The translations under genes and the position numbers were made by a program. Shown here piece after piece: positions 1 through 64,000 of a DNA stretch of 64,000 nucleotides; positions within the stretch are counted from its first letter, which is position 1, and each line of letters begins with the position of its first letter. Below the pieces are notes generated by a model. It was not told the DNA's origin and searched no databases. It was given only the letters and a program-made list of their open reading frames with translations. Origin of the DNA: Flavobacterium aquidurense (GTDB lineage: Bacteria; Bacteroidota; Bacteroidia; Flavobacteriales; Flavobacteriaceae); assembly GCF_001404985.1 (NCBI RefSeq), contig NZ_JRLF01000014.1:186001-250000 (forward strand). Direction: 5' to 3'.

Positions 1-763
1 TGTAATCGCCGGTTTAGTAGTAGGTTTCGTAGTTGGATTAACAGGTGTGGGAGGCGGCTCATTAATGACTCCAATTTTGCTGTATTTTGGTATTCCGCCT
101 ACGACTGCAGTTGGAACTGATTTACTATATGCTGCTTTTACTAAAATGGGAGGCGTATTTGTACACCATAAAAAAGGTAATATCAATTGGACAATTACGG
201 GTTGGTTAACTTTAGGAAGTGTTCCTGCCGCTTTATTGACTTTATGGATATTGAATAGCATAAAAACCGACATATCAACCATAAACGCTGTAATAAAATA
301 TAGTTTAGGCTGGGCTTTGCTTTTTACTTCGATTGCTATTTTATTCAAAAAGAAGCTTTTGGTATATTCTCAAAAACATGCCGGTGATAAATTTCACAGC
401 GAAAGTCATACTCAAAATATGCTGACTATTGGTATTGGTGTTTTACTTGGGGCAACCGTAACATTAACATCTATAGGAGCCGGAGCTTTAGGAACTGTAA
501 CTTTATTTTTTCTTTATCCGCTTTTACCAACGCCACGTTTGGTAGGTACCGAAATTGCCCATGCTGTTCCGCTAACTCTGGTTGCCGGAATTGGACACGC
601 CTCAATGGGAAATCTTGACTTAATTTTATTAGGCCAATTGCTAATGGGATCTCTTCCGGGAATTTTTATAGGAAGTATGTTAAGCGGAAAAGTACCTGAC
701 ACTTTCCTTCGAAATGCAATTGCAGTAATGCTTTTCCTGGCTGGATATAAATTGATTTTTTAA
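1..763 (+). CDS. Sulfite exporter TauE/SafE family permease (5' end outside window)
   Basis: Integral membrane permease of the TauE/SafE (DUF81) family, which moves sulfite, sulfonates or related anions across the inner membrane. The frame is open from base 2, with VIAGLVVGFVVGLTGVGGGS before any start, so the N-terminus lies outside the window; an internal GTG near 47 is not the true start. The glycine-rich GVGGGSLMTP stretch followed by PTTAVGTDLLYA is the family signature, and a second half-repeat starts near LLGATVTLTSIGAGALG. Several hydrophobic segments follow. The gene converges on the Rrf2 regulator. The sulfur amino acid genes further along suggest a role in sulfur handling, but the substrate is inferred from context only. 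Confidence 0.9.
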   Translation, partial: VIAGLVVGFVVGLTGVGGGSLMTPILLYFGIPPTTAVGTDLLYAAFTKMGGVFVHHKKGNINWTITGWLTLGSVPAALLTLWILNSIKTDISTINAVIKYSLGWALLFTSIAILFKKKLLVYSQKHAGDKFHSESHTQNMLTIGIGVLLGATVTLTSIGAGALGTVTLFFLYPLLPTPRLVGTEIAHAVPLTLVAGIGHASMGNLDLILLGQLLMGSLPGIFIGSMLSGKVPDTFLRNAIAVMLFLAGYKLIF

Positions 764-770
764 TTTATCT

Positions 771-824
771 ACCATATAAGTGATATAAGTCCTGAATTAA
801 ATGAACTTATATCACTTATATGGT
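771..824. repeat. Palindromic dispersed repeat, copy 1
   Basis: Perfect 20-bp inverted arms (771-790 and 805-824, starting ACCATATAAGTGATATAAGT) are separated by 14 bases. The right arm plus the following GTGAAAAAACT recurs at 9377-9411. It lies between the convergent ends of the permease and the Rrf2 gene and could act as a terminator hairpin, although it has no long T run. Confidence 0.85.
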
Positions 825-836
825 GAAAAAACTGGT

Positions 837-1247
837 TTAAAATGCAATATCAGCCAAGGAATTACTCTCTAATATTTTAAGCGTATTATCACGAACTTCC
901 ATCATCAAACGTCTTGCTGCACAAGTAGTTTCATCGTCACAATCATCGCATCTTTCATAAAAATTATGACTCGCACATGGAAGTAACGCAATTGGACCTT
1001 CAAGAATTCGGTATACTTTTGCCATACTAATATCCTTTGGGTCTTTTATGAGATAGTAACCTCCGCCTTTTCCTTTTTTTGCCCCCAGAAAACCGGAGTT
1101 TCTAAGTAACAACAATATACTTTCTAAGAATTTTATCGAAATATGTTCACTTTTTGCAATTTCGGCAATTTGTACTGGTTCATTATTTTCACGTCTAGCC
1201 AAGTAAGTTAAAGCCTTAATTCCGTATTTTGTTTTCTTTGAAAGCAC
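837..1247 (-). CDS. Rrf2-family transcriptional regulator
   Basis: DNA-binding regulator of the Rrf2 family (IscR/CymR/NsrR relatives), 136 aa, the usual length. Residues 1-65 form the winged helix: MLSKKTKYGIKAL start, recognition segment ISIKFLESILLLLRNSG, and the glycine-rich wing KGKGGGYYL. The central region has four cysteines at 91, 100, 103 and 109, so an Fe-S cluster or metal site is plausible. The spacing (x8, x2, x5) is not the IscR x5/x5 pattern. Flanked by a sulfur permease and metZ, it is a candidate cysteine or sulfur-status sensor. The target genes are not shown by the sequence. Confidence 0.88.
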   Translation of the reverse strand: MLSKKTKYGIKALTYLARRENNEPVQIAEIAKSEHISIKFLESILLLLRNSGFLGAKKGKGGGYYLIKDPKDISMAKVYRILEGPIALLPCASHNFYERCDDCDDETTCAARRLMMEVRDNTLKILESNSLADIAF

Positions 1248-1396
1248 TTTTTAAATATTTTAGACTTTAGAGCGTAGATTTTAGATTTCTGATCTAAATA
1301 AACATTCTAAATATTTTTCTGCAACAAAAATAAGCTTTTTGAACGAGAATAATAACAGATTAGAAAAGTAAGTTCTACTAAATTAGTATAGTTTAA

Positions 1397-1591
1397 CTAA
1401 TTTACTTCCGGAACTCCAATTAAATTCAAATCATGGAATTTAATATCACTGTCTAAGGCATTTTTATCAACAACATATGTAGCAGAAATAGCATCATGCC
1501 ATATCCTTCCTGACTTTCCTAAAAAGGATAATGCATCAAAAAAGAAATGACGACTTTTAATTATAATTTTATCATAGTTAAAAATCGCCAT
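1397..1591 (-). CDS. Small hypothetical protein downstream of metZ
   Basis: A 64-aa reading frame starting 22 bases after the metZ stop on the same strand, preceded by an AT-rich ATAATAAAATG context typical of this genome. The product is mixed polar and hydrophobic (FNYDKIIIKSRHFFFDAL... GVPEVN) with no signal peptide or motif I recognise. It could be a real co-transcribed small protein or a chance frame. I do not assign a function. Confidence 0.4.
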   Translation of the reverse strand: MAIFNYDKIIIKSRHFFFDALSFLGKSGRIWHDAISATYVVDKNALDSDIKFHDLNLIGVPEVN

Positions 1592-1613
1592 TTTATTATA
1601 ATTATCTAATTCT

Positions 1614-2786
1614 TTAAGAAAGTGCTTGTTTCAAATCAGCAATTACATCTGCTACTGTTTCTAAACCTACAGAAACACGAACTAATCCTTGAGTAATTCC
1701 TACTGCTAATTGATCTTCTTCAGACAATTTACTATGCGTTGTTGAAGCCGGATGCGTAACAATTGTTTTTACATCGCCAATATTTGCTGAAAGAGAACAT
1801 AATTTAATCTTGTCCAGAAATTTTCTTCCTGCTTCAAGACCGCCTTTAATTTCTATCGCAATAATATTACCACCTAAAAGCATTTGTTTTTTGGCAATTT
1901 CATATTTTGGATGAGATTTCAAAAATGGATATTTCACCGTTTCTACATTTGGATGGCTTTCTAAAAATTCAGCTACTTTTAAAGCATTTTCACAATGTTT
2001 ATCAACACGAACTGCCAAAGTTTCTAAACTTTTTGATAAAACCCATGCATTAAATGGCGACATTGCCGGTCCTGTATTTCTTGAAAACAGGTAAATTTGA
2101 CGAATTAATTCTCCTTCTCCAACTACAACTCCTCCTAAAACACGACCTTGACCGTCTATTAATTTTGTTGCAGAATGAATGACTAAATGCGCACCGTATT
2201 TAATAGGCTGCTGAATATATGGTGTAGCGAAACAGTTATCGATTATTAAAATCAAATTGTGTTTTTTTGCAATAGTTCCTAATAATTCTAAATCAATTAC
2301 ATCAACACCAGGATTTGTAGGCGTTTCAGCGTATAGAATTTTAGTATTTGGTTTAATAAAACTTTCTATTGTTTCTGGTTTATTGATATCAAAATAAGAT
2401 GTTTCGATTTTCCATTTTGGAAAATAAGTCATGAACAACGCGTGAGTTGATCCAAAAACACTTCCTGCAGAAACAATATGATCTCCTGATTCTAACAATG
2501 CGGCAAACGTAGAATATATTGCAGCCATTCCGGTTGCAAAAGCATAACCGGCTTCAGCACCTTCCATCGCACAAACTTTGTCAACAAATTCTGTTGTATT
2601 TGGATTGCTAAAACGGGAATAAATATTGCGGACTTTTTCTTCCGTGAAGGATGCTCTCATGTCCTCTGCATCTTCAAATACAAAACTTGAAGATAAAAAC
2701 AAAGGTGTTGAATGTTCCTGAAATTGTGTTTTTTCTAAATGTGTACGTATGGCTAGAGTTTCAAAGCCAAATTCTTGTTCGTTCAT
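1614..2786 (-). CDS. metZ: O-succinylhomoserine sulfhydrylase / trans-sulfuration PLP enzyme (MetZ-like)
   Basis: Cytosolic PLP enzyme of the Cys/Met metabolism family, 390 aa from the ATG at 2786. A TTG frame continues 12 codons upstream, but MNEQEFGFETLAIR is the typical N-terminus and the upstream stretch is low-complexity. Visible motifs are YSRFSNPNT, AFATGMAAI, the cofactor aspartate in IIDNCFATPY, and the Schiff-base lysine K208 in HSATKLIDGQG. The C-terminal substrate loop ANIGDVKTIVTHPASTTH is present. The lysine loop with DGQGR resembles O-succinylhomoserine sulfhydrylases more than MetY. It would add sulfide to an activated homoserine to give homocysteine. Cystathionine gamma-synthase or lyase activity cannot be excluded. 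A separate MetY lies at 9497-10801. Confidence 0.88.
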   Translation of the reverse strand: MNEQEFGFETLAIRTHLEKTQFQEHSTPLFLSSSFVFEDAEDMRASFTEEKVRNIYSRFSNPNTTEFVDKVCAMEGAEAGYAFATGMAAIYSTFAALLESGDHIVSAGSVFGSTHALFMTYFPKWKIETSYFDINKPETIESFIKPNTKILYAETPTNPGVDVIDLELLGTIAKKHNLILIIDNCFATPYIQQPIKYGAHLVIHSATKLIDGQGRVLGGVVVGEGELIRQIYLFSRNTGPAMSPFNAWVLSKSLETLAVRVDKHCENALKVAEFLESHPNVETVKYPFLKSHPKYEIAKKQMLLGGNIIAIEIKGGLEAGRKFLDKIKLCSLSANIGDVKTIVTHPASTTHSKLSEEDQLAVGITQGLVRVSVGLETVADVIADLKQALS

Positions 2787-2872
2787 TGTGTGTTTTTGTT
2801 TTTTTTTTGTTCCAAGTTTCAAGTTTCAAGTTTTTCGCTGAGAAAAACAAAACTTAAAATCTAAACTAAAGC

Positions 2873-2926
2873 GAGTCAATTTCATTTATACCCGATCTGA
2901 GCATTTTCTAATTCACAAATTGACTC
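2873..2926. repeat. Imperfect hairpin repeat between OsmC and metZ
   Basis: Ten-base inverted arms GAGTCAATTT (2873-2882) and AAATTGACTC (2917-2926) enclose 34 bases. Just before it, at 2811-2833, the unit CAAGTTT is tandemly repeated. It looks like one of the genome's intergenic palindromes rather than a promoter. Confidence 0.6.
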
Positions 2927-2937
2927 ATTTTCTAATT

Positions 2938-3363
2938 TTATAATGCTTCGTTGTTCAATACAACTTTATATTTGATTGTAGCTGTTGGTTCAACTGTTTT
3001 GGCTACTGAACAATATTTCTCGAAAGAAAGTTGCGCAGCTTTTTTTGCTTTCTCAGGATTGATATCACCTTCTAAGTAAAAAACCACATTGATTTCTTTA
3101 AATGGTGTTGCTTCTCCAACTTTTACACGTTCTCCTTCAACTTCGGCGTTAAATGATGTTATTTCCTGACGTTGTTTCTTTAAAATTGAAATCATATCAA
3201 TGGCGCTGCATCCTGCAACTCCCATTAATACAAGTTCCATCGGACTTGCACCTAAATCGCTTCCGCCAAATTCGGCTCTGCTGTCAACGTCAACTACATG
3301 ACCTCTTTCATTTTTGAGTTTAAAATGAAAAGCGTCGTTTACTCTGTCTAAAGTTACTTTCAT
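2938..3363 (-). CDS. OsmC family peroxiredoxin-like protein
   Basis: Small cytosolic protein of the OsmC/Ohr superfamily, 141 aa. The two family cysteines are at C52 (GVAGCSAID) and C118 (EKYCSVAKT), the arrangement used for thiol-dependent reduction of hydroperoxides. Residues around ASPMELVLMGVAGC match the OsmC core helix. It stands on the same strand between thrA and metZ, separated from thrA by about 190 bases that include a large hairpin repeat, so it may be a separate transcript. A link to sulfur metabolism or persulfide handling is suggested only by the neighbours. Confidence 0.9.
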   Translation of the reverse strand: MKVTLDRVNDAFHFKLKNERGHVVDVDSRAEFGGSDLGASPMELVLMGVAGCSAIDMISILKKQRQEITSFNAEVEGERVKVGEATPFKEINVVFYLEGDINPEKAKKAAQLSFEKYCSVAKTVEPTATIKYKVVLNNEAL

Positions 3364-3408
3364 TGTGTTGTTATTTTTTTGTTTTTTGTTGTTTTATTCT
3401 TCGCAATC

Positions 3409-3499
3409 TTGTCATTTCGACGTAAGGAGAAATCACACCAGATTGGCGACAAAGATTGAACGAATTTCGTGTGTGATTTCTCGTTCCTCGAAATGACAA
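3409..3499. repeat. Large imperfect palindrome (intergenic repeat)
   Basis: Outer arms TTGTCATTTCGA (3409-3420) and TCGAAATGACAA (3488-3499), plus inner arms GAGAAATCACAC (3427-3438) and GTGTGATTTCTC (3471-3482), form a long hairpin with a central loop. The composition (GTCATTTCGA, AAATCACAC) is that of a dispersed chromosomal repeat in this genus, as I recall. It could also stop or slow transcription between thrA and the OsmC gene. Confidence 0.75.
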
Positions 3500-3553
3500 A
3501 CTAGGCGTATAAATCTAAAATCTGCAATCTAAATTCTAAAATCCAAAATCTTC

Positions 3554-5968
3554 CTACCCTTTATCAGATAATCTCAAAATATCTCCAAAAACTCCTCTCG
3601 CTGTTACTGCAGAACCTGCACCGGCTCCCTGAATTACGATTGGTCGGTCTCCATAAGATTCTGTATAAATTTCGAAGAAAGAATCAGATCCTTTTAATCC
3701 GCCTAAAGCAGTATCAGAAGGTACTGAAACTAGTTTTACTTCCAGAATTCCTTTGTCATTTTGCAAATCTCCGGACAATTCACCAATGTATCTTAATACA
3801 TGATTTGGTTTTTGATCTGCTTTTATTTTATCGTAAATTGGGTCAAATTCTTTTAGTTTAGTTAAGAAATCTGATACATTTCCTTCACGCAAATGTTCCG
3901 GAATTAGATTCTGAATTGAGATTTCTTCAAACTCATTTTGTAAATCTAATTCTCTTGCCAAAATCAATAATTTTCTACCAACATCATTTCCACATAAATC
4001 TTCACGCGGGTCCGGTTCTGTATAGCCGTTATCGATTGCTTCTTGCAATATCTGGCTAAACGGAGCATCTTTTGCTGAGAAATTATTGAATAAATAACTC
4101 AATGTTCCGGAGAAAACCCCTTTTATTTTTGTGATATTTTCACCCGAAAGGTGCAATAATTTTATGGTATCAATTAATGGTAAACCTGCACCAACATTGG
4201 TTTCGTACAAATAATTCTTTTGGTTTTCGGCTAAAGCTTTCCTTAATTCTTTATAAAAGCCATAACTTAAAGTATTGGCAACTTTATTCGAAGAAATCAA
4301 GTCGAAACTGCTTTCTGCAAGCGTAATGTAGTTTTCTACAAATGTGGCACTTGCGGTATTATCTATTGCAATTAAATTTTCTAAATGATATTGATTTGCA
4401 TAAGCAATTACATCATTTATAGTATAATCAAGTCCTTCTTTCTGAATATCATTTTTCCATCCGGAAGTTACGCCGTTTTTGTTTAAAAGTAATTTCTTAG
4501 AATTTGCAATTGCAAATACATTCAGTTTAATGTCTTTACGTTTTTCGATTGCAGCAGCAGATTCTAAAATCTGATTGATTAAAGTTCCGCCTACTAATCC
4601 GTGACCAAAAATAGCAATATTGATCTTTTTAGAAACTCCAAAAATCTCTCCGTGAATTACGTTTAATGCTTTATTTAGTTCTGCTTTTTTAACTACCAAA
4701 CTCACGTTCTTGCCAGTAACCGTGTTGTTAAATAATATTGGAACTATTTTATTTTTTATTAAAGCCGTATATGGTTTATGAAAAGTGCTTAAATCCTGAC
4801 CAATAATCGAAATTACCGAAACATTATCTGTAACCGTAATTTGGTTTACATCTTTAGAATAAAAGTCATTTTCAAACTCTTTTTCAAGTTCTACCATCGC
4901 AAGAGTCGCTTTATCTGTTGCAACAACAAGACCAATTCCTCTTTCTGAAGAACCTTGTGAAATAATACTTACGCTGATATTATGATCGCCCATAACCTTA
5001 AAAATTCGGGCATCAACTCCGGCTTTTCCAAGTAATCCACGGCCTTCAAGATTCACCAGCGACACGTTTTCTAAAACCGAAAGAGTTTTGATTCCTTCTT
5101 TAGTCGAATCTGAAGTGATTAAAGTTCCGCGATTTTCATGATTGAATGTATTTAAAATACGTAGCGGAATATTTTTTTCTAATAAAGGAATGATGGTTTT
5201 TGCATGTAAAATCGTTGCTCCAAAATTCGCTAATTCATTTGCTTCATTAAACGATAAAAACTCTATTTTTTTTGCATCAGCAACAAGATCCGGGTTTGCT
5301 GTATAAATTCCGTCAACATGAGTGAAGTTTTGTAATTCTTCGGCATTTAGATAATTAGCAATTAATGATGCGGTATAATTACTTCCGTTTCTTCCTAAAG
5401 TCGTGGTGTCGTTATTGTTGTTTGATCCAATAAAACCGGTTACAATATTTACGGTTGAACCGTTATGTTCTTTAAAATAATTGATGACATTTTTCTTGGA
5501 AAGTTGTTCCAAAGGTTGTGCATCACCAAATTTAGAATCGGTTTTTAGCAATTCTCTCGAATCAACAAAATTAGCCGGAACTCCTTTTTCTTTTAAAATA
5601 GCAGTTAATAATTTAGCTGAAAGCAATTCGCCTTTCGACAAAATCTGATCTTTTATTTTGTTACTATAATCTCCAATTAAGCTAACGCCTTCAAAAAGTT
5701 TTTCTAAAACATTAAATTCTTCAGACAGATCTACTTTTGGATAATCTGATATTTGATAGGCTTTAAAATTCTCAAATAATGGTTTATAATTGCCATTTTT
5801 AGCGGCAAGTTTCAAAATATATTCTAATTCATCTGTTGCATTTCCGCGTGCTGAAACTACAACTGCAATTTGTTCTCCTTGATTTACTTTATCAGAAATG
5901 ATTGAAACTACTTTGTTAAGTCCTTCTCCGTTTGATAACGATTTGCCTCCAAATTTTAATATTTTCAT
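3554..5968 (-). CDS. thrA: Bifunctional aspartate kinase / homoserine dehydrogenase I
   Basis: Catalyses the first and third steps of the aspartate pathway: phosphorylation of aspartate and NAD(P)H reduction of aspartate semialdehyde to homoserine. The product is 804 aa, normal for the fused enzyme. Aspartokinase occupies roughly residues 1-290 (MKILKFGGKSL; TTTLGRNGSNYTASL), paired ACT domains about 300-450 (LLGKAGVDARIF, ISQGSSERGIGLVV), and homoserine dehydrogenase from about 455 (NIAIFGHGLVGGTL). The dehydrogenase catalytic motif GYTEPDPREDLCG is intact. It starts 1 base after the metX-like gene, so the two are co-transcribed and sit behind both the leader attenuator and the SAM-I riboswitch. 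Regulation by threonine through the ACT domains is expected from the family. Confidence 0.96.
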   Translation of the reverse strand: MKILKFGGKSLSNGEGLNKVVSIISDKVNQGEQIAVVVSARGNATDELEYILKLAAKNGNYKPLFENFKAYQISDYPKVDLSEEFNVLEKLFEGVSLIGDYSNKIKDQILSKGELLSAKLLTAILKEKGVPANFVDSRELLKTDSKFGDAQPLEQLSKKNVINYFKEHNGSTVNIVTGFIGSNNNNDTTTLGRNGSNYTASLIANYLNAEELQNFTHVDGIYTANPDLVADAKKIEFLSFNEANELANFGATILHAKTIIPLLEKNIPLRILNTFNHENRGTLITSDSTKEGIKTLSVLENVSLVNLEGRGLLGKAGVDARIFKVMGDHNISVSIISQGSSERGIGLVVATDKATLAMVELEKEFENDFYSKDVNQITVTDNVSVISIIGQDLSTFHKPYTALIKNKIVPILFNNTVTGKNVSLVVKKAELNKALNVIHGEIFGVSKKINIAIFGHGLVGGTLINQILESAAAIEKRKDIKLNVFAIANSKKLLLNKNGVTSGWKNDIQKEGLDYTINDVIAYANQYHLENLIAIDNTASATFVENYITLAESSFDLISSNKVANTLSYGFYKELRKALAENQKNYLYETNVGAGLPLIDTIKLLHLSGENITKIKGVFSGTLSYLFNNFSAKDAPFSQILQEAIDNGYTEPDPREDLCGNDVGRKLLILARELDLQNEFEEISIQNLIPEHLREGNVSDFLTKLKEFDPIYDKIKADQKPNHVLRYIGELSGDLQNDKGILEVKLVSVPSDTALGGLKGSDSFFEIYTESYGDRPIVIQGAGAGSAVTARGVFGDILRLSDKG

Positions 5969-5969
5969 T

Positions 5970-6959
5970 TTATTTTTCTATTGTTTCTGCCTTAAAAATA
6001 TCGGCAAGTAAATGATCTAGTTGTTTGTACTCGATTAAAAAAGCGTCATGTCCGTGAACCGAATCTATTTCGCTGTAAAAAACATTCTTTTTGAACTTCT
6101 TTAATTCCTGAAATGTTTCACGATTTTCTTTTGGTGTAAAAAACAAATCTGAGTTGATTCCGATAATATGGATCGCAGTATTTGTTCTGGACAATAAAGT
6201 TTCAAAATCGTCACTATTTCTGGTAATATCTATGGTTTTAAGCAATTGGTTCATCAGTTTATACGATGCCAATTGATATCTTTTTTGTAATTTTTCGCCG
6301 TGATGTGCCAACCAGCTTTCGATATTAAAAATCGAAAGGTTGTCGTTGATCGTACGTTGAAATTTTTCTTTGAATGATTCAGGAGAGCGATAACACAACA
6401 TGGCATGAATTCTGGCATCTTCGATAGGTCTTGAAGAATTGTTCAGGATTTGCTCTTGTAAATAACAATTAGCAATCATCCAGTCTGTCGATTTCCAGTC
6501 TGTTGCAATCGGAATTAAGTTTTGGGTAATATTAGGTTCTAATGCAAGAATTTCCCAGGCAATTCCTCCACCAACAGAACCGCCAATAATGGTGTGCAAT
6601 TGGTTGATATGTAAAGCTTGAATTCCTTTTATAAAAATTCTGGCAATATCTCTGGTTGTAAAATCCTGATAGTTTTCTATTACGAAAGAATCGTTTCCGT
6701 TGCCGGGAACATCAAATGCCAAAATGGTATATTTGTTAGTATCTATTGTTTTTTCGTTCCCAATTAAATCATTCCACCAACCATTTTCGCCTGTAACCTG
6801 AGCATTTCCAGTCAATGCATGATTCACCAAAACAATAGGCGCGCTATGTAATGGTAAGCCAGAAAGTGTAAAACTTAGCGGTATTAACGGATATGATGCA
6901 CCACTTTGTGTGATGAAATCGTGAATTATAATGGGACTTGGTATATTTTCCAATTTCAA
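5970..6959 (-). CDS. metX: Homoserine O-acetyltransferase-like alpha/beta hydrolase (MetX family)
   Basis: Alpha/beta-hydrolase acyltransferase that should activate homoserine with an acyl group for sulfhydrylation, 329 aa. MetX features are the oxyanion stretch VNHALTGNAQVTGENGWW, the nucleophile elbow GGSVGGG with Ser128, the acid in NSDLFFTP, and the histidine in VHGHDAFL. The start is a TTG at 6957-6959: an in-frame stop lies three codons upstream and no ATG occurs before the conserved core. The gene lies 74 bases after a SAM-I riboswitch, and its stop is 1 base from the thrA start. Whether the acyl group is acetyl or succinyl is not decided by the sequence; both MetY- and MetZ-type partners are encoded nearby. 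Confidence 0.88.
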   Translation of the reverse strand: MKLENIPSPIIIHDFITQSGASYPLIPLSFTLSGLPLHSAPIVLVNHALTGNAQVTGENGWWNDLIGNEKTIDTNKYTILAFDVPGNGNDSFVIENYQDFTTRDIARIFIKGIQALHINQLHTIIGGSVGGGIAWEILALEPNITQNLIPIATDWKSTDWMIANCYLQEQILNNSSRPIEDARIHAMLCYRSPESFKEKFQRTINDNLSIFNIESWLAHHGEKLQKRYQLASYKLMNQLLKTIDITRNSDDFETLLSRTNTAIHIIGINSDLFFTPKENRETFQELKKFKKNVFYSEIDSVHGHDAFLIEYKQLDHLLADIFKAETIEK

Positions 6960-7032
6960 ATCTTTTTATTATTGATTTGTATGTGGAAATATTAGAAAGA
7001 AAGTACTAGAGTGAAACTAGAAAATTCTTGTT

Positions 7033-7137
7033 GTTATCTTTCCACGTTTGGGCGTGGTAGAATGCAGCACCTTCTTCGATTTAACGAAGGGTTGCTAAGG
7101 ATTCATCGGGTCTAATCCCTCGTCCTTTCTTTATAAC
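7033..7137 (-). ncRNA. SAM-I riboswitch (S-box leader)
   Basis: On the minus strand the RNA runs from GTTAT (7137) to ATAAC (7033), which pair as P1. It carries the conserved S-box core: AAGGACGAGGGA, then GACCCGATGAATCCTT, AGCAACC, a P3-type hairpin with CTTCG and CGAAG arms, AAGGTGCT, and a P4 hairpin CCACGCCC/ACGTGG followed by GAAAGAT. This matches the SAM-I consensus block by block. Just downstream, CTTTCTTT (plus-strand 6996-7003) is complementary to AAAGAAAG in the 5' part of the aptamer (7125-7132), so it could serve as the expression-platform switch. It directly precedes metX-thrA, which fits SAM feedback on methionine synthesis. Confidence 0.95.
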
Positions 7138-7327
7138 ATTTCAATACGTTTTTGAACTTAAAGGTGCAAATTAACTACTAATTTCTTAAACAAACAAATT
7201 TTATCGAAACTGATTCCGCAATTTCTTAAATATAATTCAAACAAAAATTATTGTACGCAAAAAATTACCGAACAAATTGCCCAGTAAAATTAAGCAGGTA
7301 TTCCCCTATTTTATGATACTTTTTGAT

Positions 7328-7531
7328 TTAGATAAAAAGTGTTTCATTTTCTTTTGAATACATCAAAAACAATAATGAGTTTGGCTCTTTTTTCTCCGCT
7401 ATTTTATCTGCCTCAGTAATTCCAAATCTTGGATGTACCAATTCATTTGCTGGCGGTGGCGGATTGTTTCTTCTAGCTTTCAAATTTTTTAATGTAGAAA
7501 AAGTTTTTGTTATGTAGTTTAATTTGCTCAT
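7328..7531 (-). CDS. Small protein between leader attenuator and SAM-I riboswitch
   Basis: A 67-aa ORF with ATG at 7531, about 80 bases after the attenuator terminator and about 190 bases before the SAM-I riboswitch. I do not recognise a family. The N-terminus is basic (KTFSTLKNLKARRNN) and is followed by a PPPP stretch and HPRFGITEADKIAEKK. The C-terminus NSLLFLMYSKENETLFI resembles the end of the other small ORF at 10868-11053 (KSLLFHLYDLEEEAEEFFV). The same position behind a Met/Cys leader in both cases argues that it is translated. No signal peptide or membrane segment is visible. Confidence 0.6.
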   Translation of the reverse strand: MSKLNYITKTFSTLKNLKARRNNPPPPANELVHPRFGITEADKIAEKKEPNSLLFLMYSKENETLFI

Positions 7532-7610
7532 GATATTTAAGTTTATGTTCGTTAATGTTTTATAATCTTTATTGTTTGTTTATTTTTTTGTTATAGCTAC
7601 TAAATGAAAT

Positions 7611-7647
7611 AAAAAAACCCTTTTGGGTTTTAATACCAAAAGGGTTT
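7611..7647 (-). terminator. Attenuator terminator of the metX operon leader
   Basis: The minus-strand RNA forms an 11-bp stem, AACCCTTTTGG with CCAAAAGGGTT (7616-7626 and 7636-7646), followed by seven U. The 5' arm segment CTTTTGGT can instead pair with ACTAAAAG located right after the leader stop codon (plus 7671-7678), giving an antiterminator of 8 pairs with one G-U. Confidence 0.85.
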
Positions 7648-7679
7648 AAGTTTTATACAACTTATATATACTTTTAGTA

Positions 7680-7790
7680 TCAACAGACGCGTACACAAAT
7701 ACGTGCGACGTTAAACATCTTGTTCATCTGTAGGGATTTATTCATCTGTGATTTACTTGCTATTTTAAAAAATTCTTGCATTTGTTTCAT
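7680..7790 (-). CDS. Met/Cys leader peptide of the metX-thrA operon
   Basis: A 36-codon ORF (ATG 7790, TGA 7680) preceded by TTATTAAA. It has Met at 1, 4, 16, 22 and 25 and Cys at 32 and 36, and ends ARICVRVC before the stop. It lies 33 bases before a strong intrinsic terminator, with an alternative pairing at its stop codon. The layout is that of a transcription attenuator in which slow translation of Met or Cys codons would favour readthrough into the 67-aa ORF, the SAM-I riboswitch and metX-thrA. A shorter version starting at Met22 is also possible. Peptide synthesis itself is inferred. Confidence 0.7.
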   Translation of the reverse strand: MKQMQEFFKIASKSQMNKSLQMNKMFNVARICVRVC

Positions 7791-7999
7791 TTTAATAAGC
7801 TTCTCGAAATTATTGAAAAATACTTTTAACTTAATCTTCTTTTAAAATCAATAAGATTAAAGTTCATTCAACTTTTGATCCCGATCGACATAACAATATG
7901 TTAAATTCTAAATTTACTTCTGGTAATTTTGAGGTATTACAAATGTGCGAATATTTTTTCAATTATGCAAGTGAGGATCAGCAAATTAATCCTAAAAAA

Positions 8000-8090
8000 C
8001 GTTAAAAAACATCTTTTTATCGTTAAAAAACATCTTACAAATTTAAGATTTAAATAATTGAGCGTTAAAACCTACAAAAAAATACGTTAA
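8000..8090. repeat. Phased CGTTAAAA motif array
   Basis: CGTTAAAAAACATCTT occurs at 8000-8015 and again at 8021-8036 (21-base step). CGTTAAAA follows at 8063 and CGTTAAGA at 8085 (steps 42 and 22). Spacing near multiples of 21 bases puts the copies on one face of the helix. The array lies upstream, on the minus strand, of the metX operon leader and could be a regulator-binding array. It also lies just past the stop of the homoserine dehydrogenase-like gene. Confidence 0.55.
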
Positions 8091-8143
8091 GAACTTTCCT
8101 GTTTCAACATATCAAAGAACAACTTACTACTAATAGAAACCAC

Positions 8144-9232
8144 TTACAGCCAAACTGCTTCTTTATTTTTTATTTTTTCAGCGACTTTCAAAATGTCAGT
8201 TATTATCCCTCTTGAAATAGCTTGTTTACATGCCGAAGCACTTTGAATTGCAATTGGAACATCTGCATATGATTGTGTATAAATCTCAAAAATGGTATCT
8301 GAACCTTTTAATTGTCCAATAGCAGATGAAACAGGTTCTGAAATTAATTTAACTTCTAACGTATTTTTCTGCACATCAAATTCACCTACATATCTTAATA
8401 CATGATTCTCTGCCTGGGTTATTTTTGCAATTTTAAACGATTTGTCGATTGCGTCTTTATTAAGGATTCCGTTTTTCTCCAGATGTTCTTCTGTAATAAG
8501 AGAATTGATTTTTATATCTGAAAGTTCAAAATCCTTACCAATTTCCCTTGTCAAGATCAGCAATTTTCTCGCTGTATCATTTCCGGAAAGGTCTTCCTTA
8601 AAAGTAGAACGCATCAGGCCCAGTAAACTTGCATCTTTTAAAAGGGATGAAAACGAAGCTTCTTCAGTTGCAAATCTATTAAAGACGTAACTCAGATTGT
8701 CAGAGAAAACACCTCTTATTTTCGTAATTTTTTCTCCGGAGTAATACAAATCCCTCAGAGTTTGCAATACCGGAAAACCTGTATCTACTGATGTTTCATA
8801 CAAAAACTCTTTATCGTATTTTTTAAGATTTGTCCTGATCTCTTTATAGAGATCAATGGGCAATGTATTGGCTTTTTTATTTACCGCTACAATATTAAAT
8901 CCGTTTTCGATCAAAGTATTATAATGGTGAATTAGCTCATCACTTGCTGTCGCATCAACCGCAATTAGGTTCTCAAATTCATTTTGCTTTGCAAATTCAA
9001 TAATATCCTGTACTTTAAAAGGAACTGCCAATTCTAAGAAATTAGTTTCCCAAGCATATCCTACGCCTTCTTTCTCGAAAAAAGCAACTGTTGAATTTGT
9101 TATAATCGGAAAATGAAAGTCAACATTTTTACTTTCGAGAAAAAACTCCTGACTTTCGATAATTTGATTAATCAAAGTACTTCCGATATTTCCAATTCCA
9201 AAAAGGATGATATTTATTTTAAGCTTTGACAT
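8144..9232 (-). CDS. Homoserine dehydrogenase-like protein with altered active site
   Basis: A 362-aa homologue of the homoserine dehydrogenase half of ThrA, without the kinase. The NAD(P) loop FGIGNIGST and the VNKKANTLP lysine region are kept. The C-terminal segment LKGSDTIFEIYTQSYADVPI aligns with ThrA LKGSDSFFEIYTESYGDRPI. However, the catalytic stretch that reads TEPDPREDLCG in ThrA reads MRSTFKEDLSG here, losing the family glutamate, and ThrA NVGAGLP is replaced by SVDTGFP. It lies between metY and the metX operon leader. It may be a low-activity or repurposed paralogue, for example regulatory, but this is inference. ThrA at 3554-5968 would supply normal activity. Confidence 0.85.
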   Translation of the reverse strand: MSKLKINIILFGIGNIGSTLINQIIESQEFFLESKNVDFHFPIITNSTVAFFEKEGVGYAWETNFLELAVPFKVQDIIEFAKQNEFENLIAVDATASDELIHHYNTLIENGFNIVAVNKKANTLPIDLYKEIRTNLKKYDKEFLYETSVDTGFPVLQTLRDLYYSGEKITKIRGVFSDNLSYVFNRFATEEASFSSLLKDASLLGLMRSTFKEDLSGNDTARKLLILTREIGKDFELSDIKINSLITEEHLEKNGILNKDAIDKSFKIAKITQAENHVLRYVGEFDVQKNTLEVKLISEPVSSAIGQLKGSDTIFEIYTQSYADVPIAIQSASACKQAISRGIITDILKVAEKIKNKEAVWL

Positions 9233-9260
9233 GATTTTTGATTTATTGGGGGTTAATTAA

Positions 9261-9401
9261 ACCATATAAGTGATATAAGTTCATTTAATACTATCAACGT
9301 ATATGATTTAGACATACTGTTTAGACAACTTAGACGCACTGCTGTGCGTCTCTACTAAATTGTGCGCCTCTACTAAAATGAACTTATATCACTTATATGG
9401 T
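9261..9401. repeat. Palindromic dispersed repeat, copy 2 (with insert)
   Basis: Perfect 25-bp inverted arms (9261-9285 and 9377-9401) begin and end with the same ACCATATAAGTGATATAAGT unit as the repeat at 771-824. The loop here is 91 bases instead of 14 and contains a small hairpin CGCACTGCTGTGCG and the repeated phrase CTCTACTAAA. It fills the gap between metY and the homoserine dehydrogenase-like gene. Confidence 0.85.
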
Positions 9402-9496
9402 GAAAAAACTTTTATATAGATCGTTTTTTATAAAAAATCACCTCTAGCAGAACTCACGCTACTAAAGGCAATTTTTCAAACAAAAAACAAAAAAAC

Positions 9497-10801
9497 CTAA
9501 TTTTTATTAATGCTGTATTGCGATTGGGTAACGCTGGCGAAAGCAGCTTGCAAATCAGCAATTAAATCTTCGATATCTTCAAGTCCTACAGAAAGTCGGA
9601 CTAAATCTTTTGAAACTCCCGTTTCTAACTGATCTTCATCAGATAATTGTTGGTGCGTTGTACTTGCCGGATGTATAATTAGTGATTTTGTATCACCAAT
9701 ATTGGCCAGAAGCGAGAACAATTTTGTTTGGTCAACTACTTTTTTAGCCGCATCAAAACCACCTTTTAGTCCAAAGGTGATAACACCACTTTGTCCTTTT
9801 GGTAAATATTGTTGTGCGAGATCATAATATTTATTGTTTTTTAAACCTGGATAGTTTACCCAAACTACCTCATCTTGTTTTTCCAACCAAGAAGCTAATG
9901 CTAATGCATTCTCGCTGTGTTTCTGAATTCGGATTGGTAATGTTTCTAATCCCTGAATAATCTGAAAAGCATTAAACGGACTTAAAGCTGCACCAAAATC
10001 ACGTAAGCCTTCGATTCTTGCTTTTGCTATGAAAGCTGCATTTCCTAAGGCTTCGTGGTACACTAGTCCGTGATATCCTGCAGAAGGTTCCGTAAATTCA
10101 GGAAATTTTCCGTTTGACCAGTCAAAATTTCCTGCATCTATAATAACACCTCCTAATGAAGTTCCGTTGCCTGAAATATATTTGGTTAAAGAGTGAATCA
10201 CAATATCTGCTCCGTATGCAATTGGATTCAATAAATAAGGAGTAGCTACAGTGTTGTCTACAATAAAAGGTACTTTAAAGTTTTTGGCTTCTGCCGAAAT
10301 TCCTTTCAGGTCTAATACATCTAATTTTGGGTTTCCTAAAGATTCTACAAAAAAGGCTCTTGTATTTTCTTTGGCTGCTTTAGTGAAATTTTCCGGTTTA
10401 GACGGATCTACAAATGTTGTCGTAATACCCAAACGAGGTAAAGTAACGCTTAACAAATTATATGTTCCTCCGTATAAACTGTTCGAAGCCACAATATGAT
10501 CGCCCGCTTTTAGCAAAGTCAGGAAAGTTGTAGAAATTGCAGATGCTCCTGATGCTGTAACTACAGCTCCAATTCCACCTTCGAGCGCCGCCAGTCGTTG
10601 TTCTAAAACATCATTTGTTGGATTATTTAATCGGGTATAAATAAATCCGGCTTCGGCAAGACCAAATAAATTGGCAGCGTGATCTGAATCGTTAAATACA
10701 TATGATGATGTCTGGTAAATTGGTACAGCTCTGGTTCCTGCGTTTTTAGTAACATCATGTCCTGCGTGTAATGCGTTTGTTGCAAATTTTTGTGTGCTCA
10801 T
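9497..10801 (-). CDS. metY: O-acetylhomoserine sulfhydrylase (MetY)
   Basis: PLP-dependent enzyme that condenses O-acetylhomoserine with sulfide to homocysteine, 434 aa, typical of MetY, which is longer than the MetB/MetZ relatives. Motifs are YTRLNNPTNDVLEQR, the phosphate-binding TASGASAI, the cofactor aspartate in IVDNTVATPYL, the Schiff-base lysine K207 in HSLTKYISGNG, and the substrate loop ANIGDTKSLIIHPASTTH. The insertion around FPEFTEPSAGYHGLVYHE is characteristic of OAH sulfhydrylases. It is transcribed from a Met/Cys-rich leader with an attenuator and follows a 61-aa small ORF, so expression is likely tied to methionine or cysteine supply. Confidence 0.95.
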   Translation of the reverse strand: MSTQKFATNALHAGHDVTKNAGTRAVPIYQTSSYVFNDSDHAANLFGLAEAGFIYTRLNNPTNDVLEQRLAALEGGIGAVVTASGASAISTTFLTLLKAGDHIVASNSLYGGTYNLLSVTLPRLGITTTFVDPSKPENFTKAAKENTRAFFVESLGNPKLDVLDLKGISAEAKNFKVPFIVDNTVATPYLLNPIAYGADIVIHSLTKYISGNGTSLGGVIIDAGNFDWSNGKFPEFTEPSAGYHGLVYHEALGNAAFIAKARIEGLRDFGAALSPFNAFQIIQGLETLPIRIQKHSENALALASWLEKQDEVVWVNYPGLKNNKYYDLAQQYLPKGQSGVITFGLKGGFDAAKKVVDQTKLFSLLANIGDTKSLIIHPASTTHQQLSDEDQLETGVSKDLVRLSVGLEDIEDLIADLQAAFASVTQSQYSINKN

Positions 10802-10867
10802 AATTTCTTAGTTTTTAGGTATTGTTAATACTTATATATTGATATTGTAATTAATTTTTGAATTGAT

Positions 10868-11053
10868 TTAAACAAAAAATTCTTCTGCTTCTTCTTCAAG
10901 ATCATACAGATGAAACAGTAATGATTTTTGACTTTTTATTTTTTGCTCTGTATTTATTCTTATAACTTCTGTAGTTATCTCTTCTGATTTATTGTTTTTT
11001 TGAGAATCGTTTCTCAATAAATATTCTATTGCAATTGAGTTTAGTGTTTTCAT
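10868..11053 (-). CDS. Small protein between attenuator and metY
   Basis: A 61-aa ORF with ATG at 11053, starting 22 bases after the attenuator terminator and ending 66 bases before metY. No family is recognised. It is highly charged, with a polar middle (RNDSQKNNKSEEITTEV). Its C-terminus KSLLFHLYDLEEEAEEFFV shares the pattern SLLFxxYxxExE...F with the end of the 67-aa ORF at 7328-7531. Both occupy the same position behind a Met/Cys leader attenuator, which argues for a related role in the sulfur regulon. No signal peptide. Confidence 0.62.
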   Translation of the reverse strand: MKTLNSIAIEYLLRNDSQKNNKSEEITTEVIRINTEQKIKSQKSLLFHLYDLEEEAEEFFV

Positions 11054-11074
11054 AATTTGAAATTTAAAAATGTT

Positions 11075-11113
11075 AAAAAAAAAAGCCCTTTCGGATGGCG
11101 ACCAAAAGGGCTT
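11075..11113 (-). terminator. Attenuator terminator of the metY leader
   Basis: The minus-strand RNA has the stem AAGCCCTTT with AAAGGGCTT (11083-11091 and 11105-11113), a 13-base loop and a run of U. The CTTTTGG segment at the 5' arm can instead pair perfectly over 7 bases with CCAAAAG at the end of the leader ORF (plus 11148-11154), giving a mutually exclusive antiterminator. Confidence 0.88.
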
Positions 11114-11144
11114 ATAGATCTAACTATAACAAAGATTTTATCTT

Positions 11145-11225
11145 TTACTTTTGGCAACAACGAATTGGGATGCACATTTGCATCATCTCACAACATATCA
11201 TCATATTTTTCGCTATTGTTTTCAT
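11145..11225 (-). CDS. Met/Cys-rich leader peptide of metY
   Basis: A 26-codon ORF (ATG 11225, TAA 11145). Met is at 1, 8, 9, 14, 15 and 17 and Cys at 11, 12, 18, 23 and 24, so 11 of 26 codons encode sulfur amino acids; the core reads MMICCEMMQMC and the tail RCCQK. It begins about 46 bases after a candidate TAnnTTTG-type promoter and ends 31 bases before an intrinsic terminator. Codons 24-26 overlap the antiterminator strand. This is the clearest leader peptide in the window and fits ribosome-mediated attenuation of metY by charged Met and Cys tRNA. It is too short and biased to be a normal protein. Confidence 0.82.
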   Translation of the reverse strand: MKTIAKNMMICCEMMQMCIPIRCCQK

Positions 11226-11277
11226 TTTTATTTTATTTGAATTATTCTTATTTTTAAACTCGACTAATTTGATAGAG

Positions 11278-11308
11278 TAAATATATAAAGTATTTTTAGA
11301 TCTACCAA
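11278..11308 (-). promoter_or_regulatory. Candidate promoter for the metY leader
   Basis: On the minus strand, TTG (plus 11306-11308) is followed after 20 bases by TATATTTA (plus 11278-11285), one base away from the Bacteroidota -7 consensus TAnnTTTG with correct spacing. The leader ATG is about 53 bases further on. Confidence 0.5.
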
Positions 11309-11378
11309 ATTAAAAATTGACATTTTACATTATTTTTTTAGAAGCCCTGTAAATACAGGTGTTTCTTTATAAAAAAAG

Positions 11379-11446
11379 TTAGCCACAGATTAAAATGATT
11401 TAAAAAATTTGTGCAAATCAGTTCGATCCATTTAATCTGTGGTTAA
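11379..11446. repeat. Imperfect palindrome after the TonB receptor gene
   Basis: Arms of 16 bases (11379-11394 TTAGCCACAGATTAAA and 11431-11446) pair at 15 of 16 positions, with a secondary AAATGATTT/AAATCAGTT pairing inside. A small hairpin CCTGTAAATACAGG is adjacent at 11346-11359. It lies just downstream of the receptor stop and may act in termination, but it looks like another intergenic repeat family. Confidence 0.6.
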
Positions 11447-11457
11447 TTATATTCTGC

Positions 11458-14304
11458 TTAAAATTTGAAACTTAATCTGGCAAAACCAAATCTTCCGTTT
11501 AATCCAAATTGTGACACTGCTCTTGAATAAGCAAACTGATTTGCATTTGTTAAGTCGGCACTAGGCGCAGGAGACAATGTTGGTGTTGTATTAGTAAAGG
11601 CCGGAGTAGATGGATTATTTCTATCCGGATATACATCTCCTATATTATTAAAACCAACTGTGAATCTGAATTTCTCGTTGATTTGATATCCAAAAGATAA
11701 ATCAGTAACTATTTTTGAGCTGTATTCAGGATGTTCGTAAACTGAAGATGATCCGTCAAGATTTACATCTGTTGCTCCGGGATCTGTAACTTTTCCGAAA
11801 TAGCTGTTTCTTAAATAAATATCCAATTTTTTGATATTGAAAGTTGTCATTAAATTCGCTTTTAATTTAGGAATTGCTTCTTCTAAATAAATACGGCTTG
11901 ATTCCGGAAAAAATGAATATATATAAGGATCACCACCTGCATCAATAATAGATTGAGGAACATTTAATTTCCCCACTCTTTTTGTTGTATTGTAACTTAA
12001 AGCAAAATCATTTCGAATTGTAAAATCCTGAATTACATCATATTTTTGAGAAATTACGACATCAATACCTTTCGTTTCAGAGTTGATTCCGTTGGTCCAG
12101 AACGAAGCTCTTTCCACTCCTTTTAAATCAAATGCTTGCTGAAACAATGTCAATGCATCTCTTTGCTTGTCAGATGTTGCACCTGCTATCTGGGCATCAG
12201 TTGGTCTTGCATATTGTCCGGTTAATACCACTCTGTCATCGATTCTTGTAAAGTAAGCATCTGTTGCAATGGTAATATTTGCTTCTGGAATCTTGAATGT
12301 AAATCCTGTACTGATACTTTTAGATTTTTCAGGTTTCAGACTTTCAACTCCAATACTTTTTGCTGCTTGCGAATCGTTTGTAAAATAACCTACCTGATAC
12401 GGAGAACCATTTATAAATTGAGTAGAACTTGCTTCAAAATATTTTTGTTGTAATGATGGTGCTCTAAAACCGGTTTGACCTGAAATTCTCCAGTTAATAT
12501 TATCATTCAATTTTAAAAGAGATGCCAGTTTAAAAATAACTGTACTTCCAAAATCTGAATAATTCTCGTAACGGGCAGCTCCGTTTAAAAGCCAGTTTTT
12601 AGTGGCATTCAATTCTAAATCAACATAAGCCGCACCGCTTTTTCGGTCTTTTTCTTTAGCATCTGCTGGCTGAAATCCAGAAAATCCCTGCGCTCCTGCT
12701 CCACGTTTGTTGCCAAAAAAGTCAGTCACAATTAACGGTGAATTACTTGGCAGAATTCCTGAAACTAAATTTCCGTTTATATCATACAACCCGTAAGAAG
12801 CTTCTTCTCCAGATTTGATCTGATAATTTTCATATCTGAATTCTCCACCAAAAGCAAGGTTTAATCCTTCTAAAACATCCAGCTTTTTACTGAAATCTAA
12901 ATTGGTCGTACTTTGCAAAAACGAAACTTTACCGGCATCAAAACTGGTACCTGAATTGGTTCCTAAAGTTGCATTGATCGTGTTGTTTACATCATATTTA
13001 AAAGAGTTCGTTCCCAGGTTTGTACTAAGATCAGTATCAAAACCAAATAATTCTGTTGTAACTCCAACCGCAGATGAAGCATCTAAAATATCCGATTGTA
13101 TTTCCGGCAAAAATCCGTTTTCATACACTTGCGTGAAAGTTCCGGAACCATTTGGCAATCTGTTAAACGCATATGATTTACCATTTCTATACGAAACTCC
13201 ACCAAAAGAGTATAAAGCTGTGGTTTCTGTCAGGGGATATTTAGTATTATAGTACAATTGTCCCGAAGCTAATTCTGACTGACCAACACTCATATTATAA
13301 TCACTTCTTTCCTGCCCTCTGTAAGCAATTTCGTTATTGGTTACATCAAAATTTAAAGCCGTTTGCATTTGAGCCAATGTAGCTGCAGATGAGATTGCTG
13401 TTTGTTGTGCCGGTGTAAAATAACTTACTTGTGGCGCATATTGCTTTAATGAAGTAAGAATTTGTGCAGAATTGGGCGTGTTATTTATATTACTATATAA
13501 GGAGTTAATAGCAACTCCATTTTGAGCCGCTCTGTTTTCGACAGCATTATAGGCATTAAAAATAGCATTATTCCTAATTCCGGCTCTGCTCGTGGCTTGT
13601 CTTGTTACGGCACTTCCGGTAATATTAAGGAAACTTCCGGCTTTCCCTAAAGAGGTTCCGTAATTTAAATCTACTTGTAAATTTTGACCATCGGCACCAC
13701 CTTTAAAATTATTAGATCCTGATGATAAATTTGTACCATATTGAATTCCTCCTGAAATATAATTAGCATTCTTTTTTAATACAATATTGATCACTCCCGC
13801 AATTGCATCAGAACCATATTGAGCTGCAGCTCCATCACGCAAAACTTCAATTCTTTCGATAGCAAATGACGGGATTGCATTTAAATCTGTTCCTACAGAA
13901 CCTCTTCCGGGAGATCCGTTTATATTTACCAGAGCACTTGAATGTCTGCGTTTACCATTTACTAATATCAAAACCTGGTCCGGTCCCAAACCTCTTAATT
14001 GTGCCGGATCAACGTGATCTGTAGCATCTGCAGTAGATGTTGCATTACTTGTAAAAGAGGGTGCAACATAATTTAAAATCTGCGTAACGCTGGTTTGTGG
14101 CGATCCTTTTGTTATATCTGAGATATTAAAAACATCAACCGGAACGGGAACATCTGTTTTTACACGGTTTTTACTTCTGGATCCTACTATTGTTACTTCT
14201 GATAATTCATTGTTCTTTAAAGTATCCTGCTCTTTTTTATTATCCTGGGCATAGATTCCGGAAAATGTTAAAAGACCTAATGCTAATACTACATTTTTTT
14301 TCAT
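11458..14304 (-). CDS. TonB-dependent outer membrane receptor (attenuator-controlled)
   Basis: Outer membrane active transporter, 948 aa. A signal peptide (MKKNVVLALGLLTFSGIYAQ) is followed by a TonB-box-like region NELSEVTIVGSRSKN. The plug domain spans about residues 50-180, with VLILVNGKRRHSSALVN and IERIEVLRDGAAAQYGSDAIAGVINIV, and a long beta-barrel ends in aromatic RLSFKF. There is no SusD partner and no carboxypeptidase-like N-terminal domain. Upstream it has a short Met/Cys-containing ORF and an intrinsic terminator, and metK is divergent. I therefore infer uptake of a sulfur-containing nutrient, but no ligand can be read from the sequence. Confidence 0.92.
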   Translation of the reverse strand: MKKNVVLALGLLTFSGIYAQDNKKEQDTLKNNELSEVTIVGSRSKNRVKTDVPVPVDVFNISDITKGSPQTSVTQILNYVAPSFTSNATSTADATDHVDPAQLRGLGPDQVLILVNGKRRHSSALVNINGSPGRGSVGTDLNAIPSFAIERIEVLRDGAAAQYGSDAIAGVINIVLKKNANYISGGIQYGTNLSSGSNNFKGGADGQNLQVDLNYGTSLGKAGSFLNITGSAVTRQATSRAGIRNNAIFNAYNAVENRAAQNGVAINSLYSNINNTPNSAQILTSLKQYAPQVSYFTPAQQTAISSAATLAQMQTALNFDVTNNEIAYRGQERSDYNMSVGQSELASGQLYYNTKYPLTETTALYSFGGVSYRNGKSYAFNRLPNGSGTFTQVYENGFLPEIQSDILDASSAVGVTTELFGFDTDLSTNLGTNSFKYDVNNTINATLGTNSGTSFDAGKVSFLQSTTNLDFSKKLDVLEGLNLAFGGEFRYENYQIKSGEEASYGLYDINGNLVSGILPSNSPLIVTDFFGNKRGAGAQGFSGFQPADAKEKDRKSGAAYVDLELNATKNWLLNGAARYENYSDFGSTVIFKLASLLKLNDNINWRISGQTGFRAPSLQQKYFEASSTQFINGSPYQVGYFTNDSQAAKSIGVESLKPEKSKSISTGFTFKIPEANITIATDAYFTRIDDRVVLTGQYARPTDAQIAGATSDKQRDALTLFQQAFDLKGVERASFWTNGINSETKGIDVVISQKYDVIQDFTIRNDFALSYNTTKRVGKLNVPQSIIDAGGDPYIYSFFPESSRIYLEEAIPKLKANLMTTFNIKKLDIYLRNSYFGKVTDPGATDVNLDGSSSVYEHPEYSSKIVTDLSFGYQINEKFRFTVGFNNIGDVYPDRNNPSTPAFTNTTPTLSPAPSADLTNANQFAYSRAVSQFGLNGRFGFARLSFKF

Positions 14305-14370
14305 GTGTTCTTCTGATTGATTACTATTTTGATTTGAAAGTGTGGTTTAATACTCTGTTGCTTTTTGAGC

Positions 14371-14400
14371 AAAAAAAAACCTCTGCAATTAGCAGAGGTT
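14371..14400 (-). terminator. Attenuator terminator before the TonB receptor
   Basis: A perfect 9-bp stem AACCTCTGC/GCAGAGGTT (14378-14386, 14392-14400), a 5-base loop and nine U on the minus strand. The 5' arm CTCTGC can alternatively pair with GCAGAG inside the leader ORF (plus 14436-14441), forming a 6-bp antiterminator. Confidence 0.88.
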
Positions 14401-14423
14401 CTATATATATTTTTGAAAAAAAT

Positions 14424-14489
14424 CTACAATAGCGTCTCTGCGGAAGGCTCCGGCATCTTACAAGACATATTGCAAATTGTTGATTTCAT
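14424..14489 (-). CDS. Met/Cys leader peptide of the TonB receptor gene
   Basis: A 21-codon ORF (ATG 14489, TAG 14424) beginning MKSTICNMSCKM, with Met at 1, 8 and 12 and Cys at 6 and 10. Codons 16-19 overlap the antiterminator strand GCAGAG. The stop is 23 bases before the intrinsic terminator, and the receptor ATG lies 67 bases after that. The arrangement matches the leaders of metY and metX. The smaller number of sulfur codons makes it less certain than the metY leader. Confidence 0.65.
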   Translation of the reverse strand: MKSTICNMSCKMPEPSAETLL

Positions 14490-14501
14490 CTTTTCTTTTA
14501 T

Positions 14502-14576
14502 TTTGATAGGGCAAATTTGCAAACTATTTTTTAATCGACCAAACAAAAGCAGAAATAATTTCTATTACCCTATCAA
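14502..14576. promoter_or_regulatory. Inverted repeat TTGATAGGG ... CCCTATCAA in the receptor-metK intergenic region
   Basis: A 9-base perfect inverted repeat with half-sites at about 14502-14510 and 14568-14576 frames the presumed promoter of the TonB receptor leader. The minus-strand segment TTG, 20 bases, CAAATTTG lies between the half-sites and is a weak promoter candidate. It could be an operator pair or loop site for a regulator; the regulator is unknown. Confidence 0.45.
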
Positions 14577-14633
14577 TTTAGTATGTTTGTGTTAAATTTC
14601 TACTTATAAAAATAAAAAAAGTTGAACTTTAAT

Positions 14634-14662
14634 TTGCAAATCAAAATGGTTTTATACCTTTG
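14634..14662 (+). promoter_or_regulatory. metK promoter
   Basis: TTG (14634-14636), 18 bases, then TACCTTTG (14655-14662), an exact match to the Bacteroidota consensus TTG-N17-23-TAnnTTTG. Transcription would start near 14668, a few bases before the riboswitch P1 helix. Confidence 0.75.
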
Positions 14663-14673
14663 CACCCGAATAC

Positions 14674-14810
14674 AGAGGAAAAATTTGAACTGATTGCAAC
14701 CTCTTCATAATGAAACGGTTCGTTATGAATGCTGAAAGATTAATTTCAGTAGTAAAAAATGCTAAAGCAGGATACCTCCTTTAGCACTTTCAGCAATTAC
14801 TTTTCCTCGC
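14674..14810 (+). ncRNA. SAM-II-like riboswitch, long-loop form, upstream of metK
   Basis: The RNA has P1 AGAGG/CCTCT (14674-14678, 14700-14704) closing a loop with TTTGAACTGATTGCAA, and downstream AAAAAATGCTAAAGCAGG; these match the SAM-II core (GATTTAACCG-ATTGCAA and AAATG-GCTAAA). CTG in the loop can pair with CAG after GCTAAAG to form the pseudoknot. Between them are two hairpins, TTCATAA/TTATGAA and CTGAAA/TTTCAG, as in long-loop SAM-II variants. GCTAAAG (14761-14767) can instead pair with CTTTAGC (14779-14785), TGCTGAAAG (14730-14738) with CTTTCAGCA (14787-14795), and GAGGAAAA (14675-14682) with TTTTCCTC (14801-14808). That gives a competing fold before the metK start. Confidence 0.78.
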
Positions 14811-14834
14811 TTAATGTTAATTTAATAAATTATT

Positions 14835-16085
14835 ATGGCTTATTTATTTACGTCAGAATCTGTTAGTGAAGGGCATCCAGACAAAGTTGCAGATCAAATT
14901 TCGGATGCTTTAATTGATAACTTTCTGGCATTTGATGCTGACTCAAAAGTAGCTTGTGAAACTCTTGTTACAACTGGTCAGGTAATTTTAGCAGGTGAAG
15001 TAAAATCGAATACTTATCTTGATGTGCAGCAAATTGCCCGTGAAGTTATCCGTAAAATCGGATATACTAAAAGCGAGTATATGTTTGAAGCAAACTCTTG
15101 TGGAATTCTTTCTGCAATTCATGAGCAATCAGCAGATATTAATCAGGGTGTTGACAGAGCTAAGCCAGAAGAGCAAGGTGCTGGAGACCAAGGAATGATG
15201 TTTGGTTACGCAACTAACGAAACTGAAAACTACATGCCATTGGCACTTGATTTATCTCATAAATTATTACAGGAATTAGCAATTTTAAGACGTGAAAACA
15301 AAGAAATTACTTATTTACGTCCTGATGCAAAATCGCAGGTAACTTTAGAATATAGCGATGATAACAAACCAACTCGTATTGACGCGATTGTAATCTCGAC
15401 TCAACACGACGATTTTGATGAAGAAGCTACAATGCTGGCTAAAATCAAAAAAGATATTATCGAAATTTTGATTCCAAGAATCATTGCAAAAAATCCAGCT
15501 CACGCGCATTTATTCAATGATAAAATCAACTACCATATTAACCCAACAGGAAAATTCGTTATTGGAGGACCTCACGGAGATACTGGTTTAACAGGAAGAA
15601 AAATCATTGTAGATACTTACGGTGGAAAAGGTGCTCACGGTGGTGGTGCATTCTCTGGAAAAGATCCTAGTAAAGTAGACAGAAGTGCTGCTTATGCTAC
15701 ACGTCATATCGCTAAAAACTTAGTGGCTGCAGGTGTTGCTGACGAGATTTTAGTTCAGGTTTCTTATGCAATTGGAGTTGCTGAACCAATGGGAATCTTT
15801 ATTGATACTTACGGAACTTCTAAAGTAAATTTAACTAACGGTGAAATCGCTAAAAAAGTAGAAGCTATCTTTGATATGCGTCCTTACTTTATCGAGCAAC
15901 GTTTGAAATTAAGAAATCCAATCTATAGCGAAACTGCTGCTTACGGACACATGGGACGTAAACCAGAAGTGGTAACTAAAACTTTCTTTGCTCCTGGAGG
16001 ACACGAAAAAACAGTTACTGTTGAGTTGTTTACTTGGGAGAAACTTGATTTCGTAGATAAAGTAAAAGCTGAATTTGGATTGTAA
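14835..16085 (+). CDS. metK: S-adenosylmethionine synthetase
   Basis: Makes SAM from methionine and ATP, 416 aa, full length. Family motifs are [21 protein letters not shown] at the N-terminus (ATP site), [32 protein letters not shown], and [19 protein letters not shown] (catalytic P-loop). The ATG at 14835 gives the standard [13 protein letters not shown] start. It has its own TAnnTTTG promoter and a SAM-II-like leader, so product feedback is expected. It is divergent from the TonB receptor. Confidence 0.98.
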
Positions 16086-16150
16086 ATTTAGATTATTGGA
16101 CTAACTTAGATTATTAGATTTTTTTGACAACTAGTTACTCTTAAACATAA

Positions 16151-16191
16151 AAAAGAGGCTATCTATTCATTTAGATAGCCTCTTTTATTTT
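16151..16191. terminator. Terminator after metK
   Basis: A 15-bp perfect stem (AAAAGAGGCTATCTA at 16151-16165 and its complement at 16172-16186) with a 6-base loop and T/A runs on both sides, usable from either strand. Confidence 0.9.
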
Positions 16192-16263
16192 TAATTGATA
16201 TCGTTTTGTAATATCAAATCTGTGTGTTTATTTTGAACGCGGATGAAACTGATTTACTTCGTA

Positions 16264-16379
16264 AAGACGCGGATAAAACGGATTTTTTTCTTGGGTTATG
16301 TTGTTTCAAAATTTAAAGAATAATTAAATCTGTTTTTATCTGCGTTTTCGCGATAGCGAATCCGTTTTATCCGCGTCTT
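16264..16379. repeat. Long inverted repeat between metK and the M28 peptidase
   Basis: Perfect 20-bp arms (16264-16283 AAGACGCGGATAAAACGGAT and 16360-16379) enclose 76 bases that include related degenerate phrases (AATCTGTTTTTATCTGCGTT, GAACGCGGATGAAACTGAT). A local hairpin TTCGCGATAGCGAA is at 16347-16360. It fills most of the 340-base gap before the peptidase and appears to be a dispersed intergenic repeat. Confidence 0.75.
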
Positions 16380-16425
16380 AATTTCAGCGCTAATAAAATG
16401 GTTTTTTATTTTTTTTAAGATTATT

Positions 16426-17892
16426 CTATCGCTCTAATTGTACGTTTGGTAATGTTTTAGGACGACCTGCATCATTAGATAAAATCCAGCCTGTACGGTA
16501 CATCCACTCTGTCATTTTATGCAATTTTACGAAATCAATATTTTCAGATTCATCCATTGGGGTGTGATATTGACTGTGCAAAACACTGGTGTAAAAAACA
16601 GATGGAATTCCTCTTTTTGCATACGGTAAATGATCTGAACGAAAGTAAAAATACTCAGGATGTTCTGGTCTGTCCCATAATTTATCTAAATCAAATTTAG
16701 GCCCTTCGTCATTTGCTCTTTTAGCAATTGCCACTAAATCTGATGAATTTTCATGAGGAGAACTAGAGCCTAAAAGCGCTGCCTGGTTTACATTATTTCT
16801 ACCAATCATATCTCCGTTTAACACTGCAATAATATCCTTTTCCGGAACTGTTGAGTGTGCTGCATACCATCTTGAACCTAATAAGCCACGCTCTTCTGAA
16901 CCGTGAAATACAAATAGAGAAGTTCTTTTTCCGGGTTGTTTTTTATACGCTCTTGCAATGGCTAACATAGCGACACAAGTACTTGCGTTATCATCTGCCC
17001 CGTTATAGATAGAATCCTTACCGTATTTTTGTCTTACTCCATCGTGATCCTGATGTCCGCTAAAAAGAACATATTCCTTTTTTAATTTAGCATCTGTCCC
17101 TTCAATTATTCCTACAACATTCACAGATGGATATTTGTAGGTTTCAGAAATTACTTCTGTAGACAATAAATCTTTAGTGCTTTTAAGATATTCTAACTGA
17201 TCATTGTGTACCCAAAAAACTGGCATTGTCGCACCAATTTTATCGCGAAAACCTTCTATTCCGTAAATACCTCTTGTCATTTGTGGTTCAACCTGAGACC
17301 AGCTTTCTTCAGCCAATGCATCTGCTACCATAATAAGTGCCGTTGCTCCTTTTTTAACTACAAGATCGTAATATTTATTTCTAACAAGGCCTGGATAACG
17401 TCTGTCAAACAACGAAATATCATCAGCAATTCCTTCTTTTGAAGCTAGTAAAACAACTGCTTTTCCTTTGATATCTGCTTTTTCGATTTCTTCTTTTGTA
17501 GCAGCTCCCAAATATACTAATGATGCATCTACTTTAATATTTGTAGTTTCTGCTACAAGAACATCTTTCCACAATTTATATTCTTTTTGCCCAATTTTAA
17601 ACTTTGTATTTGGCGTCACCTGATGCCTGTACATATCAAAAAACTGAAAATAAGTTCCGTCATCACCAGCCGGAGCCATTCCTGCTTCTTTTGCTTTATT
17701 TGCCAGCCACATTGATACTTTTAACTCATCTAAAGTTCCTGCTTCACGACCGTTAAAATGATCACCAGCCATCTGGTACATATCTGTTTTAAGGTCTTTG
17801 TCTGTAATTGCCGAAACGAGAGGTTTTTTAATTGCCTGCGAAAAAACTACTCCTCCATAAGCAATCAAAACGAGGATCATTTTATTTTTCAT
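16426..17892 (-). CDS. Secreted M28 family metallopeptidase
   Basis: Exported zinc aminopeptidase of family M28, 488 aa. A signal peptide (MKNKMILVLIAYGGVVFSQA) precedes a PA-type insert (about residues 130-250, VVLLASKEGIADD) inside the catalytic fold. Zinc and catalytic residues are in GHQDHDG, NGADDNASTC, GSEERGLLGSRW, NGDMIGR, and the distal histidine in SQYHTPMDE. It should release N-terminal amino acids from peptides outside the cytoplasm. Expected length and intact ligands. It stands alone between metK and the divergent DUF4153 gene. Confidence 0.93.
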   Translation of the reverse strand: MKNKMILVLIAYGGVVFSQAIKKPLVSAITDKDLKTDMYQMAGDHFNGREAGTLDELKVSMWLANKAKEAGMAPAGDDGTYFQFFDMYRHQVTPNTKFKIGQKEYKLWKDVLVAETTNIKVDASLVYLGAATKEEIEKADIKGKAVVLLASKEGIADDISLFDRRYPGLVRNKYYDLVVKKGATALIMVADALAEESWSQVEPQMTRGIYGIEGFRDKIGATMPVFWVHNDQLEYLKSTKDLLSTEVISETYKYPSVNVVGIIEGTDAKLKKEYVLFSGHQDHDGVRQKYGKDSIYNGADDNASTCVAMLAIARAYKKQPGKRTSLFVFHGSEERGLLGSRWYAAHSTVPEKDIIAVLNGDMIGRNNVNQAALLGSSSPHENSSDLVAIAKRANDEGPKFDLDKLWDRPEHPEYFYFRSDHLPYAKRGIPSVFYTSVLHSQYHTPMDESENIDFVKLHKMTEWMYRTGWILSNDAGRPKTLPNVQLER

Positions 17893-18072
17893 ACGTTTTA
17901 ATTTAGTATTCCAAACTTAGTAATTTATTGAGAAAAAATCATCCATTTGGTTTTGAAATAGTACTGAAATGTAAAATCAATAAAATGCTGATAACATTTT
18001 TTTGTCATTACTATTATTATTTGGTTATCTCTTACAATTTACCTTTCTTAGTACAATATAACTGATTAAAAA

Positions 18073-19848
18073 ATGAGCAGACTTCCTTCTTTACAAAACG
18101 TTCTAAACGCAACACTAAAAACGGTTCTCAGATTTCCCCTGGAAAATATAACGGCCATTTTAGGAACTATTTTCGCCATTATCCTTAATGAGAAAAACTA
18201 TAATGATCCTAATAAAGAGTTTTATGAAAAAGCATTAATGAGTGCTTCTTTATGTCTTGTATTATTTCTTTCTGTTAGTTTGTTTTTCCTGGCCTCAAAA
18301 AAGAATACTATTTTACGCTTTATAACCAGTATAATACTTGGAAGCTTTATTGTTCTGTTTGTGTTTAATTTTCATAAGGATATTACAGATCTTGAAATAC
18401 AACAGTTTTTAGTGCTTAATATCGCTTTGCATTTGTTAGTTTCATTTGCCGGTTTCTTGCCCAGATCATATGATCAGGATGAGTTTTGGGAATTTAACAA
18501 ACAGCTTTTTCTAAGAATTTTAACCGCTGGATTATATAGTGTTGTACTTTATTGCGGATTATCACTGGCTATTTTGGCAATTGACAAATTATTCAATGTA
18601 AAATTTTATGATCACATTTATATTCATATCTTTTTTGTGATTGCCGGGATCTTCAATACTATATTCTTTTTAAACGGAGTTCCTGAAACGAATAACAGCG
18701 AGAATCCTTTGATTTTAAAGTATCCTAAAGGGCTTAAAAATTTTACGCAATATGTTTTGTTACCTTTAATAAGCCTTTATCTGGTGATTTTAATTTGTTA
18801 TGAAGCTAAAATACTTGTTACGCTTTCTTTGCCTGTTGGATGGGTTTCGTATCTTGTTTTGGTATTCGCTATTTTTGGTATTCTGTCTTTTTTATTGGTT
18901 CATCCTATTGCGACCGAAACCAACAATCTATGGATGAGAACTTTTAACAGATGGTTTTATTTTTTGTTGATTCCGTTACTGGGACTACTTTTTTGGGCGA
19001 TTTTATACCGAATCAATCTTTACGGATTTACACATGAACGTTATTATGTTCTTTTATTATCGATATGGCTTTCTGTTATTGTGGGATATTTTTTAATTCG
19101 AAAACAGCCTAAAATAAAGTTCATTCCGGTAAGTTTGTGTTTGGCAGGAATGCTTTCTCTTGCTGGTCCGCAAAGTGCTAATTTTATTTCAAAAAACAGT
19201 CAATTATCACGATTTGAATCTTACATGAAAAAGTCAAATCAAAAATTGACTTTCGAACAAGAACAAGATTTAAGCAGTATTGTTTCTTTTCTTGAAGATA
19301 ATTATGGTGTAGAAATAATGGTTCCTTATGCCAAAACAAAACTTGAGACGCTTCTTAAAACAGATAAATTTCCAAGCGATTATGAAATCATGGAAGCTTT
19401 AGGATTTGAATATAGATCTCCTTATGATAAAAAAGAAAAAAACAAAGATGAGTTTTATTACTATTATTACGAAAATGATCAAAATAATGTAGAGAACATT
19501 CACGGCTATGATATATCCTTTACTCTTTCTTCTTATCAAAACAAATTCGAGTGTAATGATTGTATAAAAATCGAAAACAAAAGCTATTCAATTCAATCTC
19601 ATGATAAAGACTACGGTTTAGATCTTCAAATTAATCAAGACAATATTCCAATACAAATCAATGATTTTGTAAATAAAAATGCAGATTTTAAAGAGAACTA
19701 TAATGCAAATAAAAAAATAACTCAGGAAGTAGAGACTCCAAAATATAAAATTATGATTACCTATCTTAATGCGAATGGGAAAATCAAAAACAATAAAAAG
19801 ATATTAAACAACTACAACATAAAAGTGCTGATAAAAATTAAGAACTAA
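18073..19848 (+). CDS. DUF4153 domain-containing membrane protein
   Basis: A 591-aa protein with about eleven hydrophobic segments in the first 365 residues (for example AILGTIFAIIL, SLFFLASKKN, FIVLFVFNF, WVSYLVLVFAIFGILSFLLV), and then a hydrophilic C-terminal part of about 220 residues rich in Lys, Asn and Tyr. The N-terminal SRLPSLQNVLNATLKTVLRFPLE and EFWEFNKQLFLRIL stretches match what I recall of DUF4153 proteins of this genus. The function of the family is unknown. The C-terminal part ends in a low-complexity basic tail. Confidence 0.8.
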   Translation: MSRLPSLQNVLNATLKTVLRFPLENITAILGTIFAIILNEKNYNDPNKEFYEKALMSASLCLVLFLSVSLFFLASKKNTILRFITSIILGSFIVLFVFNFHKDITDLEIQQFLVLNIALHLLVSFAGFLPRSYDQDEFWEFNKQLFLRILTAGLYSVVLYCGLSLAILAIDKLFNVKFYDHIYIHIFFVIAGIFNTIFFLNGVPETNNSENPLILKYPKGLKNFTQYVLLPLISLYLVILICYEAKILVTLSLPVGWVSYLVLVFAIFGILSFLLVHPIATETNNLWMRTFNRWFYFLLIPLLGLLFWAILYRINLYGFTHERYYVLLLSIWLSVIVGYFLIRKQPKIKFIPVSLCLAGMLSLAGPQSANFISKNSQLSRFESYMKKSNQKLTFEQEQDLSSIVSFLEDNYGVEIMVPYAKTKLETLLKTDKFPSDYEIMEALGFEYRSPYDKKEKNKDEFYYYYYENDQNNVENIHGYDISFTLSSYQNKFECNDCIKIENKSYSIQSHDKDYGLDLQINQDNIPIQINDFVNKNADFKENYNANKKITQEVETPKYKIMITYLNANGKIKNNKKILNNYNIKVLIKIKN

Positions 19849-19851
19849 AAA

Positions 19852-19879
19852 AAAGCCTTTGAAATATTTCAAAGGCTTT
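19852..19879. terminator. Bidirectional terminator
   Basis: A perfect 28-base palindrome (arms AAAGCCTTTGAAAT) between two convergent genes, flanked by A and T runs. Confidence 0.88.
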
Positions 19880-19885
19880 CTAATT

Positions 19886-22123
19886 TTAATATGTTCCGTT
19901 TTCCATTTTACTTAATGTTTCGCGAATCTCTGTAGCGGTTTCTTCTTCTACATAATCCGTTAAATATTTAACTGCGAGAGTCTGCGTTTGAATGGCTTTT
20001 TCTTTTTGTCCGTCTTTATAATACAATTGTGCTAATGTATCTAAATAATAAGGATTGTTTTTAGTGACAACCAAACTATATTCTGACCATGTAATAGCTG
20101 ATTTTAAAAATCCTAAATTACCAGGTTTAGAGACTACTGTCCATGCTGCCGAATTGCATAGGTTTGAATGGTATTCTTTAAAGGCGTTCCATCCGTTATA
20201 GGCATAATCAGAAGTAGGATCCATTGAAGTAAACATAGTATCTAATCTTTCGATAACACTTCCTTTATCTGTAGCCAGATTGGTATTGAAATAAGTACCA
20301 AACTCTTTTAAATAATTTGTATTTGAACCGTCTTTATCTTCTACCTCAGCTAAATAAGTAAAATAATTTTGATAACATTCAAAGTTTCCTTTTCCTGCGG
20401 CGATTAGTTTTTTATAGACTGAAATTGTTTTACTTTCATTTTTTTCTGCTGCAATATCATTTTCTGCAACATATTTATTTTGCTGTAAAGCTGCTGCAAT
20501 CTCTGTGTTCAAACTTCCTATTATATGCGTTTCTCCTTCTTTAGCAGTAAAAGCTGTACGTTCTGCGTCGATCGCATCATAATGTTTTATCAGATAATCT
20601 ATGGCAAGAAAATCAGTATCATTTAAAACCTTGTCTTCTTTAAAAAATTGTTTTGAGAATCCTTGATTTTTAATTTCTTTCAAAATAGTTTCTGCCAGAT
20701 ACAGGTTTGGTTTTGTATCTTTTTGATGTGTCTCAATTAGTTTTTTCCAGATTTGGGCAACCTCTTTTTTATCTAAAGCTGTATGTACAAATTTAAATTC
20801 AGCAGCATTATCATCTGTTGTTACTGTATAATCTGTGTCGTAATCATAAGGTATTTCAAGAATTGCAACTTTATTAAAAGCCTGAATTAAATCAGTGTCT
20901 GTAGCTTTTTTATTTTTTACTGTTTTACTAAAAGCAGCTAGTCCATCTATTCTTTGTAGTTTTTTGTACAAACCGTCATAATAACTTAACTGATATTGTT
21001 TTTCTGTTAGATTCGATTTTGCAGTTGCTAAAATTTCTCCATTACCATTTAAAATAATTACACTTTGAGTATCAGCAATTTTATTCGTTTTGAGCCATTT
21101 TTTATCATCAGCATTCGCCAGATAAAAATTATACAAATCATATTCAGGATTGTATCCCTCATACATATTATAGCTAACCTGTGATTCCTGATTTTTGATA
21201 AAAGTATCAAAATCAACTTTCGCCGAAGTATTTTTACCATCAACTGCCATTACTAAAAATTTATTCTTAGCATTTTTTGTCGATGCAAGAGCACTTTTTA
21301 AATTATCTTCAATCTTAAACTTAAAATCAAAATTTGTTGATGGATAAGATTCTACTGCAACAGCTGTAGAATCACTTGCCAATCCAAAATCCTCTGTTAC
21401 TAAAGGTTCTTTTCCTGCATAAGTCCAATTTACGACTGTCTTATTTTCCAGCGGAACTACTTTTGAAACCTTTTCCGGCTGTACATCTTTTGCATTACGA
21501 AAAACCAAGGGATCTTTTCCTGACTGCTCTGAAATCATCAGTTCATTTGATTTCTGATTAAAAAAACCTTTAATATTTAAATCCCCTAAAACCTGAGGCT
21601 GGTATTTAATTGTAACTTCGGAAACATCTTTTGGCAAAGCAAATTTAGATACTTTGCTATTTCCTCCATATTCTTCGTAAACCAGGTATAAATAATCTGC
21701 ACGATCGATTTCAAAATCTACGTCAAGTTTATCGCCTTCAGGATTTACTTTATCTCTAATATCTGACAATCTTTGATATTGAACATCCCCGGAACCGGTT
21801 TGTGTACCCAGATAGAAAGAATAATAGTAGACAGCATCTGAGAACTTTACTTTTACTTTTTTTGCTTTTTTATCATTTTTAAACGTCAGATCAAAAGCGC
21901 TTTCGGCTTTTACACTTGGAATAAACAATAATGAATCGCCTTTAACTTCATAGTTACCTGAATAAAAAACCAATTCGTATTTATTATCATCTAATAAATT
22001 TAGCTTGATCTTCTGACCTTTGTTTGTAGACAGATAAGATCCTTTTTCAATATTTTTTGTTTGAGAAAAAGAAACAGATATTAAACAAAAGAACGCTGAG
22101 AAACTCCATATAAAATTACGCAT
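19886..22123 (-). CDS. Exported protein of unknown function with TPR-like C-terminus
   Basis: A 745-aa protein with a signal peptide (MRNFIWSFSAFFCLISVSFSQ). The first 230 residues look like beta-rich modules (KGSYLSTNKGQKIKLNLLDDNKYEL). A middle part around DTQSVIILNGNGEILATAKSNL resembles a thioredoxin-like edge strand, but no CxxC is present there. The end (LDTLAQLYYKDGQKEKAIQ) matches a tetratricopeptide repeat. I cannot name the family. No operon partner is clear: the downstream DUF4153 gene converges, and the upstream TonB-type gene is 92 bases away on the same strand. Confidence 0.75.
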   Translation of the reverse strand: MRNFIWSFSAFFCLISVSFSQTKNIEKGSYLSTNKGQKIKLNLLDDNKYELVFYSGNYEVKGDSLLFIPSVKAESAFDLTFKNDKKAKKVKVKFSDAVYYYSFYLGTQTGSGDVQYQRLSDIRDKVNPEGDKLDVDFEIDRADYLYLVYEEYGGNSKVSKFALPKDVSEVTIKYQPQVLGDLNIKGFFNQKSNELMISEQSGKDPLVFRNAKDVQPEKVSKVVPLENKTVVNWTYAGKEPLVTEDFGLASDSTAVAVESYPSTNFDFKFKIEDNLKSALASTKNAKNKFLVMAVDGKNTSAKVDFDTFIKNQESQVSYNMYEGYNPEYDLYNFYLANADDKKWLKTNKIADTQSVIILNGNGEILATAKSNLTEKQYQLSYYDGLYKKLQRIDGLAAFSKTVKNKKATDTDLIQAFNKVAILEIPYDYDTDYTVTTDDNAAEFKFVHTALDKKEVAQIWKKLIETHQKDTKPNLYLAETILKEIKNQGFSKQFFKEDKVLNDTDFLAIDYLIKHYDAIDAERTAFTAKEGETHIIGSLNTEIAAALQQNKYVAENDIAAEKNESKTISVYKKLIAAGKGNFECYQNYFTYLAEVEDKDGSNTNYLKEFGTYFNTNLATDKGSVIERLDTMFTSMDPTSDYAYNGWNAFKEYHSNLCNSAAWTVVSKPGNLGFLKSAITWSEYSLVVTKNNPYYLDTLAQLYYKDGQKEKAIQTQTLAVKYLTDYVEEETATEIRETLSKMENGTY

Positions 22124-22215
22124 GCTTAAAATTTTAGTTGTTACTATTTAAAACAAAGATATTTCTTTCTTATTTAAAAAAAGTATCAAAAACATAACGC
22201 ATTGTAATTAAAATA

Positions 22216-24903
22216 CTATAAATTATATTTCATCGAAAATATGATGTATCTAGGCTGTACAGTGTATTGCGAAACTCGGGTAGAAAACTGCGAGAAGCTG
22301 TCATCGTTGAGGTACTTGGTATTTAATAAATTTGTGGCTGCTATTTTATATTCCCATTTGCTGTCTTTTTTTTGATAAATTAAACTGGCGCTTAAAAAAT
22401 CATATTCATTATCGACTGACTTATTCCCATTATAATAATGATAAAACTCATACTCAGAAACAAACGAAAAACTGTTGAGAAAATAATAATCTAATCTTGC
22501 AAAAGGTTTATCTGTATAATAAGTTGAGCCGCTGTATTTGTTAATCAGCGCATTATAACCAAATTCCAAATTCGGGAAATTTTTATAATTTGTTGAAGCT
22601 TTTACGGTATAACTTTGACTAAAACTTTCTGTAGTTGCCAAAACATTATTCTGGATATTATTAAATTTAGACCAATTGAAAGTCGCATTTACTGATGCTT
22701 TATAATTCTTTAAAAAAGAACGTCCATAATTTCCCATTCCGGTAAAAGTTTCATCGGCTAAATTTGAATTATAAGGCGTTGACGATTGATTAATACCATC
22801 AAAATCTGCTTTTGTTTTAATAGCATCAACTTTTTTGGTATATGTTGCGTTAGCAAAAATATTTTCAAAATTGAACATATTATACTTAAAATAGCGCAAT
22901 GAATGTACTTGCGAAGTAGCGTTTTCCAGTAAGCGATTTCCCCGAAACAAACTACTGTAATCTGATAAAACAAACCCCGAAGCCAATTGATTAATATCTG
23001 TAAAATCATTTGACAAAGAGAAATTATAGGTTAGTGTTTCTGACTTTTTTATTTGATATAAAGCGAAAAAATCAGGCAGCACTTTCATAAAACTCTGAGA
23101 ATAATCAGTTCCTGATTGTGTATTTTTCATAGTATAGGAATGTACACTAACACCTGGTGTCAAAGTAAATTTTCCTGCTAAAATTTTATAATGAAACCCT
23201 AAAAACACATCATTGAAATTATAGTTTACCTGATTGTTATTTTCAGCACTATTCAGGTCATTTTTATCTCCATTATCCAAAATCTGAAAAATATGCGAAT
23301 TAAAATCCTGATACGAGAATGTGTTTCCAAGTGTAATATTGATATTGCTTTTTGGTGTCACCATATAATAGTAATCCAATTTAGCATCTAATTTATTAGT
23401 TTTTACATATCGATCCTGATTAAGGTCATTTCTGTCTTGTCCTGAAATATAGCCCGAAAAATCAAAAGGCTGTGTACGTAAATTGGCATTATAAAAGGGG
23501 TTTTCATCCTGATACAAATGCTGCATTTCAAAGGCAAAAATATTCTTGTCGCTTTGTGTATAATACAAACTCAGATTTTGATTTATAGATGTTGGATCTT
23601 GTTTTTTATTGGTCAAAATGGTTTCTAATGATGAAACATCGCTTACAACTGATTCTCGCAATAATTCTGTATCTTCATTTTGTTTGGAGAGTTTCGTTAA
23701 AATATCATAATCAAACTGAAACTTATCGTTTGGTTTATAAGTAGAACTTAGTTTAAAAAGGCCTAAATTATTTTTTTGATGTGTTAATTCATCTCTTTTT
23801 TGCTCATCTCCGGAATCTAAAATTGTTGTTTGCGACTTTGTTTCAAGATCTGTTTTTGAGGTCGATAATATTCCGAAACCACTAATATTCCATTTTTTGG
23901 TGATGGAATAAGCAAAATTTGTTGCTCCAAATTTCGTTTCAATTTCTTTTGCGCGGTTGTTTCTTAAAACCGAAATTCCCAAATCGTTTGAGGAGACATT
24001 AAAATTACTCCCACCCTTCTTCATCATGTTTTTAAATCCGCCTGTAAATTTAAAATAATCCTGGGCCGTTAATGGTAATTCTCCTATGTTGTTAAAATTT
24101 GTAATTAAATTAATGCTGTACTTAGGACTGTAATAAAATAGTTTGGGATTAATAATGTATCTGCTATCCAGTTCTCCAACACCAGTTCCCGCGGTTACAT
24201 CGCCAAACCAAAAGTTCTTTTTACCTTCTTTCAGCTTTATGTTCATTGCAACATTGTCCTGATCATTTTCTAAACCTTTTAAAGCTCCAACTTCATTATA
24301 ATTTCTCAAAACCTGAATTTTATCAATTGCATCTGCAGGAATATTTTTAACGCCAAGTTTGGTATCTCCATCAAAAAAGTCTTTTCCTTCAACCATTAAT
24401 TTACTGACTTTTTTACCTTCGACTTCAATTTCTCCATCGGCATTTACCTCAACTCCCGGAAGCTTTTTAAGTACATCTTCCAGCTTTTTTTCGGTTCCGG
24501 ATTTAAACGAATCTGCATTATAAACAATAGTATCGCCTTTTATAGAAACAGGCATTTCACGAACAATTTCAACACCTTCGAGTTCGATTCCTGCATCATC
24601 CATAACAATGTTCTGAACGATATTTGTATTTTGCGTTGACAAAGCAATTTCTTTCGATTTCATACCCAGATAACTCACTTTAATCGAGTAAGACGTATTG
24701 GGCTTTAATGTGAGTTGAAATTTTCCTTTATCATTTGTAATTCCGTAAGAATCCATTGCTTTTGTAGCATTATTAACTGCCATGATATTGGCCATTTCTA
24801 ACGGATTTTTTTGTTCGTCCTGAATAAAACCATCAAAACGAACACTTTGTGAAAAACATATGGAGGTAAACAGAAAAACCAGGATAAAGAGAGTCTTGTT
24901 CAT
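22216..24903 (-). CDS. TonB-dependent receptor-like outer membrane barrel with carboxypeptidase-like domain
   Basis: An 895-aa outer membrane protein. Signal peptide MNKTLFILVFLFTSICFSQ; a carboxypeptidase-D regulatory-like domain (about residues 22-105, FDGFIQDEQKNPLEMANIMA ... YLGMKSKEI); a plug-like domain (VEGKKVSKLMVEGKDFFDG, IPADAIDKIQVLRNYNEVG); then a beta-barrel closing with YIIFSMKYNL. It belongs to the Bacteroidota group of outer-membrane beta-barrel/TonB-dependent proteins that usually pair with GLPGLI genes. Here the GLPGLI gene is immediately upstream, 45 bases away. The substrate is unknown. Confidence 0.88.
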   Translation of the reverse strand: MNKTLFILVFLFTSICFSQSVRFDGFIQDEQKNPLEMANIMAVNNATKAMDSYGITNDKGKFQLTLKPNTSYSIKVSYLGMKSKEIALSTQNTNIVQNIVMDDAGIELEGVEIVREMPVSIKGDTIVYNADSFKSGTEKKLEDVLKKLPGVEVNADGEIEVEGKKVSKLMVEGKDFFDGDTKLGVKNIPADAIDKIQVLRNYNEVGALKGLENDQDNVAMNIKLKEGKKNFWFGDVTAGTGVGELDSRYIINPKLFYYSPKYSINLITNFNNIGELPLTAQDYFKFTGGFKNMMKKGGSNFNVSSNDLGISVLRNNRAKEIETKFGATNFAYSITKKWNISGFGILSTSKTDLETKSQTTILDSGDEQKRDELTHQKNNLGLFKLSSTYKPNDKFQFDYDILTKLSKQNEDTELLRESVVSDVSSLETILTNKKQDPTSINQNLSLYYTQSDKNIFAFEMQHLYQDENPFYNANLRTQPFDFSGYISGQDRNDLNQDRYVKTNKLDAKLDYYYMVTPKSNINITLGNTFSYQDFNSHIFQILDNGDKNDLNSAENNNQVNYNFNDVFLGFHYKILAGKFTLTPGVSVHSYTMKNTQSGTDYSQSFMKVLPDFFALYQIKKSETLTYNFSLSNDFTDINQLASGFVLSDYSSLFRGNRLLENATSQVHSLRYFKYNMFNFENIFANATYTKKVDAIKTKADFDGINQSSTPYNSNLADETFTGMGNYGRSFLKNYKASVNATFNWSKFNNIQNNVLATTESFSQSYTVKASTNYKNFPNLEFGYNALINKYSGSTYYTDKPFARLDYYFLNSFSFVSEYEFYHYYNGNKSVDNEYDFLSASLIYQKKDSKWEYKIAATNLLNTKYLNDDSFSQFSTRVSQYTVQPRYIIFSMKYNL

Positions 24904-24948
24904 TATAAAAATGATTAGAATAAATAAAAAAAAACTTAGAATTGATGT

Positions 24949-25854
24949 TTATCTTCCCATCATTGGCGGTGGTCCTCCGGCGCGGCCACGATTCATTTCT
25001 CTAAATTCTTCCATTTTTTTAATTACGGTTTCGTCGTACTCTTTTTGAGAAATTACTTTTCCTTTTTTAGCAGGTTTTATCTCGACTTTATCTTTAGCAT
25101 TCAAAACAATTTTAGAGCACAAAATTGTTGTTCTTCCATCATTTACTTCTAATATTAAACCCGGCAGTCCCCAATAATTTTCAGGACCTTGATTTACAGG
25201 AATCTCTGGCGAATACCAAGCTGTGATTGTAATTTCTTTTGGCATTTCAAAATTATCCTCAAAGTTGGTTTTTGTTTCTCCCGAAGTTTTCTTTGCATCC
25301 TCTTTTTTGTCTTCAGGTTTTTTATCGTCGTTGTTTTTTGGTCTGAAATTTCTAAAATCAGTTTTACTGGCTTCTTTCACCGCAGTTGCCTTGTAGCAGG
25401 TATATCCACCTATTTGTTTGGTTTCAGATTCCATTTTCCAGTTCAGTTTTGGTAAAGAATCTATAACCAGAAATTCTTTTCCCATAAATTCCTTATCAAC
25501 TGTATATGATTTCGTTTTTACATCTTTATAGAAAGTTCCGCCGCCGCCCATGAACGAATTCATCATAATACGCATTCCGCCGCCTTGCTGTCCCGGAGCT
25601 TCTAATTTTTCTTCTTCTTTGTAAATAGAGGCCGATTTGTCAAAATTCAGAATAAAAGTTTTTTCCAGCATTTTTTTCATTCGCTCTTCCATGTTTTTTT
25701 GCATCTCAGGAGTAATATCACGATTACCCCGCATACCTTCAAATTTTGGAGCTTGCGTTTTTGACTCATAAACAGCCATTCCCTGAAAATCTTTTTGAGC
25801 TTGCATCTGAGTAAATACAAGCATTAAGGATATATAATAGATTACTTTTTTCAT
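24949..25854 (-). CDS. GLPGLI family protein
   Basis: A 301-aa exported protein of the Bacteroidota GLPGLI family. The name-giving motif is visible as YWGLPGLILEVNDG near residue 230. Signal peptide MKKVIYYISLMLVFTQMQAQ; a Lys/Asp/Glu-rich low-complexity insert (KNNDDKKPEDKKEDAKK) lies mid-protein, and the C-terminus is Gly/Pro-rich (AGGPPPMMGR). It forms an operon with the TonB-type barrel downstream. A role in exported-protein function is unknown for the family. Confidence 0.93.
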   Translation of the reverse strand: MKKVIYYISLMLVFTQMQAQKDFQGMAVYESKTQAPKFEGMRGNRDITPEMQKNMEERMKKMLEKTFILNFDKSASIYKEEEKLEAPGQQGGGMRIMMNSFMGGGGTFYKDVKTKSYTVDKEFMGKEFLVIDSLPKLNWKMESETKQIGGYTCYKATAVKEASKTDFRNFRPKNNDDKKPEDKKEDAKKTSGETKTNFEDNFEMPKEITITAWYSPEIPVNQGPENYWGLPGLILEVNDGRTTILCSKIVLNAKDKVEIKPAKKGKVISQKEYDETVIKKMEEFREMNRGRAGGPPPMMGR

Positions 25855-26076
25855 TGTGTTTTCTTTAAATTGGAGTAAATCCGATAAAATGTATATTCAA
25901 ATGTATTATTTATTTTAAAATACCGAAAGTTAAATATATCAATACCTGTAAGATATAGACAAAACCGACTATTACTTAGACTATTAAGACATAATGAGGT
26001 TTAAGCACGAAATCTCTAATTATTTAAGTATTCTTATTCTCGTTTTTTGTAATTTGGCTCTTTAGAAATTACTATT

Positions 26077-26892
26077 ATGAGCAAAACGGTGCATTTTTTT
26101 TTAAACCTTCTTTTCATCGCCTGCTCTTTTTCAGCTGTATTTTCACAAAATCCAAAAATAAAAACCAGCTTGATTTCTCATTCTGCAATTGATGCTGATG
26201 AGTTTTCAGGATATGATTCTTTTGGATATTGGTACCAGATTAAAAATAATGTTTTTAGTAAAGTTAAGGACAAAGAAGTATTTGAATATAAGAATGTTTC
26301 CCTGGGACAAATCACAAAAGTCGATTTACAAAATCCGCTTAAAATTGTATTGTTTTACGAAGATTTTAATACTGTCGTTTTATTAGACAATCAACTGAAT
26401 AAAATTACAGAGATTAATTTTTCTCTTAACAATACGCCAATTGTTGCTTCAGCGATTGGAATGTCTACACAGAATCAGTTATGGATTTATAATGCATTAA
26501 ACCAGCAAATTAGTCTTTTTGATTATTTAAAAAATGAGTACAAAACAGTTTCTACTCCATTAGTAGAATCCATAAAACATTACCAAACAGACTTTAATAC
26601 ATTTTATTGGATCGATAAAAAAAACAACTGGTTTTCCTGTGATATTTTCGGAAAAACAACTGCTTTAGGAAAAGTACCTGATTTTGATGAAATAGAGATT
26701 ATTAACAATCATCAATATCTTTACAGGAATGCTAATTTGTTGTATTTTAAAGACATTGCAAGTACAAATTCTAATGCATTTTCAGAAATTGAAATTTTAG
26801 AAAAATCGTTTGACAAATTCTGCTACAAAGACCAAATTTTATCTATTTTTACAGCTAAAGAAATAACAAATTATAAAATCGTAACACCGTAA
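26077..26892 (+). CDS. Hypothetical exported protein co-transcribed with the deoxynucleoside kinase
   Basis: A 271-aa protein with a signal peptide (MSKTVHFFLNLLFIACSFSAVFSQ). The rest shows repeating short beta-strand patterns (ITEINFSLNNTPIVASAIG, QLWIYNALNQQISLFDYL, FYWIDKKNNWFSCDIFG), suggestive of a partial beta-propeller, but I recognise no family. Its stop overlaps the kinase ATG (TAATG), so the two are translationally coupled. The functional link to a nucleoside kinase is not obvious. Confidence 0.8.
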   Translation: MSKTVHFFLNLLFIACSFSAVFSQNPKIKTSLISHSAIDADEFSGYDSFGYWYQIKNNVFSKVKDKEVFEYKNVSLGQITKVDLQNPLKIVLFYEDFNTVVLLDNQLNKITEINFSLNNTPIVASAIGMSTQNQLWIYNALNQQISLFDYLKNEYKTVSTPLVESIKHYQTDFNTFYWIDKKNNWFSCDIFGKTTALGKVPDFDEIEIINNHQYLYRNANLLYFKDIASTNSNAFSEIEILEKSFDKFCYKDQILSIFTAKEITNYKIVTP

Positions 26893-27506
26893 TGCACATA
26901 GCAATAGCAGGAAATATAGGAGCAGGTAAAACAACTTTAACTAAATTATTAGCGAAACATTTTAAATGGGAACCTCATTACGAAGATGTAGTTGATAATC
27001 CGTATTTAGATGATTTTTACCATCAAATGGAGCGCTGGTCGTTTAATTTGCAGATTTATTTCCTGAACAGTCGTTTTCGTCAGGTATTGCAAATTCGCGA
27101 AAGTGGAAAGAAAATTATTCAGGACAGAACGATTTATGAAGATGCTTATATTTTTGCTCCCAACTTATATTCAATGGGATTAATGACAAGCCGTGATTTC
27201 GAAAACTATACTTCGCTTTTTGAGTTAATGGAATCATTGGTAAAAGCTCCTGATTTATTAATTTATTTAAGAAGTTCTATTCCTAATTTAGTGGGACAAA
27301 TTCACAAACGCGGACGTGATTACGAAAACTCTATTTCTATTGATTATTTAAGCCGTTTGAACGAAAGATATGAAGCTTGGGTTCAGACTTACACAAAAGG
27401 AAAACTATTGATTATTGACGTCGACAATATAAATTTTGTTGATAATCCGGAAGATTTAGGAAACATCATTAATAGAATTGATGCTGAATTGAACGGGTTG
27501 TTTTAA
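26892..27506 (+). CDS. Deoxynucleoside kinase (dAK/dGK type)
   Basis: Phosphorylates deoxynucleosides in the salvage pathway, cytosolic, 204 aa. P-loop GNIGAGKTT at residues 7-15, the substrate-site motif EDVVDNPYLDDFY, the DRT-type motif QDRTIYEDAYIFA, and the lid region KRGRDYENSI are all present. The start overlaps the preceding gene's stop. A terminator follows at 27535-27574. Confidence 0.93.
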   Translation: MHIAIAGNIGAGKTTLTKLLAKHFKWEPHYEDVVDNPYLDDFYHQMERWSFNLQIYFLNSRFRQVLQIRESGKKIIQDRTIYEDAYIFAPNLYSMGLMTSRDFENYTSLFELMESLVKAPDLLIYLRSSIPNLVGQIHKRGRDYENSISIDYLSRLNERYEAWVQTYTKGKLLIIDVDNINFVDNPEDLGNIINRIDAELNGLF

Positions 27507-27530
27507 AAATACTAATTTCACAATTTACTC

Positions 27531-27551
27531 AAATAAAAAAATGCCTCTAAA
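27531..27551 (+). repeat. 21-bp direct repeat, left copy, flanking higBA
   Basis: A 21-bp sequence starting AAATAAAAAAATGCC and ending TCTAAA is repeated exactly at 28332-28352. The two copies bracket the higBA pair. Each forms the 5' half of a terminator hairpin. Confidence 0.85.
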
Positions 27552-27574
27552 TAATTTTAAAGGCATTTTATTTA
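27535..27574 (+). terminator. Terminator after the deoxynucleoside kinase gene
   Basis: Stem ATGCCTCTAAAT / TTTTAAAGGCAT with one mismatch, followed by TTTTATTT. It is a slightly decayed version of the terminator at 28338-28370. Confidence 0.8.
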
Positions 27575-27626
27575 AAAACTCAATTACTTGTAATTATTTT
27601 CTTATTTTTATTCAGATTTGAAATAA

Positions 27627-27658
27627 TTTCCCTTATTGGGAAAAATTAAGTATATTTG
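27627..27658 (+). promoter_or_regulatory. higBA promoter with overlapping operator palindrome
   Basis: A perfect dyad TTTCCC-TTATT-GGGAAA (27627-27643) lies 7 bases upstream of an exact -7 element TATATTTG (27651-27658). The dyad covers the promoter spacer, where an antitoxin repressor would be expected to bind. No TTG at the usual distance is seen. Confidence 0.6.
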
Positions 27659-27670
27659 TCAAAGTTAATT

Positions 27671-27967
27671 ATGAGAGTCATAGCAAAAAAAACACTGCAA
27701 AATTTTTGGGAGAAATTTCCAAATTCAAAACAACAGTTATTATCATGGTATCAGGTTTTTGACAAAAATAATTTTGATAACTCAAATGCGGTAAAAGCTG
27801 TTTTTGGTTCTGCAGATTTTATAGGAAACAATAAAGTTATATTTAATATATGCGGAAACCATTATCGATTAATTGTAAAAATTAATTATACTACACAAAT
27901 TGTCTATATTTTATTTGTTGGAACTCACAGTGAATATGATAATTTAAAAAATATTAAGACTTTATAA
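27671..27967 (+). CDS. higB: HigB-type mRNA interferase toxin
   Basis: RelE-superfamily toxin of the HigB family (type II toxin-antitoxin), 98 aa. I use the ATG at 27671 rather than the upstream TTG because MRVIAKKTLQNFWEKFPNSKQQL is the family N-terminus. Further family features are KAVFGSADFIGNNKVIFNICGNHYRLIVKINY and the C-terminal IVYILFVGTHSEYD. It would cleave mRNA on the ribosome. Toxin-first order and a 1-base gap to the antitoxin are typical for higBA. The module lies between 21-bp direct repeats, suggesting a later insertion. Confidence 0.9.
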   Translation: MRVIAKKTLQNFWEKFPNSKQQLLSWYQVFDKNNFDNSNAVKAVFGSADFIGNNKVIFNICGNHYRLIVKINYTTQIVYILFVGTHSEYDNLKNIKTL

Positions 27968-27968
27968 T

Positions 27969-28337
27969 ATGGAAATAAAACCTATAAAAACAGAAAAAGA
28001 TTATGACCTAGCTTTAGAAAGAGTAAATGCTCTTTTTGACGCCGAGCCTAATACAGTTGAAGCTGACGAATTAGATATTTTAGTAACACTGATTGAGAAA
28101 TATGAGCAAATACATTATCCAATTCCTGAACCTGATCCAATCGAAGCTATCAAATTTATGATGGAGCAAAATGGACTTACGCCCACAGATTTAGGTATTC
28201 TTTTAAATAGTCGTTCAAGAGTTTCAGAAATTTTTAAACGAAAAAGAGCTTTAACAATAACACAGATTAGAGTTTTAAATGAAAAACTACATATTCCTGC
28301 CGAAACCTTAATCAAGGAATACGCTTTAAATAAATAA
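27969..28337 (+). CDS. higA: HigA-type antitoxin, XRE helix-turn-helix
   Basis: Antitoxin and likely autorepressor, 122 aa. The N-terminal half (MEIKPIKTEKDYDLALERVNALFDAEPNT) is the toxin-binding part typical of this subfamily; the C-terminal half carries the helix-turn-helix (MMEQNGLTPTDLGILLNSRSRVSEIFKRKRAL). It follows higB by 1 base and is followed directly by a terminator. The dyad at 27627-27643 is a candidate operator. Confidence 0.92.
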   Translation: MEIKPIKTEKDYDLALERVNALFDAEPNTVEADELDILVTLIEKYEQIHYPIPEPDPIEAIKFMMEQNGLTPTDLGILLNSRSRVSEIFKRKRALTITQIRVLNEKLHIPAETLIKEYALNK

Positions 28338-28375
28338 AAAAATGCCTCTAAAAATTTAGAGGCATTTTTTATTTC
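28332..28375. terminator. Terminator after higA containing the right copy of the 21-bp repeat
   Basis: A perfect stem ATGCCTCTAAA/TTTAGAGGCAT with A and T runs, shared by the convergent higBA and hppA genes. The first 21 bases (28332-28352) are identical to 27531-27551. Confidence 0.88.
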
Positions 28376-28406
28376 TAAAACTTTGACAAAGCTATCCAGT
28401 TATGCT

Positions 28407-30959
28407 TTATTTCGCTGCTTCAATTTTTGCTTTTACTTCAGCTTCTGTACCTTCATAAACTTCGGTGGTTGTTTTACCATTTTCTGTTTTTGTCACAGTT
28501 CCGGTTGTAACTCCGTTTACTGTTGATAAATTAACCTCAAGTCTGTTTTTGCTGTATTTCGTTGTATCAAAACAATCTGTTCTCTGGTTGTTTACATATT
28601 TTCCGTTTGCATCATAATGCGCCAAACATTTTGCAGTTTCTTCGGCAGTGCAGCCTTTTTCTTTGCACATTTTTATGCACTCTTCTTTTGTCATCATCGA
28701 AAGGTCACCACATTTAGAAACTGCTCCGGCGTGCATTTCGGTTTTAGCACAACACGAGCCTTTTTCAGCTAAACCTGAAGTGGAATGTCCTTCTCCTAAA
28801 ATAGGCGCAATTACCAAACCAATCAAACAAGTTAATTTGATAAGGATATTCATTGATGGTCCTGAAGTATCTTTAAACGGATCTCCAACTGTATCTCCCG
28901 TTACGGCAGCTTTGTGTGCATCAGAACCTTTATAAGTCATTTCGCCATTGATTAATACTCCTGCCTCAAAAGATTTTTTAGCGTTGTCCCATGCTCCTCC
29001 TGCATTATTTTGAAAAACTGCCCAAAGTACTCCTGAAACGGTAACTCCAGCCATGTATCCTCCTAACATTTCAGCAATTAACTGGTTGTTATCTGCATAA
29101 ACTAATTTTCCTAATATTACAATTGCAATCGGAAAACCAATCGTTAATATTCCCGGCAGCATCATTTCGCGTAAAGCGGCTTTTGTTGAAATTTCAACAC
29201 ATTTTCCGTATTCCGGTTTTCCGGTTCCTTCCATAATTCCGGGAATTTCCTTAAACTGACGACGTACTTCGTAAACCATATCCATCGCGGCTTTTCCAAC
29301 AGAATTCATAGCCAAAGCCGAGAAAACTACCGGAATCATTCCGCCCACAAATAACATGGCTAAAACTGGCGCTTTAAATATATTGATTCCGTCAATTCCT
29401 GTAAAAGTTACATAGGCTGCGAATAAAGCTAATGAAGTTAAAGCTGCAGAGGCAATTGCAAAACCTTTTCCGGTTGCTGCAGTTGTATTTCCTACTGAAT
29501 CTAAAATATCTGTTCTGGTACGAACTTCTTTTGGTAATTCGCTCATTTCAGCAATTCCTCCGGCATTATCGGATATTGGTCCAAAAGCATCAATAGCCAA
29601 TTGCATAGCAGTAGTTGCCATCATTGCAGAAGCTGCCAGCGCCACTCCATAAAAACCTGCTAATGCATAAGAAATCCAGATCGCCGCTGCAAATAATAAT
29701 ACAGTTGGAAACGTAGAAATCATTCCTGTTGCTAAACCTGCAATAACATTTGTTCCTGCTCCTGTAGAAGATTTTTGTACAATTGCCATAACAGGTTTTG
29801 TACCTAATCCTGTATAATATTCTGTAACTGACGAAATAGCGCCACCAACAACTAAACCGACTAAGGTTGCATAAAAAACCCTCATTGATGAAATATCTTT
29901 AGAACCTTCGCCAAAAAAGCTCATTTGCATGGTTTCCGGCAACATATAACGTACTAAAAAGAAACACGCAATTGCTGTTAGAACAATCGAAACCCAGTTT
30001 CCTATATTTAATGCTTTTTGTACCTGGGCTTCTTTTGCATTGTCATCGGTAATTTTTACCAGTGTTGTTCCAATAATCGAAAATAAGATTCCGAAACCGG
30101 CAATTGCCATTGGGAGTAAAATTGGGCCAATACCTCCAAAAATATCCTGAATATTTCCACCCATATCTTTGATCACGTAATTTCCTAAAACCATTGCTGC
30201 CAAAACAGTTGCTACATACGAACCAAATAAATCAGCTCCCATACCTGCAACGTCTCCAACATTATCTCCTACGTTATCTGCAATTGTAGCAGGATTACGA
30301 GGATCATCTTCCGGAATTCCGGCTTCGACTTTACCTACTAAATCCGCACCAACGTCAGCCGCTTTTGTATAGATTCCGCCTCCAACTCTTGCAAACAGTG
30401 CGATAGATTCTGCTCCCAGTGAAAACCCTGCTAAAGTCTCTAAAACTTTAGTCATATCATCTGATGAAGTCCAAACCCCATTCATGAATATTTGAAAGAA
30501 AACAATAAAAAAACCTGTTAATCCTAAAACTGCCAGACCTGCAACACCCAAACCCATTACGGTACCACCACCAAAAGAAACCTTTAAGGCTTGTGGCAAA
30601 CTTGTACGGGCAGCCTGAGTTGTTCTGACATTTGTTTTAGTGGCTATTTTCATTCCCATGTTTCCGGCTAAAGCAGAGAAAAATGCACCAAAAATAAATG
30701 CCACCACTATTAATATATGTGTAGTAGGAACGATAAAAGATATTCCGGCTAAAACTAAACTGGCTCCAATTACAAAAAAAGTCAGTAATCGGTATTCCGC
30801 TTTTAAAAATGCCAGGGCGCCTTCATAAATGTGATCAGAGATCTCTTTCATCTTGCCATCGCCAGCATCCTGTTTTAAAACCCAAGTCCTTTTTATTCCC
30901 ATGAAAAGTAATCCTATAATTGCCATGACAATTGGCAAGTAAATCATAAATTCGTTCAT
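28407..30959 (-). CDS. hppA: Membrane-bound ion-translocating pyrophosphatase with Cys-rich C-terminal extension
   Basis: Hydrolyses pyrophosphate and pumps H+ or Na+ across the inner membrane, 850 aa, longer than the usual 660-770. Substrate motifs are [43 protein letters not shown] and [28 protein letters not shown] has Ala where K+-independent enzymes have Lys, pointing to the K+-dependent class; the ion is not decided. After the last membrane helix ([18 protein letters not shown]), about 110 residues follow with eight cysteines ([32 protein letters not shown]) and a [18 protein letters not shown] end. This tail is not part of the core family. Soluble pyrophosphatase is encoded next door. 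Confidence 0.95.
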
Positions 30960-31014
30960 AATATTTTAATGGTTATTGGTTAATATTCAATAAACTAACT
31001 AAAACGAATTTAAA

Positions 31015-31056
31015 CAAAAAAGCAATACTCCTGACGATAGTATTGCTTTTTTTATA
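31015..31056 (-). terminator. Terminator after ppa
   Basis: Stem AAAAAAGCAATACT / AGTATTGCTTTTTT with a 9-base loop and T run on the minus strand, between ppa and hppA. Confidence 0.88.
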
Positions 31057-31073
31057 ATAAAATAGGGTATAAA

Positions 31074-31604
31074 TTATTTAATACTAAATAATCCTTCCGG
31101 TTTGTTTTCAATATCGTTAAAACGTTTTGTACACTCAGCAATAATTGCAAAAGCTTCGTTTACGTCTCCCCATCCTTCTACATCTACTTTTTTATTTTCA
31201 AGATCTTTATAAACCTGAAAGAAATGCTCAATTTCTTTTACTAAGTGTGGGTTCATATCTGAAAGATCTGTCAAAGAGTTCCAGATTGGATCTGAAACAG
31301 GTACACAAATAATTTTTTCATCCGGTCCTTTATCATCTGCCATATGGAAAACACCAATTGGTTTTACTTCCATAACACATCCTGGAAAAGTTGGTTCGTT
31401 TACCAAAACCAATACATCAAGAGGATCTCCGTCAAGTGCCAAAGTTTCAGGAATAAATCCGTAATCAGCAGGATACATCATTGAAGAGAATAACATTCTG
31501 TCAAAACGCATTCTTTTGATTTCAAAATCGTACTCGTATTTATTTCTACTTCCACGTGGTATTTCGATTAATACATCGAAAGTTGTTAGTTTGTCTGCGG
31601 TCAT
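31074..31604 (-). CDS. ppa: Inorganic pyrophosphatase (soluble, family I)
   Basis: Cytosolic Mg-dependent pyrophosphatase, 176 aa, full length. Signature LDGDPLDVLVL with the metal-binding aspartates, the N-terminal IEIPRGSRNKYEYD, MMYPADYGFIPETLALDG, and VSDPIWNSLTDLSDMNPH are all present. It is followed by a terminator and then by the membrane pyrophosphatase on the same strand, so two pyrophosphate-consuming enzymes are adjacent but probably on separate transcripts. Confidence 0.96.
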   Translation of the reverse strand: MTADKLTTFDVLIEIPRGSRNKYEYDFEIKRMRFDRMLFSSMMYPADYGFIPETLALDGDPLDVLVLVNEPTFPGCVMEVKPIGVFHMADDKGPDEKIICVPVSDPIWNSLTDLSDMNPHLVKEIEHFFQVYKDLENKKVDVEGWGDVNEAFAIIAECTKRFNDIENKPEGLFSIK

Positions 31605-31736
31605 TTTCGTTTTTTATTATTTCTATAATTTCGATTGCAAAAGTAACTAAAGAATCCTTTTTTGCAATACAAAAAGCACATTAATCTATGTATTTATTCA
31701 TTAATTAATATACTTTTCCATTTATATAACAGACAG

Positions 31737-32336
31737 TTAATAGGTAATCTTTCTATTTCGTTTATTTAAATAATAATGCCAAAGCAAATATGTCGCATAA
31801 GAGCGATACGGACTCCATTGTTGTGCATGAATTTCCATTTCGGATTTATCGTGAATATTAAGCAATTCTTTGATCGTATTTATAACTGCAATATCACCTA
31901 ACGGAATTAAATCTGGTTCCTGAAGACAGAACATTAAGTAAATATCGATAGTCCAATTTCCAATTCCTTTTAATTTAATAAGTTCTTCTCTAACCTCTTT
32001 TGCTGATTTTGAAGCTAAACTTTCAATGTCAAGTTCTTTATTTAAAACAGCATCAGCCAGAATTTTAATATATTTTGTTTTCTGACGACTTACTCCAAGC
32101 TTTCTAAATTCTTCATCTGATAAAACCGACATGGTTTGTGGGGCACAAGTCGTATAAGTTTTGATTTTTAAGAAGGTGGCTTTCGCCGAATCTATCGAAA
32201 CTTGCTGTTCAAGTATCAGTAATACTAAAGTTTCGAAACCTTGCGGACGTTTGGGGATTTGAGGCAATCCATACTTCTCGATGATTTCCTGAAATATTGG
32301 ATTTTTAGTCGATAAAAAATCAATAGCTTCTTGCAT
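31737..32336 (-). CDS. DNA-3-methyladenine glycosylase, AlkA-like (HhH-GPD)
   Basis: Base-excision repair glycosylase, 199 aa. The helix-hairpin-helix is LIKLKGIGNWTIDIYLMF, followed by the catalytic-aspartate segment PLGDIAVINTIKEL. The early segment RPQGFETLVLLILEQQVSIDSAKATF matches the AlkA-type core. It lacks the Cys ligands of Fe-S members. The short length indicates only the HhH-GPD domain without the AlkA N-terminal domain. Confidence 0.9.
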   Translation of the reverse strand: MQEAIDFLSTKNPIFQEIIEKYGLPQIPKRPQGFETLVLLILEQQVSIDSAKATFLKIKTYTTCAPQTMSVLSDEEFRKLGVSRQKTKYIKILADAVLNKELDIESLASKSAKEVREELIKLKGIGNWTIDIYLMFCLQEPDLIPLGDIAVINTIKELLNIHDKSEMEIHAQQWSPYRSYATYLLWHYYLNKRNRKITY

Positions 32337-32386
32337 AATTAGGAGTTTAGCTCTAATTACAAAAGTACATTATCTATTTTATTATT

Positions 32387-33439
32387 TTATCCTGATATAT
32401 ATTTACCATAAGGCAATTTATTTATAGAATATATAACCACAGTAGAAATTAATAGACAAATTAAAGTTACTAAAGGAATTGCAAATAAAGGATTTATAAA
32501 ATCATAATCTATTTTAATTGCCCACATGAATCGTAAAATTAAAATGTGTACCAAGTAAATGCCATAACTGTATTTACTAATAAAATTACTGATTTTTAGC
32601 ATTATCGGATTAGAGATTTCTAAATTCTTAAAAAAAAGAAAAAGGCCAACACAAACCATTAAAACATTTAAGGTATCGTAATCATAAAAATATCCCTCAA
32701 AATTATTGTTGTCGTGAGATAAAAAATAGGTTCCAAATATTGTAATACTGACTCCAATAAGGATTAGAAAGAGGGCAATCACATTCATTATGCTCTTGCT
32801 ATAAGTAAAAGACTTAATTGACAAATAATATCCTAAAACTAAATATCCAATAAACCCCGAGAAATAGGTTAAATCGATATTAATTCTGAATCTGCATAAT
32901 AATGGCTGATTGATAAATAAAGTAAAAATCCATATGGATATAAAATATAAGATTTCTTTTTCCGTAGCGTTTTGAATCCATTTACTTATGATAGGTACAA
33001 ATAGATATATCCCAATAATCATATAAATATACCAGAGATGATAGGAACTGCCATTTAGTAATAGATGAATTACCCATTCGATAATTTCGAAAAAAGACAT
33101 TTCATGACCTGCAGCAATATTATCATTTACTGCAAACATTGCATAAACAAAGCTCCAAAATAGGAAAGGTAAAACTATTCGTGAAAATCTTTTTTTAAGG
33201 AATTCGTTTAATTCATATGTTCTGCTTAACATCAATACTCCGGTTAGCATCACAAATACAGGTACACAAAAACGCGCTAAACTATCATAAACATTCCCTG
33301 TGGACCAAACAAAATTCGAGACATAACCATATTGATATAAAATCTCCGCTGTAACATGTACAAGAATTACACTAATCGTCGCTACAACCCTTAGATTAGT
33401 TGTCCAGCTCATTTTATTACCCACTTGGTTTTCACTCAT
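32387..33439 (-). CDS. Acyltransferase family 3 membrane protein
   Basis: Integral membrane acyltransferase (OafA/acyltransferase-3 family), 350 aa with about ten hydrophobic segments. The family histidine is in helix 1 (VVATISVILVHVTAEIL), and RFCVPVFVMLTGVLMLSR and FLKKRFSRIVLPFLFWS match the family loops. It probably transfers acetyl or other acyl groups onto surface glycans or lipids. The substrate is not predictable. It stands alone between the glycosylase and DUF5686 genes. Confidence 0.88.
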   Translation of the reverse strand: MSENQVGNKMSWTTNLRVVATISVILVHVTAEILYQYGYVSNFVWSTGNVYDSLARFCVPVFVMLTGVLMLSRTYELNEFLKKRFSRIVLPFLFWSFVYAMFAVNDNIAAGHEMSFFEIIEWVIHLLLNGSSYHLWYIYMIIGIYLFVPIISKWIQNATEKEILYFISIWIFTLFINQPLLCRFRINIDLTYFSGFIGYLVLGYYLSIKSFTYSKSIMNVIALFLILIGVSITIFGTYFLSHDNNNFEGYFYDYDTLNVLMVCVGLFLFFKNLEISNPIMLKISNFISKYSYGIYLVHILILRFMWAIKIDYDFINPLFAIPLVTLICLLISTVVIYSINKLPYGKYISG

Positions 33440-33490
33440 AAAATATTATTGGTTAATTATAATTATGAAAGCGAAGAATCTAAATGATGT

Positions 33491-35992
33491 TTAGAAATAA
33501 AATCCAAAAGATCCTTTTACTGCAAATTTATTGGCATCCGGAGTATTTAAGTAACTGCCTCTCCAGGAGAAATCAATACGGAAAACTTTAAAGATATTTC
33601 CAATTCCGGCATTATATTCCCAATACACATTTTCTGGTGCATTATAAGGTTGATCTGATGCGTTTATTGCTCTATTTGCGTTTGAAATTGTTCCGTAAAC
33701 TCCTTTTACACCAATGAATTCTCTCCAGTTTAGTTTTCTCATAAATGGAACTCTGGCAAATAATCTTCCGCCAAAATCATGATTCCATTGTAAAGTAGTA
33801 TACTGATCTGTAATAAATTCGTAGAAGTTTAAGTTACTAAACGTATTCTCTATCGTAAAATAAGTCTGGTTACCCGGAATTACGCTCATTAATCCTAACG
33901 GAATTGTTCCAAAGGTTTTCCCGGTTTCAAGGATAATATTTGATCGCCCTAATGGTCCAATAATAATAGGCTGTTTGTAGAATAATTGTATTTTCTCGTA
34001 AGCAAAATCACTTTGCATAACTCCTTTAAGTCCATAACTAAAATTAACGAAGAAGTGGCTAAATGGGCTATCTACAAGATCTCTTTCTACTCCAAAACCA
34101 ATCGTTTTACGTTTTGGCATAAGTTCAAACTGTACATTAGCTTCAAACTGTTTTACTGCACTTTGTATTACACCTGCAGGATTTACGGGCGTTGGCAAAG
34201 TCGTATAATAATCTAAACTAAAAGTTGGTGATGCCGATTCTAATGTTCTGTACGAAATACCGGCCTGAACAACAAAGTTTTTTATGGGCTCCATTTCTAC
34301 AGAAACATTGCTCAAATTAATATTGGTTAGTTTTCCGTTACTTCCTGTTGTAAACAACGCCGAAGAAGCAAAACTTCGTCCTAAAATATCATTTGTTGTG
34401 GTTAAACTTGCACCAATTTGCTCGATATCACGCCTGTTCCCTCCGGAGATAATTACACGTTTTTTCTTGTCGACCATCCATTTTCCTGAAACTCCGTATT
34501 TGAATTTATTATCATCAAATCCGTAAGCAGTATAGGCTTGTACACGCCATGGATCATTTGGTCCAAAATAAGTTCTTCCTCCTACTCTTAACCTCAATCC
34601 TTCTACTTCATTATATCCAAATGTGGAAAAAATAGGACCGTAGTCGAAATTTTTAAATTCTACATAACCACTTCCTAAAATAGAAACTAAATTATAAAGT
34701 TGTTTAAATCGCTTGACTGTCTGCAAAGTATCCAGCATTTTATAAATACCTGCTTCATCTTTATTTAATTTCTCAAAACGATTTTCTTCCCAAAATTCTG
34801 CCGGTCGTTCATAAACAGCGTTGTCTATAAAATTGACTTCTTCTTTATAAAATTTCTCCGGTTTTTGAAGATTAAATTTATGGTTACGGTACAAAGTTGT
34901 TCTTTTACCATAAACACCCTTAGATTTTTCTTTTTTATTCAAAGCAAAATCAGACATCATATAATCGCGGGTCAATAGAAAAACAGAATCATTTTCTACT
35001 TCAAATTCCTGCTCTATATAAATATCTTTTACCCAGTTAATATTGGCGCTTTTAGTAACGCCCATATTAATTTTCTTAATCGCAAAAGTGGTGTCGTTTA
35101 CCCAAAAATCTCCTTTAAAAGTTAATTCGTTTTTACGTCTTGGGTAAAATACAATATTATAGCACCATTTTTTATCGATGTACGCACTGTCTTTCAACAC
35201 ATAATTATAAACATCGATTCCGGTTTTTGACAGCGGACTTGTAAAGCTTTTATCAAAAAATGTAAGGTGATTGTCGTAGATATTATAATCTGAATAAAGA
35301 TCCTTGACAAATGATAAAATCTGTTGATTTCCGTTGAAACCGGATGTTTTACTTCCGTTCAGATTTTCTTTTACTTTCTTTAATTTATTATCGCCATAAA
35401 CATCATAAACAGATTCATTGATGAAGATTGGCAAATACGTTTTTCCGGTAACATCTGAAGTATCAACATGATTAAATACAAACTCCATTCCTTTAAAGAG
35501 TTTGTTTTTCATAAAAGCACTATCGATTGTGTTCATATCAAACTCAACTTTCTCGTACTTTTGCATTTGATATTGGTTAAATTGGTAAAGACCGTTTTTA
35601 CGTTTTCTTTCCCAAATTTTTCTCAATATATCCAATGCCGGATTATTTTTCTTAGAAGTCTTTCCGGTAAAGATTACAACTTCATTAAGCGCTTCGGCTT
35701 CTCCCAGGATAATTTTAAAATCATAATTTACAGCCTTTTCCAATGGAACTTCCTTATCTGAAAATCCTGCAGATGTAACTAATAAAGCCGTATAGGTATT
35801 TGGTGATTCCAGATAAAAACGTCCGTCTTCATTAGACACTATTCCGGTATTCGAACCTTTAAAAACAACATTTGCGAAAGGTATTGGCTGATTAGATTTA
35901 TCCAAAACAATTCCGCTCACTTTCGTTTGTGCAGTAGCAATATTTGCAAGCGCAAATACAAAAAATAGGCTGAGTAAAATTATTTTTTTCAT
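33491..35992 (-). CDS. DUF5686 and carboxypeptidase-like regulatory domain protein
   Basis: Outer-membrane-type protein, 833 aa. Signal peptide (MKKIILLSLFFVFALANIATAQ), a carboxypeptidase-D regulatory-like domain (residues about 25-105, KVSGIVLDKSNQPIPFANVVF, SNEDGRFYL), then the DUF5686 region (NPALDILRKIWERKRKNG, WCYNIVFYPRRKNELTFKG) and a C-terminal barrel ending FAVKGSFGFYF. Function unknown; common in Bacteroidota. It is transcribed alone. Confidence 0.9.
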   Translation of the reverse strand: MKKIILLSLFFVFALANIATAQTKVSGIVLDKSNQPIPFANVVFKGSNTGIVSNEDGRFYLESPNTYTALLVTSAGFSDKEVPLEKAVNYDFKIILGEAEALNEVVIFTGKTSKKNNPALDILRKIWERKRKNGLYQFNQYQMQKYEKVEFDMNTIDSAFMKNKLFKGMEFVFNHVDTSDVTGKTYLPIFINESVYDVYGDNKLKKVKENLNGSKTSGFNGNQQILSFVKDLYSDYNIYDNHLTFFDKSFTSPLSKTGIDVYNYVLKDSAYIDKKWCYNIVFYPRRKNELTFKGDFWVNDTTFAIKKINMGVTKSANINWVKDIYIEQEFEVENDSVFLLTRDYMMSDFALNKKEKSKGVYGKRTTLYRNHKFNLQKPEKFYKEEVNFIDNAVYERPAEFWEENRFEKLNKDEAGIYKMLDTLQTVKRFKQLYNLVSILGSGYVEFKNFDYGPIFSTFGYNEVEGLRLRVGGRTYFGPNDPWRVQAYTAYGFDDNKFKYGVSGKWMVDKKKRVIISGGNRRDIEQIGASLTTTNDILGRSFASSALFTTGSNGKLTNINLSNVSVEMEPIKNFVVQAGISYRTLESASPTFSLDYYTTLPTPVNPAGVIQSAVKQFEANVQFELMPKRKTIGFGVERDLVDSPFSHFFVNFSYGLKGVMQSDFAYEKIQLFYKQPIIIGPLGRSNIILETGKTFGTIPLGLMSVIPGNQTYFTIENTFSNLNFYEFITDQYTTLQWNHDFGGRLFARVPFMRKLNWREFIGVKGVYGTISNANRAINASDQPYNAPENVYWEYNAGIGNIFKVFRIDFSWRGSYLNTPDANKFAVKGSFGFYF

Positions 35993-36000
35993 AATCTGGC

Positions 36001-36040
36001 AAAAAAAAACTTCATCAATTAATATGACTGATGAAGTTTT
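36001..36040 (-). terminator. Terminator after pdhB
   Basis: A 10-bp stem AACTTCATCA/TGATGAAGTT with an 11-base loop and a U tract on the minus strand. Confidence 0.85.
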
Positions 36041-36059
36041 ATAAGTATCGTTTAATTTA

Positions 36060-37037
36060 CTATTTGTACATTACTTTCTTTACTGCTTTTACTACATCAG
36101 CTGCATTTGGCAACCAGTCTTTTAGTAAAACAGGAGAGTAAGGTGCAGGTGTATCTGCAGTTGTAATACGTTGAATTGGCGCATCAAGAAAATCAAAAGC
36201 TTGTTCCTGAACGATATATGTAATTTCAGATGAAATACTGGCAAATGGCCATGCTTCTTCTAAAATCACTAAACGGTTTGTTTTTTTAACAGATTTCAGG
36301 ATAGCATCTTTATCCATTGGACGAACTGTTCTTAAATCGATAATTTCACATGAAATACCTTCTTTTTCTAATTCATCAGCAGCAATAAAAGCTTCTTTGA
36401 TAATTTTACCAAAAGAAACAATAGTTACATCTTTACCTTCACGTTTAACATCAGCAACTCCTAACGGAATCGTGTATTCTCCGTCCGGCACTTCACCTTT
36501 ATCACCATACATTTGCTCAGATTCCATAAAAATTACAGGATCATTATCACGAATTGCAGATTTTAAAAGTCCTTTTGCATCATAAGGAGTCGAAGGCACA
36601 ACAACTTTAAGACCAGGAGTATTTGCAAACCAGTTTTCTAAAGCTTGTGAGTGAGTAGCTCCTAATTGACCTGCAGAAGCAGTTGGTCCACGAAAAACGA
36701 TAGGCACATTAAATTGTCCTCCTGTCATTTGACGCATTTTAGCAGCGTTATTTATAATTTGATCAATACCTACTAAACAGAAGTTGAAAGTCATGTACTC
36801 CACAATAGGACGACAACCGTTCATAGCTGATCCTACTGCAATTCCTGTAAAACCAAGTTCAGCAATTGGAGTATCAATTACTCTTTTTTCGCCAAACTCA
36901 GCAAGCATTCCTTTTGAAGCTTTATATGCTCCGTTGTATTCTGCAACTTCTTCGCCCATTAAATATATGGATTCATCGTGACGCATTTCTTCGCTCATCG
37001 CTTCGCAAATGGCCTCTCTAAATTGTATTGTTCTCAT
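36060..37037 (-). CDS. pdhB: Pyruvate dehydrogenase E1 component, beta subunit
   Basis: Beta subunit of the E1 enzyme that decarboxylates pyruvate for acetyl-CoA, 325 aa, full length. Family motifs: MRTIQFREAICEAMSEEM, VYLMGEEVAEYNGAYKASKG, DTPIAELGFTGIAVGSAM, RGPTASAGQLGATHSQALENW, and VLEEAWPFASISSEI. The alpha subunit and E2 are not in this window. A minus-strand TATTTTTG at 37069-37076 is a candidate -7 element, 32 bases upstream of the ATG. Confidence 0.95.
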   Translation of the reverse strand: MRTIQFREAICEAMSEEMRHDESIYLMGEEVAEYNGAYKASKGMLAEFGEKRVIDTPIAELGFTGIAVGSAMNGCRPIVEYMTFNFCLVGIDQIINNAAKMRQMTGGQFNVPIVFRGPTASAGQLGATHSQALENWFANTPGLKVVVPSTPYDAKGLLKSAIRDNDPVIFMESEQMYGDKGEVPDGEYTIPLGVADVKREGKDVTIVSFGKIIKEAFIAADELEKEGISCEIIDLRTVRPMDKDAILKSVKKTNRLVILEEAWPFASISSEITYIVQEQAFDFLDAPIQRITTADTPAPYSPVLLKDWLPNAADVVKAVKKVMYK

Positions 37038-37526
37038 ATTTATATTGTATGTTGAATTTTCTGAAGAGCAAAAATAAATATTTTAAATAACTTAAAAGCA
37101 TAAATTAGATTTAAAATCACATGAACTTCCTCCTGCCTTGTGCTTTTAACTTTTTAAAAATTATTGTGATATTTACGAAATCGATATAATAGCAAGTTTT
37201 AATTATCAAAATGCTTATTTTACAAATTCAGCTCTTTTTGTTTAATTCTAAAATTAACAGAATTATCTCTCTAAACGAAACAATGGGCAAAGCAGTATAA
37301 ATCAGCCTAAATTTAACAGTTGTCCAGACTCCCCAATTTGCAAAATTACTAAGAATCAGTACAAATGAATGAATTATTTATTTTAGTTTGCAACAAAAAG
37401 AGTTCTAAATTTCAGAATCTGCGAAATCGTAATAGTTTTTAAAAAATATTATGCGTGCATAGTATATTATTCCGATTTTAATTTCTAAATTTGTAAAAGC
37501 ATATTATAAATATAAAATATATACTT
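37038..37526. other. Divergent intergenic region pdhB / etfB
   Basis: This 489-base AT-rich gap holds the two divergent promoters: TATTTTTG on the minus strand at 37069-37076 for pdhB and TAAATTTG on the plus strand at 37486-37493 for etfB, neither with a clear TTG at -33. I see no ORF, strong hairpin or RNA motif in the middle. Confidence 0.5.
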
Positions 37527-38273
37527 ATGAAAATATTAGTTTGCATCAGCCACGTGCCTGATACTACTTCAAAAATTAACTTCTCCAATGGTGACTCAGA
37601 ATTCGATACCAACGGTGTACAATATGTAATTAATCCTAATGACGAGTTTGGTTTGACACGTGCTATCTGGTTTCAGGAACAACAAGGCGCTACTGTAACA
37701 GTAGTAAATGTTGGAGGCCCTGATACTGAACCAACTTTGCGTAAAGCATTGGCAATTGGTGCAAATGAAGCAATTCGTGTAAATGCTAACCCAACTGATG
37801 GTTTTTTTGTTGCAAAACAACTTGCTGAAGTAATTAAAAACGGAGGTTACGATTTGGTAATTGCAGGAAAAGAATCTCTTGATTATAATGGAGGAATGGT
37901 TCCCGGAATGATCGCAGGAATTACAGGGTCTAACTTTTTAAACTCTTGTACCTCTATTACTGTTGATGGTAATAATGTAAAAGCGGTTCGTGAAATTGAT
38001 GGCGGAAAAGAAACTGTAAGCACTACTTTACCTTTAATAATTGGTGGTCAAAAAGGCCTTGTTGAAGAAAAAGATCTTCGTATCCCAAACATGAGAGGAA
38101 TTATGACTGCAAGAACAAAAGCACTTACTATTCTTGAGCCAGTTGATGCTCCTGTAAATACAAAAGCAGTGAAATTTGAAAAACCAGCTCCTAAATCAGC
38201 AGTAAAATTAGTTTCTCCTGACAATTTAGATGAGTTAGTTAATTTATTACACAACGAAGCGAAAGTAATCTAG
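37527..38273 (+). CDS. etfB: Electron transfer flavoprotein, beta subunit
   Basis: Small subunit of the flavoprotein that carries electrons from acyl-CoA dehydrogenases to the quinone pool, 248 aa. Motifs: MKILVCISHVPDTTSKI, QYVINPNDEFGLTRAI, VIAGKESLDYNGGMVPGMIAG (AMP-binding region), and IPNMRGIMTARTKAL. Paired with etfA 104 bases downstream. Confidence 0.95.
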   Translation: MKILVCISHVPDTTSKINFSNGDSEFDTNGVQYVINPNDEFGLTRAIWFQEQQGATVTVVNVGGPDTEPTLRKALAIGANEAIRVNANPTDGFFVAKQLAEVIKNGGYDLVIAGKESLDYNGGMVPGMIAGITGSNFLNSCTSITVDGNNVKAVREIDGGKETVSTTLPLIIGGQKGLVEEKDLRIPNMRGIMTARTKALTILEPVDAPVNTKAVKFEKPAPKSAVKLVSPDNLDELVNLLHNEAKVI

Positions 38274-38280
38274 TAATCAG

Positions 38281-38345
38281 TTTTCAGTCGCAGTTTTCAG
38301 TTTAACACACTTGAAACCTGACCCGAGAGCTTCGCTCGAACAGGC
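38281..38345. repeat. Repeat-rich gap between etfB and etfA
   Basis: The phrase CAGTTTTCAGT occurs twice (near 38279 and 38293), followed by the hairpin GCTTCGC-TCGAACAG-GCGAAGC (about 38329-38350). The CAGTTTTCAG unit also builds the hairpin before accD at 48981-49024. Confidence 0.5.
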
Positions 38346-38377
38346 GAAGCAAACTTTAAACTTTTAAACAAAAAAAT

Positions 38378-39346
38378 ATGTCAATATTAATATATGCAGA
38401 ATCTGCAGAAGGAAAATTTAAAAAAGTTGCTTTTGAACTAGCTTCTTACGCTAAAAAAGTAGCTGAATCATTAGGGACAACGGTTACAGCTTTAACAGTA
38501 AACGTTAGCGATGTAAGCGAATTATCTAAATACGGAGTTGATAAAGTACTTAAAGTAACCAACGATAAATTAGCAGGTTTTACAGCTAAGGCTTACGCCG
38601 ATGTTATCAAGCAAGCTGCTGAAAAAGAAGGAACAAAAGTAGTATTACTTTCTTCGACTACAGATAGTATTTATCTTTCATCATTAGTTGCAGTAGCTTT
38701 AAATGCTGGTTTCGCTTCTAACGTTGTTGGATTACCAGTTAGCACTTCTCCTTTTCAGGTAAAAAGAAATGCTTTCTCAAACAAAGCTTTCAACATTACT
38801 GAAATCAGTACAGATGTAAAAGTTCTTGGATTAGCTAAAAACTCTTACGGAATTTTTGAAAGTGCAGGATCTGCAACCGAAGAAGATTTTAATCCGTCAA
38901 TTGGCGACAATGATTTTGGAGTAAAAGTAGAATCTGTTGAGAAAGTAAGCGGAAAAGTATCTATCGCGGATGCTGATATCGTAGTTTCTGGCGGACGTGG
39001 ATTAAAAGGTCCGGAAAACTGGGGATTAGTTGAAGATCTAGCAGCGGTATTAGGTGCTGCAACAGCATGTTCTAAACCGGTTTCTGATTTAGGATGGAGA
39101 CCTCACAGTGAACACGTTGGACAAACAGGAAAACCTGTTGCTACAAATTTATATATTGCAATAGGAATCTCTGGTGCAATTCAGCATATTGCGGGTATCA
39201 ACTCATCAAAAGTAAAAGTGGTTATCAACAATGACCCTGAAGCTCCTTTCTTTAAAGTAGCAGATTACGGGGTGGTTGGGGATGCTTTTGAAATTGTTCC
39301 TAAATTAATTGAGAAATTAAAAGCTTTCAAAGCACAACATTCTTAA
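38378..39346 (+). CDS. etfA: Electron transfer flavoprotein, alpha subunit
   Basis: Large ETF subunit, 322 aa, binding FAD in its C-terminal domain: VVSGGRGLKGPENWGLVEDLA, SDLGWRPHSEHVGQTGKPV, and ISGAIQHIAGINSSK...INNDPEAPFF are the canonical FAD motifs. Works with EtfB in fatty-acid and amino-acid oxidation. A strong terminator follows. Confidence 0.96.
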   Translation: MSILIYAESAEGKFKKVAFELASYAKKVAESLGTTVTALTVNVSDVSELSKYGVDKVLKVTNDKLAGFTAKAYADVIKQAAEKEGTKVVLLSSTTDSIYLSSLVAVALNAGFASNVVGLPVSTSPFQVKRNAFSNKAFNITEISTDVKVLGLAKNSYGIFESAGSATEEDFNPSIGDNDFGVKVESVEKVSGKVSIADADIVVSGGRGLKGPENWGLVEDLAAVLGAATACSKPVSDLGWRPHSEHVGQTGKPVATNLYIAIGISGAIQHIAGINSSKVKVVINNDPEAPFFKVADYGVVGDAFEIVPKLIEKLKAFKAQHS

Positions 39347-39372
39347 TTTAAAAATCCTATAAAAATATAGCT

Positions 39373-39418
39373 GCCTAAAAACAAGATAATCGTATCTTTG
39401 TTTTAGGTGGCTTTTTTG
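39373..39418 (+). terminator. Terminator after etfA
   Basis: Long stem GCCTAAAAACAAGATA / TATCTTTGTTTTAGGTGGC with a short ATCG loop, then TTTTTT. Confidence 0.85.
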
Positions 39419-39509
39419 TTCCATATTTTTTGATTAAAATTGCACCTTTATTTTCCAATCAAAAAAAGTATTAAAATGAGGCATTAATTGCCCTTTTTTA
39501 CCCACATAT

Positions 39510-40133
39510 ATGAGTCTAGTAAAATTATCCATAAAAGGAATTTCATACAGTCAAACTCAAAATGGCGCTTATGCCTTAATTTTGAATGAAGTTGATGGCG
39601 AAAGAAAATTACCAATTGTTATTGGCGCTTTTGAAGCCCAGTCAATTGCTATTGCTTTAGAAAAAGAGATTAAACCTCCACGCCCGCTAACACACGATCT
39701 ATTTAAAAACTTTGCAGAAAGATTTGATATTGTCGTAAAACAAGTGATTATTCACAAACTTGTTGACGGTGTTTTTTATTCCAGTTTAATTTGTGAAAGA
39801 GATAAAATCGAAGAAATTATTGATGCGAGAACTTCTGATGCAATTGCGTTAGCGCTACGCTTCAACGCTCCGATTTTTACTTATAAAAACATTTTAGACA
39901 AAGCAGGTATTTATTTAAAATCAAATACTGCCGAGACAGATCAGGGTTCTCAGGAAATTGATGATGTACTTTCTAATCCGGAAACTTTTGGCCATGAAGA
40001 AGAAAGCAATCAATCCGGTGATGTGTATGCCAAACATAGTTTACAGGAACTGAATGAGCTTTTAGATCAGGCTGTTTCTCAGGAAGATTATGAAAAAGCA
40101 GCTAAAATCAGAGACGAAATCTCAAAAAGATAA
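39510..40133 (+). CDS. Bifunctional nuclease domain protein with UVR motif
   Basis: A 207-aa protein. The bifunctional nuclease (BFN/DUF151) domain spans residues about 1-135 (GAYALILNEVDGERKLPIVIGAFEAQSIAIALE, RPLTHDLFKNFAERF, DARTSDAIALALRFNAPIFT). The C-terminal UVR helix pair is HSLQELNELLDQAVSQEDYEKAAKIRDEI, resembling the UvrB-UvrC interaction motif. DNase and RNase activities are reported for the family; the cellular role here is unknown. Confidence 0.92.
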   Translation: MSLVKLSIKGISYSQTQNGAYALILNEVDGERKLPIVIGAFEAQSIAIALEKEIKPPRPLTHDLFKNFAERFDIVVKQVIIHKLVDGVFYSSLICERDKIEEIIDARTSDAIALALRFNAPIFTYKNILDKAGIYLKSNTAETDQGSQEIDDVLSNPETFGHEEESNQSGDVYAKHSLQELNELLDQAVSQEDYEKAAKIRDEISKR

Positions 40134-40200
40134 TTTTAAGGCTATAGGCATTAGGCTACAAGCTTAAACGCAAAATACAAAACACAAGCTTAAAGCAATC

Positions 40201-41052
40201 ATGAAGCAATATTTAGATTTAGTACAACATGTTTTAGAAAACGGTTGTCAAAAAGGAGATAGAACAGGAACAGGAACCAAAAGTGTTTTTGGCTACCAAA
40301 TGCGTTTTGATTTAAGCGAAGGTTTCCCAATGGTGACCACCAAAAAATTACACTTAAAATCTATTATTTACGAATTGCTTTGGTTCTTAAAAGGAGACAC
40401 AAACATAAAATATCTTCAGGAAAACGGAGTAAAAATCTGGGATGCTTGGGCAGATTCTAATGGAGATTTAGGACCTGTTTACGGACATCAATGGCGTAAT
40501 TGGAATAGCGAAGAAATTGATCAGATCTCTGAATTGATTACAGAACTAAAAACGAACCCAAACAGCCGAAGAATGTTAGTTTCGGCTTGGAATCCATCGG
40601 TTTTACCGGATACAAAAAAGTCATTTGAAGAAAATGTAGCCAATAATAAAGCTGCTTTACCTCCATGTCATGCCTTTTTTCAGTTTTATGTAAGTAGTCC
40701 TGATCCTGAAAAAGGAGAAACAAAAGGAAAATTATCCTGCCAATTGTATCAACGAAGCGCTGATATATTTTTAGGAGTTCCGTTTAATATTGCTTCTTAC
40801 GCATTATTAACAATGATGATTGCTCAGGTTTGCGAATTAGAATACGGCGAATTCATCCACACATTTGGAGACGCACATATTTACAACAATCATTTTGAAC
40901 AATTAGAATTGCAATTAACACGTGCCCCTAAGCCATTACCAAAAATGATCTTAAATCCGGAGATCAAAAATATTTTTGATTTTGACTATAATGATTTCAC
41001 ACTTGTTGATTATGAACCTCATGCGGGAATAAAAGGAAGTGTTGCTGTATAA
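40201..41052 (+). CDS. thyA: Thymidylate synthase
   Basis: Makes dTMP from dUMP using methylenetetrahydrofolate, 283 aa. Motifs: [21 protein letters not shown], the dUMP-binding arginines in [14 protein letters not shown], the catalytic cysteine in [12 protein letters not shown], and [26 protein letters not shown] short insertion after the catalytic site ([12 protein letters not shown]) is present. folA, which regenerates its folate product, is 0.9 kb downstream. Confidence 0.97.
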
Positions 41053-41058
41053 ATTATA

Positions 41059-41094
41059 AAAAAATCCGCTTAATGAATTAAGCGGATTTTTTTA
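41059..41094. terminator. Bidirectional terminator thyA / CBM48 gene
   Basis: Stem AAATCCGCTT/AAGCGGATTT with short loop and A/T runs on both sides, between convergent genes. Confidence 0.88.
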
Positions 41095-41103
41095 TAGTTT
41101 CAG

Positions 41104-41400
41104 TTACACAACCAATACACTATTTTCACTTCCGGCAAAATCATTCCATTTATATGAATCTGCCTCCGGATCATTAACATAACTTCCATCAATTACGTAT
41201 TTAAACTCGTAAATTGCATCTTTAACCAAGTCATAAGTAGCTTTAAAAGTACCGTTTTTTAACTTACTCAAAGTTCCTTCTTCAATATTCCAGTTGTTAA
41301 AATCACCAACAACCGCCGCCGAACTTGCGTCTTTAGCATCTATAGAGAATGTTACTTTACAAACCGGCTTTGTTTTAATAAATTGTTTCTTTAAAGACAT
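41104..41400 (-). CDS. Glycogen-binding / isoamylase early set (CBM48-type) domain protein
   Basis: A 98-aa single-domain protein: KVTFSIDAKDASSAAVVGDFNNWN then GTFKATYDLVKDAIYEFKYVIDGSYVNDPEADSYKWNDFAGSENSVL is the typical AMPK/CBM48 carbohydrate-binding fold (GDFNNW, YEFKYVIDG, ND). No catalytic domain is attached. It may bind alpha-glucans. Stand-alone versions are known in Bacteroidota. Confidence 0.9.
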   Translation of the reverse strand: MSLKKQFIKTKPVCKVTFSIDAKDASSAAVVGDFNNWNIEEGTLSKLKNGTFKATYDLVKDAIYEFKYVIDGSYVNDPEADSYKWNDFAGSENSVLVV

Positions 41401-41637
41401 AACTATTTAGTTTTTAGATTTATAGACTAAATTACAGAAATTCACATGAACTTTTGATATCTTCACATCCGATTTGTGATTATATCAAAAACGATTTATG
41501 TTTTTAGCTATATCAATAAATAAAACCCCTTAAAATTTTGAATTTAAAACTCCATGCTTATTTTAGACGAAATATTCGAGAATCTAAATAGGGTGATTAC
41601 AAAATAAATTTTAACTTTATAACCTCATTTAAATCTT

Positions 41638-41982
41638 ATGGAAAAAGAAGTGCACGAACAATACGAATATGCCCGAAGAAGACTTAGACAAAAAAAAATC
41701 CTGTATTTTCATTTTGTACTTTTTCTGCTAGGAAGTCTATTTATATTTATTGCCAATAGATTTTTTGGTTTTGGGGCTAATACAGAACAGAATTGGTGTA
41801 TTTGGGCTATCACAATATGGTTCTTTATCTTTATTTTGCATTTTATAAAGGTATATATCACAGACAGGTTCATGAACAAAAAATGGGAAAGAGAACAAAT
41901 TGACCGACTTGTTGCTTTGCAGCAAAAAAGAATTAGTCAATTAGAATCCAGATTAAATGAGGATACTGAAAATAAAATTTAG
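41638..41982 (+). CDS. 2TM domain-containing protein
   Basis: A 114-aa protein with a basic N-terminus (YEYARRRLRQKKILYFHF), two membrane helices (LFLLGSLFIFIANRFF and WCIWAITIWFFIFILHFIKVYI), and a coiled-coil-like C-terminus (REQIDRLVALQQKRISQLESRL). This is the 2TM domain family layout; function unknown. It is 12 bases upstream of folA, so co-transcribed. Confidence 0.88.
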   Translation: MEKEVHEQYEYARRRLRQKKILYFHFVLFLLGSLFIFIANRFFGFGANTEQNWCIWAITIWFFIFILHFIKVYITDRFMNKKWEREQIDRLVALQQKRISQLESRLNEDTENKI

Positions 41983-41994
41983 TTTTAGAATACC

Positions 41995-42477
41995 ATGATT
42001 ATAATGATAGCGGCTGTTGCCGAAAACAACGCACTTGGAAAAGACAATGAATTGGTTTGGCATTTACCAAATGATTTTAAGAGATTCAAATCGCTTACAA
42101 CAAATCACCACATCATTATGGGAAGAAAAACTTTTGAAAGCTTTCCAAAACCACTTCCTAACAGAGTTCACGTAGTAATAACACGTCAGAAAGATTACAA
42201 TCCGGAAGGCTGTATTGTAGTTGACAGTATTGAAAATGCAATTGCTGCATGTCCTGAAAATGAAGATTCATACATTATTGGCGGAGGCGAAATTTATAAT
42301 CTCGCTTTACCTTATACCGATATTATAGAAATTACAAAAGTGCATCACACTTTTGAAGCTGATACTTTTTTTCCTAAAGTTAATAGTAATGAATGGCAAC
42401 TTGTAGAATCTGAGGAAAATTTTAAAGATGATAAGCATCTTTATGATTACACTTACGAGACATACATCAGGAAATAA
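41995..42477 (+). CDS. folA: Dihydrofolate reductase
   Basis: Reduces dihydrofolate to tetrahydrofolate, 160 aa. Motifs: IAAVAENNALGKDNELVWHLPNDFKRFK (substrate acid in LPNDF), HHIIMGRKTFESFPKPLPNR, and YIIGGGEIYNLALPYTD. Forms a nucleotide/folate group with thyA upstream. A terminator follows directly. Confidence 0.96.
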   Translation: MIIMIAAVAENNALGKDNELVWHLPNDFKRFKSLTTNHHIIMGRKTFESFPKPLPNRVHVVITRQKDYNPEGCIVVDSIENAIAACPENEDSYIIGGGEIYNLALPYTDIIEITKVHHTFEADTFFPKVNSNEWQLVESEENFKDDKHLYDYTYETYIRK

Positions 42478-42507
42478 AAAAACATCCTCTTGTGAAGGAT
42501 GTTTTTT
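42477..42507 (+). terminator. Terminator after folA
   Basis: Stem AACATCCT/AGGATGTT with a 7-base loop and TTTTTT. Confidence 0.85.
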
Positions 42508-43055
42508 AAAAAACGATTGACTTTTAGATCTGACTTATTCCAGAAATAGTTTTGGTAAAAAAAATCACAAATGTTAAAAACATTTGAATAACTGAATAAC
42601 ATTTAATAAATGTTAATTGAGAACGAATCTCAAAAACGCCTTTAATAACAAATACCACTAAGATATTAAAGGCAAGAAAATTAAAATTTCCAAAAACAAA
42701 TTTAATCCTAAGAACGTATTTCACACTTTAAAATAGTATTGGCCCCAAGAACAATACTTTCAAAACTACTTCAGAACAAATGAAATTACCAGTGCAAAAA
42801 AGCATTCATTTGATTTAGTCTATTATTCCATCAATCATTAAAACTTTTCTTTTAACTGAAGCAAAGTTGGCTATAAAATCAGCATCCCACAATACCCACT
42901 TTCAGTGATTTTTTAATGATACCTACTTCTGGTGATAGCCAAAAAATAAAAAACTAATAAACAATTCTGAACCTTTGCCTAAAACATTTATTTACAAATT
43001 AAAAAACTCAATTACAGTTAAGTCAGATTGTATTATATTTGCGTAAATAAAAAAA
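42508..43055. other. Intergenic region folA / ubiE
   Basis: A 548-base AT-rich stretch without a convincing gene. The only feature I can support is an exact -7 element TATATTTG at 43034-43041, 15 bases before the ubiE ATG. A hydrophobic minus-strand frame at 42524-42724 has only a GTG start and is not called. Confidence 0.5.
43034..43041 (+). promoter_or_regulatory. -7 element for ubiE
   Basis: TATATTTG matches the TAnnTTTG consensus and leaves a very short 5' leader. No TTG at the ideal -33 distance is seen. Confidence 0.5.
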
Positions 43056-43787
43056 ATGTCTGAAAAAATAACCCCATATAAAGACTCTTCTTTAGGTAAA
43101 AAAGAGCAAGTTGCCCAAATGTTTGATAACATCTCTGGGAACTATGACAATTTAAATCGTGTAATTTCATTTGGAATTGATATTAAGTGGCGAAAAAAAG
43201 TACTAAAAATTGTTTCAGATAAAAAGCCGAAAATCATTCTTGATATTGCAACAGGAACTGGTGACTTAGCCATTTTAATGGCACAGACTAATGCTGAAAA
43301 AATAATTGGCCTGGATATTTCTGCAGGAATGCTTGAAGTTGGAAAAAAGAAAGTTGAAGAAAAAAAATTAGCAAATACTATTGATTTAGTTCTTGGAGAC
43401 TCAGAAAACATTCCTTTTGGCGACAACTATTTTGATGCCATAACAGTTGGTTTTGGAGTTAGAAATTTCGAGAATTTAGAAAAAGGATTTGCTGAAATTT
43501 TAAGAGTCCTAAAACCAAACGGAGTTTTTGTTATCCTGGAAACATCTGTACCGGATAAAACACCTTATAAACAAGGCTATAAATTTTACAGCAAAAACAT
43601 ACTTCCAATCATCGGGAAATTGTTTTCTAAAGACAATTCTGCTTATGGATATTTGTCTGAATCTGCTGCTGTTTTTCCTTACGGAGAAGCCCTGAACAAT
43701 ATTTTGAGAAAAATTGGGTTTATAGATGTTGTGGCTATGCCTCAAACTTTTGGTGTCGCAACAATTTATTCTGCATCTAAAAAATAG
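43056..43787 (+). CDS. ubiE: Demethylmenaquinone methyltransferase
   Basis: SAM-dependent C-methyltransferase that completes menaquinone, 243 aa. Motifs: [25 protein letters not shown], the SAM site [41 protein letters not shown], and [22 protein letters not shown]. It sits 1 base before the PorT-like gene, a pairing I recall from other flavobacteria. Confidence 0.96.
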
Positions 43788-43788
43788 T

Positions 43789-44502
43789 ATGAAAAAAACT
43801 GTAGTCTTAATTTTATTGGTCTTAACGACAACGCAAGGATATTCTCAATTTGCTAAAAGCATGTTTAGTAAGGATCCAATCATAAATCTTGAAAACTGGC
43901 AAAAACAGCGCCTGTATTTTGGATATTATCTGGGATTTAATAGTTTCGATTTTAAATTTGATTATAAAAATCCTGCTCAGGATATTCAGGTAAAAAAGAC
44001 TACTGGTTTTAATGTTGGTGTTGTTGCCGATTTAAGATTACAGGAATATATTAATTTGCGTTTTGAACCAGGTCTATATTATACAAAACGCGATTTGTAT
44101 TATCCAAACCTAGCTTTAGAAAAAGATTATTTAAGAGAAGTAAACAGTACTTATATTCATTTTCCATTATTACTAAAATTCTCTTCTTTACGTACCGGGA
44201 ACATTCGTCCGTATTTAGTTGGAGGAATGTCTACTACATTAAATTTATCCAGTAATTCGAAATCAAAAGATGATAATTTTGAGGGCAAATTCAGAGTAAA
44301 ACAATGGACTGCGGCTTACGAGCTTGGTTTTGGAATTGATATTTTCTCTGAATACTTCATATTTTCTCCTTCTATTCGAGGTATGTTTGGTATTACTGAT
44401 GAATTAATTCGAGACAATCCGGCAAATGGACCAAGCCCGTGGACAGGAAATATTGATTCGATGAAATCCAGGGCGATTTTAATAAATTTTACTTTTCATT
44501 AA
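43789..44502 (+). CDS. porT: PorT-like outer membrane beta-barrel (SprT homologue)
   Basis: A 237-aa exported protein; the start is the ATG at 43789 (MKKTVVLILLVLTTTQGYSQ signal peptide), not the upstream in-frame codon inside ubiE. The mature part shows alternating beta-strands (QRLYFGYYLGFNSFDFKFDY, NLRFEPGLYYTKRDLYY, NIRPYLVGGMSTTLNLSS, AYELGFGIDIFSEYFIFSPSIRGMF) typical of the 8-stranded PorT/outer-membrane beta-barrel family needed for type IX secretion and gliding. Assignment to PorT rather than a general barrel rests on length and position directly after ubiE, which is from memory of related genomes. Confidence 0.75.
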   Translation: MKKTVVLILLVLTTTQGYSQFAKSMFSKDPIINLENWQKQRLYFGYYLGFNSFDFKFDYKNPAQDIQVKKTTGFNVGVVADLRLQEYINLRFEPGLYYTKRDLYYPNLALEKDYLREVNSTYIHFPLLLKFSSLRTGNIRPYLVGGMSTTLNLSSNSKSKDDNFEGKFRVKQWTAAYELGFGIDIFSEYFIFSPSIRGMFGITDELIRDNPANGPSPWTGNIDSMKSRAILINFTFH

Positions 44503-44511
44503 AACAAAATC

Positions 44512-45240
44512 CTAACTATTTCGTTTAAACTCACTAAGAATAATTGCGGTTGCAGTAGCTACGTTTAAACTTTCAGTTTTTTGCAGCTCTCCAAACCTTG
44601 GAATTGTGAGTCGGCTTGTAACCATTTTTTCAATTTCTAATGAAATCCCGTTGGCCTCGTTACCCATAATAATGATGCCGTTTTGAGGTAAATTAGATTG
44701 ATAAATGTTATCTCCGTCCATAAAAGTTCCAAAAACCGGAAGATTAGTTTCTGCAATAAAACTTTTCAAATCAACATAATTCACATTTACCCTTGCAATC
44801 GACCCCATTGTCGCCTGCACTACTTTTGGATTATAAATATCGACAGTTTCTTTTGAGCAAATAATTTGCTTGATTCCAAACCAGTCACAAAGACGTAAAA
44901 TCGTTCCTAAATTTCCAGGATCGCGAATATCGTCTAAAGCTAAAATCAAACCCGAATTGATGATTTTATTTTCGGACGGGATTTTAAAAACCGCCAAACA
45001 TGAATTTGGAGTTGATAAGGCACTTATTTTTTTAAGTTCCTGCTCATTAATAAGCGTACGTTTTGAAGAATGAACTTCTTCAAAATCATTTAGAGTCGTG
45101 TATAAATGCTCTAATTCAAAATTGGATAACAACAATTCCTGAATTACTTTTACTCCTTCGGCAAAAAATAATTGATTTGCAAAACGTTGCTTTTTTTGAT
45201 GTAAACCTGAGATAAGTTTTATTTGGTTTTTACTAACCAT
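44512..45240 (-). CDS. TrmH/SpoU-family RNA methyltransferase
   Basis: SAM-dependent 2'-O-methyltransferase of the SPOUT class, 242 aa. The N-terminal substrate-binding domain is residues about 1-95 (KQRFANQLFFAEGVKVIQELL); the SPOUT motifs are DDIRDPGNLGTILRLCDWFG, GIIIMGNEANGIS, and IPRFGELQKTESLNVATATAIIL. The target RNA (rRNA or tRNA) is not determined. Divergent from the barrel gene. Confidence 0.92.
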   Translation of the reverse strand: MVSKNQIKLISGLHQKKQRFANQLFFAEGVKVIQELLLSNFELEHLYTTLNDFEEVHSSKRTLINEQELKKISALSTPNSCLAVFKIPSENKIINSGLILALDDIRDPGNLGTILRLCDWFGIKQIICSKETVDIYNPKVVQATMGSIARVNVNYVDLKSFIAETNLPVFGTFMDGDNIYQSNLPQNGIIIMGNEANGISLEIEKMVTSRLTIPRFGELQKTESLNVATATAIILSEFKRNS

Positions 45241-45249
45241 AAAATAATG

Positions 45250-45257
45250 TACTTTTG
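45250..45257 (+). promoter_or_regulatory. -7 element for the BamA/TamA-like gene
   Basis: TACTTTTG matches TAnnTTTG. A TTG lies at 45223-45225, 24 bases upstream, slightly longer than usual spacing. The TTG start codon at 45278 follows about 20 bases later. Confidence 0.5.
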
Positions 45258-45277
45258 AATTAAATATTTAAGAACAC

Positions 45278-47833
45278 TTGAAAAAGAATTCCACAAAAAT
45301 AACAGCATTTATTCTAATAGCAATATTTATTTGCGGTTGTAATGCTGTAAAAAGAGTTCCTGATGGAAAAAACCTTCTTGTTAAAAACAATATTCTGGTA
45401 AACGGAAAGCAAACCAATGATGAAATAGCATCTAATCAAATGTATCAAAAACCAAATGGTACTTTGTTAGGATATCGTTTACGCTTAAATTTATACAATT
45501 TGGCCAATTTAAATCCAGATTCTACTTATCAGGCAAAATTTAAAAATCATCCGGGTTTATATGAGCGACAAGCAAAAATTTTATCTGCAAAACAAGTAGA
45601 CCGACTTGGGCAGTCTTTTATAAATAAAGGAATTAATGAGTTCTTAAAAAACACAGGCGAACCTCCTGTAATTATTGATACGGCAAAAACAAAAAAATCT
45701 CTTTTACGTTTAAAGTTTTACTATTTTAATAATGGTTATTTTAATGTTGCAACAGATTACAGTATTGATAGTGTTGCGAGAAAAAAAGCCAAAATAAATT
45801 ATCTTATTACAACTGGTCCTGCCTATACTCTTGACACTATAAAAACTAATATCATGACTCCGGCTTTGGATTCATTATACAAAAACAATAATGAACCATC
45901 ATTTTTAAAAACCGGCAAACAATATAAGACAGCTGATTTTGAAGAGGAAAAAAACCGTCTTACCACATATTTTAGAAACCATGGCGCTTACTTTTTTCAG
46001 CCTACTTATGTTACTTTTGATATTGATACTATAGGTAAAAAGAACAAAGCTGATGTTACGCTGATTGTAAACAACAACAATATTCAGGAAAGAGACTCAA
46101 GCAGAACTGAGCCTTTTAAATTGTATAAAATAAGCGATGTAAACATCTACACGGATTATTCTCCTGCAAATGCAAAAGCAAAAATTGCAGATAGTACAAC
46201 TTACAACAACTTTAATCTATACAGTTATAAAAAGCTAAAATACAAACCAAGAGCTATTACTGATGCTATCTTTATCAATAAAGGGAGCACTTTTTCTGAC
46301 ACGAGAACGACTCTTTCTTCCCGATATTTAAACAATCTGAAAATCTTTAATTATCCTTCGATTCAATATGAAGTTGATAAACGCGATTCTACAGCGCAAT
46401 CATTGATTGCAAATGTTTATTTAACGCCAAGAAAAAAATATAGTTTTGGAGCTACTTTTGACGTAACACATTCTAACATTCAGGATTTTGGAATTGGAGC
46501 CAGTATATCTGAAACCATCAGAAACGTATTTAACAGGGCTGAAACTCTGGAGATTTCTACGCGTTTAAACATTGGGTCCTCAAAAGATATGGCCAATCCT
46601 AATGATAATTTCTTTAACGTGTCAGAATATGGTATCGATTTAAAACTGAATTTTCCAAGAATCTTATTGCCTTTTGGAACAGAAAAAATTATTCCAAAGA
46701 GAATGATTCCTTCCACCAGTATCTCAGGTGGTTTCTCTAAGCAAAGAAATATTGGTCTGGACAAAGAGAATTTTACCGGCGGAATCTCTTATAACTGGTC
46801 GCCTAAACGAAATAACACAGCAAAATTAGAATTACTAAATGCTCAATTTGTTCGAAATTTAAATCCAAATAATTACTTTAAAGTTTACACTTCTTCTTAT
46901 AATGAGTTAAATGGCATTGCAAGCACTTATAATACTGATACAGAAAATCTTGATGCAAATAAAAATTTAAAAATTCCAGACGGAACTGCTAATTTTACAA
47001 ATCAGGTATTAACGAATCAAACTGCTTTGCAACCGGGAGATCCTGATTATAAAGATGTAGAAAGTATCGAAGAAAGAAGAGTTCGTCTGACCGAAAATGA
47101 CTTTATTTTAGCAACAAGTTATACTTTTACCAAAACAACTAAAAAAGATCTTGCTGATAATACTTTTTATCAGTTTAAAACCAAAATAGAATCTGCAGGT
47201 ACCTTATTATCTGCTGTTTCGAGTATAGCAAATCTTCCAAAAAATGCAAACGGTAACTACGATATATTTAACTTAGAATATTCTGAATATATAAAAACCG
47301 AATTTGATTATATCAAACACTGGGATTTTGGAAAAGAAAAAGTATTGGCTGTAAGAAGCTTTTTTGGTATCGCAATTCCGTTTGGTAATTCAAATTACAT
47401 TCCGTTTTCACGAAGCTACTATTCAGGAGGTTCAAATGATAACCGCGGATGGCAGCCTTATGCTTTAGGACCGGGAAGCACGAACGCAGTAAACGATTTT
47501 AACGAGGCAAATATGAAAATTGCCATGAGTGCCGAGTTTCGTTTTAAAATATTTGGAGATGTCAAGGGAGCGATCTTTGGAGACGCCGGAAATATCTGGA
47601 ATGTGCTCGATAATGTGATTGATGACAAGGCAAAATTTAACAACTTAAACGATTTAGCTGAAATTGCTTTGGGTACAGGATTTGGTTTACGTTACGATTT
47701 AAGCTTTTTTGTTATTCGTTTAGATTTAGGCTTTAAGACTTATAATCCGGCGCATGAGAAGGGAGACCGCTGGTTCAAAGAATACAATTTTGGCCATTCG
47801 GTTTTAAATTTTGGGATAAATTATCCTTTCTAA
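45278..47833 (+). CDS. BamA/TamA-family outer membrane protein with lipobox
   Basis: An 851-aa outer membrane protein. It starts with TTG at 45278 (MKKNSTKITAFILIAIFICGC); no in-frame ATG occurs until far into the conserved part. The signal peptide ends in a lipobox-like FICGC, suggesting a lipid-modified Cys. POTRA-like regions (about residues 100-420) precede the barrel, which has NWSPKRNNTAKLELL, a surface-antigen end GDAGNIW and the final LNFGINYPF. It belongs to the Omp85 superfamily and probably helps assemble outer membrane proteins. It is not the main BamA, whose lipobox is absent. Confidence 0.87.
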   Translation: MKKNSTKITAFILIAIFICGCNAVKRVPDGKNLLVKNNILVNGKQTNDEIASNQMYQKPNGTLLGYRLRLNLYNLANLNPDSTYQAKFKNHPGLYERQAKILSAKQVDRLGQSFINKGINEFLKNTGEPPVIIDTAKTKKSLLRLKFYYFNNGYFNVATDYSIDSVARKKAKINYLITTGPAYTLDTIKTNIMTPALDSLYKNNNEPSFLKTGKQYKTADFEEEKNRLTTYFRNHGAYFFQPTYVTFDIDTIGKKNKADVTLIVNNNNIQERDSSRTEPFKLYKISDVNIYTDYSPANAKAKIADSTTYNNFNLYSYKKLKYKPRAITDAIFINKGSTFSDTRTTLSSRYLNNLKIFNYPSIQYEVDKRDSTAQSLIANVYLTPRKKYSFGATFDVTHSNIQDFGIGASISETIRNVFNRAETLEISTRLNIGSSKDMANPNDNFFNVSEYGIDLKLNFPRILLPFGTEKIIPKRMIPSTSISGGFSKQRNIGLDKENFTGGISYNWSPKRNNTAKLELLNAQFVRNLNPNNYFKVYTSSYNELNGIASTYNTDTENLDANKNLKIPDGTANFTNQVLTNQTALQPGDPDYKDVESIEERRVRLTENDFILATSYTFTKTTKKDLADNTFYQFKTKIESAGTLLSAVSSIANLPKNANGNYDIFNLEYSEYIKTEFDYIKHWDFGKEKVLAVRSFFGIAIPFGNSNYIPFSRSYYSGGSNDNRGWQPYALGPGSTNAVNDFNEANMKIAMSAEFRFKIFGDVKGAIFGDAGNIWNVLDNVIDDKAKFNNLNDLAEIALGTGFGLRYDLSFFVIRLDLGFKTYNPAHEKGDRWFKEYNFGHSVLNFGINYPF

Positions 47834-47847
47834 TGCTAATTAATTCT

Positions 47848-47855
47848 TATTTTTG
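47848..47855 (+). promoter_or_regulatory. -7 element for fbaA
   Basis: TATTTTTG matches TAnnTTTG, 38 bases before the fbaA ATG, and lies just after the preceding gene's stop. Confidence 0.5.
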
Positions 47856-47893
47856 CAACCTAAAAACTAAAAACAACTATAAAAAAAATTACA

Positions 47894-48961
47894 ATGGCAC
47901 ACAATATTAAACCGGGAGTAGCTACAGGAGATCAAGTACAGGAGATTTTTAATTATGCGAAAGAAAAAGGTTTTGCTTTACCAGCTGTAAACGTTACAGG
48001 GTCTAGTACAATCAATGGAGTTCTTGAAACTGCGGCAAAACTAAACGCGCCAGTTATCATTCAATTTTCAAACGGAGGAGCACAATTTAACGCTGGAAAA
48101 GGATTATCTAACGCTAACGAGAAATCAGCAATCGCTGGTGGAATCGCCGGAGCAAAACACATTCATACTTTAGCAGAAGCTTATGGTGCGACTGTAATTT
48201 TACATACTGACCACTGCGCAAAAAAATTATTGCCTTGGATTGATGGTTTATTAGACGCTTCTGAAAAACATTTTGCAGAAACAGGAAAACCATTATTCAG
48301 TTCTCATATGATCGATTTGTCTGAGGAGCCAATCGAAGAAAATATCGAGATCTGTAAAGAATATTTAGCCCGAATGAGCAAAATGGGAATGACATTAGAA
48401 ATCGAACTTGGTATTACAGGTGGTGAAGAAGATGGTGTTGACAACTCTGATGTTGATAGCTCAAAATTATATACTCAGCCGGAAGAAGTAGCTTATGCTT
48501 ACGAAGAATTATCTAAAGTAAGTCCTAAATTTACAATTGCAGCTGCTTTTGGTAACGTTCACGGGGTTTACAAACCAGGAAACGTAAAATTAACTCCAAA
48601 AATCTTAAAAAATTCTCAGGATTTCGTTCAAAACAAATTCAATACAGGTGCTAACCCTGTAGATTTCGTTTTTCACGGAGGTTCAGGTTCTACACTTGAA
48701 GAAATCAGAGAAGCTATTGGATACGGAGTTATCAAAATGAATATTGATACAGATTTACAATTTGCATATACTGAAGGAATTCGTGATTATATGGTTAAAA
48801 ACATTGACTATTTAAAAACTCAAATTGGTAACCCAGAGGGTTCTGATGTTCCTAACAAAAAATATTATGACCCAAGAAAATGGGTACGTGAAAGCGAAGT
48901 GACATTCAATACAAGACTTGAGCAAGCTTTTGCAGACTTGAATAACGTAAATACACTATAA
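47894..48961 (+). CDS. fbaA: Fructose-bisphosphate aldolase, class II
   Basis: Zinc-dependent glycolytic and gluconeogenic aldolase, 355 aa (class IIA length). Zinc ligands and catalytic residues in TVILHTDHCAKK, LEIELGITGGEEDGVDN, AFGNVHGVYKPGN, FVFHGGSGSTLEEI, and KMNIDTDLQFA. Its own promoter precedes it. Confidence 0.97.
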   Translation: MAHNIKPGVATGDQVQEIFNYAKEKGFALPAVNVTGSSTINGVLETAAKLNAPVIIQFSNGGAQFNAGKGLSNANEKSAIAGGIAGAKHIHTLAEAYGATVILHTDHCAKKLLPWIDGLLDASEKHFAETGKPLFSSHMIDLSEEPIEENIEICKEYLARMSKMGMTLEIELGITGGEEDGVDNSDVDSSKLYTQPEEVAYAYEELSKVSPKFTIAAAFGNVHGVYKPGNVKLTPKILKNSQDFVQNKFNTGANPVDFVFHGGSGSTLEEIREAIGYGVIKMNIDTDLQFAYTEGIRDYMVKNIDYLKTQIGNPEGSDVPNKKYYDPRKWVRESEVTFNTRLEQAFADLNNVNTL

Positions 48962-48980
48962 TAAATAAAGTGATCAGTAA

Positions 48981-49024
48981 CAGTTTTCAGTTTTCAGCCT
49001 GCAAGTGCTGAAAACTAAAAACTG
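48981..49024. repeat. Hairpin built from CAGTTTTCAG units before accD
   Basis: Arms of 18 bases (48981-48998 and 49007-49024) pair at 17 positions around an 8-base loop. Further copies of ACTGAAAAC/CTGATTACTGAACACTG continue to 49070. The same unit occurs between etfB and etfA. It could end fbaA transcription. Confidence 0.7.
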
Positions 49025-49077
49025 ATTATTAAAAACTGAACACTGGAACTGATTACTGAACACTGAAAACTAAACAA

Positions 49078-49932
49078 ATGGCTTGGTTTAAAAGACAAGA
49101 AAAAGGGATTACGACTGCGACCGAAGATAAAATGGACGTTCCGAAAGGATTGTGGTACAAATCTCCTACTGGAAAAATTATTGATGCTGACGAATTAGCG
49201 AGAAACTTATTTGTTAGCCCTGAAGATGATTTTCACGTTCGAATTGGAAGCGCAACCTATTTTGAAATTTTATTCGACAATAATGAATTTGTTGAATTAG
49301 ATAAAAACATGACATCAAAAGATCCTTTGCATTTTGTTGATACAAAAAAATATGCAGAAAGATTAAAAGATGTAATGGAGAAAACCCACCTTAAAGACGC
49401 TGTGCGTACTGGAGTGGGAAAATCTAAAGGAAAAGAACTTGTAATTTGTTGTATGGATTTTGCCTTTATTGGTGGATCTATGGGAGCTGTTGTTGGAGAA
49501 AAAATTGCCAGAGGTATTGATCACGCGATCAAAAACAAATTGCCTTTTGTAATGATTTCTAAATCTGGTGGAGCTCGTATGATGGAAGCTGCTTATTCAT
49601 TAATGCAATTAGCAAAAACATCTGTGAAATTAGCTCAATTGGCCGAAGCAAAATTACCTTATATTTCGCTTTGTACTGATCCAACTACCGGAGGAACAAC
49701 TGCATCATATGCCATGTTAGGAGATATTAATATTTCTGAGCCTGGAGCTTTGATTGGTTTTGCAGGTCCTCGTGTTGTTCGAGATACTACAGGAAAAGAT
49801 TTACCAGAAGGTTTTCAAACTGCAGAGTTCTTATTAGAACACGGTTTCTTAGACTTTATCACGCCTAGAAAAGAATTGAAAGACAAGATTAACTTGTACA
49901 TCGATTTGATTCAAAACAATACACTTAGATAG
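49078..49932 (+). CDS. accD: Acetyl-CoA carboxylase carboxyltransferase, beta subunit, without zinc ligands
   Basis: Beta subunit of the carboxyltransferase that makes malonyl-CoA, 284 aa. The catalytic core is intact: [65 protein letters not shown], and IGFAGPRVV. The N-terminal zinc ribbon is altered: the positions of the two CxxC pairs read KSPTG and VSPED, so all four cysteines are replaced (Ser, Gly, Ser, Asp), while the surrounding scaffold ([17 protein letters not shown]) remains. It probably works without zinc. A terminator follows. Confidence 0.94.
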
Positions 49933-49953
49933 TTTTAAACTGCTAAAACATAT

Positions 49954-49988
49954 AAAATCCCATTCGCCTCGGCTGATGGGATTTTTTT
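49954..49988 (+). terminator. Terminator after accD
   Basis: Stem AAAATCCCAT/ATGGGATTTT with a loop containing CGCCTCGGCTG and a T run. Confidence 0.85.
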
Positions 49989-50231
49989 ATTCTATAAACA
50001 TGTCATTCCTATGTTGCTACCAATACTTAATTCCTACGGAATATTTCCTGATTTACAATTTCAATCCTAACTAATAAATACTTGTCTGAAAAATTGTATT
50101 TTTGTTTTTTACACATCAACAAAATAATAGTATTGTACCCAAGCAAACTACTTTAAAATGTATCAAACATAAACTGATCTGTTTTTTACCAAAACCTATT
50201 TTCTTTAAAGTAATATAAATATCTTTGAATT

Positions 50232-50624
50232 ATGAGCACAGCAACAAAACCAAATCATATAGGGCGAAAAATTAGCCGTATTCGTGAACTTAGAGACATG
50301 AAACAAGAAGCCTTGGCGCAAGCTTTAGGAACAAATCAGCAAACTGTATCTGCAATAGAAAATAGCGAAACGATAGAAGATGAAAAACTTACAGAAATTG
50401 CAAAAGCCCTTGGAGTAAGTGTTGAAGCTATAAAAAACTTTACCGAAGAAAATATGATTAATTATTTCAATACATTTTATGATAATAGTGTTGCTAATGG
50501 AATAAATAATCCTGTTAATTGCTCTTTCAACCCATTAGATAAAATAATTGAACTTTATGAGCGTATGCTTCTGGCAGAAAAAGAAAAAGTTGAGTTTCTG
50601 GAAAAATTATTAAAAGACAGATAA
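50232..50624 (+). CDS. XRE-family helix-turn-helix regulator
   Basis: A 130-aa DNA-binding protein. The HTH_3 domain covers residues about 10-65 (GRKISRIRELRDMKQEALAQALGTNQQTVSAIENSE...LTEIAKALGVSVEAIKNF), followed by a linker and a C-terminal helix (DKIIELYERMLLAEKEKVEFLEKLLKDR) likely to dimerise as a coiled coil. The target is unknown. It stands alone between two terminators; not a toxin-antitoxin pair, as no partner is adjacent. Confidence 0.9.
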   Translation: MSTATKPNHIGRKISRIRELRDMKQEALAQALGTNQQTVSAIENSETIEDEKLTEIAKALGVSVEAIKNFTEENMINYFNTFYDNSVANGINNPVNCSFNPLDKIIELYERMLLAEKEKVEFLEKLLKDR

Positions 50625-50652
50625 GAGCTTCAAAAAGCATATTGAGCACAAC

Positions 50653-50688
50653 AAAAAATCCCAAGAAATAAATCTTGGGATTTTTTAT
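50653..50688 (+). terminator. Terminator after the XRE regulator
   Basis: Stem AAAAAATCCCAAGA / TCTTGGGATTTTTT with a 6-base loop. Confidence 0.88.
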
Positions 50689-50724
50689 TATAATAGATTT
50701 TCTTAAAAAAGTATGATCTAAAAT

Positions 50725-50945
50725 TATTTGGCTAAAGCCTAAATCTTTATCTATAATTAGATCTCCAGCTAAAGCTGAAGGCTATTCAAAAGAATCAATT
50801 TCATATTCAACGGAATAAATTCAGCCTCTACAATATAAATTCTTTCTCCGGAACTTATACAAACTAAAAACCTCTCCCCTTTGCAACTTTAAACTCTTTT
50901 ACAAAACCTTTGAACCTTTGCAACTCTGAGCCTTTGAACCTTTTT
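50725..50945. repeat. Repeat-rich intergenic region before the ABC permease stop
   Basis: Contains GGCTAAAGCC and AGCTAAAGCT palindromic phrases, then CCTTTGAACC at 50908-50917 and 50931-50940 (23-base period) with CTTTGCAACT variants. No ORF. The style matches other low-copy intergenic repeats in the window. Confidence 0.5.
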
Positions 50946-50964
50946 CAAAACCTTCAAAAAAAAC

Positions 50965-52212
50965 CTACATCCCTGTTCTTATCGCTTCAACAGGATCTAA
51001 TTTTGCTGCTGAAATTGCAGGAAGAATTCCGGAAATCACCCCAACAAGAATTGATAATCCTGCCCCGATAACTACATTCCAAAAACTCAAAACAAATTCA
51101 AAATCTAATAAATTGGTCAAAAGAACAGACATTAGAAAAACAATCAATAAACCAATTATTCCACCAATTAAACAAAGTATAACAGCTTCAAACAAAAACT
51201 GAAATAATATAAATCTATTCTTTGCTCCTAATGATTTCTGAATTCCAATTAAGTTGGTACGTTCTTTCACAGAAACAAACATGATATTTGCAACTCCAAA
51301 ACCGCCAACAAGAAAAGAGAAGAAACTTATAAAAATCCCTCCAAATCTTAGACTTCCTAAAATTCCGTCAACAAAATCAGTAAAACCAGAAAGTACATTT
51401 ATAAAAAAGTTGTCCATCTCGCCTGCTTTCATTCCACGAATTGCTCTTAGTTTTTGAGCGACTTCAGCTTTATAAGCATCCATATCTACCCCTTTAATCG
51501 GTTTTAAAACAATAACCGGAGTCATCGAATCGCTGTCGCCATACATACGGCGTAAAAAATTAGTTGGCAAATAAACAGAGGTGTCATTACTATCACCAAA
51601 AAAACCTGCTCCTTGTTTTGCTATTACGCCAATAACGGTAAAACGCTGACCGTATAAACGGATATTCTTCCCAATGGGATCACTTGTTCCAAAAAGTCCT
51701 TCGGCAATATCATATCCTAAAACAATAACCGGACTCCCGGAATTTGATTCAGATTCATTATAAAACCTTCCTTTATCAAAACTTAAACCCTCTATATCTA
51801 CCATTTCGTTAGACGAAGGAACTATATTAACATCACTTACGGTTTTTGAATCATATTTTAAAGTCTCATGATTTACAAAAAGCTGATAGGCTACCTGATC
51901 TGTATTATTAAGTGAATTTTTCAGATTGACGTATTCATCATATTTTACGTTAGGAAACTGCTCTCTCTTCCATTGTGGAATTTCAGAAGGCCCAAAACAA
52001 TATTTCATTAAATAAATCGTATTTTTATCCAGGCTGCTTAAATCTTTCGAAATCTTTCGATCTAAAGAATCTACTGCTGCCAATACGGCAATAATCGAAA
52101 AAATACCAATCGTAACACCTAACAATGACAATAAGGTACGTAATTTATTATTTCGTAAAGCGTTTATGGCAAAGCGAAAGCTTTCTTTTAATAACCTTAG
52201 ATAAAGCAGCAT
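50965..52212 (-). CDS. ABC transporter permease, MacB/FtsX type
   Basis: A 415-aa inner membrane permease. N-terminal helix (FAINALRNNKLRTLLSLLGVTIGIFSIIAVLAAVDSL), a periplasmic MacB-like domain (about residues 60-280, VSDVNIVPSSNEMVDIEGLSFDKGRFYNE, PIGKNIRLYGQRFTVIGVI), and three C-terminal helices with VKERTNLIGIQKSLGAKNRFILFQFLFEAV and AAKLDPVEAIRTGM. No ATPase gene is adjacent here, so its partner is encoded elsewhere. MacB-type permeases export lipoproteins, peptides or drugs, or signal mechanically; which applies here is unknown. Confidence 0.93.
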   Translation of the reverse strand: MLLYLRLLKESFRFAINALRNNKLRTLLSLLGVTIGIFSIIAVLAAVDSLDRKISKDLSSLDKNTIYLMKYCFGPSEIPQWKREQFPNVKYDEYVNLKNSLNNTDQVAYQLFVNHETLKYDSKTVSDVNIVPSSNEMVDIEGLSFDKGRFYNESESNSGSPVIVLGYDIAEGLFGTSDPIGKNIRLYGQRFTVIGVIAKQGAGFFGDSNDTSVYLPTNFLRRMYGDSDSMTPVIVLKPIKGVDMDAYKAEVAQKLRAIRGMKAGEMDNFFINVLSGFTDFVDGILGSLRFGGIFISFFSFLVGGFGVANIMFVSVKERTNLIGIQKSLGAKNRFILFQFLFEAVILCLIGGIIGLLIVFLMSVLLTNLLDFEFVLSFWNVVIGAGLSILVGVISGILPAISAAKLDPVEAIRTGM

Positions 52213-52345
52213 ATTTATGTATTATTCGTTAAAGTAAAATTCAATAAATTAAAATCAAAAACCTAATAAAAGTTAACTTACTCATCAGTAGATTTTTTTA
52301 GCATAATGTTACATTAATTTTCTTTAAAATAATATTTAAAAAAAC

Positions 52346-52353
52346 TACTTTTG
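52346..52353 (+). promoter_or_regulatory. -7 element for purH
   Basis: TACTTTTG matches TAnnTTTG and lies 25 bases before the purH ATG, which also argues against translation starting at the TTG at 52351. Confidence 0.5.
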
Positions 52354-52377
52354 CAGTCTGAAAATCATAACTACACA

Positions 52378-53904
52378 ATGAGCACAACTAAAACAATACA
52401 ATCAGCATTAATATCTGTTTTTTCGAAAGATGGACTAGAGCCAATCGTTAGAAAATTACACGAACAAAACGTAACACTTTATTCGACTGGAGGAACAGAA
52501 GATTTTATAAAAAACCTGGGAATTCCTGTAGTTCCTGTTGAAGATATTACTTCGTTTCCTGAAATTCTTGGCGGAAGAGTAAAAACTTTACATCCTAAAA
52601 TTTTTGGCGGAATCCTGAACCGTCAGGATAACGAAAGTGACGTTCAGCAAATGAAGGAATTTGATATTCCGCAGATTGATTTGGTAATTGTTGATTTATA
52701 TCCTTTTGAAAAAACTGTTGCTTCTGGTGCAAGCGAACAAGATATTATTGAAAAAATTGACATTGGCGGAATTTCATTAATCCGTGCAGGTGCAAAAAAT
52801 TTCAAAGACACTGTAATTGTAGCTTCAGTAAATGAGTACAGCTTGTTGCTGGATTTGATTACAGAGCAAAACGGAGCAACAACACTTGAAAACAGAAGAT
52901 TGCTTGCAACAAAAGCATTTCATGTTTCCTCTCATTATGATGGTGCGATTTTTAATTATTTTAATACTGACGAAACTATTTACAAAGAAAGTATTGCAGA
53001 TGGACAGGTTTTAAGATATGGTGAAAACCCGCATCAAAAAGGTTTCTTTTTTGGAGATTTTGATGCAATGTTCAAAAAAGTACACGGAAAAGAATTGTCT
53101 TATAATAATTTATTGGATGTTGATGCGGCAGTAAACTTAATCAATGAGTTTAAAACTGACGGACCAACTTTTGCAATTTTAAAACATAATAATGCTTGTG
53201 GTTTAGCTTCAAGAAAAACAATCAGCGAAGCTTATTTAGCGGCACTGGCTTGTGATCCAACATCTGCTTTTGGCGGAGTTTTGATCGCAAATACTAAAAT
53301 TGATCTTGCTACAGCTCAGGAAATCAACAAATTATTTTGTGAAGTTGTAATCGCTCCAAGTTATGATGATGATGCGATTGCCGTTTTACAAGAAAAGAAA
53401 AACAGAATTATATTAGTTCAAAATGAAGTTGAATTACCTTCAAGACAAGTAAGAACATGTCTTAATGGTTTGTTAATTCAGGACAGAAATAATATTACAG
53501 ATACTAAAGAGCATTTAAAAACCGTTACTACTACAGAACCTACTGCTCAGGAAATAGAAGACTTGATCTTTGCTTCTAAAATATGCAAAAACACAAAATC
53601 GAATACAATTGTGTTTGCTAAAAACGGAACTTTAATTTCTTCAGGTACTGGCCAGACATCAAGAGTTGACGCCTTGGTACAAGCTGTGGATAAAGCAAAA
53701 GCTTTTGGCTTTGATTTAACAGGTGCTTCTATGGCGAGTGATGCATTTTTCCCATTTCCGGATTGTGTAGAATTAGCTAAAAAAGCAGGAATAACAGCTG
53801 TAATTCAGCCGGGAGGTTCAATAAAAGACGAATTAAGCATAAATTATTGCAACGAAAATAATCTTGCAATGGTATTTACAGGAACACGTCATTTTAAACA
53901 TTAA
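52378..53904 (+). CDS. purH: Bifunctional AICAR formyltransferase / IMP cyclohydrolase
   Basis: Carries out the last two steps of purine synthesis, 508 aa. The ATG at 52378 is chosen because an upstream in-frame TTG overlaps the -7 promoter element. The IMP cyclohydrolase domain is at the N-terminus (ALISVFSKDGLEPIVRKLHEQNVTLYSTGGT, GGRVKTLHPKIFGGIL, IDLVIVDLYPFEKT); the AICAR transformylase domain follows (LRYGENPHQKGFF, ILKHNNACGLA, SDAFFPFPD, IQPGGSIKD). Confidence 0.96.
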   Translation: MSTTKTIQSALISVFSKDGLEPIVRKLHEQNVTLYSTGGTEDFIKNLGIPVVPVEDITSFPEILGGRVKTLHPKIFGGILNRQDNESDVQQMKEFDIPQIDLVIVDLYPFEKTVASGASEQDIIEKIDIGGISLIRAGAKNFKDTVIVASVNEYSLLLDLITEQNGATTLENRRLLATKAFHVSSHYDGAIFNYFNTDETIYKESIADGQVLRYGENPHQKGFFFGDFDAMFKKVHGKELSYNNLLDVDAAVNLINEFKTDGPTFAILKHNNACGLASRKTISEAYLAALACDPTSAFGGVLIANTKIDLATAQEINKLFCEVVIAPSYDDDAIAVLQEKKNRIILVQNEVELPSRQVRTCLNGLLIQDRNNITDTKEHLKTVTTTEPTAQEIEDLIFASKICKNTKSNTIVFAKNGTLISSGTGQTSRVDALVQAVDKAKAFGFDLTGASMASDAFFPFPDCVELAKKAGITAVIQPGGSIKDELSINYCNENNLAMVFTGTRHFKH

Positions 53905-53910
53905 TTTGTT

Positions 53911-53918
53911 TAACTTTG
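53911..53918 (+). promoter_or_regulatory. -7 element for the mreB operon
   Basis: TAACTTTG matches TAnnTTTG, 41 bases before the mreB ATG, between the purH stop and mreB. Confidence 0.45.
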
Positions 53919-53958
53919 TTCAAAATAATTTATAACATTTTAAACCCCTAAAAAACTT

Positions 53959-54987
53959 ATGGGATTTTTTGATTTCATGACCGAGGATATTGCGATAGAC
54001 CTTGGTACCGCAAACACTTTAATCATACATAATGATAAAGTTGTTATTGATAGTCCGTCGATCGTTGCACGTGATAGAATATCAGGCAAAATCATTGCTG
54101 TTGGTAAGGAAGCCAATATGATGCAGGGTAAAACGCATGAAAACATCAAGACCATAAGGCCTTTGAAAGATGGTGTAATTGCAGATTTTGATGCTTCAGA
54201 AAAGATGATCAATATGTTCATCAAAAGTATTCCGGCATTGAAAAAAAGAATGTTTACTCCAGCTTTAAGAATGGTAGTATGTATTCCTTCTGGTATTACT
54301 GAGGTGGAGATGAGAGCTGTAAAAGAGTCTTGTGAAAGAGTAAACGGAAAAGAAGTTTACCTTATTCATGAGCCAATGGCAGCAGCAATTGGTATTGGTA
54401 TCGATATTATGCAGCCTAAAGGAAACATGATTGTTGATATTGGTGGTGGTACTACAGAAATTGCAGTTATTGCATTAGGTGGTATTGTATGTGACAAATC
54501 TGTAAAAATTGCAGGTGACGTTTTTACAAATGATATCGTTTATTACATGCGTACACAACACAACCTTTTTGTTGGAGAAAGTACTGCTGAAAAAATAAAA
54601 ATTCAAATTGGAGCCGCAATCGAAGATTTAGACGGACCTCCTGAAGATATGTCTGTTCAAGGTAGAGATTTACTTACCGGTAAACCAAAACAAGTTGATG
54701 TTTCTTACCGTGAAATTGCAAAAGCATTAGACAAATCGATTCAACGTATTGAAGATGCTGTAATGGAAACATTATCTCAGACCCCTCCTGAATTAGCAGC
54801 AGATATTTACAACACTGGTATTTATTTAGCCGGTGGTGGATCTATGTTAAGAGGTCTTGACAAACGTATCTCTCAAAAAACAGATCTACCAGTTTATATC
54901 GCTGAAGATCCGTTAAGAGCAGTAGTTCGTGGAACTGGTATGGCTCTTAAAAACATTGCAAAATTTAAAAGCATCTTAATCAAATAA
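53959..54987 (+). CDS. mreB: Rod shape-determining actin homologue MreB
   Basis: Bacterial actin that organises the cell-elongation machinery at the inner membrane, 342 aa. Phosphate and adenosine motifs: IAIDLGTANTLI, MIVDIGGGTTEIAVIALGG, IYLAGGGSMLRGLD; MVVCIPSGITEVEMRAVKES and HEPMAAAIGIGID are also typical. First gene of mreB-mreC-mreD-mrdA-rodA. Confidence 0.97.
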   Translation: MGFFDFMTEDIAIDLGTANTLIIHNDKVVIDSPSIVARDRISGKIIAVGKEANMMQGKTHENIKTIRPLKDGVIADFDASEKMINMFIKSIPALKKRMFTPALRMVVCIPSGITEVEMRAVKESCERVNGKEVYLIHEPMAAAIGIGIDIMQPKGNMIVDIGGGTTEIAVIALGGIVCDKSVKIAGDVFTNDIVYYMRTQHNLFVGESTAEKIKIQIGAAIEDLDGPPEDMSVQGRDLLTGKPKQVDVSYREIAKALDKSIQRIEDAVMETLSQTPPELAADIYNTGIYLAGGGSMLRGLDKRISQKTDLPVYIAEDPLRAVVRGTGMALKNIAKFKSILIK

Positions 54988-55097
54988 GATTCAAAAAAAT
55001 AATAAAAATACCTTCTAAGAGTCCGATTAATTGAATCTGACTCTTAGAAAATTTGAAACTTAATAGCATATCCTGAAACAAAATAACCGAACAAGAA

Positions 55098-55922
55098 ATG
55101 CAGCAAATTTTTAATTTTATTATAAGAAACAGTAATCGATTGCTGTTTTTGCTGCTTTTAGGTATTTCGTTGGCACTCACAATTCAATCTCATTCCTATC
55201 ATAAAAGCAGAGTAATCAGTTCCGCTAATTTTTTAAGCGGAGGTGTTTATGAAAAAATTAATCGTGTAAATGAATATTTGAATTTAAGAACCGAAAACGA
55301 CGAACTGGTACTTGAAAACGCAAGATTAAAAAGTCTTTTATTCAATAAGGAAGACACCACAAAAGTACCTTTGGCCGATAGCATAAAAGGAGTAAAACCT
55401 GCTGACATTATTGTTTCAAAAGTAATTCACAACTCATACAATACACACGAAAATTATATCACTTTAAATTCCGGATCAAACGACGGAGTTAAACCTGATA
55501 TGGGTGTAATTAACAGTTTAGGGATTATTGGTATTGTAGATAATACTTCGCCAAGATATTCTACTGTAGTGAGTATTTTGAATATGAAATCACAAATCAA
55601 TGCTAAGATTAAAAAATCAAACCACTTTGGGTCTTTAACCTGGGATGGTAAAAGCACTGGATTTGTTCAATTAGTTGATGTTCCCAGACTGGCTTCGATC
55701 AGAAAAGGAGATACTATCGTAACTGGTGGTCAATCAGTAATTTTTCCTGAAGGAATTAATATTGGAACGGTTGATAAAATATACATTCAGGACAAAACAA
55801 GCTTCTATGTCATTAACGTTAAATTATTCAATGACATGACTAATCTTGGACATGTTTACATTATTAAAAGTAAAGACAGAGAAGAACTTATTAATTTAGA
55901 AAAAAAGGGAAAAGATGAATAG
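55098..55922 (+). CDS. mreC: Rod shape-determining protein MreC
   Basis: Membrane-anchored scaffold of the elongasome, 274 aa. One N-terminal helix (RLLFLLLLGISLALTIQS), a coiled-coil (VNEYLNLRTENDELVLENARLKSLL), and the beta-domain (YITLNSGSNDGVKPDMGVINSLGIIGIV, GDTIVTGGQSVIFPEGINIGTV). It overlaps mreD by 8 bases. Confidence 0.94.
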   Translation: MQQIFNFIIRNSNRLLFLLLLGISLALTIQSHSYHKSRVISSANFLSGGVYEKINRVNEYLNLRTENDELVLENARLKSLLFNKEDTTKVPLADSIKGVKPADIIVSKVIHNSYNTHENYITLNSGSNDGVKPDMGVINSLGIIGIVDNTSPRYSTVVSILNMKSQINAKIKKSNHFGSLTWDGKSTGFVQLVDVPRLASIRKGDTIVTGGQSVIFPEGINIGTVDKIYIQDKTSFYVINVKLFNDMTNLGHVYIIKSKDREELINLEKKGKDE

Positions 55923-56421
55923 CGCATTGTTAGTCAATATCTTTCGATTTATTATGTTACTGGCAATTCAGGTTGTTATTTTCAACAATATGAATTTTCT
56001 GGGATACATAAGCCCTTTTCCATATATTCTATATATAATTCTTTATCCTGTAAACAGTAATAGATCAGGTCTGATTATTTCAAGTTTCTTACTTGGATTA
56101 ACGATGGATACATTTTGCAATTCTGGCGGAATCCATGCTACTGCTTGTGTTATTCTGGCTTATTACAGACCTTATATTTTTAAATTCTCATTTGGACTGA
56201 GTTATGAATATCAAACCATTAAGTTAAATGATTCATTAACTCCCGAGCGATTCTCATTTATTTTAGTATCGGTTGTACTGCATCATATTGTATTATTTGT
56301 ACTGGAAGCTTTTCAGTTTAAATTTATTGCAGATATATTACTCCGAACTTTATTTAGCTCCATTTTTACAATAATTACTTCAATTATAATAATTTACCTT
56401 ATTAAGCCCAATAAACGATGA
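55915..56421 (+). CDS. mreD: Rod shape-determining protein MreD
   Basis: Small integral membrane partner of MreC, 168 aa, with about five hydrophobic segments (FRFIMLLAIQVVIFNNM, FPYILYIILYPVN, LIISSFLLGLTMDTF, FILVSVVLHHIVLFVL, FTIITSIIIIYLI). The GLTMDTFCNSGGIHATACVILAY stretch fits MreD. Its ATG overlaps mreC and its end overlaps mrdA by 4 bases, indicating tight coupling. Confidence 0.9.
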   Translation: MNSALLVNIFRFIMLLAIQVVIFNNMNFLGYISPFPYILYIILYPVNSNRSGLIISSFLLGLTMDTFCNSGGIHATACVILAYYRPYIFKFSFGLSYEYQTIKLNDSLTPERFSFILVSVVLHHIVLFVLEAFQFKFIADILLRTLFSSIFTIITSIIIIYLIKPNKR

Positions 56422-58388
56422 GAAAAGTTCTGCTGCCCTCTTTAATTATCATTGCAGCATCTTTGCTAGTGATCAGGGTATTCTATTTGCAAATTGTAGA
56501 TGATTCTTTTAAATTAAAATCAGAAAACAATGCAATAAAGAAACAGTATGACTATCCTGAAAGGGGTTATATTTATGACAGATACGGAAAACTATTGGTT
56601 GCCAATCAGGCTTCTTACGATATCATGGTTATCCCGAGAGAAATCAAAGAAAATCTTAATATTGGCGAATTCTGTACTTTATTAAATATTACAAGAGAGG
56701 ATTACGATAAAAGAATTGCAAAGGCTAAAGTATATAGTCCCAGACTACCATCTGTATTTTTATCTCAATTAAACAAAAACGAATTCGCTGCTTTTCAGGA
56801 AAAAATCAGAAAATATGAAGGGTTTTATTTTCAAAAGCGTTCACTTCGTGATTACGAAGTAGATTATGGCGCGAATATTTTTGGTTTTATTACACAGGTA
56901 AACGAAAGGCTAATTTCAAAAAACCCTTATTATAACAGTGGAGATTTAATTGGAATGCAAGGTGTAGAACAGAGCTATGAAGAAGTTCTACGCGGAATAA
57001 AAGGTGTAAAATACATTCAGAAAGACAAATACAACAGAGAAATTGGTTCTTATAAAGATGGTAGATATGACACTATTGCCGTTGCCGGAGAAGATATTAA
57101 CTTAACTATTGATGCTGAACTTCAAAAATATGGTGAAGAATTAATGATCAATAAAAGAGGTGGTATTGTTGCTATCGAACCTAAGTCTGGTGAAATATTA
57201 GCACTAGTTACCGCTCCTTCTTACGACCCTGGAATTTTGGTTGGAAGACAAAGATCTAAAAATTACACACTTTTATATCACGATTCTATAGCAAAACCAC
57301 TTTATGACAGAGGACTTTTAGCAGAATATCCTCCTGGCTCTCCGTTTAAAATCTTAACGGGATTAGTTGCATTACAAGAAGGTGTTATCAATGAACAAAC
57401 TACCTTTATGTGTCATCACGGATTTAGCTATGGTAGAGGTCGTTTTATGAAATGTCACGGATTTGGTCCGCATCAGTTACACAACGGGATCTACAATTCA
57501 TGTAACACTTATTTTGCACAGGCTTATATGCTAACTATCAACAAATATGGAAATCCGGGTAAAGCTGTTGATGTTTGGAGTGATCACGTAAAAAGTTTTG
57601 GATTAGGTCAGTTTATGGGTTACGATTTACCAACAGGTAAAAAAGGAAATATACCTACATCTAAAACATATAAAAAGATTTATCCTAACGGCGGCTGGAG
57701 AAGTACAACAATCGTATCTAATGCTATTGGTCAGGGAGAGGTTCTAATGACACCAATTCAATTAGCGAATATGATGGCAACAGTTGCCAATCAGGGATAT
57801 TATTATACACCTCACATCATTAAAAAGATTGAAGGAAAAAAAATTGATGCTAAATTCACAACCAAGCACGTTACCACGGTTGATCAAAAATATTTCCCGC
57901 CTGTTATCAGCGGTTTATTTGATGTTTACAACAAAGGAACAGCTTATGCTCTTAGAGTAAATGGTATCGATATTTGCGGAAAAACGGGTACAGCAGAAAA
58001 CTTTGCCAAAATTAACGGGAAAAGAACACAGCTTAAGGATCACTCCATTTTCGTAGCCTTTGCTCCTAAAGATAATCCGAAAATTGCAATTGCAATTATG
58101 ATTGAAAACGGAGGTTTTGGTGCAACAGTCGCAGGTCCTATCGCAAGTTTAATGATAGAGAAATACCTGAGAAGGAAAATTACAAGAAATGATTTAGAAA
58201 TAAGGGTTTTAAACAAAAGCCTTGCAGGTGAATATGCAAAATTAGGCGGAATGACAGAAGCAAACGCAATAGAATCTACTCCAAAAGATTCTATTTTAAA
58301 AGCCAAAATAGTTGTCCCAAAACCAGCAGCAGTTACCCCTAAAACAGAAGTAAAAAAAATAGCATCAGACACTACTAAAAAGAACTAA
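56418..58388 (+). CDS. mrdA: Penicillin-binding protein 2
   Basis: Class B transpeptidase that cross-links side-wall peptidoglycan with RodA, 656 aa. One N-terminal anchor helix (LLPSLIIIAASLLVIRVFYLQIV), PBP dimerisation domain (RGYIYDRYGKLLVANQASYDI), then the transpeptidase with the active-site serine in PPGSPFK, the SxN motif in NSCN, and KTG in CGKTGTAEN. The C-terminal tail is Lys/Ala/Pro/Thr-rich and low-complexity (VVPKPAAVTPKTEVKK). Confidence 0.96.
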   Translation: MRKVLLPSLIIIAASLLVIRVFYLQIVDDSFKLKSENNAIKKQYDYPERGYIYDRYGKLLVANQASYDIMVIPREIKENLNIGEFCTLLNITREDYDKRIAKAKVYSPRLPSVFLSQLNKNEFAAFQEKIRKYEGFYFQKRSLRDYEVDYGANIFGFITQVNERLISKNPYYNSGDLIGMQGVEQSYEEVLRGIKGVKYIQKDKYNREIGSYKDGRYDTIAVAGEDINLTIDAELQKYGEELMINKRGGIVAIEPKSGEILALVTAPSYDPGILVGRQRSKNYTLLYHDSIAKPLYDRGLLAEYPPGSPFKILTGLVALQEGVINEQTTFMCHHGFSYGRGRFMKCHGFGPHQLHNGIYNSCNTYFAQAYMLTINKYGNPGKAVDVWSDHVKSFGLGQFMGYDLPTGKKGNIPTSKTYKKIYPNGGWRSTTIVSNAIGQGEVLMTPIQLANMMATVANQGYYYTPHIIKKIEGKKIDAKFTTKHVTTVDQKYFPPVISGLFDVYNKGTAYALRVNGIDICGKTGTAENFAKINGKRTQLKDHSIFVAFAPKDNPKIAIAIMIENGGFGATVAGPIASLMIEKYLRRKITRNDLEIRVLNKSLAGEYAKLGGMTEANAIESTPKDSILKAKIVVPKPAAVTPKTEVKKIASDTTKKN

Positions 58389-58403
58389 CAAAGATTATTT
58401 CAA

Positions 58404-59639
58404 ATGAAAAATCAAAGTGTAAAAAATAACATTGACTGGATAAGCGTTTTTATCTATACTGCGTTAGTGATATTAGGGTGGCTAAATATCTATTCCTCAT
58501 CATTACTATCAACCGAAGGAACATATCAAAAACAATTAATTTTTATTGGTTGTACTATTCCTTTGATTTTTATCGTACTGTTTGTCGATGGAAAATTTTA
58601 TGAAAAATACGCTAGTATAATTTTTGGTGTCTCTTTATTATCATTAGCCGGTTTATTTCTTTTTGGAAAAACTATTGCCGGTCAAAGATGCTGGTATGCC
58701 ATAGGAGGCTTTACATTACAACCTTCAGAATTTGCTAAAGCCGCTACATCATTGGCATTAGCAAAATATTTAAGTGATACTCAAATAAACCTGAAAGAAG
58801 TAAACAGGCAAATTCAGGCACTGGCAATTGTATTTTTGCCTGTAATGCTAATTCTACCGCAACCAGATCCCGGGAGCGCTTTAATCTATAGTATTTTTAT
58901 TGTAGTACTTTACAGAGAAGGATTACCTTCCTGGTATGTCTGGACTGGTTTTATTACTATTTTATTATTTGTACTAACGCTCGTTTTAGAACCCTATGCC
59001 GTTATTTTAATCGCATTGGGAGTATTGATTATTATACATTTTAAAGGTCGGGCTGTTGATCGCAACATTATCCTAAGCGGGATTTTATTAGCTGTTATAT
59101 CTGCTTTTGTTCTTTCTGTAGATTATGTTTTTGACAATATTTTTAAACAACACCACCGTGACCGTTTTAATATCTTACTAGGTAAAACTGTCGACATGAA
59201 AGGTATTGGATACAACACAAATCAATCTGAGATTGCTATTGGTTCCGGAGGATGGCTTGGAAAAGGCTTCTTAGAAGGCACTCAGACCAAAGGAGGATTC
59301 GTTCCTGAACAACATACAGATTATATTTTTACCACAGTTGGTGAAGAATGGGGATTTGTAGGATCACTCGTTGTAATCTCTCTTTTTGTTGGTTTATTGT
59401 TAAGGGTAATTTACCTTGCTGAAAGACAAAAAACGAAATTCAGCCGAGTTTATGGTTATTGTGTAGCAGGAATTTTATTCACTCACTTTTTTGTAAATAT
59501 TGCGATGGTTATTGGTATTTTTCCAACCATTGGGGTTCCGCTTCCTTTCTTTTCGTATGGAGGATCAGGACTTTGGGGATTTACGATTTTGTTGTTTATC
59601 TTCTTAAAAATGGATGCAAATAAGGTAAATGAATGGTAA
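58404..59639 (+). CDS. rodA: Rod shape-determining glycosyltransferase RodA
   Basis: SEDS-family peptidoglycan polymerase working with PBP2, 411 aa with about ten membrane segments. Conserved SEDS sequences: QRCWYAIGGFTLQPSEFAKAATSLALAKYL, LILPQPDPGSALIY, GWLGKGFLEGTQTKGGFVPEQHTDYIFTTVGEEWGFVGS, IGIFPTIGVPLPFFSYGGSG. Last gene of the elongasome operon. Confidence 0.97.
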   Translation: MKNQSVKNNIDWISVFIYTALVILGWLNIYSSSLLSTEGTYQKQLIFIGCTIPLIFIVLFVDGKFYEKYASIIFGVSLLSLAGLFLFGKTIAGQRCWYAIGGFTLQPSEFAKAATSLALAKYLSDTQINLKEVNRQIQALAIVFLPVMLILPQPDPGSALIYSIFIVVLYREGLPSWYVWTGFITILLFVLTLVLEPYAVILIALGVLIIIHFKGRAVDRNIILSGILLAVISAFVLSVDYVFDNIFKQHHRDRFNILLGKTVDMKGIGYNTNQSEIAIGSGGWLGKGFLEGTQTKGGFVPEQHTDYIFTTVGEEWGFVGSLVVISLFVGLLLRVIYLAERQKTKFSRVYGYCVAGILFTHFFVNIAMVIGIFPTIGVPLPFFSYGGSGLWGFTILLFIFLKMDANKVNEW

Positions 59640-59807
59640 TCTTTATCTTGAAAACTTTAATATAATTCCAGACTAATACGAAGATTTCCCTACAACAAAA
59701 GATTTGTTTTAAATTGAATTAAAGACTTTCCAAAAGCTTTTTAATATTACTCAGAATATCAAGAACACCCATTTATTCAAGGATTATAAAAATCATACAT
59801 TCAAGCA

Positions 59808-59847
59808 TAAAAAAAGTCCGAAGCTTTAAAACTTCGGACTTTTTTTT
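59808..59847. terminator. Bidirectional terminator rodA / DedA gene
   Basis: Stem AAAAGTCCGAAG/CTTCGGACTTTT with an 8-base loop and A/T runs, between convergent genes. Confidence 0.9.
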
Positions 59848-59863
59848 GTGTGTTGTATTTCAA

Positions 59864-60544
59864 CTATATCTTTTCGCTTGGTCTTTTCTTTAAAAGCTTT
59901 ACTAAAACCGGGAAAGTAGAGATTATAACGATTATAATAATGATATATTCAATATGATGTTTTAGATCGATTCCTTGTTTTAAAAACACTCCGTATAAAT
60001 AGTGTCCTGCAAAAATCAGGATAAACGACCATAAAAAAGAACTCAAAATATTATAGAACATAAATTTCTTTTTATCCATAGAAACTATTCCTGCAATAAT
60101 TGGTGCAAATGTTCTAAAGATTGGAAGGAAACGTGCGTAGATAATCGCTTTTCCACCATATTTTTCAAAAAAATCTTTAGATTGTAACAGGTATTTCTTT
60201 TTAAACCAGAAAGAATCTTCTTTTTTAAACAGGTAATAACCGCTTTTAGCTCCAAACCAATATCCGGTCATATTTCCTAAAACTCCCATTATTGCAACCA
60301 GAGTCGAAAGAACGAAAACATTTATAAAATCTGCCGGAATATCTACTACATTCAACATCAAATCACGGCTGTAAATACCCGCCAAGAAAAGTAAACTATC
60401 TCCGGGAAGGAAGAAACCTGCGAATAATCCTGTTTCAGCAAAAACTATAAACAAAACTATAAATAAACCAATTTGAAAGCCGCCGATACTTAAAGTGATA
60501 TAAAATTCCGGGTTGATTAATTGAGTCCAATCAAAATTATTCAT
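59864..60544 (-). CDS. DedA-family membrane protein
   Basis: Integral membrane protein of the DedA/VTT superfamily, 226 aa. Family features: [25 protein letters not shown] (FxGFFLPGD motif), [45 protein letters not shown] (the R-x3-P-x4-P-x2-AG motif). Proposed roles for the family include membrane homeostasis and lipid-carrier flipping. Stand-alone gene. Confidence 0.94.
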   Translation of the reverse strand: [226 protein letters not shown]

Positions 60545-60638
60545 AAATGCGTTTGGTTATATTTATAAGTTTGTGAAATTAACAATAATTTGCTTCAACA
60601 CCAATAAAATGCTATATTTTAAAGATAAATTAACTATT

Positions 60639-60668
60639 AAAAAGCCCAAGTATAAACTTGAGCTCTTT
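60639..60668 (-). terminator. Probable terminator after the HMA gene
   Basis: Stem AGCTCAAGT/ACTTGGGCT with one G-U pair, TTTTTAA following on the minus strand. Confidence 0.65.
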
Positions 60669-60675
60669 AGAATAA

Positions 60676-61017
60676 TTATTCTCTTACATACTTACAACAA
60701 GAATGCAGATTTTCATAATCAGTTTCAGTTGCCTTAACATCCTTAGTATCATGACCTACTTTAGCAATAGCATTATTTAAATCTGCCGGAGATGATTTTT
60801 CTTCATTTAAAATCACCGCCAATTCATGCGAACTAATATCCCAGGTTGCTGTTTTTACTCCAGGAACACTAAAAGCAGCTTTTTCTATACGTTTTTTACA
60901 TTGTTCACAATTTCCATTTACCTCTGTAGTATATTTTAGATTCTTATTTTTTTTAGTTTGGGCTTGCACCGAAAATCCTAAAAAAGTTACTAATGCGATT
61001 AAAAGTATGTTTTTCAT
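60676..61017 (-). CDS. Exported heavy-metal-associated (HMA) domain protein
   Basis: A 113-aa protein with a signal peptide (MKNILLIALVTFLGFSVQAQ) and an HMA domain with the metal-binding CxxC in GNCEQCKKRIEKAAFSVPGVKTATWD. Further Cys lie at the C-terminus (HSCCKYVRE). A periplasmic copper or other soft-metal chaperone is the likely role. It lies 40 bases downstream of a TonB-dependent receptor on the same strand, and an HYC_CC_PP gene is next. Confidence 0.9.
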   Translation of the reverse strand: MKNILLIALVTFLGFSVQAQTKKNKNLKYTTEVNGNCEQCKKRIEKAAFSVPGVKTATWDISSHELAVILNEEKSSPADLNNAIAKVGHDTKDVKATETDYENLHSCCKYVRE

Positions 61018-61057
61018 CCTATTATTATTTATTGTTGTTAAATTAGTACTGAATTCT

Positions 61058-63064
61058 TTATTTTATTTTAAATCGTAATCCTGCGTAATACATTTGCCCA
61101 AAAATTGGTGCATATGCTATAGAAGCATCAAAATTAGGACCAAATGGATCTTCGGAACCTAAAATAGCTTTTTGCTGTTTATAATTTCCAATATTTTCAC
61201 CCCCAACGTACACTTCTAAAACTGGCGAAATTACTCTTGTAACCTGAACATTCATAACTGCATATGATGGTGAAAAATCAGGAAACTGATCTTGAGCCGG
61301 ATTAGATGCCGTATATGGCAATTGCTGCTTTCCGGACCAGTTAAAAGTATAATCAAACTTCCATTGTTTACCATCACTTACGTTTGTTTCGTATTCAAGG
61401 TTTCCTAAAAAACGATGTTTTGCCTGCAACGGACGCTGAAAAGTACCGGTTAAATAATCTGTTTGAATGTCGTAGTATTTATATGCTGTTCTTAAATTAA
61501 AATTATGAATCAGCTCATAATTAAATTCAACTTGCAAGCTATTGGCAAAAGAACTTCCTTTTAAGTTATAAAACGAAACTTGCTGAGGACTTTGCATCAA
61601 ATCCACAACTGCCTGATTTTGAAAATCGGTGCGGTAGAAATCAAACCCAGCTTCAGCATTTTTACCAAAAACTTTAAATTTCTGAGAGAAACTCACACCA
61701 TAATTCCAGGCAATTTCAGGATTCAAACCGTAAATTTTTCCGTTTGTATCCAAAATCGAAAACGTTCTTGAACTAGCAAAAAGTTGTTGGTTCTCTGCAA
61801 AAATATTAGCCGAGCGTTTTCCTCTTCCTGCAGAAAAACGAATTACTCCATCTTTCCATGGATTGTATCGCACATGCAAACGCGGTGTTACAAAAAAACC
61901 TAATCGGTTATGATTATCAACTCTCCCGCCCAGAATCAAACTGAAGTTATCTGTATTATCATACGTATATTCAAAGAATGCTCCTACTGAATTATCAATT
62001 CGGCTATAATCATTTACATTCACAAATTCCTGATATTGATCGTAAGTAAAATTTAAACCGGTTGAAAATTTATGCATCGTATTATTGATAATCGAATTGA
62101 AAATTAGATTTGAATAAAAACTATTCTGTTTTATATCGTATAAGTTCAACCCAAAATAAGAATTTTGATTATGACTATTAAAAGCATTCTGAAAACCGAT
62201 GCTTTGATAAGGCATATCCTTAAATACATATCCAATTTTTGTAGAAACATCAAAACGTTCTGTATTGATTTCTGAACCCCAATAATTTGTTGTTCCGCGA
62301 TCTCTGTCTTTATCAAAATCGACTTCTCCGGTTTGTTTTTTATCATTCATATATCTAAAATTGATAAAACTAACCAAACCACTTTCGGGATTATAATATT
62401 GATAGCGATTAAGGACATTAATTTGTTTCCCTAACGGATTATCCAAAAATCCATCATCGTTCATATCATTTTTTGCTACACGCGCATTTCCGTGTACAAA
62501 CAAACTTGTAGCCCATTTATCCGATAATTTTTTATTAAAATGTGTATTCACCTCAAAACGTGCATCTGTAGAGCCATAAACATTTAAAAAAAACGGAATA
62601 TCGCTTAGAGGTTTTAAAAGCTCCGTATTTATTTGTCCGGAAATACTCTCGTAACCATTAATAACACTTCCCGCCCCTTTAGTAATCTGAACACTTTCTA
62701 TCCAGGTTCCGGGTGTAAATGATAAACCGTAAGCCTGAGAAGCTCCACGAACGGAAGGAATATTTTCTTCGGTAATCATTAAATAAGGACTTGTTAAACC
62801 AAGCATTTTTATTTGTTTTGTTCCCGTCAAAGCATCTGAAAAATTGACATCAATTGATGGATTTGTTTCAAAACTTTCAGCAAGATTACAACACGCAGCT
62901 TTAAGCAGCTCTTTGCTTGTAATAACACTTGTATTGGCAGTAAGGGTATAGGATTTTTTGATTCCTTTTTGCTTTTTGGTGATTTTCACTTCCTCTAAAT
63001 CTTCTTGCGAAAAAGCAGAAACGGAAAGCAAAACCATACACAAAAGCATAATATTTTTTTGCAT
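61058..63064 (-). CDS. TonB-dependent receptor, likely metal-related
   Basis: Outer membrane transporter, 668 aa, without the carboxypeptidase-like N-terminal domain. Signal peptide MQKNIMLLCMVLLSVSAFSQ; plug domain with ELLKAACCNLAESFETNPSIDV, GLTSPYLMITEENIPSVRG and SVQITKGAGSVINGYESISGQINTE; the barrel ends in GQMYYAGLRFKIK. A CC pair lies within the plug. Grouping with HMA and HYC_CC_PP genes suggests copper or a related metal as cargo; this is inferred. Confidence 0.9.
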   Translation of the reverse strand: MQKNIMLLCMVLLSVSAFSQEDLEEVKITKKQKGIKKSYTLTANTSVITSKELLKAACCNLAESFETNPSIDVNFSDALTGTKQIKMLGLTSPYLMITEENIPSVRGASQAYGLSFTPGTWIESVQITKGAGSVINGYESISGQINTELLKPLSDIPFFLNVYGSTDARFEVNTHFNKKLSDKWATSLFVHGNARVAKNDMNDDGFLDNPLGKQINVLNRYQYYNPESGLVSFINFRYMNDKKQTGEVDFDKDRDRGTTNYWGSEINTERFDVSTKIGYVFKDMPYQSIGFQNAFNSHNQNSYFGLNLYDIKQNSFYSNLIFNSIINNTMHKFSTGLNFTYDQYQEFVNVNDYSRIDNSVGAFFEYTYDNTDNFSLILGGRVDNHNRLGFFVTPRLHVRYNPWKDGVIRFSAGRGKRSANIFAENQQLFASSRTFSILDTNGKIYGLNPEIAWNYGVSFSQKFKVFGKNAEAGFDFYRTDFQNQAVVDLMQSPQQVSFYNLKGSSFANSLQVEFNYELIHNFNLRTAYKYYDIQTDYLTGTFQRPLQAKHRFLGNLEYETNVSDGKQWKFDYTFNWSGKQQLPYTASNPAQDQFPDFSPSYAVMNVQVTRVISPVLEVYVGGENIGNYKQQKAILGSEDPFGPNFDASIAYAPIFGQMYYAGLRFKIK

Positions 63065-63177
63065 AAAAAAGATTTTAATGTTATTAGAAAAGCTGTTTTT
63101 ATCGTATTCTCAACAAATGAGACATAAGCAAACAGCATAGCGCAAGCCATTAAAAGGCTTGATTCTAAACATTAAAA

Positions 63178-63576
63178 TCAGGAATAAAAAATATATTGGC
63201 TATATAGTTTAAATAACGGAGGTGCATTCGCATCAGAATAATACGAAGTGATCTGATTGCTTTTGAAATTTGGAATTGATAAAAAAGCAATTGGATTAAA
63301 TTCCTGTATTACAGCAGGAAAAGCAAATTGAAAAAAGAAAAACTTAAGAGTTGCATTATCAGATTTTTTCTCAAAATGAACTACTTTGTCTTTACAACAA
63401 GAAGATTTTTTTTCAGAAGCACCACAACATTTTTTTTCAGGAGATGCAGCAACAGAAGTATTTAATGAAACAGAAGCGATTTCGCCTCCACAATAGTGCA
63501 CATCAAAAGCAAACCCAATGTTGGAAACCAACAATAGGAAAGCTAAAAATAATCCTGTACACTTTTTTAGATTCAT
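63178..63576 (-). CDS. HYC_CC_PP family protein
   Basis: A 132-aa exported protein of the Bacteroidota HYC_CC_PP family, named for its motifs, all visible: VHYCGGE (HYC), KKCCGASEKKSSCC (CC pairs), and NAPPLFKL (PP). Signal peptide MNLKKCTGLFLAFLLLVSNIGFAFD. The spaced Cys and His residues suggest metal or thiol chemistry outside the cytoplasm. Function unknown. It is upstream of the TonB receptor and HMA gene in the same direction. Confidence 0.92.
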   Translation of the reverse strand: MNLKKCTGLFLAFLLLVSNIGFAFDVHYCGGEIASVSLNTSVAASPEKKCCGASEKKSSCCKDKVVHFEKKSDNATLKFFFFQFAFPAVIQEFNPIAFLSIPNFKSNQITSYYSDANAPPLFKLYSQYIFYS

Positions 63577-63622
63577 ACTGCAAAACTACCTAAAAAGACT
63601 TGAAAAAAGATTTAATGAAATG

Positions 63623-64000
63623 TTATTTTTTAAGATTTTGTTGTTGATAGTAAAAAGCAGGGATAAACAACAATACAAAAATGGGTTGTATAATAAATCT
63701 TCGCACATAAAAAAGAAGCCAATTACCGTCCGGAAAATAATTGAGAATAATAAAAAACATTCCAAAAAGTATCAACAAAAAGAAACCATATATTACCGCA
63801 CTAAACTTCAAGATTTCACGATCCCTGAATAAAGTATAAATTAACATTAATGAGAGGATTGTATTTAGAAAATACCGAAGCAAAAGCCCATAAAACAGCT
63901 TAAATGCATCTACTTGAGGTATTGGGAGATTTTTAAAATCCGATTCAAAATAAATCAAAAACGGATCATAAAACAATTGAACCTCAAAAATTCTTATTAC
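63623..64000 (-). CDS. Exosortase F-associated membrane protein (5' end outside window)
   Basis: A membrane protein open to the window edge: reading upstream of the internal TTG, the frame continues IRIFEVQLFYDPFLIYFESDF without a stop, so the N-terminus is outside. Visible are the LFYDPFLIYF stretch, several hydrophobic segments (NTILSLMLIYTLF, VIYGFFLLILFGMFFIIL), and YVRRFIIQPIFVLLFIPAFYYQ at the end. These match what I recall of the exosortase F (XrtF) system-associated protein of Flavobacteriia, which sits beside the XrtF protease. The exosortase gene would lie just beyond the window. Confidence 0.85.
   Translation of the reverse strand, partial: VIRIFEVQLFYDPFLIYFESDFKNLPIPQVDAFKLFYGLLLRYFLNTILSLMLIYTLFRDREILKFSAVIYGFFLLILFGMFFIILNYFPDGNWLLFYVRRFIIQPIFVLLFIPAFYYQQQNLKK

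Follow-up and report, generated by a model that had tools for sequence, protein, structure and literature searches.

Leader-peptide attenuation is a textbook mode of control. In the trp, his, thr, ilv and leu attenuators, a short ORF is rich in control codons for the end product, competing 2:3 and 3:4 helices follow, and the stop codon is placed so that a ribosome finishing the leader covers region 2. Most of what is known about bacterial control of methionine synthesis concerns SAM riboswitches, T-boxes and repressors; the SAM-I riboswitch (RF00162) binds SAM itself. A methionine attenuator faces a particular problem: methionine shortage weakens initiation of the leader, and an untranslated leader of the trp type terminates.

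The nearest published methionine case that we found, in the account available, is the predicted metL leader before metNIQ of Streptomyces lividans, the encoded short peptide containing several Met and Cys residues (MSTTSDRTPATEATTTPGARCMCRRMCAF; PMC8079986). For cysteine, polycysteine short ORFs of mycobacteria have been described as sensors (Canestrari 2020, as cited in PMC9031893 and PMC9094748). In Rhodobacterales, cysS is preceded by the uORFC-8-2 motif, whose short leader ORF has Cys codons (PMC8632094). A transcriptome study of Flavobacterium psychrophilum reports strong signs of leader peptides in front of operons for amino-acid biosynthesis (PMC9723704). The conserved 5' elements named in the available part of that paper, which concerns the same genus, include those of pheA and hisG and not metY; an earlier sighting of the metY leader in its supplements is possible.

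We analysed a 64,000-nucleotide stretch of Flavobacterium aquidurense DNA (hereafter the window), in which an O-acetylhomoserine sulfhydrylase gene, metY, is preceded by a leader ORF of the attenuator type. The metY leader has in common with the textbook attenuators the control-codon ORF, the competing helices and the placement of the stop codon. Like metL of S. lividans, it is a Met/Cys short peptide before a methionine operon; unlike it, metL precedes a transporter operon and is described in PMC8079986 with a leaderless start and no typical terminator. The mycobacterial and Rhodobacterales cases resemble the metY leader in that the Cys codons of a short leader ORF serve, or here would serve, to sense cysteine, whereas, as far as those sources go, they have Cys codons only and belong to other phyla, and the mycobacterial ORFs are leaderless. 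The initial annotation of this DNA had named no attenuator described for methionine synthesis in Bacteroidota; our search of open-access papers, with subscription papers and supplements outside it, likewise found none on a Met/Cys leader-peptide attenuator of metY or in Bacteroidota. We propose, at a probability of about 0.87, that metY is controlled by a ribosome-mediated transcription attenuator that senses how far tRNA-Met and, in most members, also tRNA-Cys are charged. The parts of the locus are as follows.

9497–10801, minus strand: metY, O-acetylhomoserine sulfhydrylase (TIGR01326 over cut-off, PF01053)
10868–11053, minus strand: 61-aa ORF between terminator and metY, with the C-terminal stretch KSLLFHLYDLEEE
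11075–11113, minus strand: intrinsic terminator (3:4) with U-run
11101–11108, minus strand: region 3 (CTTTTGGT), common to antiterminator and terminator
11112–11129, minus strand: small conserved hairpin B (TTATAG/CTATAA)
11131–11145, minus strand: small conserved hairpin A (AAAGAT/ATCTTT), between regions 2 and 3
11148–11155, minus strand: region 2 (GCCAAAAG), the antiterminator arm, last bases before the leader stop codon
11155–11164, minus strand: 3' arm of the 1:2 hairpin (TTCGTTGTTG), from covariation
11172–11204, minus strand: core control codons 8–18, MMICCEMMQMC; 6–10 Met/Cys besides the start in 78 aligned heads, all in frame
11209–11218, minus strand: region 1 (CAATAGCGAA), 5' arm of the 1:2 hairpin enclosing the control codons, from folding and covariation
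11145–11225, minus strand: leader ORF MKTIAKNMMICCEMMQMCIPIRCCQK, stop included, 26 codons
11278–11309, minus strand: promoter-like stretch TTTGG...TATATTTA, a pattern found upstream in 60 of the 81 nearest loci (defined below)

Translation bore out the ORF of the initial annotation and its coordinates: 11 of its 26 codons specify Met or Cys (six Met, the start counted, and five Cys). Among the 25 non-start codons the count is 10, against a median Met+Cys content of 2.2% in the 29 window ORFs of at least 250 codons. On both strands of the 64 kb, the leader is the only ORF of up to 60 aa with at least 6 Met/Cys in any 12 residues, its value being 8; among 40 order-1 Markov copies of the window, five had an ORF with 6 in 12 and none reached 7. 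A chance ORF was rejected on this count and the Markov copies. The strong terminator described earlier was also confirmed, with a stem of 12 pairs (11113–11083), six of them G-C, and a T-run behind it. So was the exact complementarity of CCAAAAG (11154–11148) to CTTTTGG (11108–11102), which a wobble pair extends to 8 pairs. An 8-base match as good arose in 11 of 400 shuffles of the window's tail; taken alone it is only fairly unlikely by chance, and its weight comes from conservation. The region 11060–11240 folds with z = -4.5 relative to dinucleotide shuffles. The promoter-like stretch, whose boxes we take to be of the Bacteroidota type, ends about 52 nt upstream of the leader ATG; this predicted promoter would argue against a leaderless start. 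An Rfam search of the window gave no aptamer match to RF00162 or other SAM families at the metY leader, no family at gathering score (the best weaker match had E 0.14) and no T-box among matches up to E 10; SAM-I, SAM-II, a T-box or another Rfam element at this leader was rejected accordingly. The 61-aa ORF has no match in Pfam or NCBIfam, and an ORF of its type recurs between terminator and metY in most of the 81 loci.

The arrangement is conserved in relatives. The nearest loci comprised the window and the best 80 of 563 relatives (n = 81), a similarity-biased set in which 76 of the 80 are titled Flavobacterium. With a leader called at 5 or more Met/Cys in 12 residues, all 81 carry a Met/Cys-rich leader before metY, with a terminator 22–38 nt behind the leader stop; the commonest form, found with near variants in most of them, is MMCC-x-MM-x-MC...CCCQK. 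Some nearest loci have a second, upstream leader (type 2, ...NMCCMM...SAE...), the tail of which is complementary to the 5' arm of its own terminator. In an order-wide sample of 296 genomes, in which metY was accepted at E up to 1e-120, leader and terminator are kept in 19 of the 20 Flavobacterium genomes with metY; the exception (L142) has a weak leader only. A second, distant metY copy of one Flavobacterium genome (L174) is without such a leader and stands outside the 19/20. The conserved ORF, terminator and competing pairing in these relatives support the architecture of ribosome-mediated attenuation claimed in the initial annotation. Relatives keeping the terminator without the Met/Cys ORF, the case it had named against itself, were not found, both parts being kept in the 81 nearest loci and the 19 genomes. 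A leader-peptide search (E up to 10) matched 49 of 199 Flavobacterium genomes and, being insensitive for so short a query, gives no frequency. A covariance model built on the alignment described next (A1) matched 32 of 299 genomes; among 30 loci examined, 12 had metY downstream and the remaining ones were terminator-like or other places.

Alignment A1 contains 78 of the 84 distinct type-1 leaders, with the divergent L083, L085, L088, L139, L140 and L141 left out. In columns 1–72 all gap runs are 3 or 6 long and the frame is kept in 78/78, and after column 72 gap lengths of 1, 2, 4 and 5 appear as well. The core Cys codons change little: the first is TGT in 73, TGC in 4 and another codon in 1, the third TGC in 66, TGT in 11 and another codon in 1, so that changes at both are mostly synonymous, and the second shows a single change among the 78, to Phe. 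In the tail, a 1-base insertion in L055, L069 and L082 turns CCCQK into LLLPKVKE or LLLPKVEE, yet the RNA TTGCCAAAAG is kept. Column 85, in region 2, falls at codon position 2 in 75 type-1 leaders and at position 0 in 3. The type-2 set (n = 48) was drawn from 56 leaders by removing the mis-parsed L027 and L029, six type-1-like ones and L315 and adding the window; its region 2 starts at codon position 0 in 41 leaders and position 2 in 7, and CCGCAGAG is read as S-A-E or P-Q-R. The in-frame gaps of the head and the retention of the tail RNA across frames indicate that selection acts on codons in the head and on the RNA itself in the tail. The Cys codons of the tail thus need not be sensors. The initial annotation had listed the tail RCCQK along with the core MMICCEMMQMC. 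The tail codons RCC are probably not sensors, as region 2 would lie under a ribosome stalled at them, and the Cys codons are lost in L055, L069 and L082.

The helices were examined in the same sequences. In the 1:2 helix (columns 11–23 with 75–84), 95.2% of the cells pair across the 78 sequences and 40 cells show two-sided changes, against 8.6 in shuffles (0/500 as high); RNAalifold predicts this helix unprompted. The terminator and the two small hairpins together have 16 two-sided cells against 1.4 (0/500). In the type-1 antiterminator, 99.7% of region 2/region 3 cells pair and no two-sided change occurs among the 78 Flavobacterium sequences; with both sides invariant, that set alone is no proof of the pairing. 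The type-2 antiterminator has 284 of 288 cells paired, with 7 two-sided against 0.72 (0/500). In other genera, 2:3 helices of 7 to 12 bases and of different sequence recur at the equivalent place. For TGCTATTGCCAG/CTGGTAATAGCG, TGCTATTACC/GGTAATAGCA and GGTATTGCTA/TAGCAATACC, none of 400 tail shuffles was as good; further matching pairs are TGTTCTAAAAGG/CCTTTTGGAATA and GGTATTACC/GGTAATACC. Single 2:3 matches are not all significant, with shuffles as good in 10/400 for L329 and 98/400 for L314, and the shuffle tests cover leaders other than L163, L164, L166, L334 and the metX leader (see below). As judged from the type-2 covariation and the differing sequences in other genera, the antiterminator is mutually exclusive with the terminator. 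Met-rich leaders also precede metY in other families of the order (L162, L163, L164 and L166), three of the four without Cys. Among them the antiterminator is clear in L162 only, and L164 and L166, from two other families, have weak 2:3 matches.

The geometry of translation was modelled with the standard ribosome footprint, which extends 15 nt downstream of the first nucleotide in the P-site codon. When the ribosome stalls in the core, be it at the first, the middle or the last Met/Cys codon, region 2 is free and nascent 2:3 pairing forms in 78/78 leaders (mean 0.98). At the leader stop the ribosome covers region 2, and 2:3 pairing forms in 0/78. At full-RNA equilibrium the terminator is favoured in every state (0.84–0.87); antitermination must thus be kinetic, set by the order of synthesis. 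In ribosome-free nascent RNA, mean 2:3 pairing is 0.89, 0.87, 0.85 and 0.74 with 0, 20, 45 and 60 nt of 5' UTR, and exceeds 0.5 in 78, 76, 75 and 63 of the 78. A like computation on E. coli trpL, with 27 nt of 5' UTR and pairing of the terminator 5' arm with anything upstream as the yardstick, gave 0.05 without ribosome, 0.56 for the Trp stall and 0.00 at the stop, which is the known trp logic. The proposed metY attenuator would be a new form of ribosome-mediated attenuation: unlike E. coli trp, it would read Met and Cys, and its 1:2 hairpin does not lock up region 2, with predicted ribosome-free readthrough of 0.85–0.89 (up to 45 nt of 5' UTR) versus 0.05. A role of the 1:2 hairpin as a protector locking region 2 was considered and dropped, as the hairpin adjoins region 2 and ribosome-free RNA is predicted to read through, so that it is no trp-like protector; a pausing or timing role would be a guess.

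We infer that the leader is translated and that it responds to starvation in the following direction. When charged Met- and Cys-tRNA are plentiful, the ribosome would reach the leader stop and cover region 2 (GCCAAAAG); region 3 would then pair with region 4, and transcription would end before metY. Under a shortage of either charged tRNA, the ribosome would stall on codons 8–18 and leave region 2 free to pair with region 3 once that is made, the terminator would be pre-empted, and the small ORF and metY would be transcribed. Met appears to be the constant signal and Cys a sometimes absent one, since three of the 14 leader loci in the family set described below (L332, L334 and L341) have Met and no Cys in the leader. 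The open region 2 predicts that an untranslated metY leader reads through. We tentatively go further, at a little under even odds, and suggest that stalling and failed initiation both mean ON and only a ribosome at the stop means OFF, that leader and SAM-I were swapped at least twice at metY, and that the window's cluster uses both. An ON default would be sensible because Met shortage presumably also lowers initiation at the leader's own AUG. Such an inverted default, in which no translation means ON, is a possible answer to the difficulty of sensing the initiator amino acid by an attenuator.

The distribution of the leader in the family was compared with that of SAM-I riboswitches. A close metY was present in 200 of 299 family genomes (Flavobacteriaceae by genome names). 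The family set was made of 28 new loci among the best 30 matches and 60 picked by hand, about every second one among the matches listed; its 88 upstream regions gave 87 usable ones, with L265 out because its contig ends upstream of metY. SAM-I stands before metY in 68 of the 87 (47 by Rfam and 21 by a model built from such riboswitches, all on the metY strand), the Met/Cys leader in 14, neither in 5 and both together in none. The exclusion has a Fisher p of 2e-12, computed regardless of kinship, and it is clustered by kinship. Among the five with neither, L313 has a SAM-II riboswitch on the metY strand, metY of L325, L330 and L335 seems by eye to follow directly after metK, and nothing was visible upstream of metY in L316. 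SAM-II also lies divergent from metY in several relatives. In the order-wide sample, 20 matches from other genera of the family comprised 19 with SAM-I upstream on the same strand and one leader (L161). A tree of 53 metY proteins (without L264, L272, L275, L142 and L265) has three label switches, at least two of them forced by well supported branches; the leader-bearing L256 and the SAM-I-bearing L270 are sister rows. These patterns suggest that a charged-tRNA sensor and SAM-I have been exchanged at metY of Flavobacteriaceae and are functionally equivalent there. With a metabolite sensor and a ribosome-stall sensor exchanged at one gene, it can be asked what each is good for.

Other explanations of the metY leader were weighed against these data. 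In one of them the Met/Cys-rich nascent peptide would itself halt translation, for instance on capturing copper or a sulfur metabolite inside the exit tunnel, and this halt, not a shortage of charged tRNA, would flip the same RNA switch; Met/Cys-rich peptides do bind soft metals, and the RNA part of the switch would look identical. What is kept across genera, however, is the content and not the order or spacing of these residues (MMCCKMMQMC, MMMRDMMMSMMM, MMCCCMMCMCM, MSMMMW), and for metal or peptide sensing it is awkward that the controlled gene makes homocysteine for methionine and that the element alternates with SAM riboswitches. We consider peptide arrest improbable.

The conserved 1:2 helix, the two small conserved hairpins and the strong folding would also suit an unrecognised metabolite riboswitch or a protein-binding leader RNA in which the short ORF has no role. 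That explanation is at odds with gaps that preserve the frame in the head only, where the Met/Cys content is kept, with region 2 lying immediately ahead of the stop codon in most members and with the Rfam result given above, and it seems to us very improbable. The intrinsic terminator might also act constitutively, or mark where the upstream TonB gene ends, with the ORF there by chance and no regulation at all. The ORF is improbable by chance and conserved, a promoter-like motif precedes it in the 60 loci counted above and an equal layout recurs in other genera with different sequences, which makes this reading scarcely credible. Ribosome-mediated attenuation is the preferred reading.

The initial annotation had described one such leader; the window has three. 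Its methionine cluster contains three leader-type sites and two SAM riboswitches, the latter only before metX and metK.

3554–5968, minus strand: homoserine dehydrogenase fused to aspartokinase
5970–6959, minus strand: metX-like homoserine O-acetyltransferase (best NCBIfam TIGR01392, below its cut-off)
7031–7139, minus strand: SAM-I riboswitch before metX (RF00162, 76.4 bits)
7328–7531, minus strand: 67-aa ORF ending SLLFLMYSKENETLFI, an end like that of the 61-aa ORF
7611–7647, minus strand: terminator of the second attenuator
7671–7681, minus strand: region 2 of the second attenuator (GATACTAAAAG), pairing CTTTTGGTATT over 11 bases
7680–7790, minus strand: second leader MKQMQEFFKIASKSQMNKSLQMNKMFNVARICVRVC, on the metX side (found by the A1 covariance model, E 1.8e-6, site 7611–7745)
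8144–9232, minus strand: free second homoserine dehydrogenase
11458–14304, minus strand: TonB-dependent receptor, downstream of the type-2 attenuator (PF00593, PF07715)
14371–14400, minus strand: terminator of the type-2 attenuator, CTCTGC complementary to GCAGAG in the leader
14424–14489, minus strand: type-2 leader MKSTICNMSCKMPEPSAETLL before the TonB-dependent receptor
14669–14775, plus strand: SAM-II riboswitch before metK (Rfam)

The 36 codons of the second leader include two Cys and, not counting the start, four Met; this attenuator is present in 70 of the 81 nearest loci, and the 11-base 2:3 helix in 54 of those. The order on the metX side is leader attenuator, 67-aa ORF, SAM-I and metX, that is, an attenuator and a riboswitch in series. 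The 67-aa ORF has no Pfam match; it and the 61-aa ORF, each behind a terminator, have the C-terminal stretch SLLF-x-x-Y...E...F in common. The CTCTGC/GCAGAG match of the window's type-2 attenuator, taken alone, was equalled in 20 of 400 shuffles. In other species metY itself has the type-2 leader upstream, at a distance of up to about 1.1 kb. The proposed attenuation would give a control system for sulfur amino acids to a large environmental group on which our searches turned up little.

Several proteins of the cluster are poor in the sensed amino acids. Apart from its start, the window's MetY (434 residues) is free of Met and Cys. So are the MetY proteins extracted from 79/79 nearest loci (one of the 80 gave no protein), 24/24 other leader loci and 27/29 SAM-I loci; as each protein was cut at the last Met before the AGHD motif, the count would overlook a Met very close to the N terminus. 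Besides the start, Met/Cys number 3 of 948 residues in the TonB receptor, 3 of 804 in the aspartokinase-homoserine dehydrogenase and 2 of 362 in the second homoserine dehydrogenase, and these three are among the five lowest of the 29 long window ORFs; MetK, a methionine user, has 10 in 416. The low-Met/Cys genes look built for translation during Met/Cys shortage. This is in keeping with the proposed signal. As MetY is free of Met and Cys just as often in SAM-I loci (p = 0.20), it supports starvation use of the gene and not the leader, and would suit leader and riboswitch alike.

Two further elements of the window were noted.

11260–11275, minus strand: imperfect palindrome CTATCAAATTAGTCGA (CTAT-NRAATTRGTMGA), a possible operator just after the promoter-like stretch
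837–1247, minus strand: Rrf2-family regulator with clustered cysteines, near cys genes (TIGR00738 over cut-off; the best equivalog, CymR, far below its cut-off)

The palindrome follows a TTTG...TAnnTTTA promoter-like stretch in 57 of the 81 loci, and the Rrf2-family regulator is a candidate for binding it. In its own genome the palindrome has five sites at up to 2 mismatches (window 11260–11275, L120, L121, L122 and L123), against two for the reversed control; four of the five precede Met/Cys-rich short ORFs, that of metY included. At L120 an 8-codon ORF, MKKRMCCR (1255–1281, minus strand), and a hairpin lie before what we take to be a SusC-like receptor gene. At L121 there are tandem Met/Cys leaders, MKNYSPNIIPFMCSFTMCCMKSDAMKWR and MRSNRNTNIMMQCCLMKIPCCNCFNY (1379–1465 and 1210–1290, minus strand), with a terminator-like hairpin behind the first; they precede a gene that by eye is glutamate dehydrogenase-like, not a sulfur gene. 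Another short ORF (MHANMLMFCCCCC...) precedes a gene that to us resembles a PhyH-type dioxygenase. Met/Cys leaders before all sulfur genes were considered and rejected, as the cysE, cysK and other PALP-family loci examined, cysE and cysK of the same genome among them, had no short ORF with at least 4 Met/Cys in 12 residues; the cys cluster in L214 has a single short ORF with 4 in 12. 'MCC' codon strings were likewise rejected as genome-wide marks of leaders, with ATGTGYTGYMKR at 22 sites in the own genome versus 13 for the reversed control; two of these sites (L180 and L194) are short leaders before genes.
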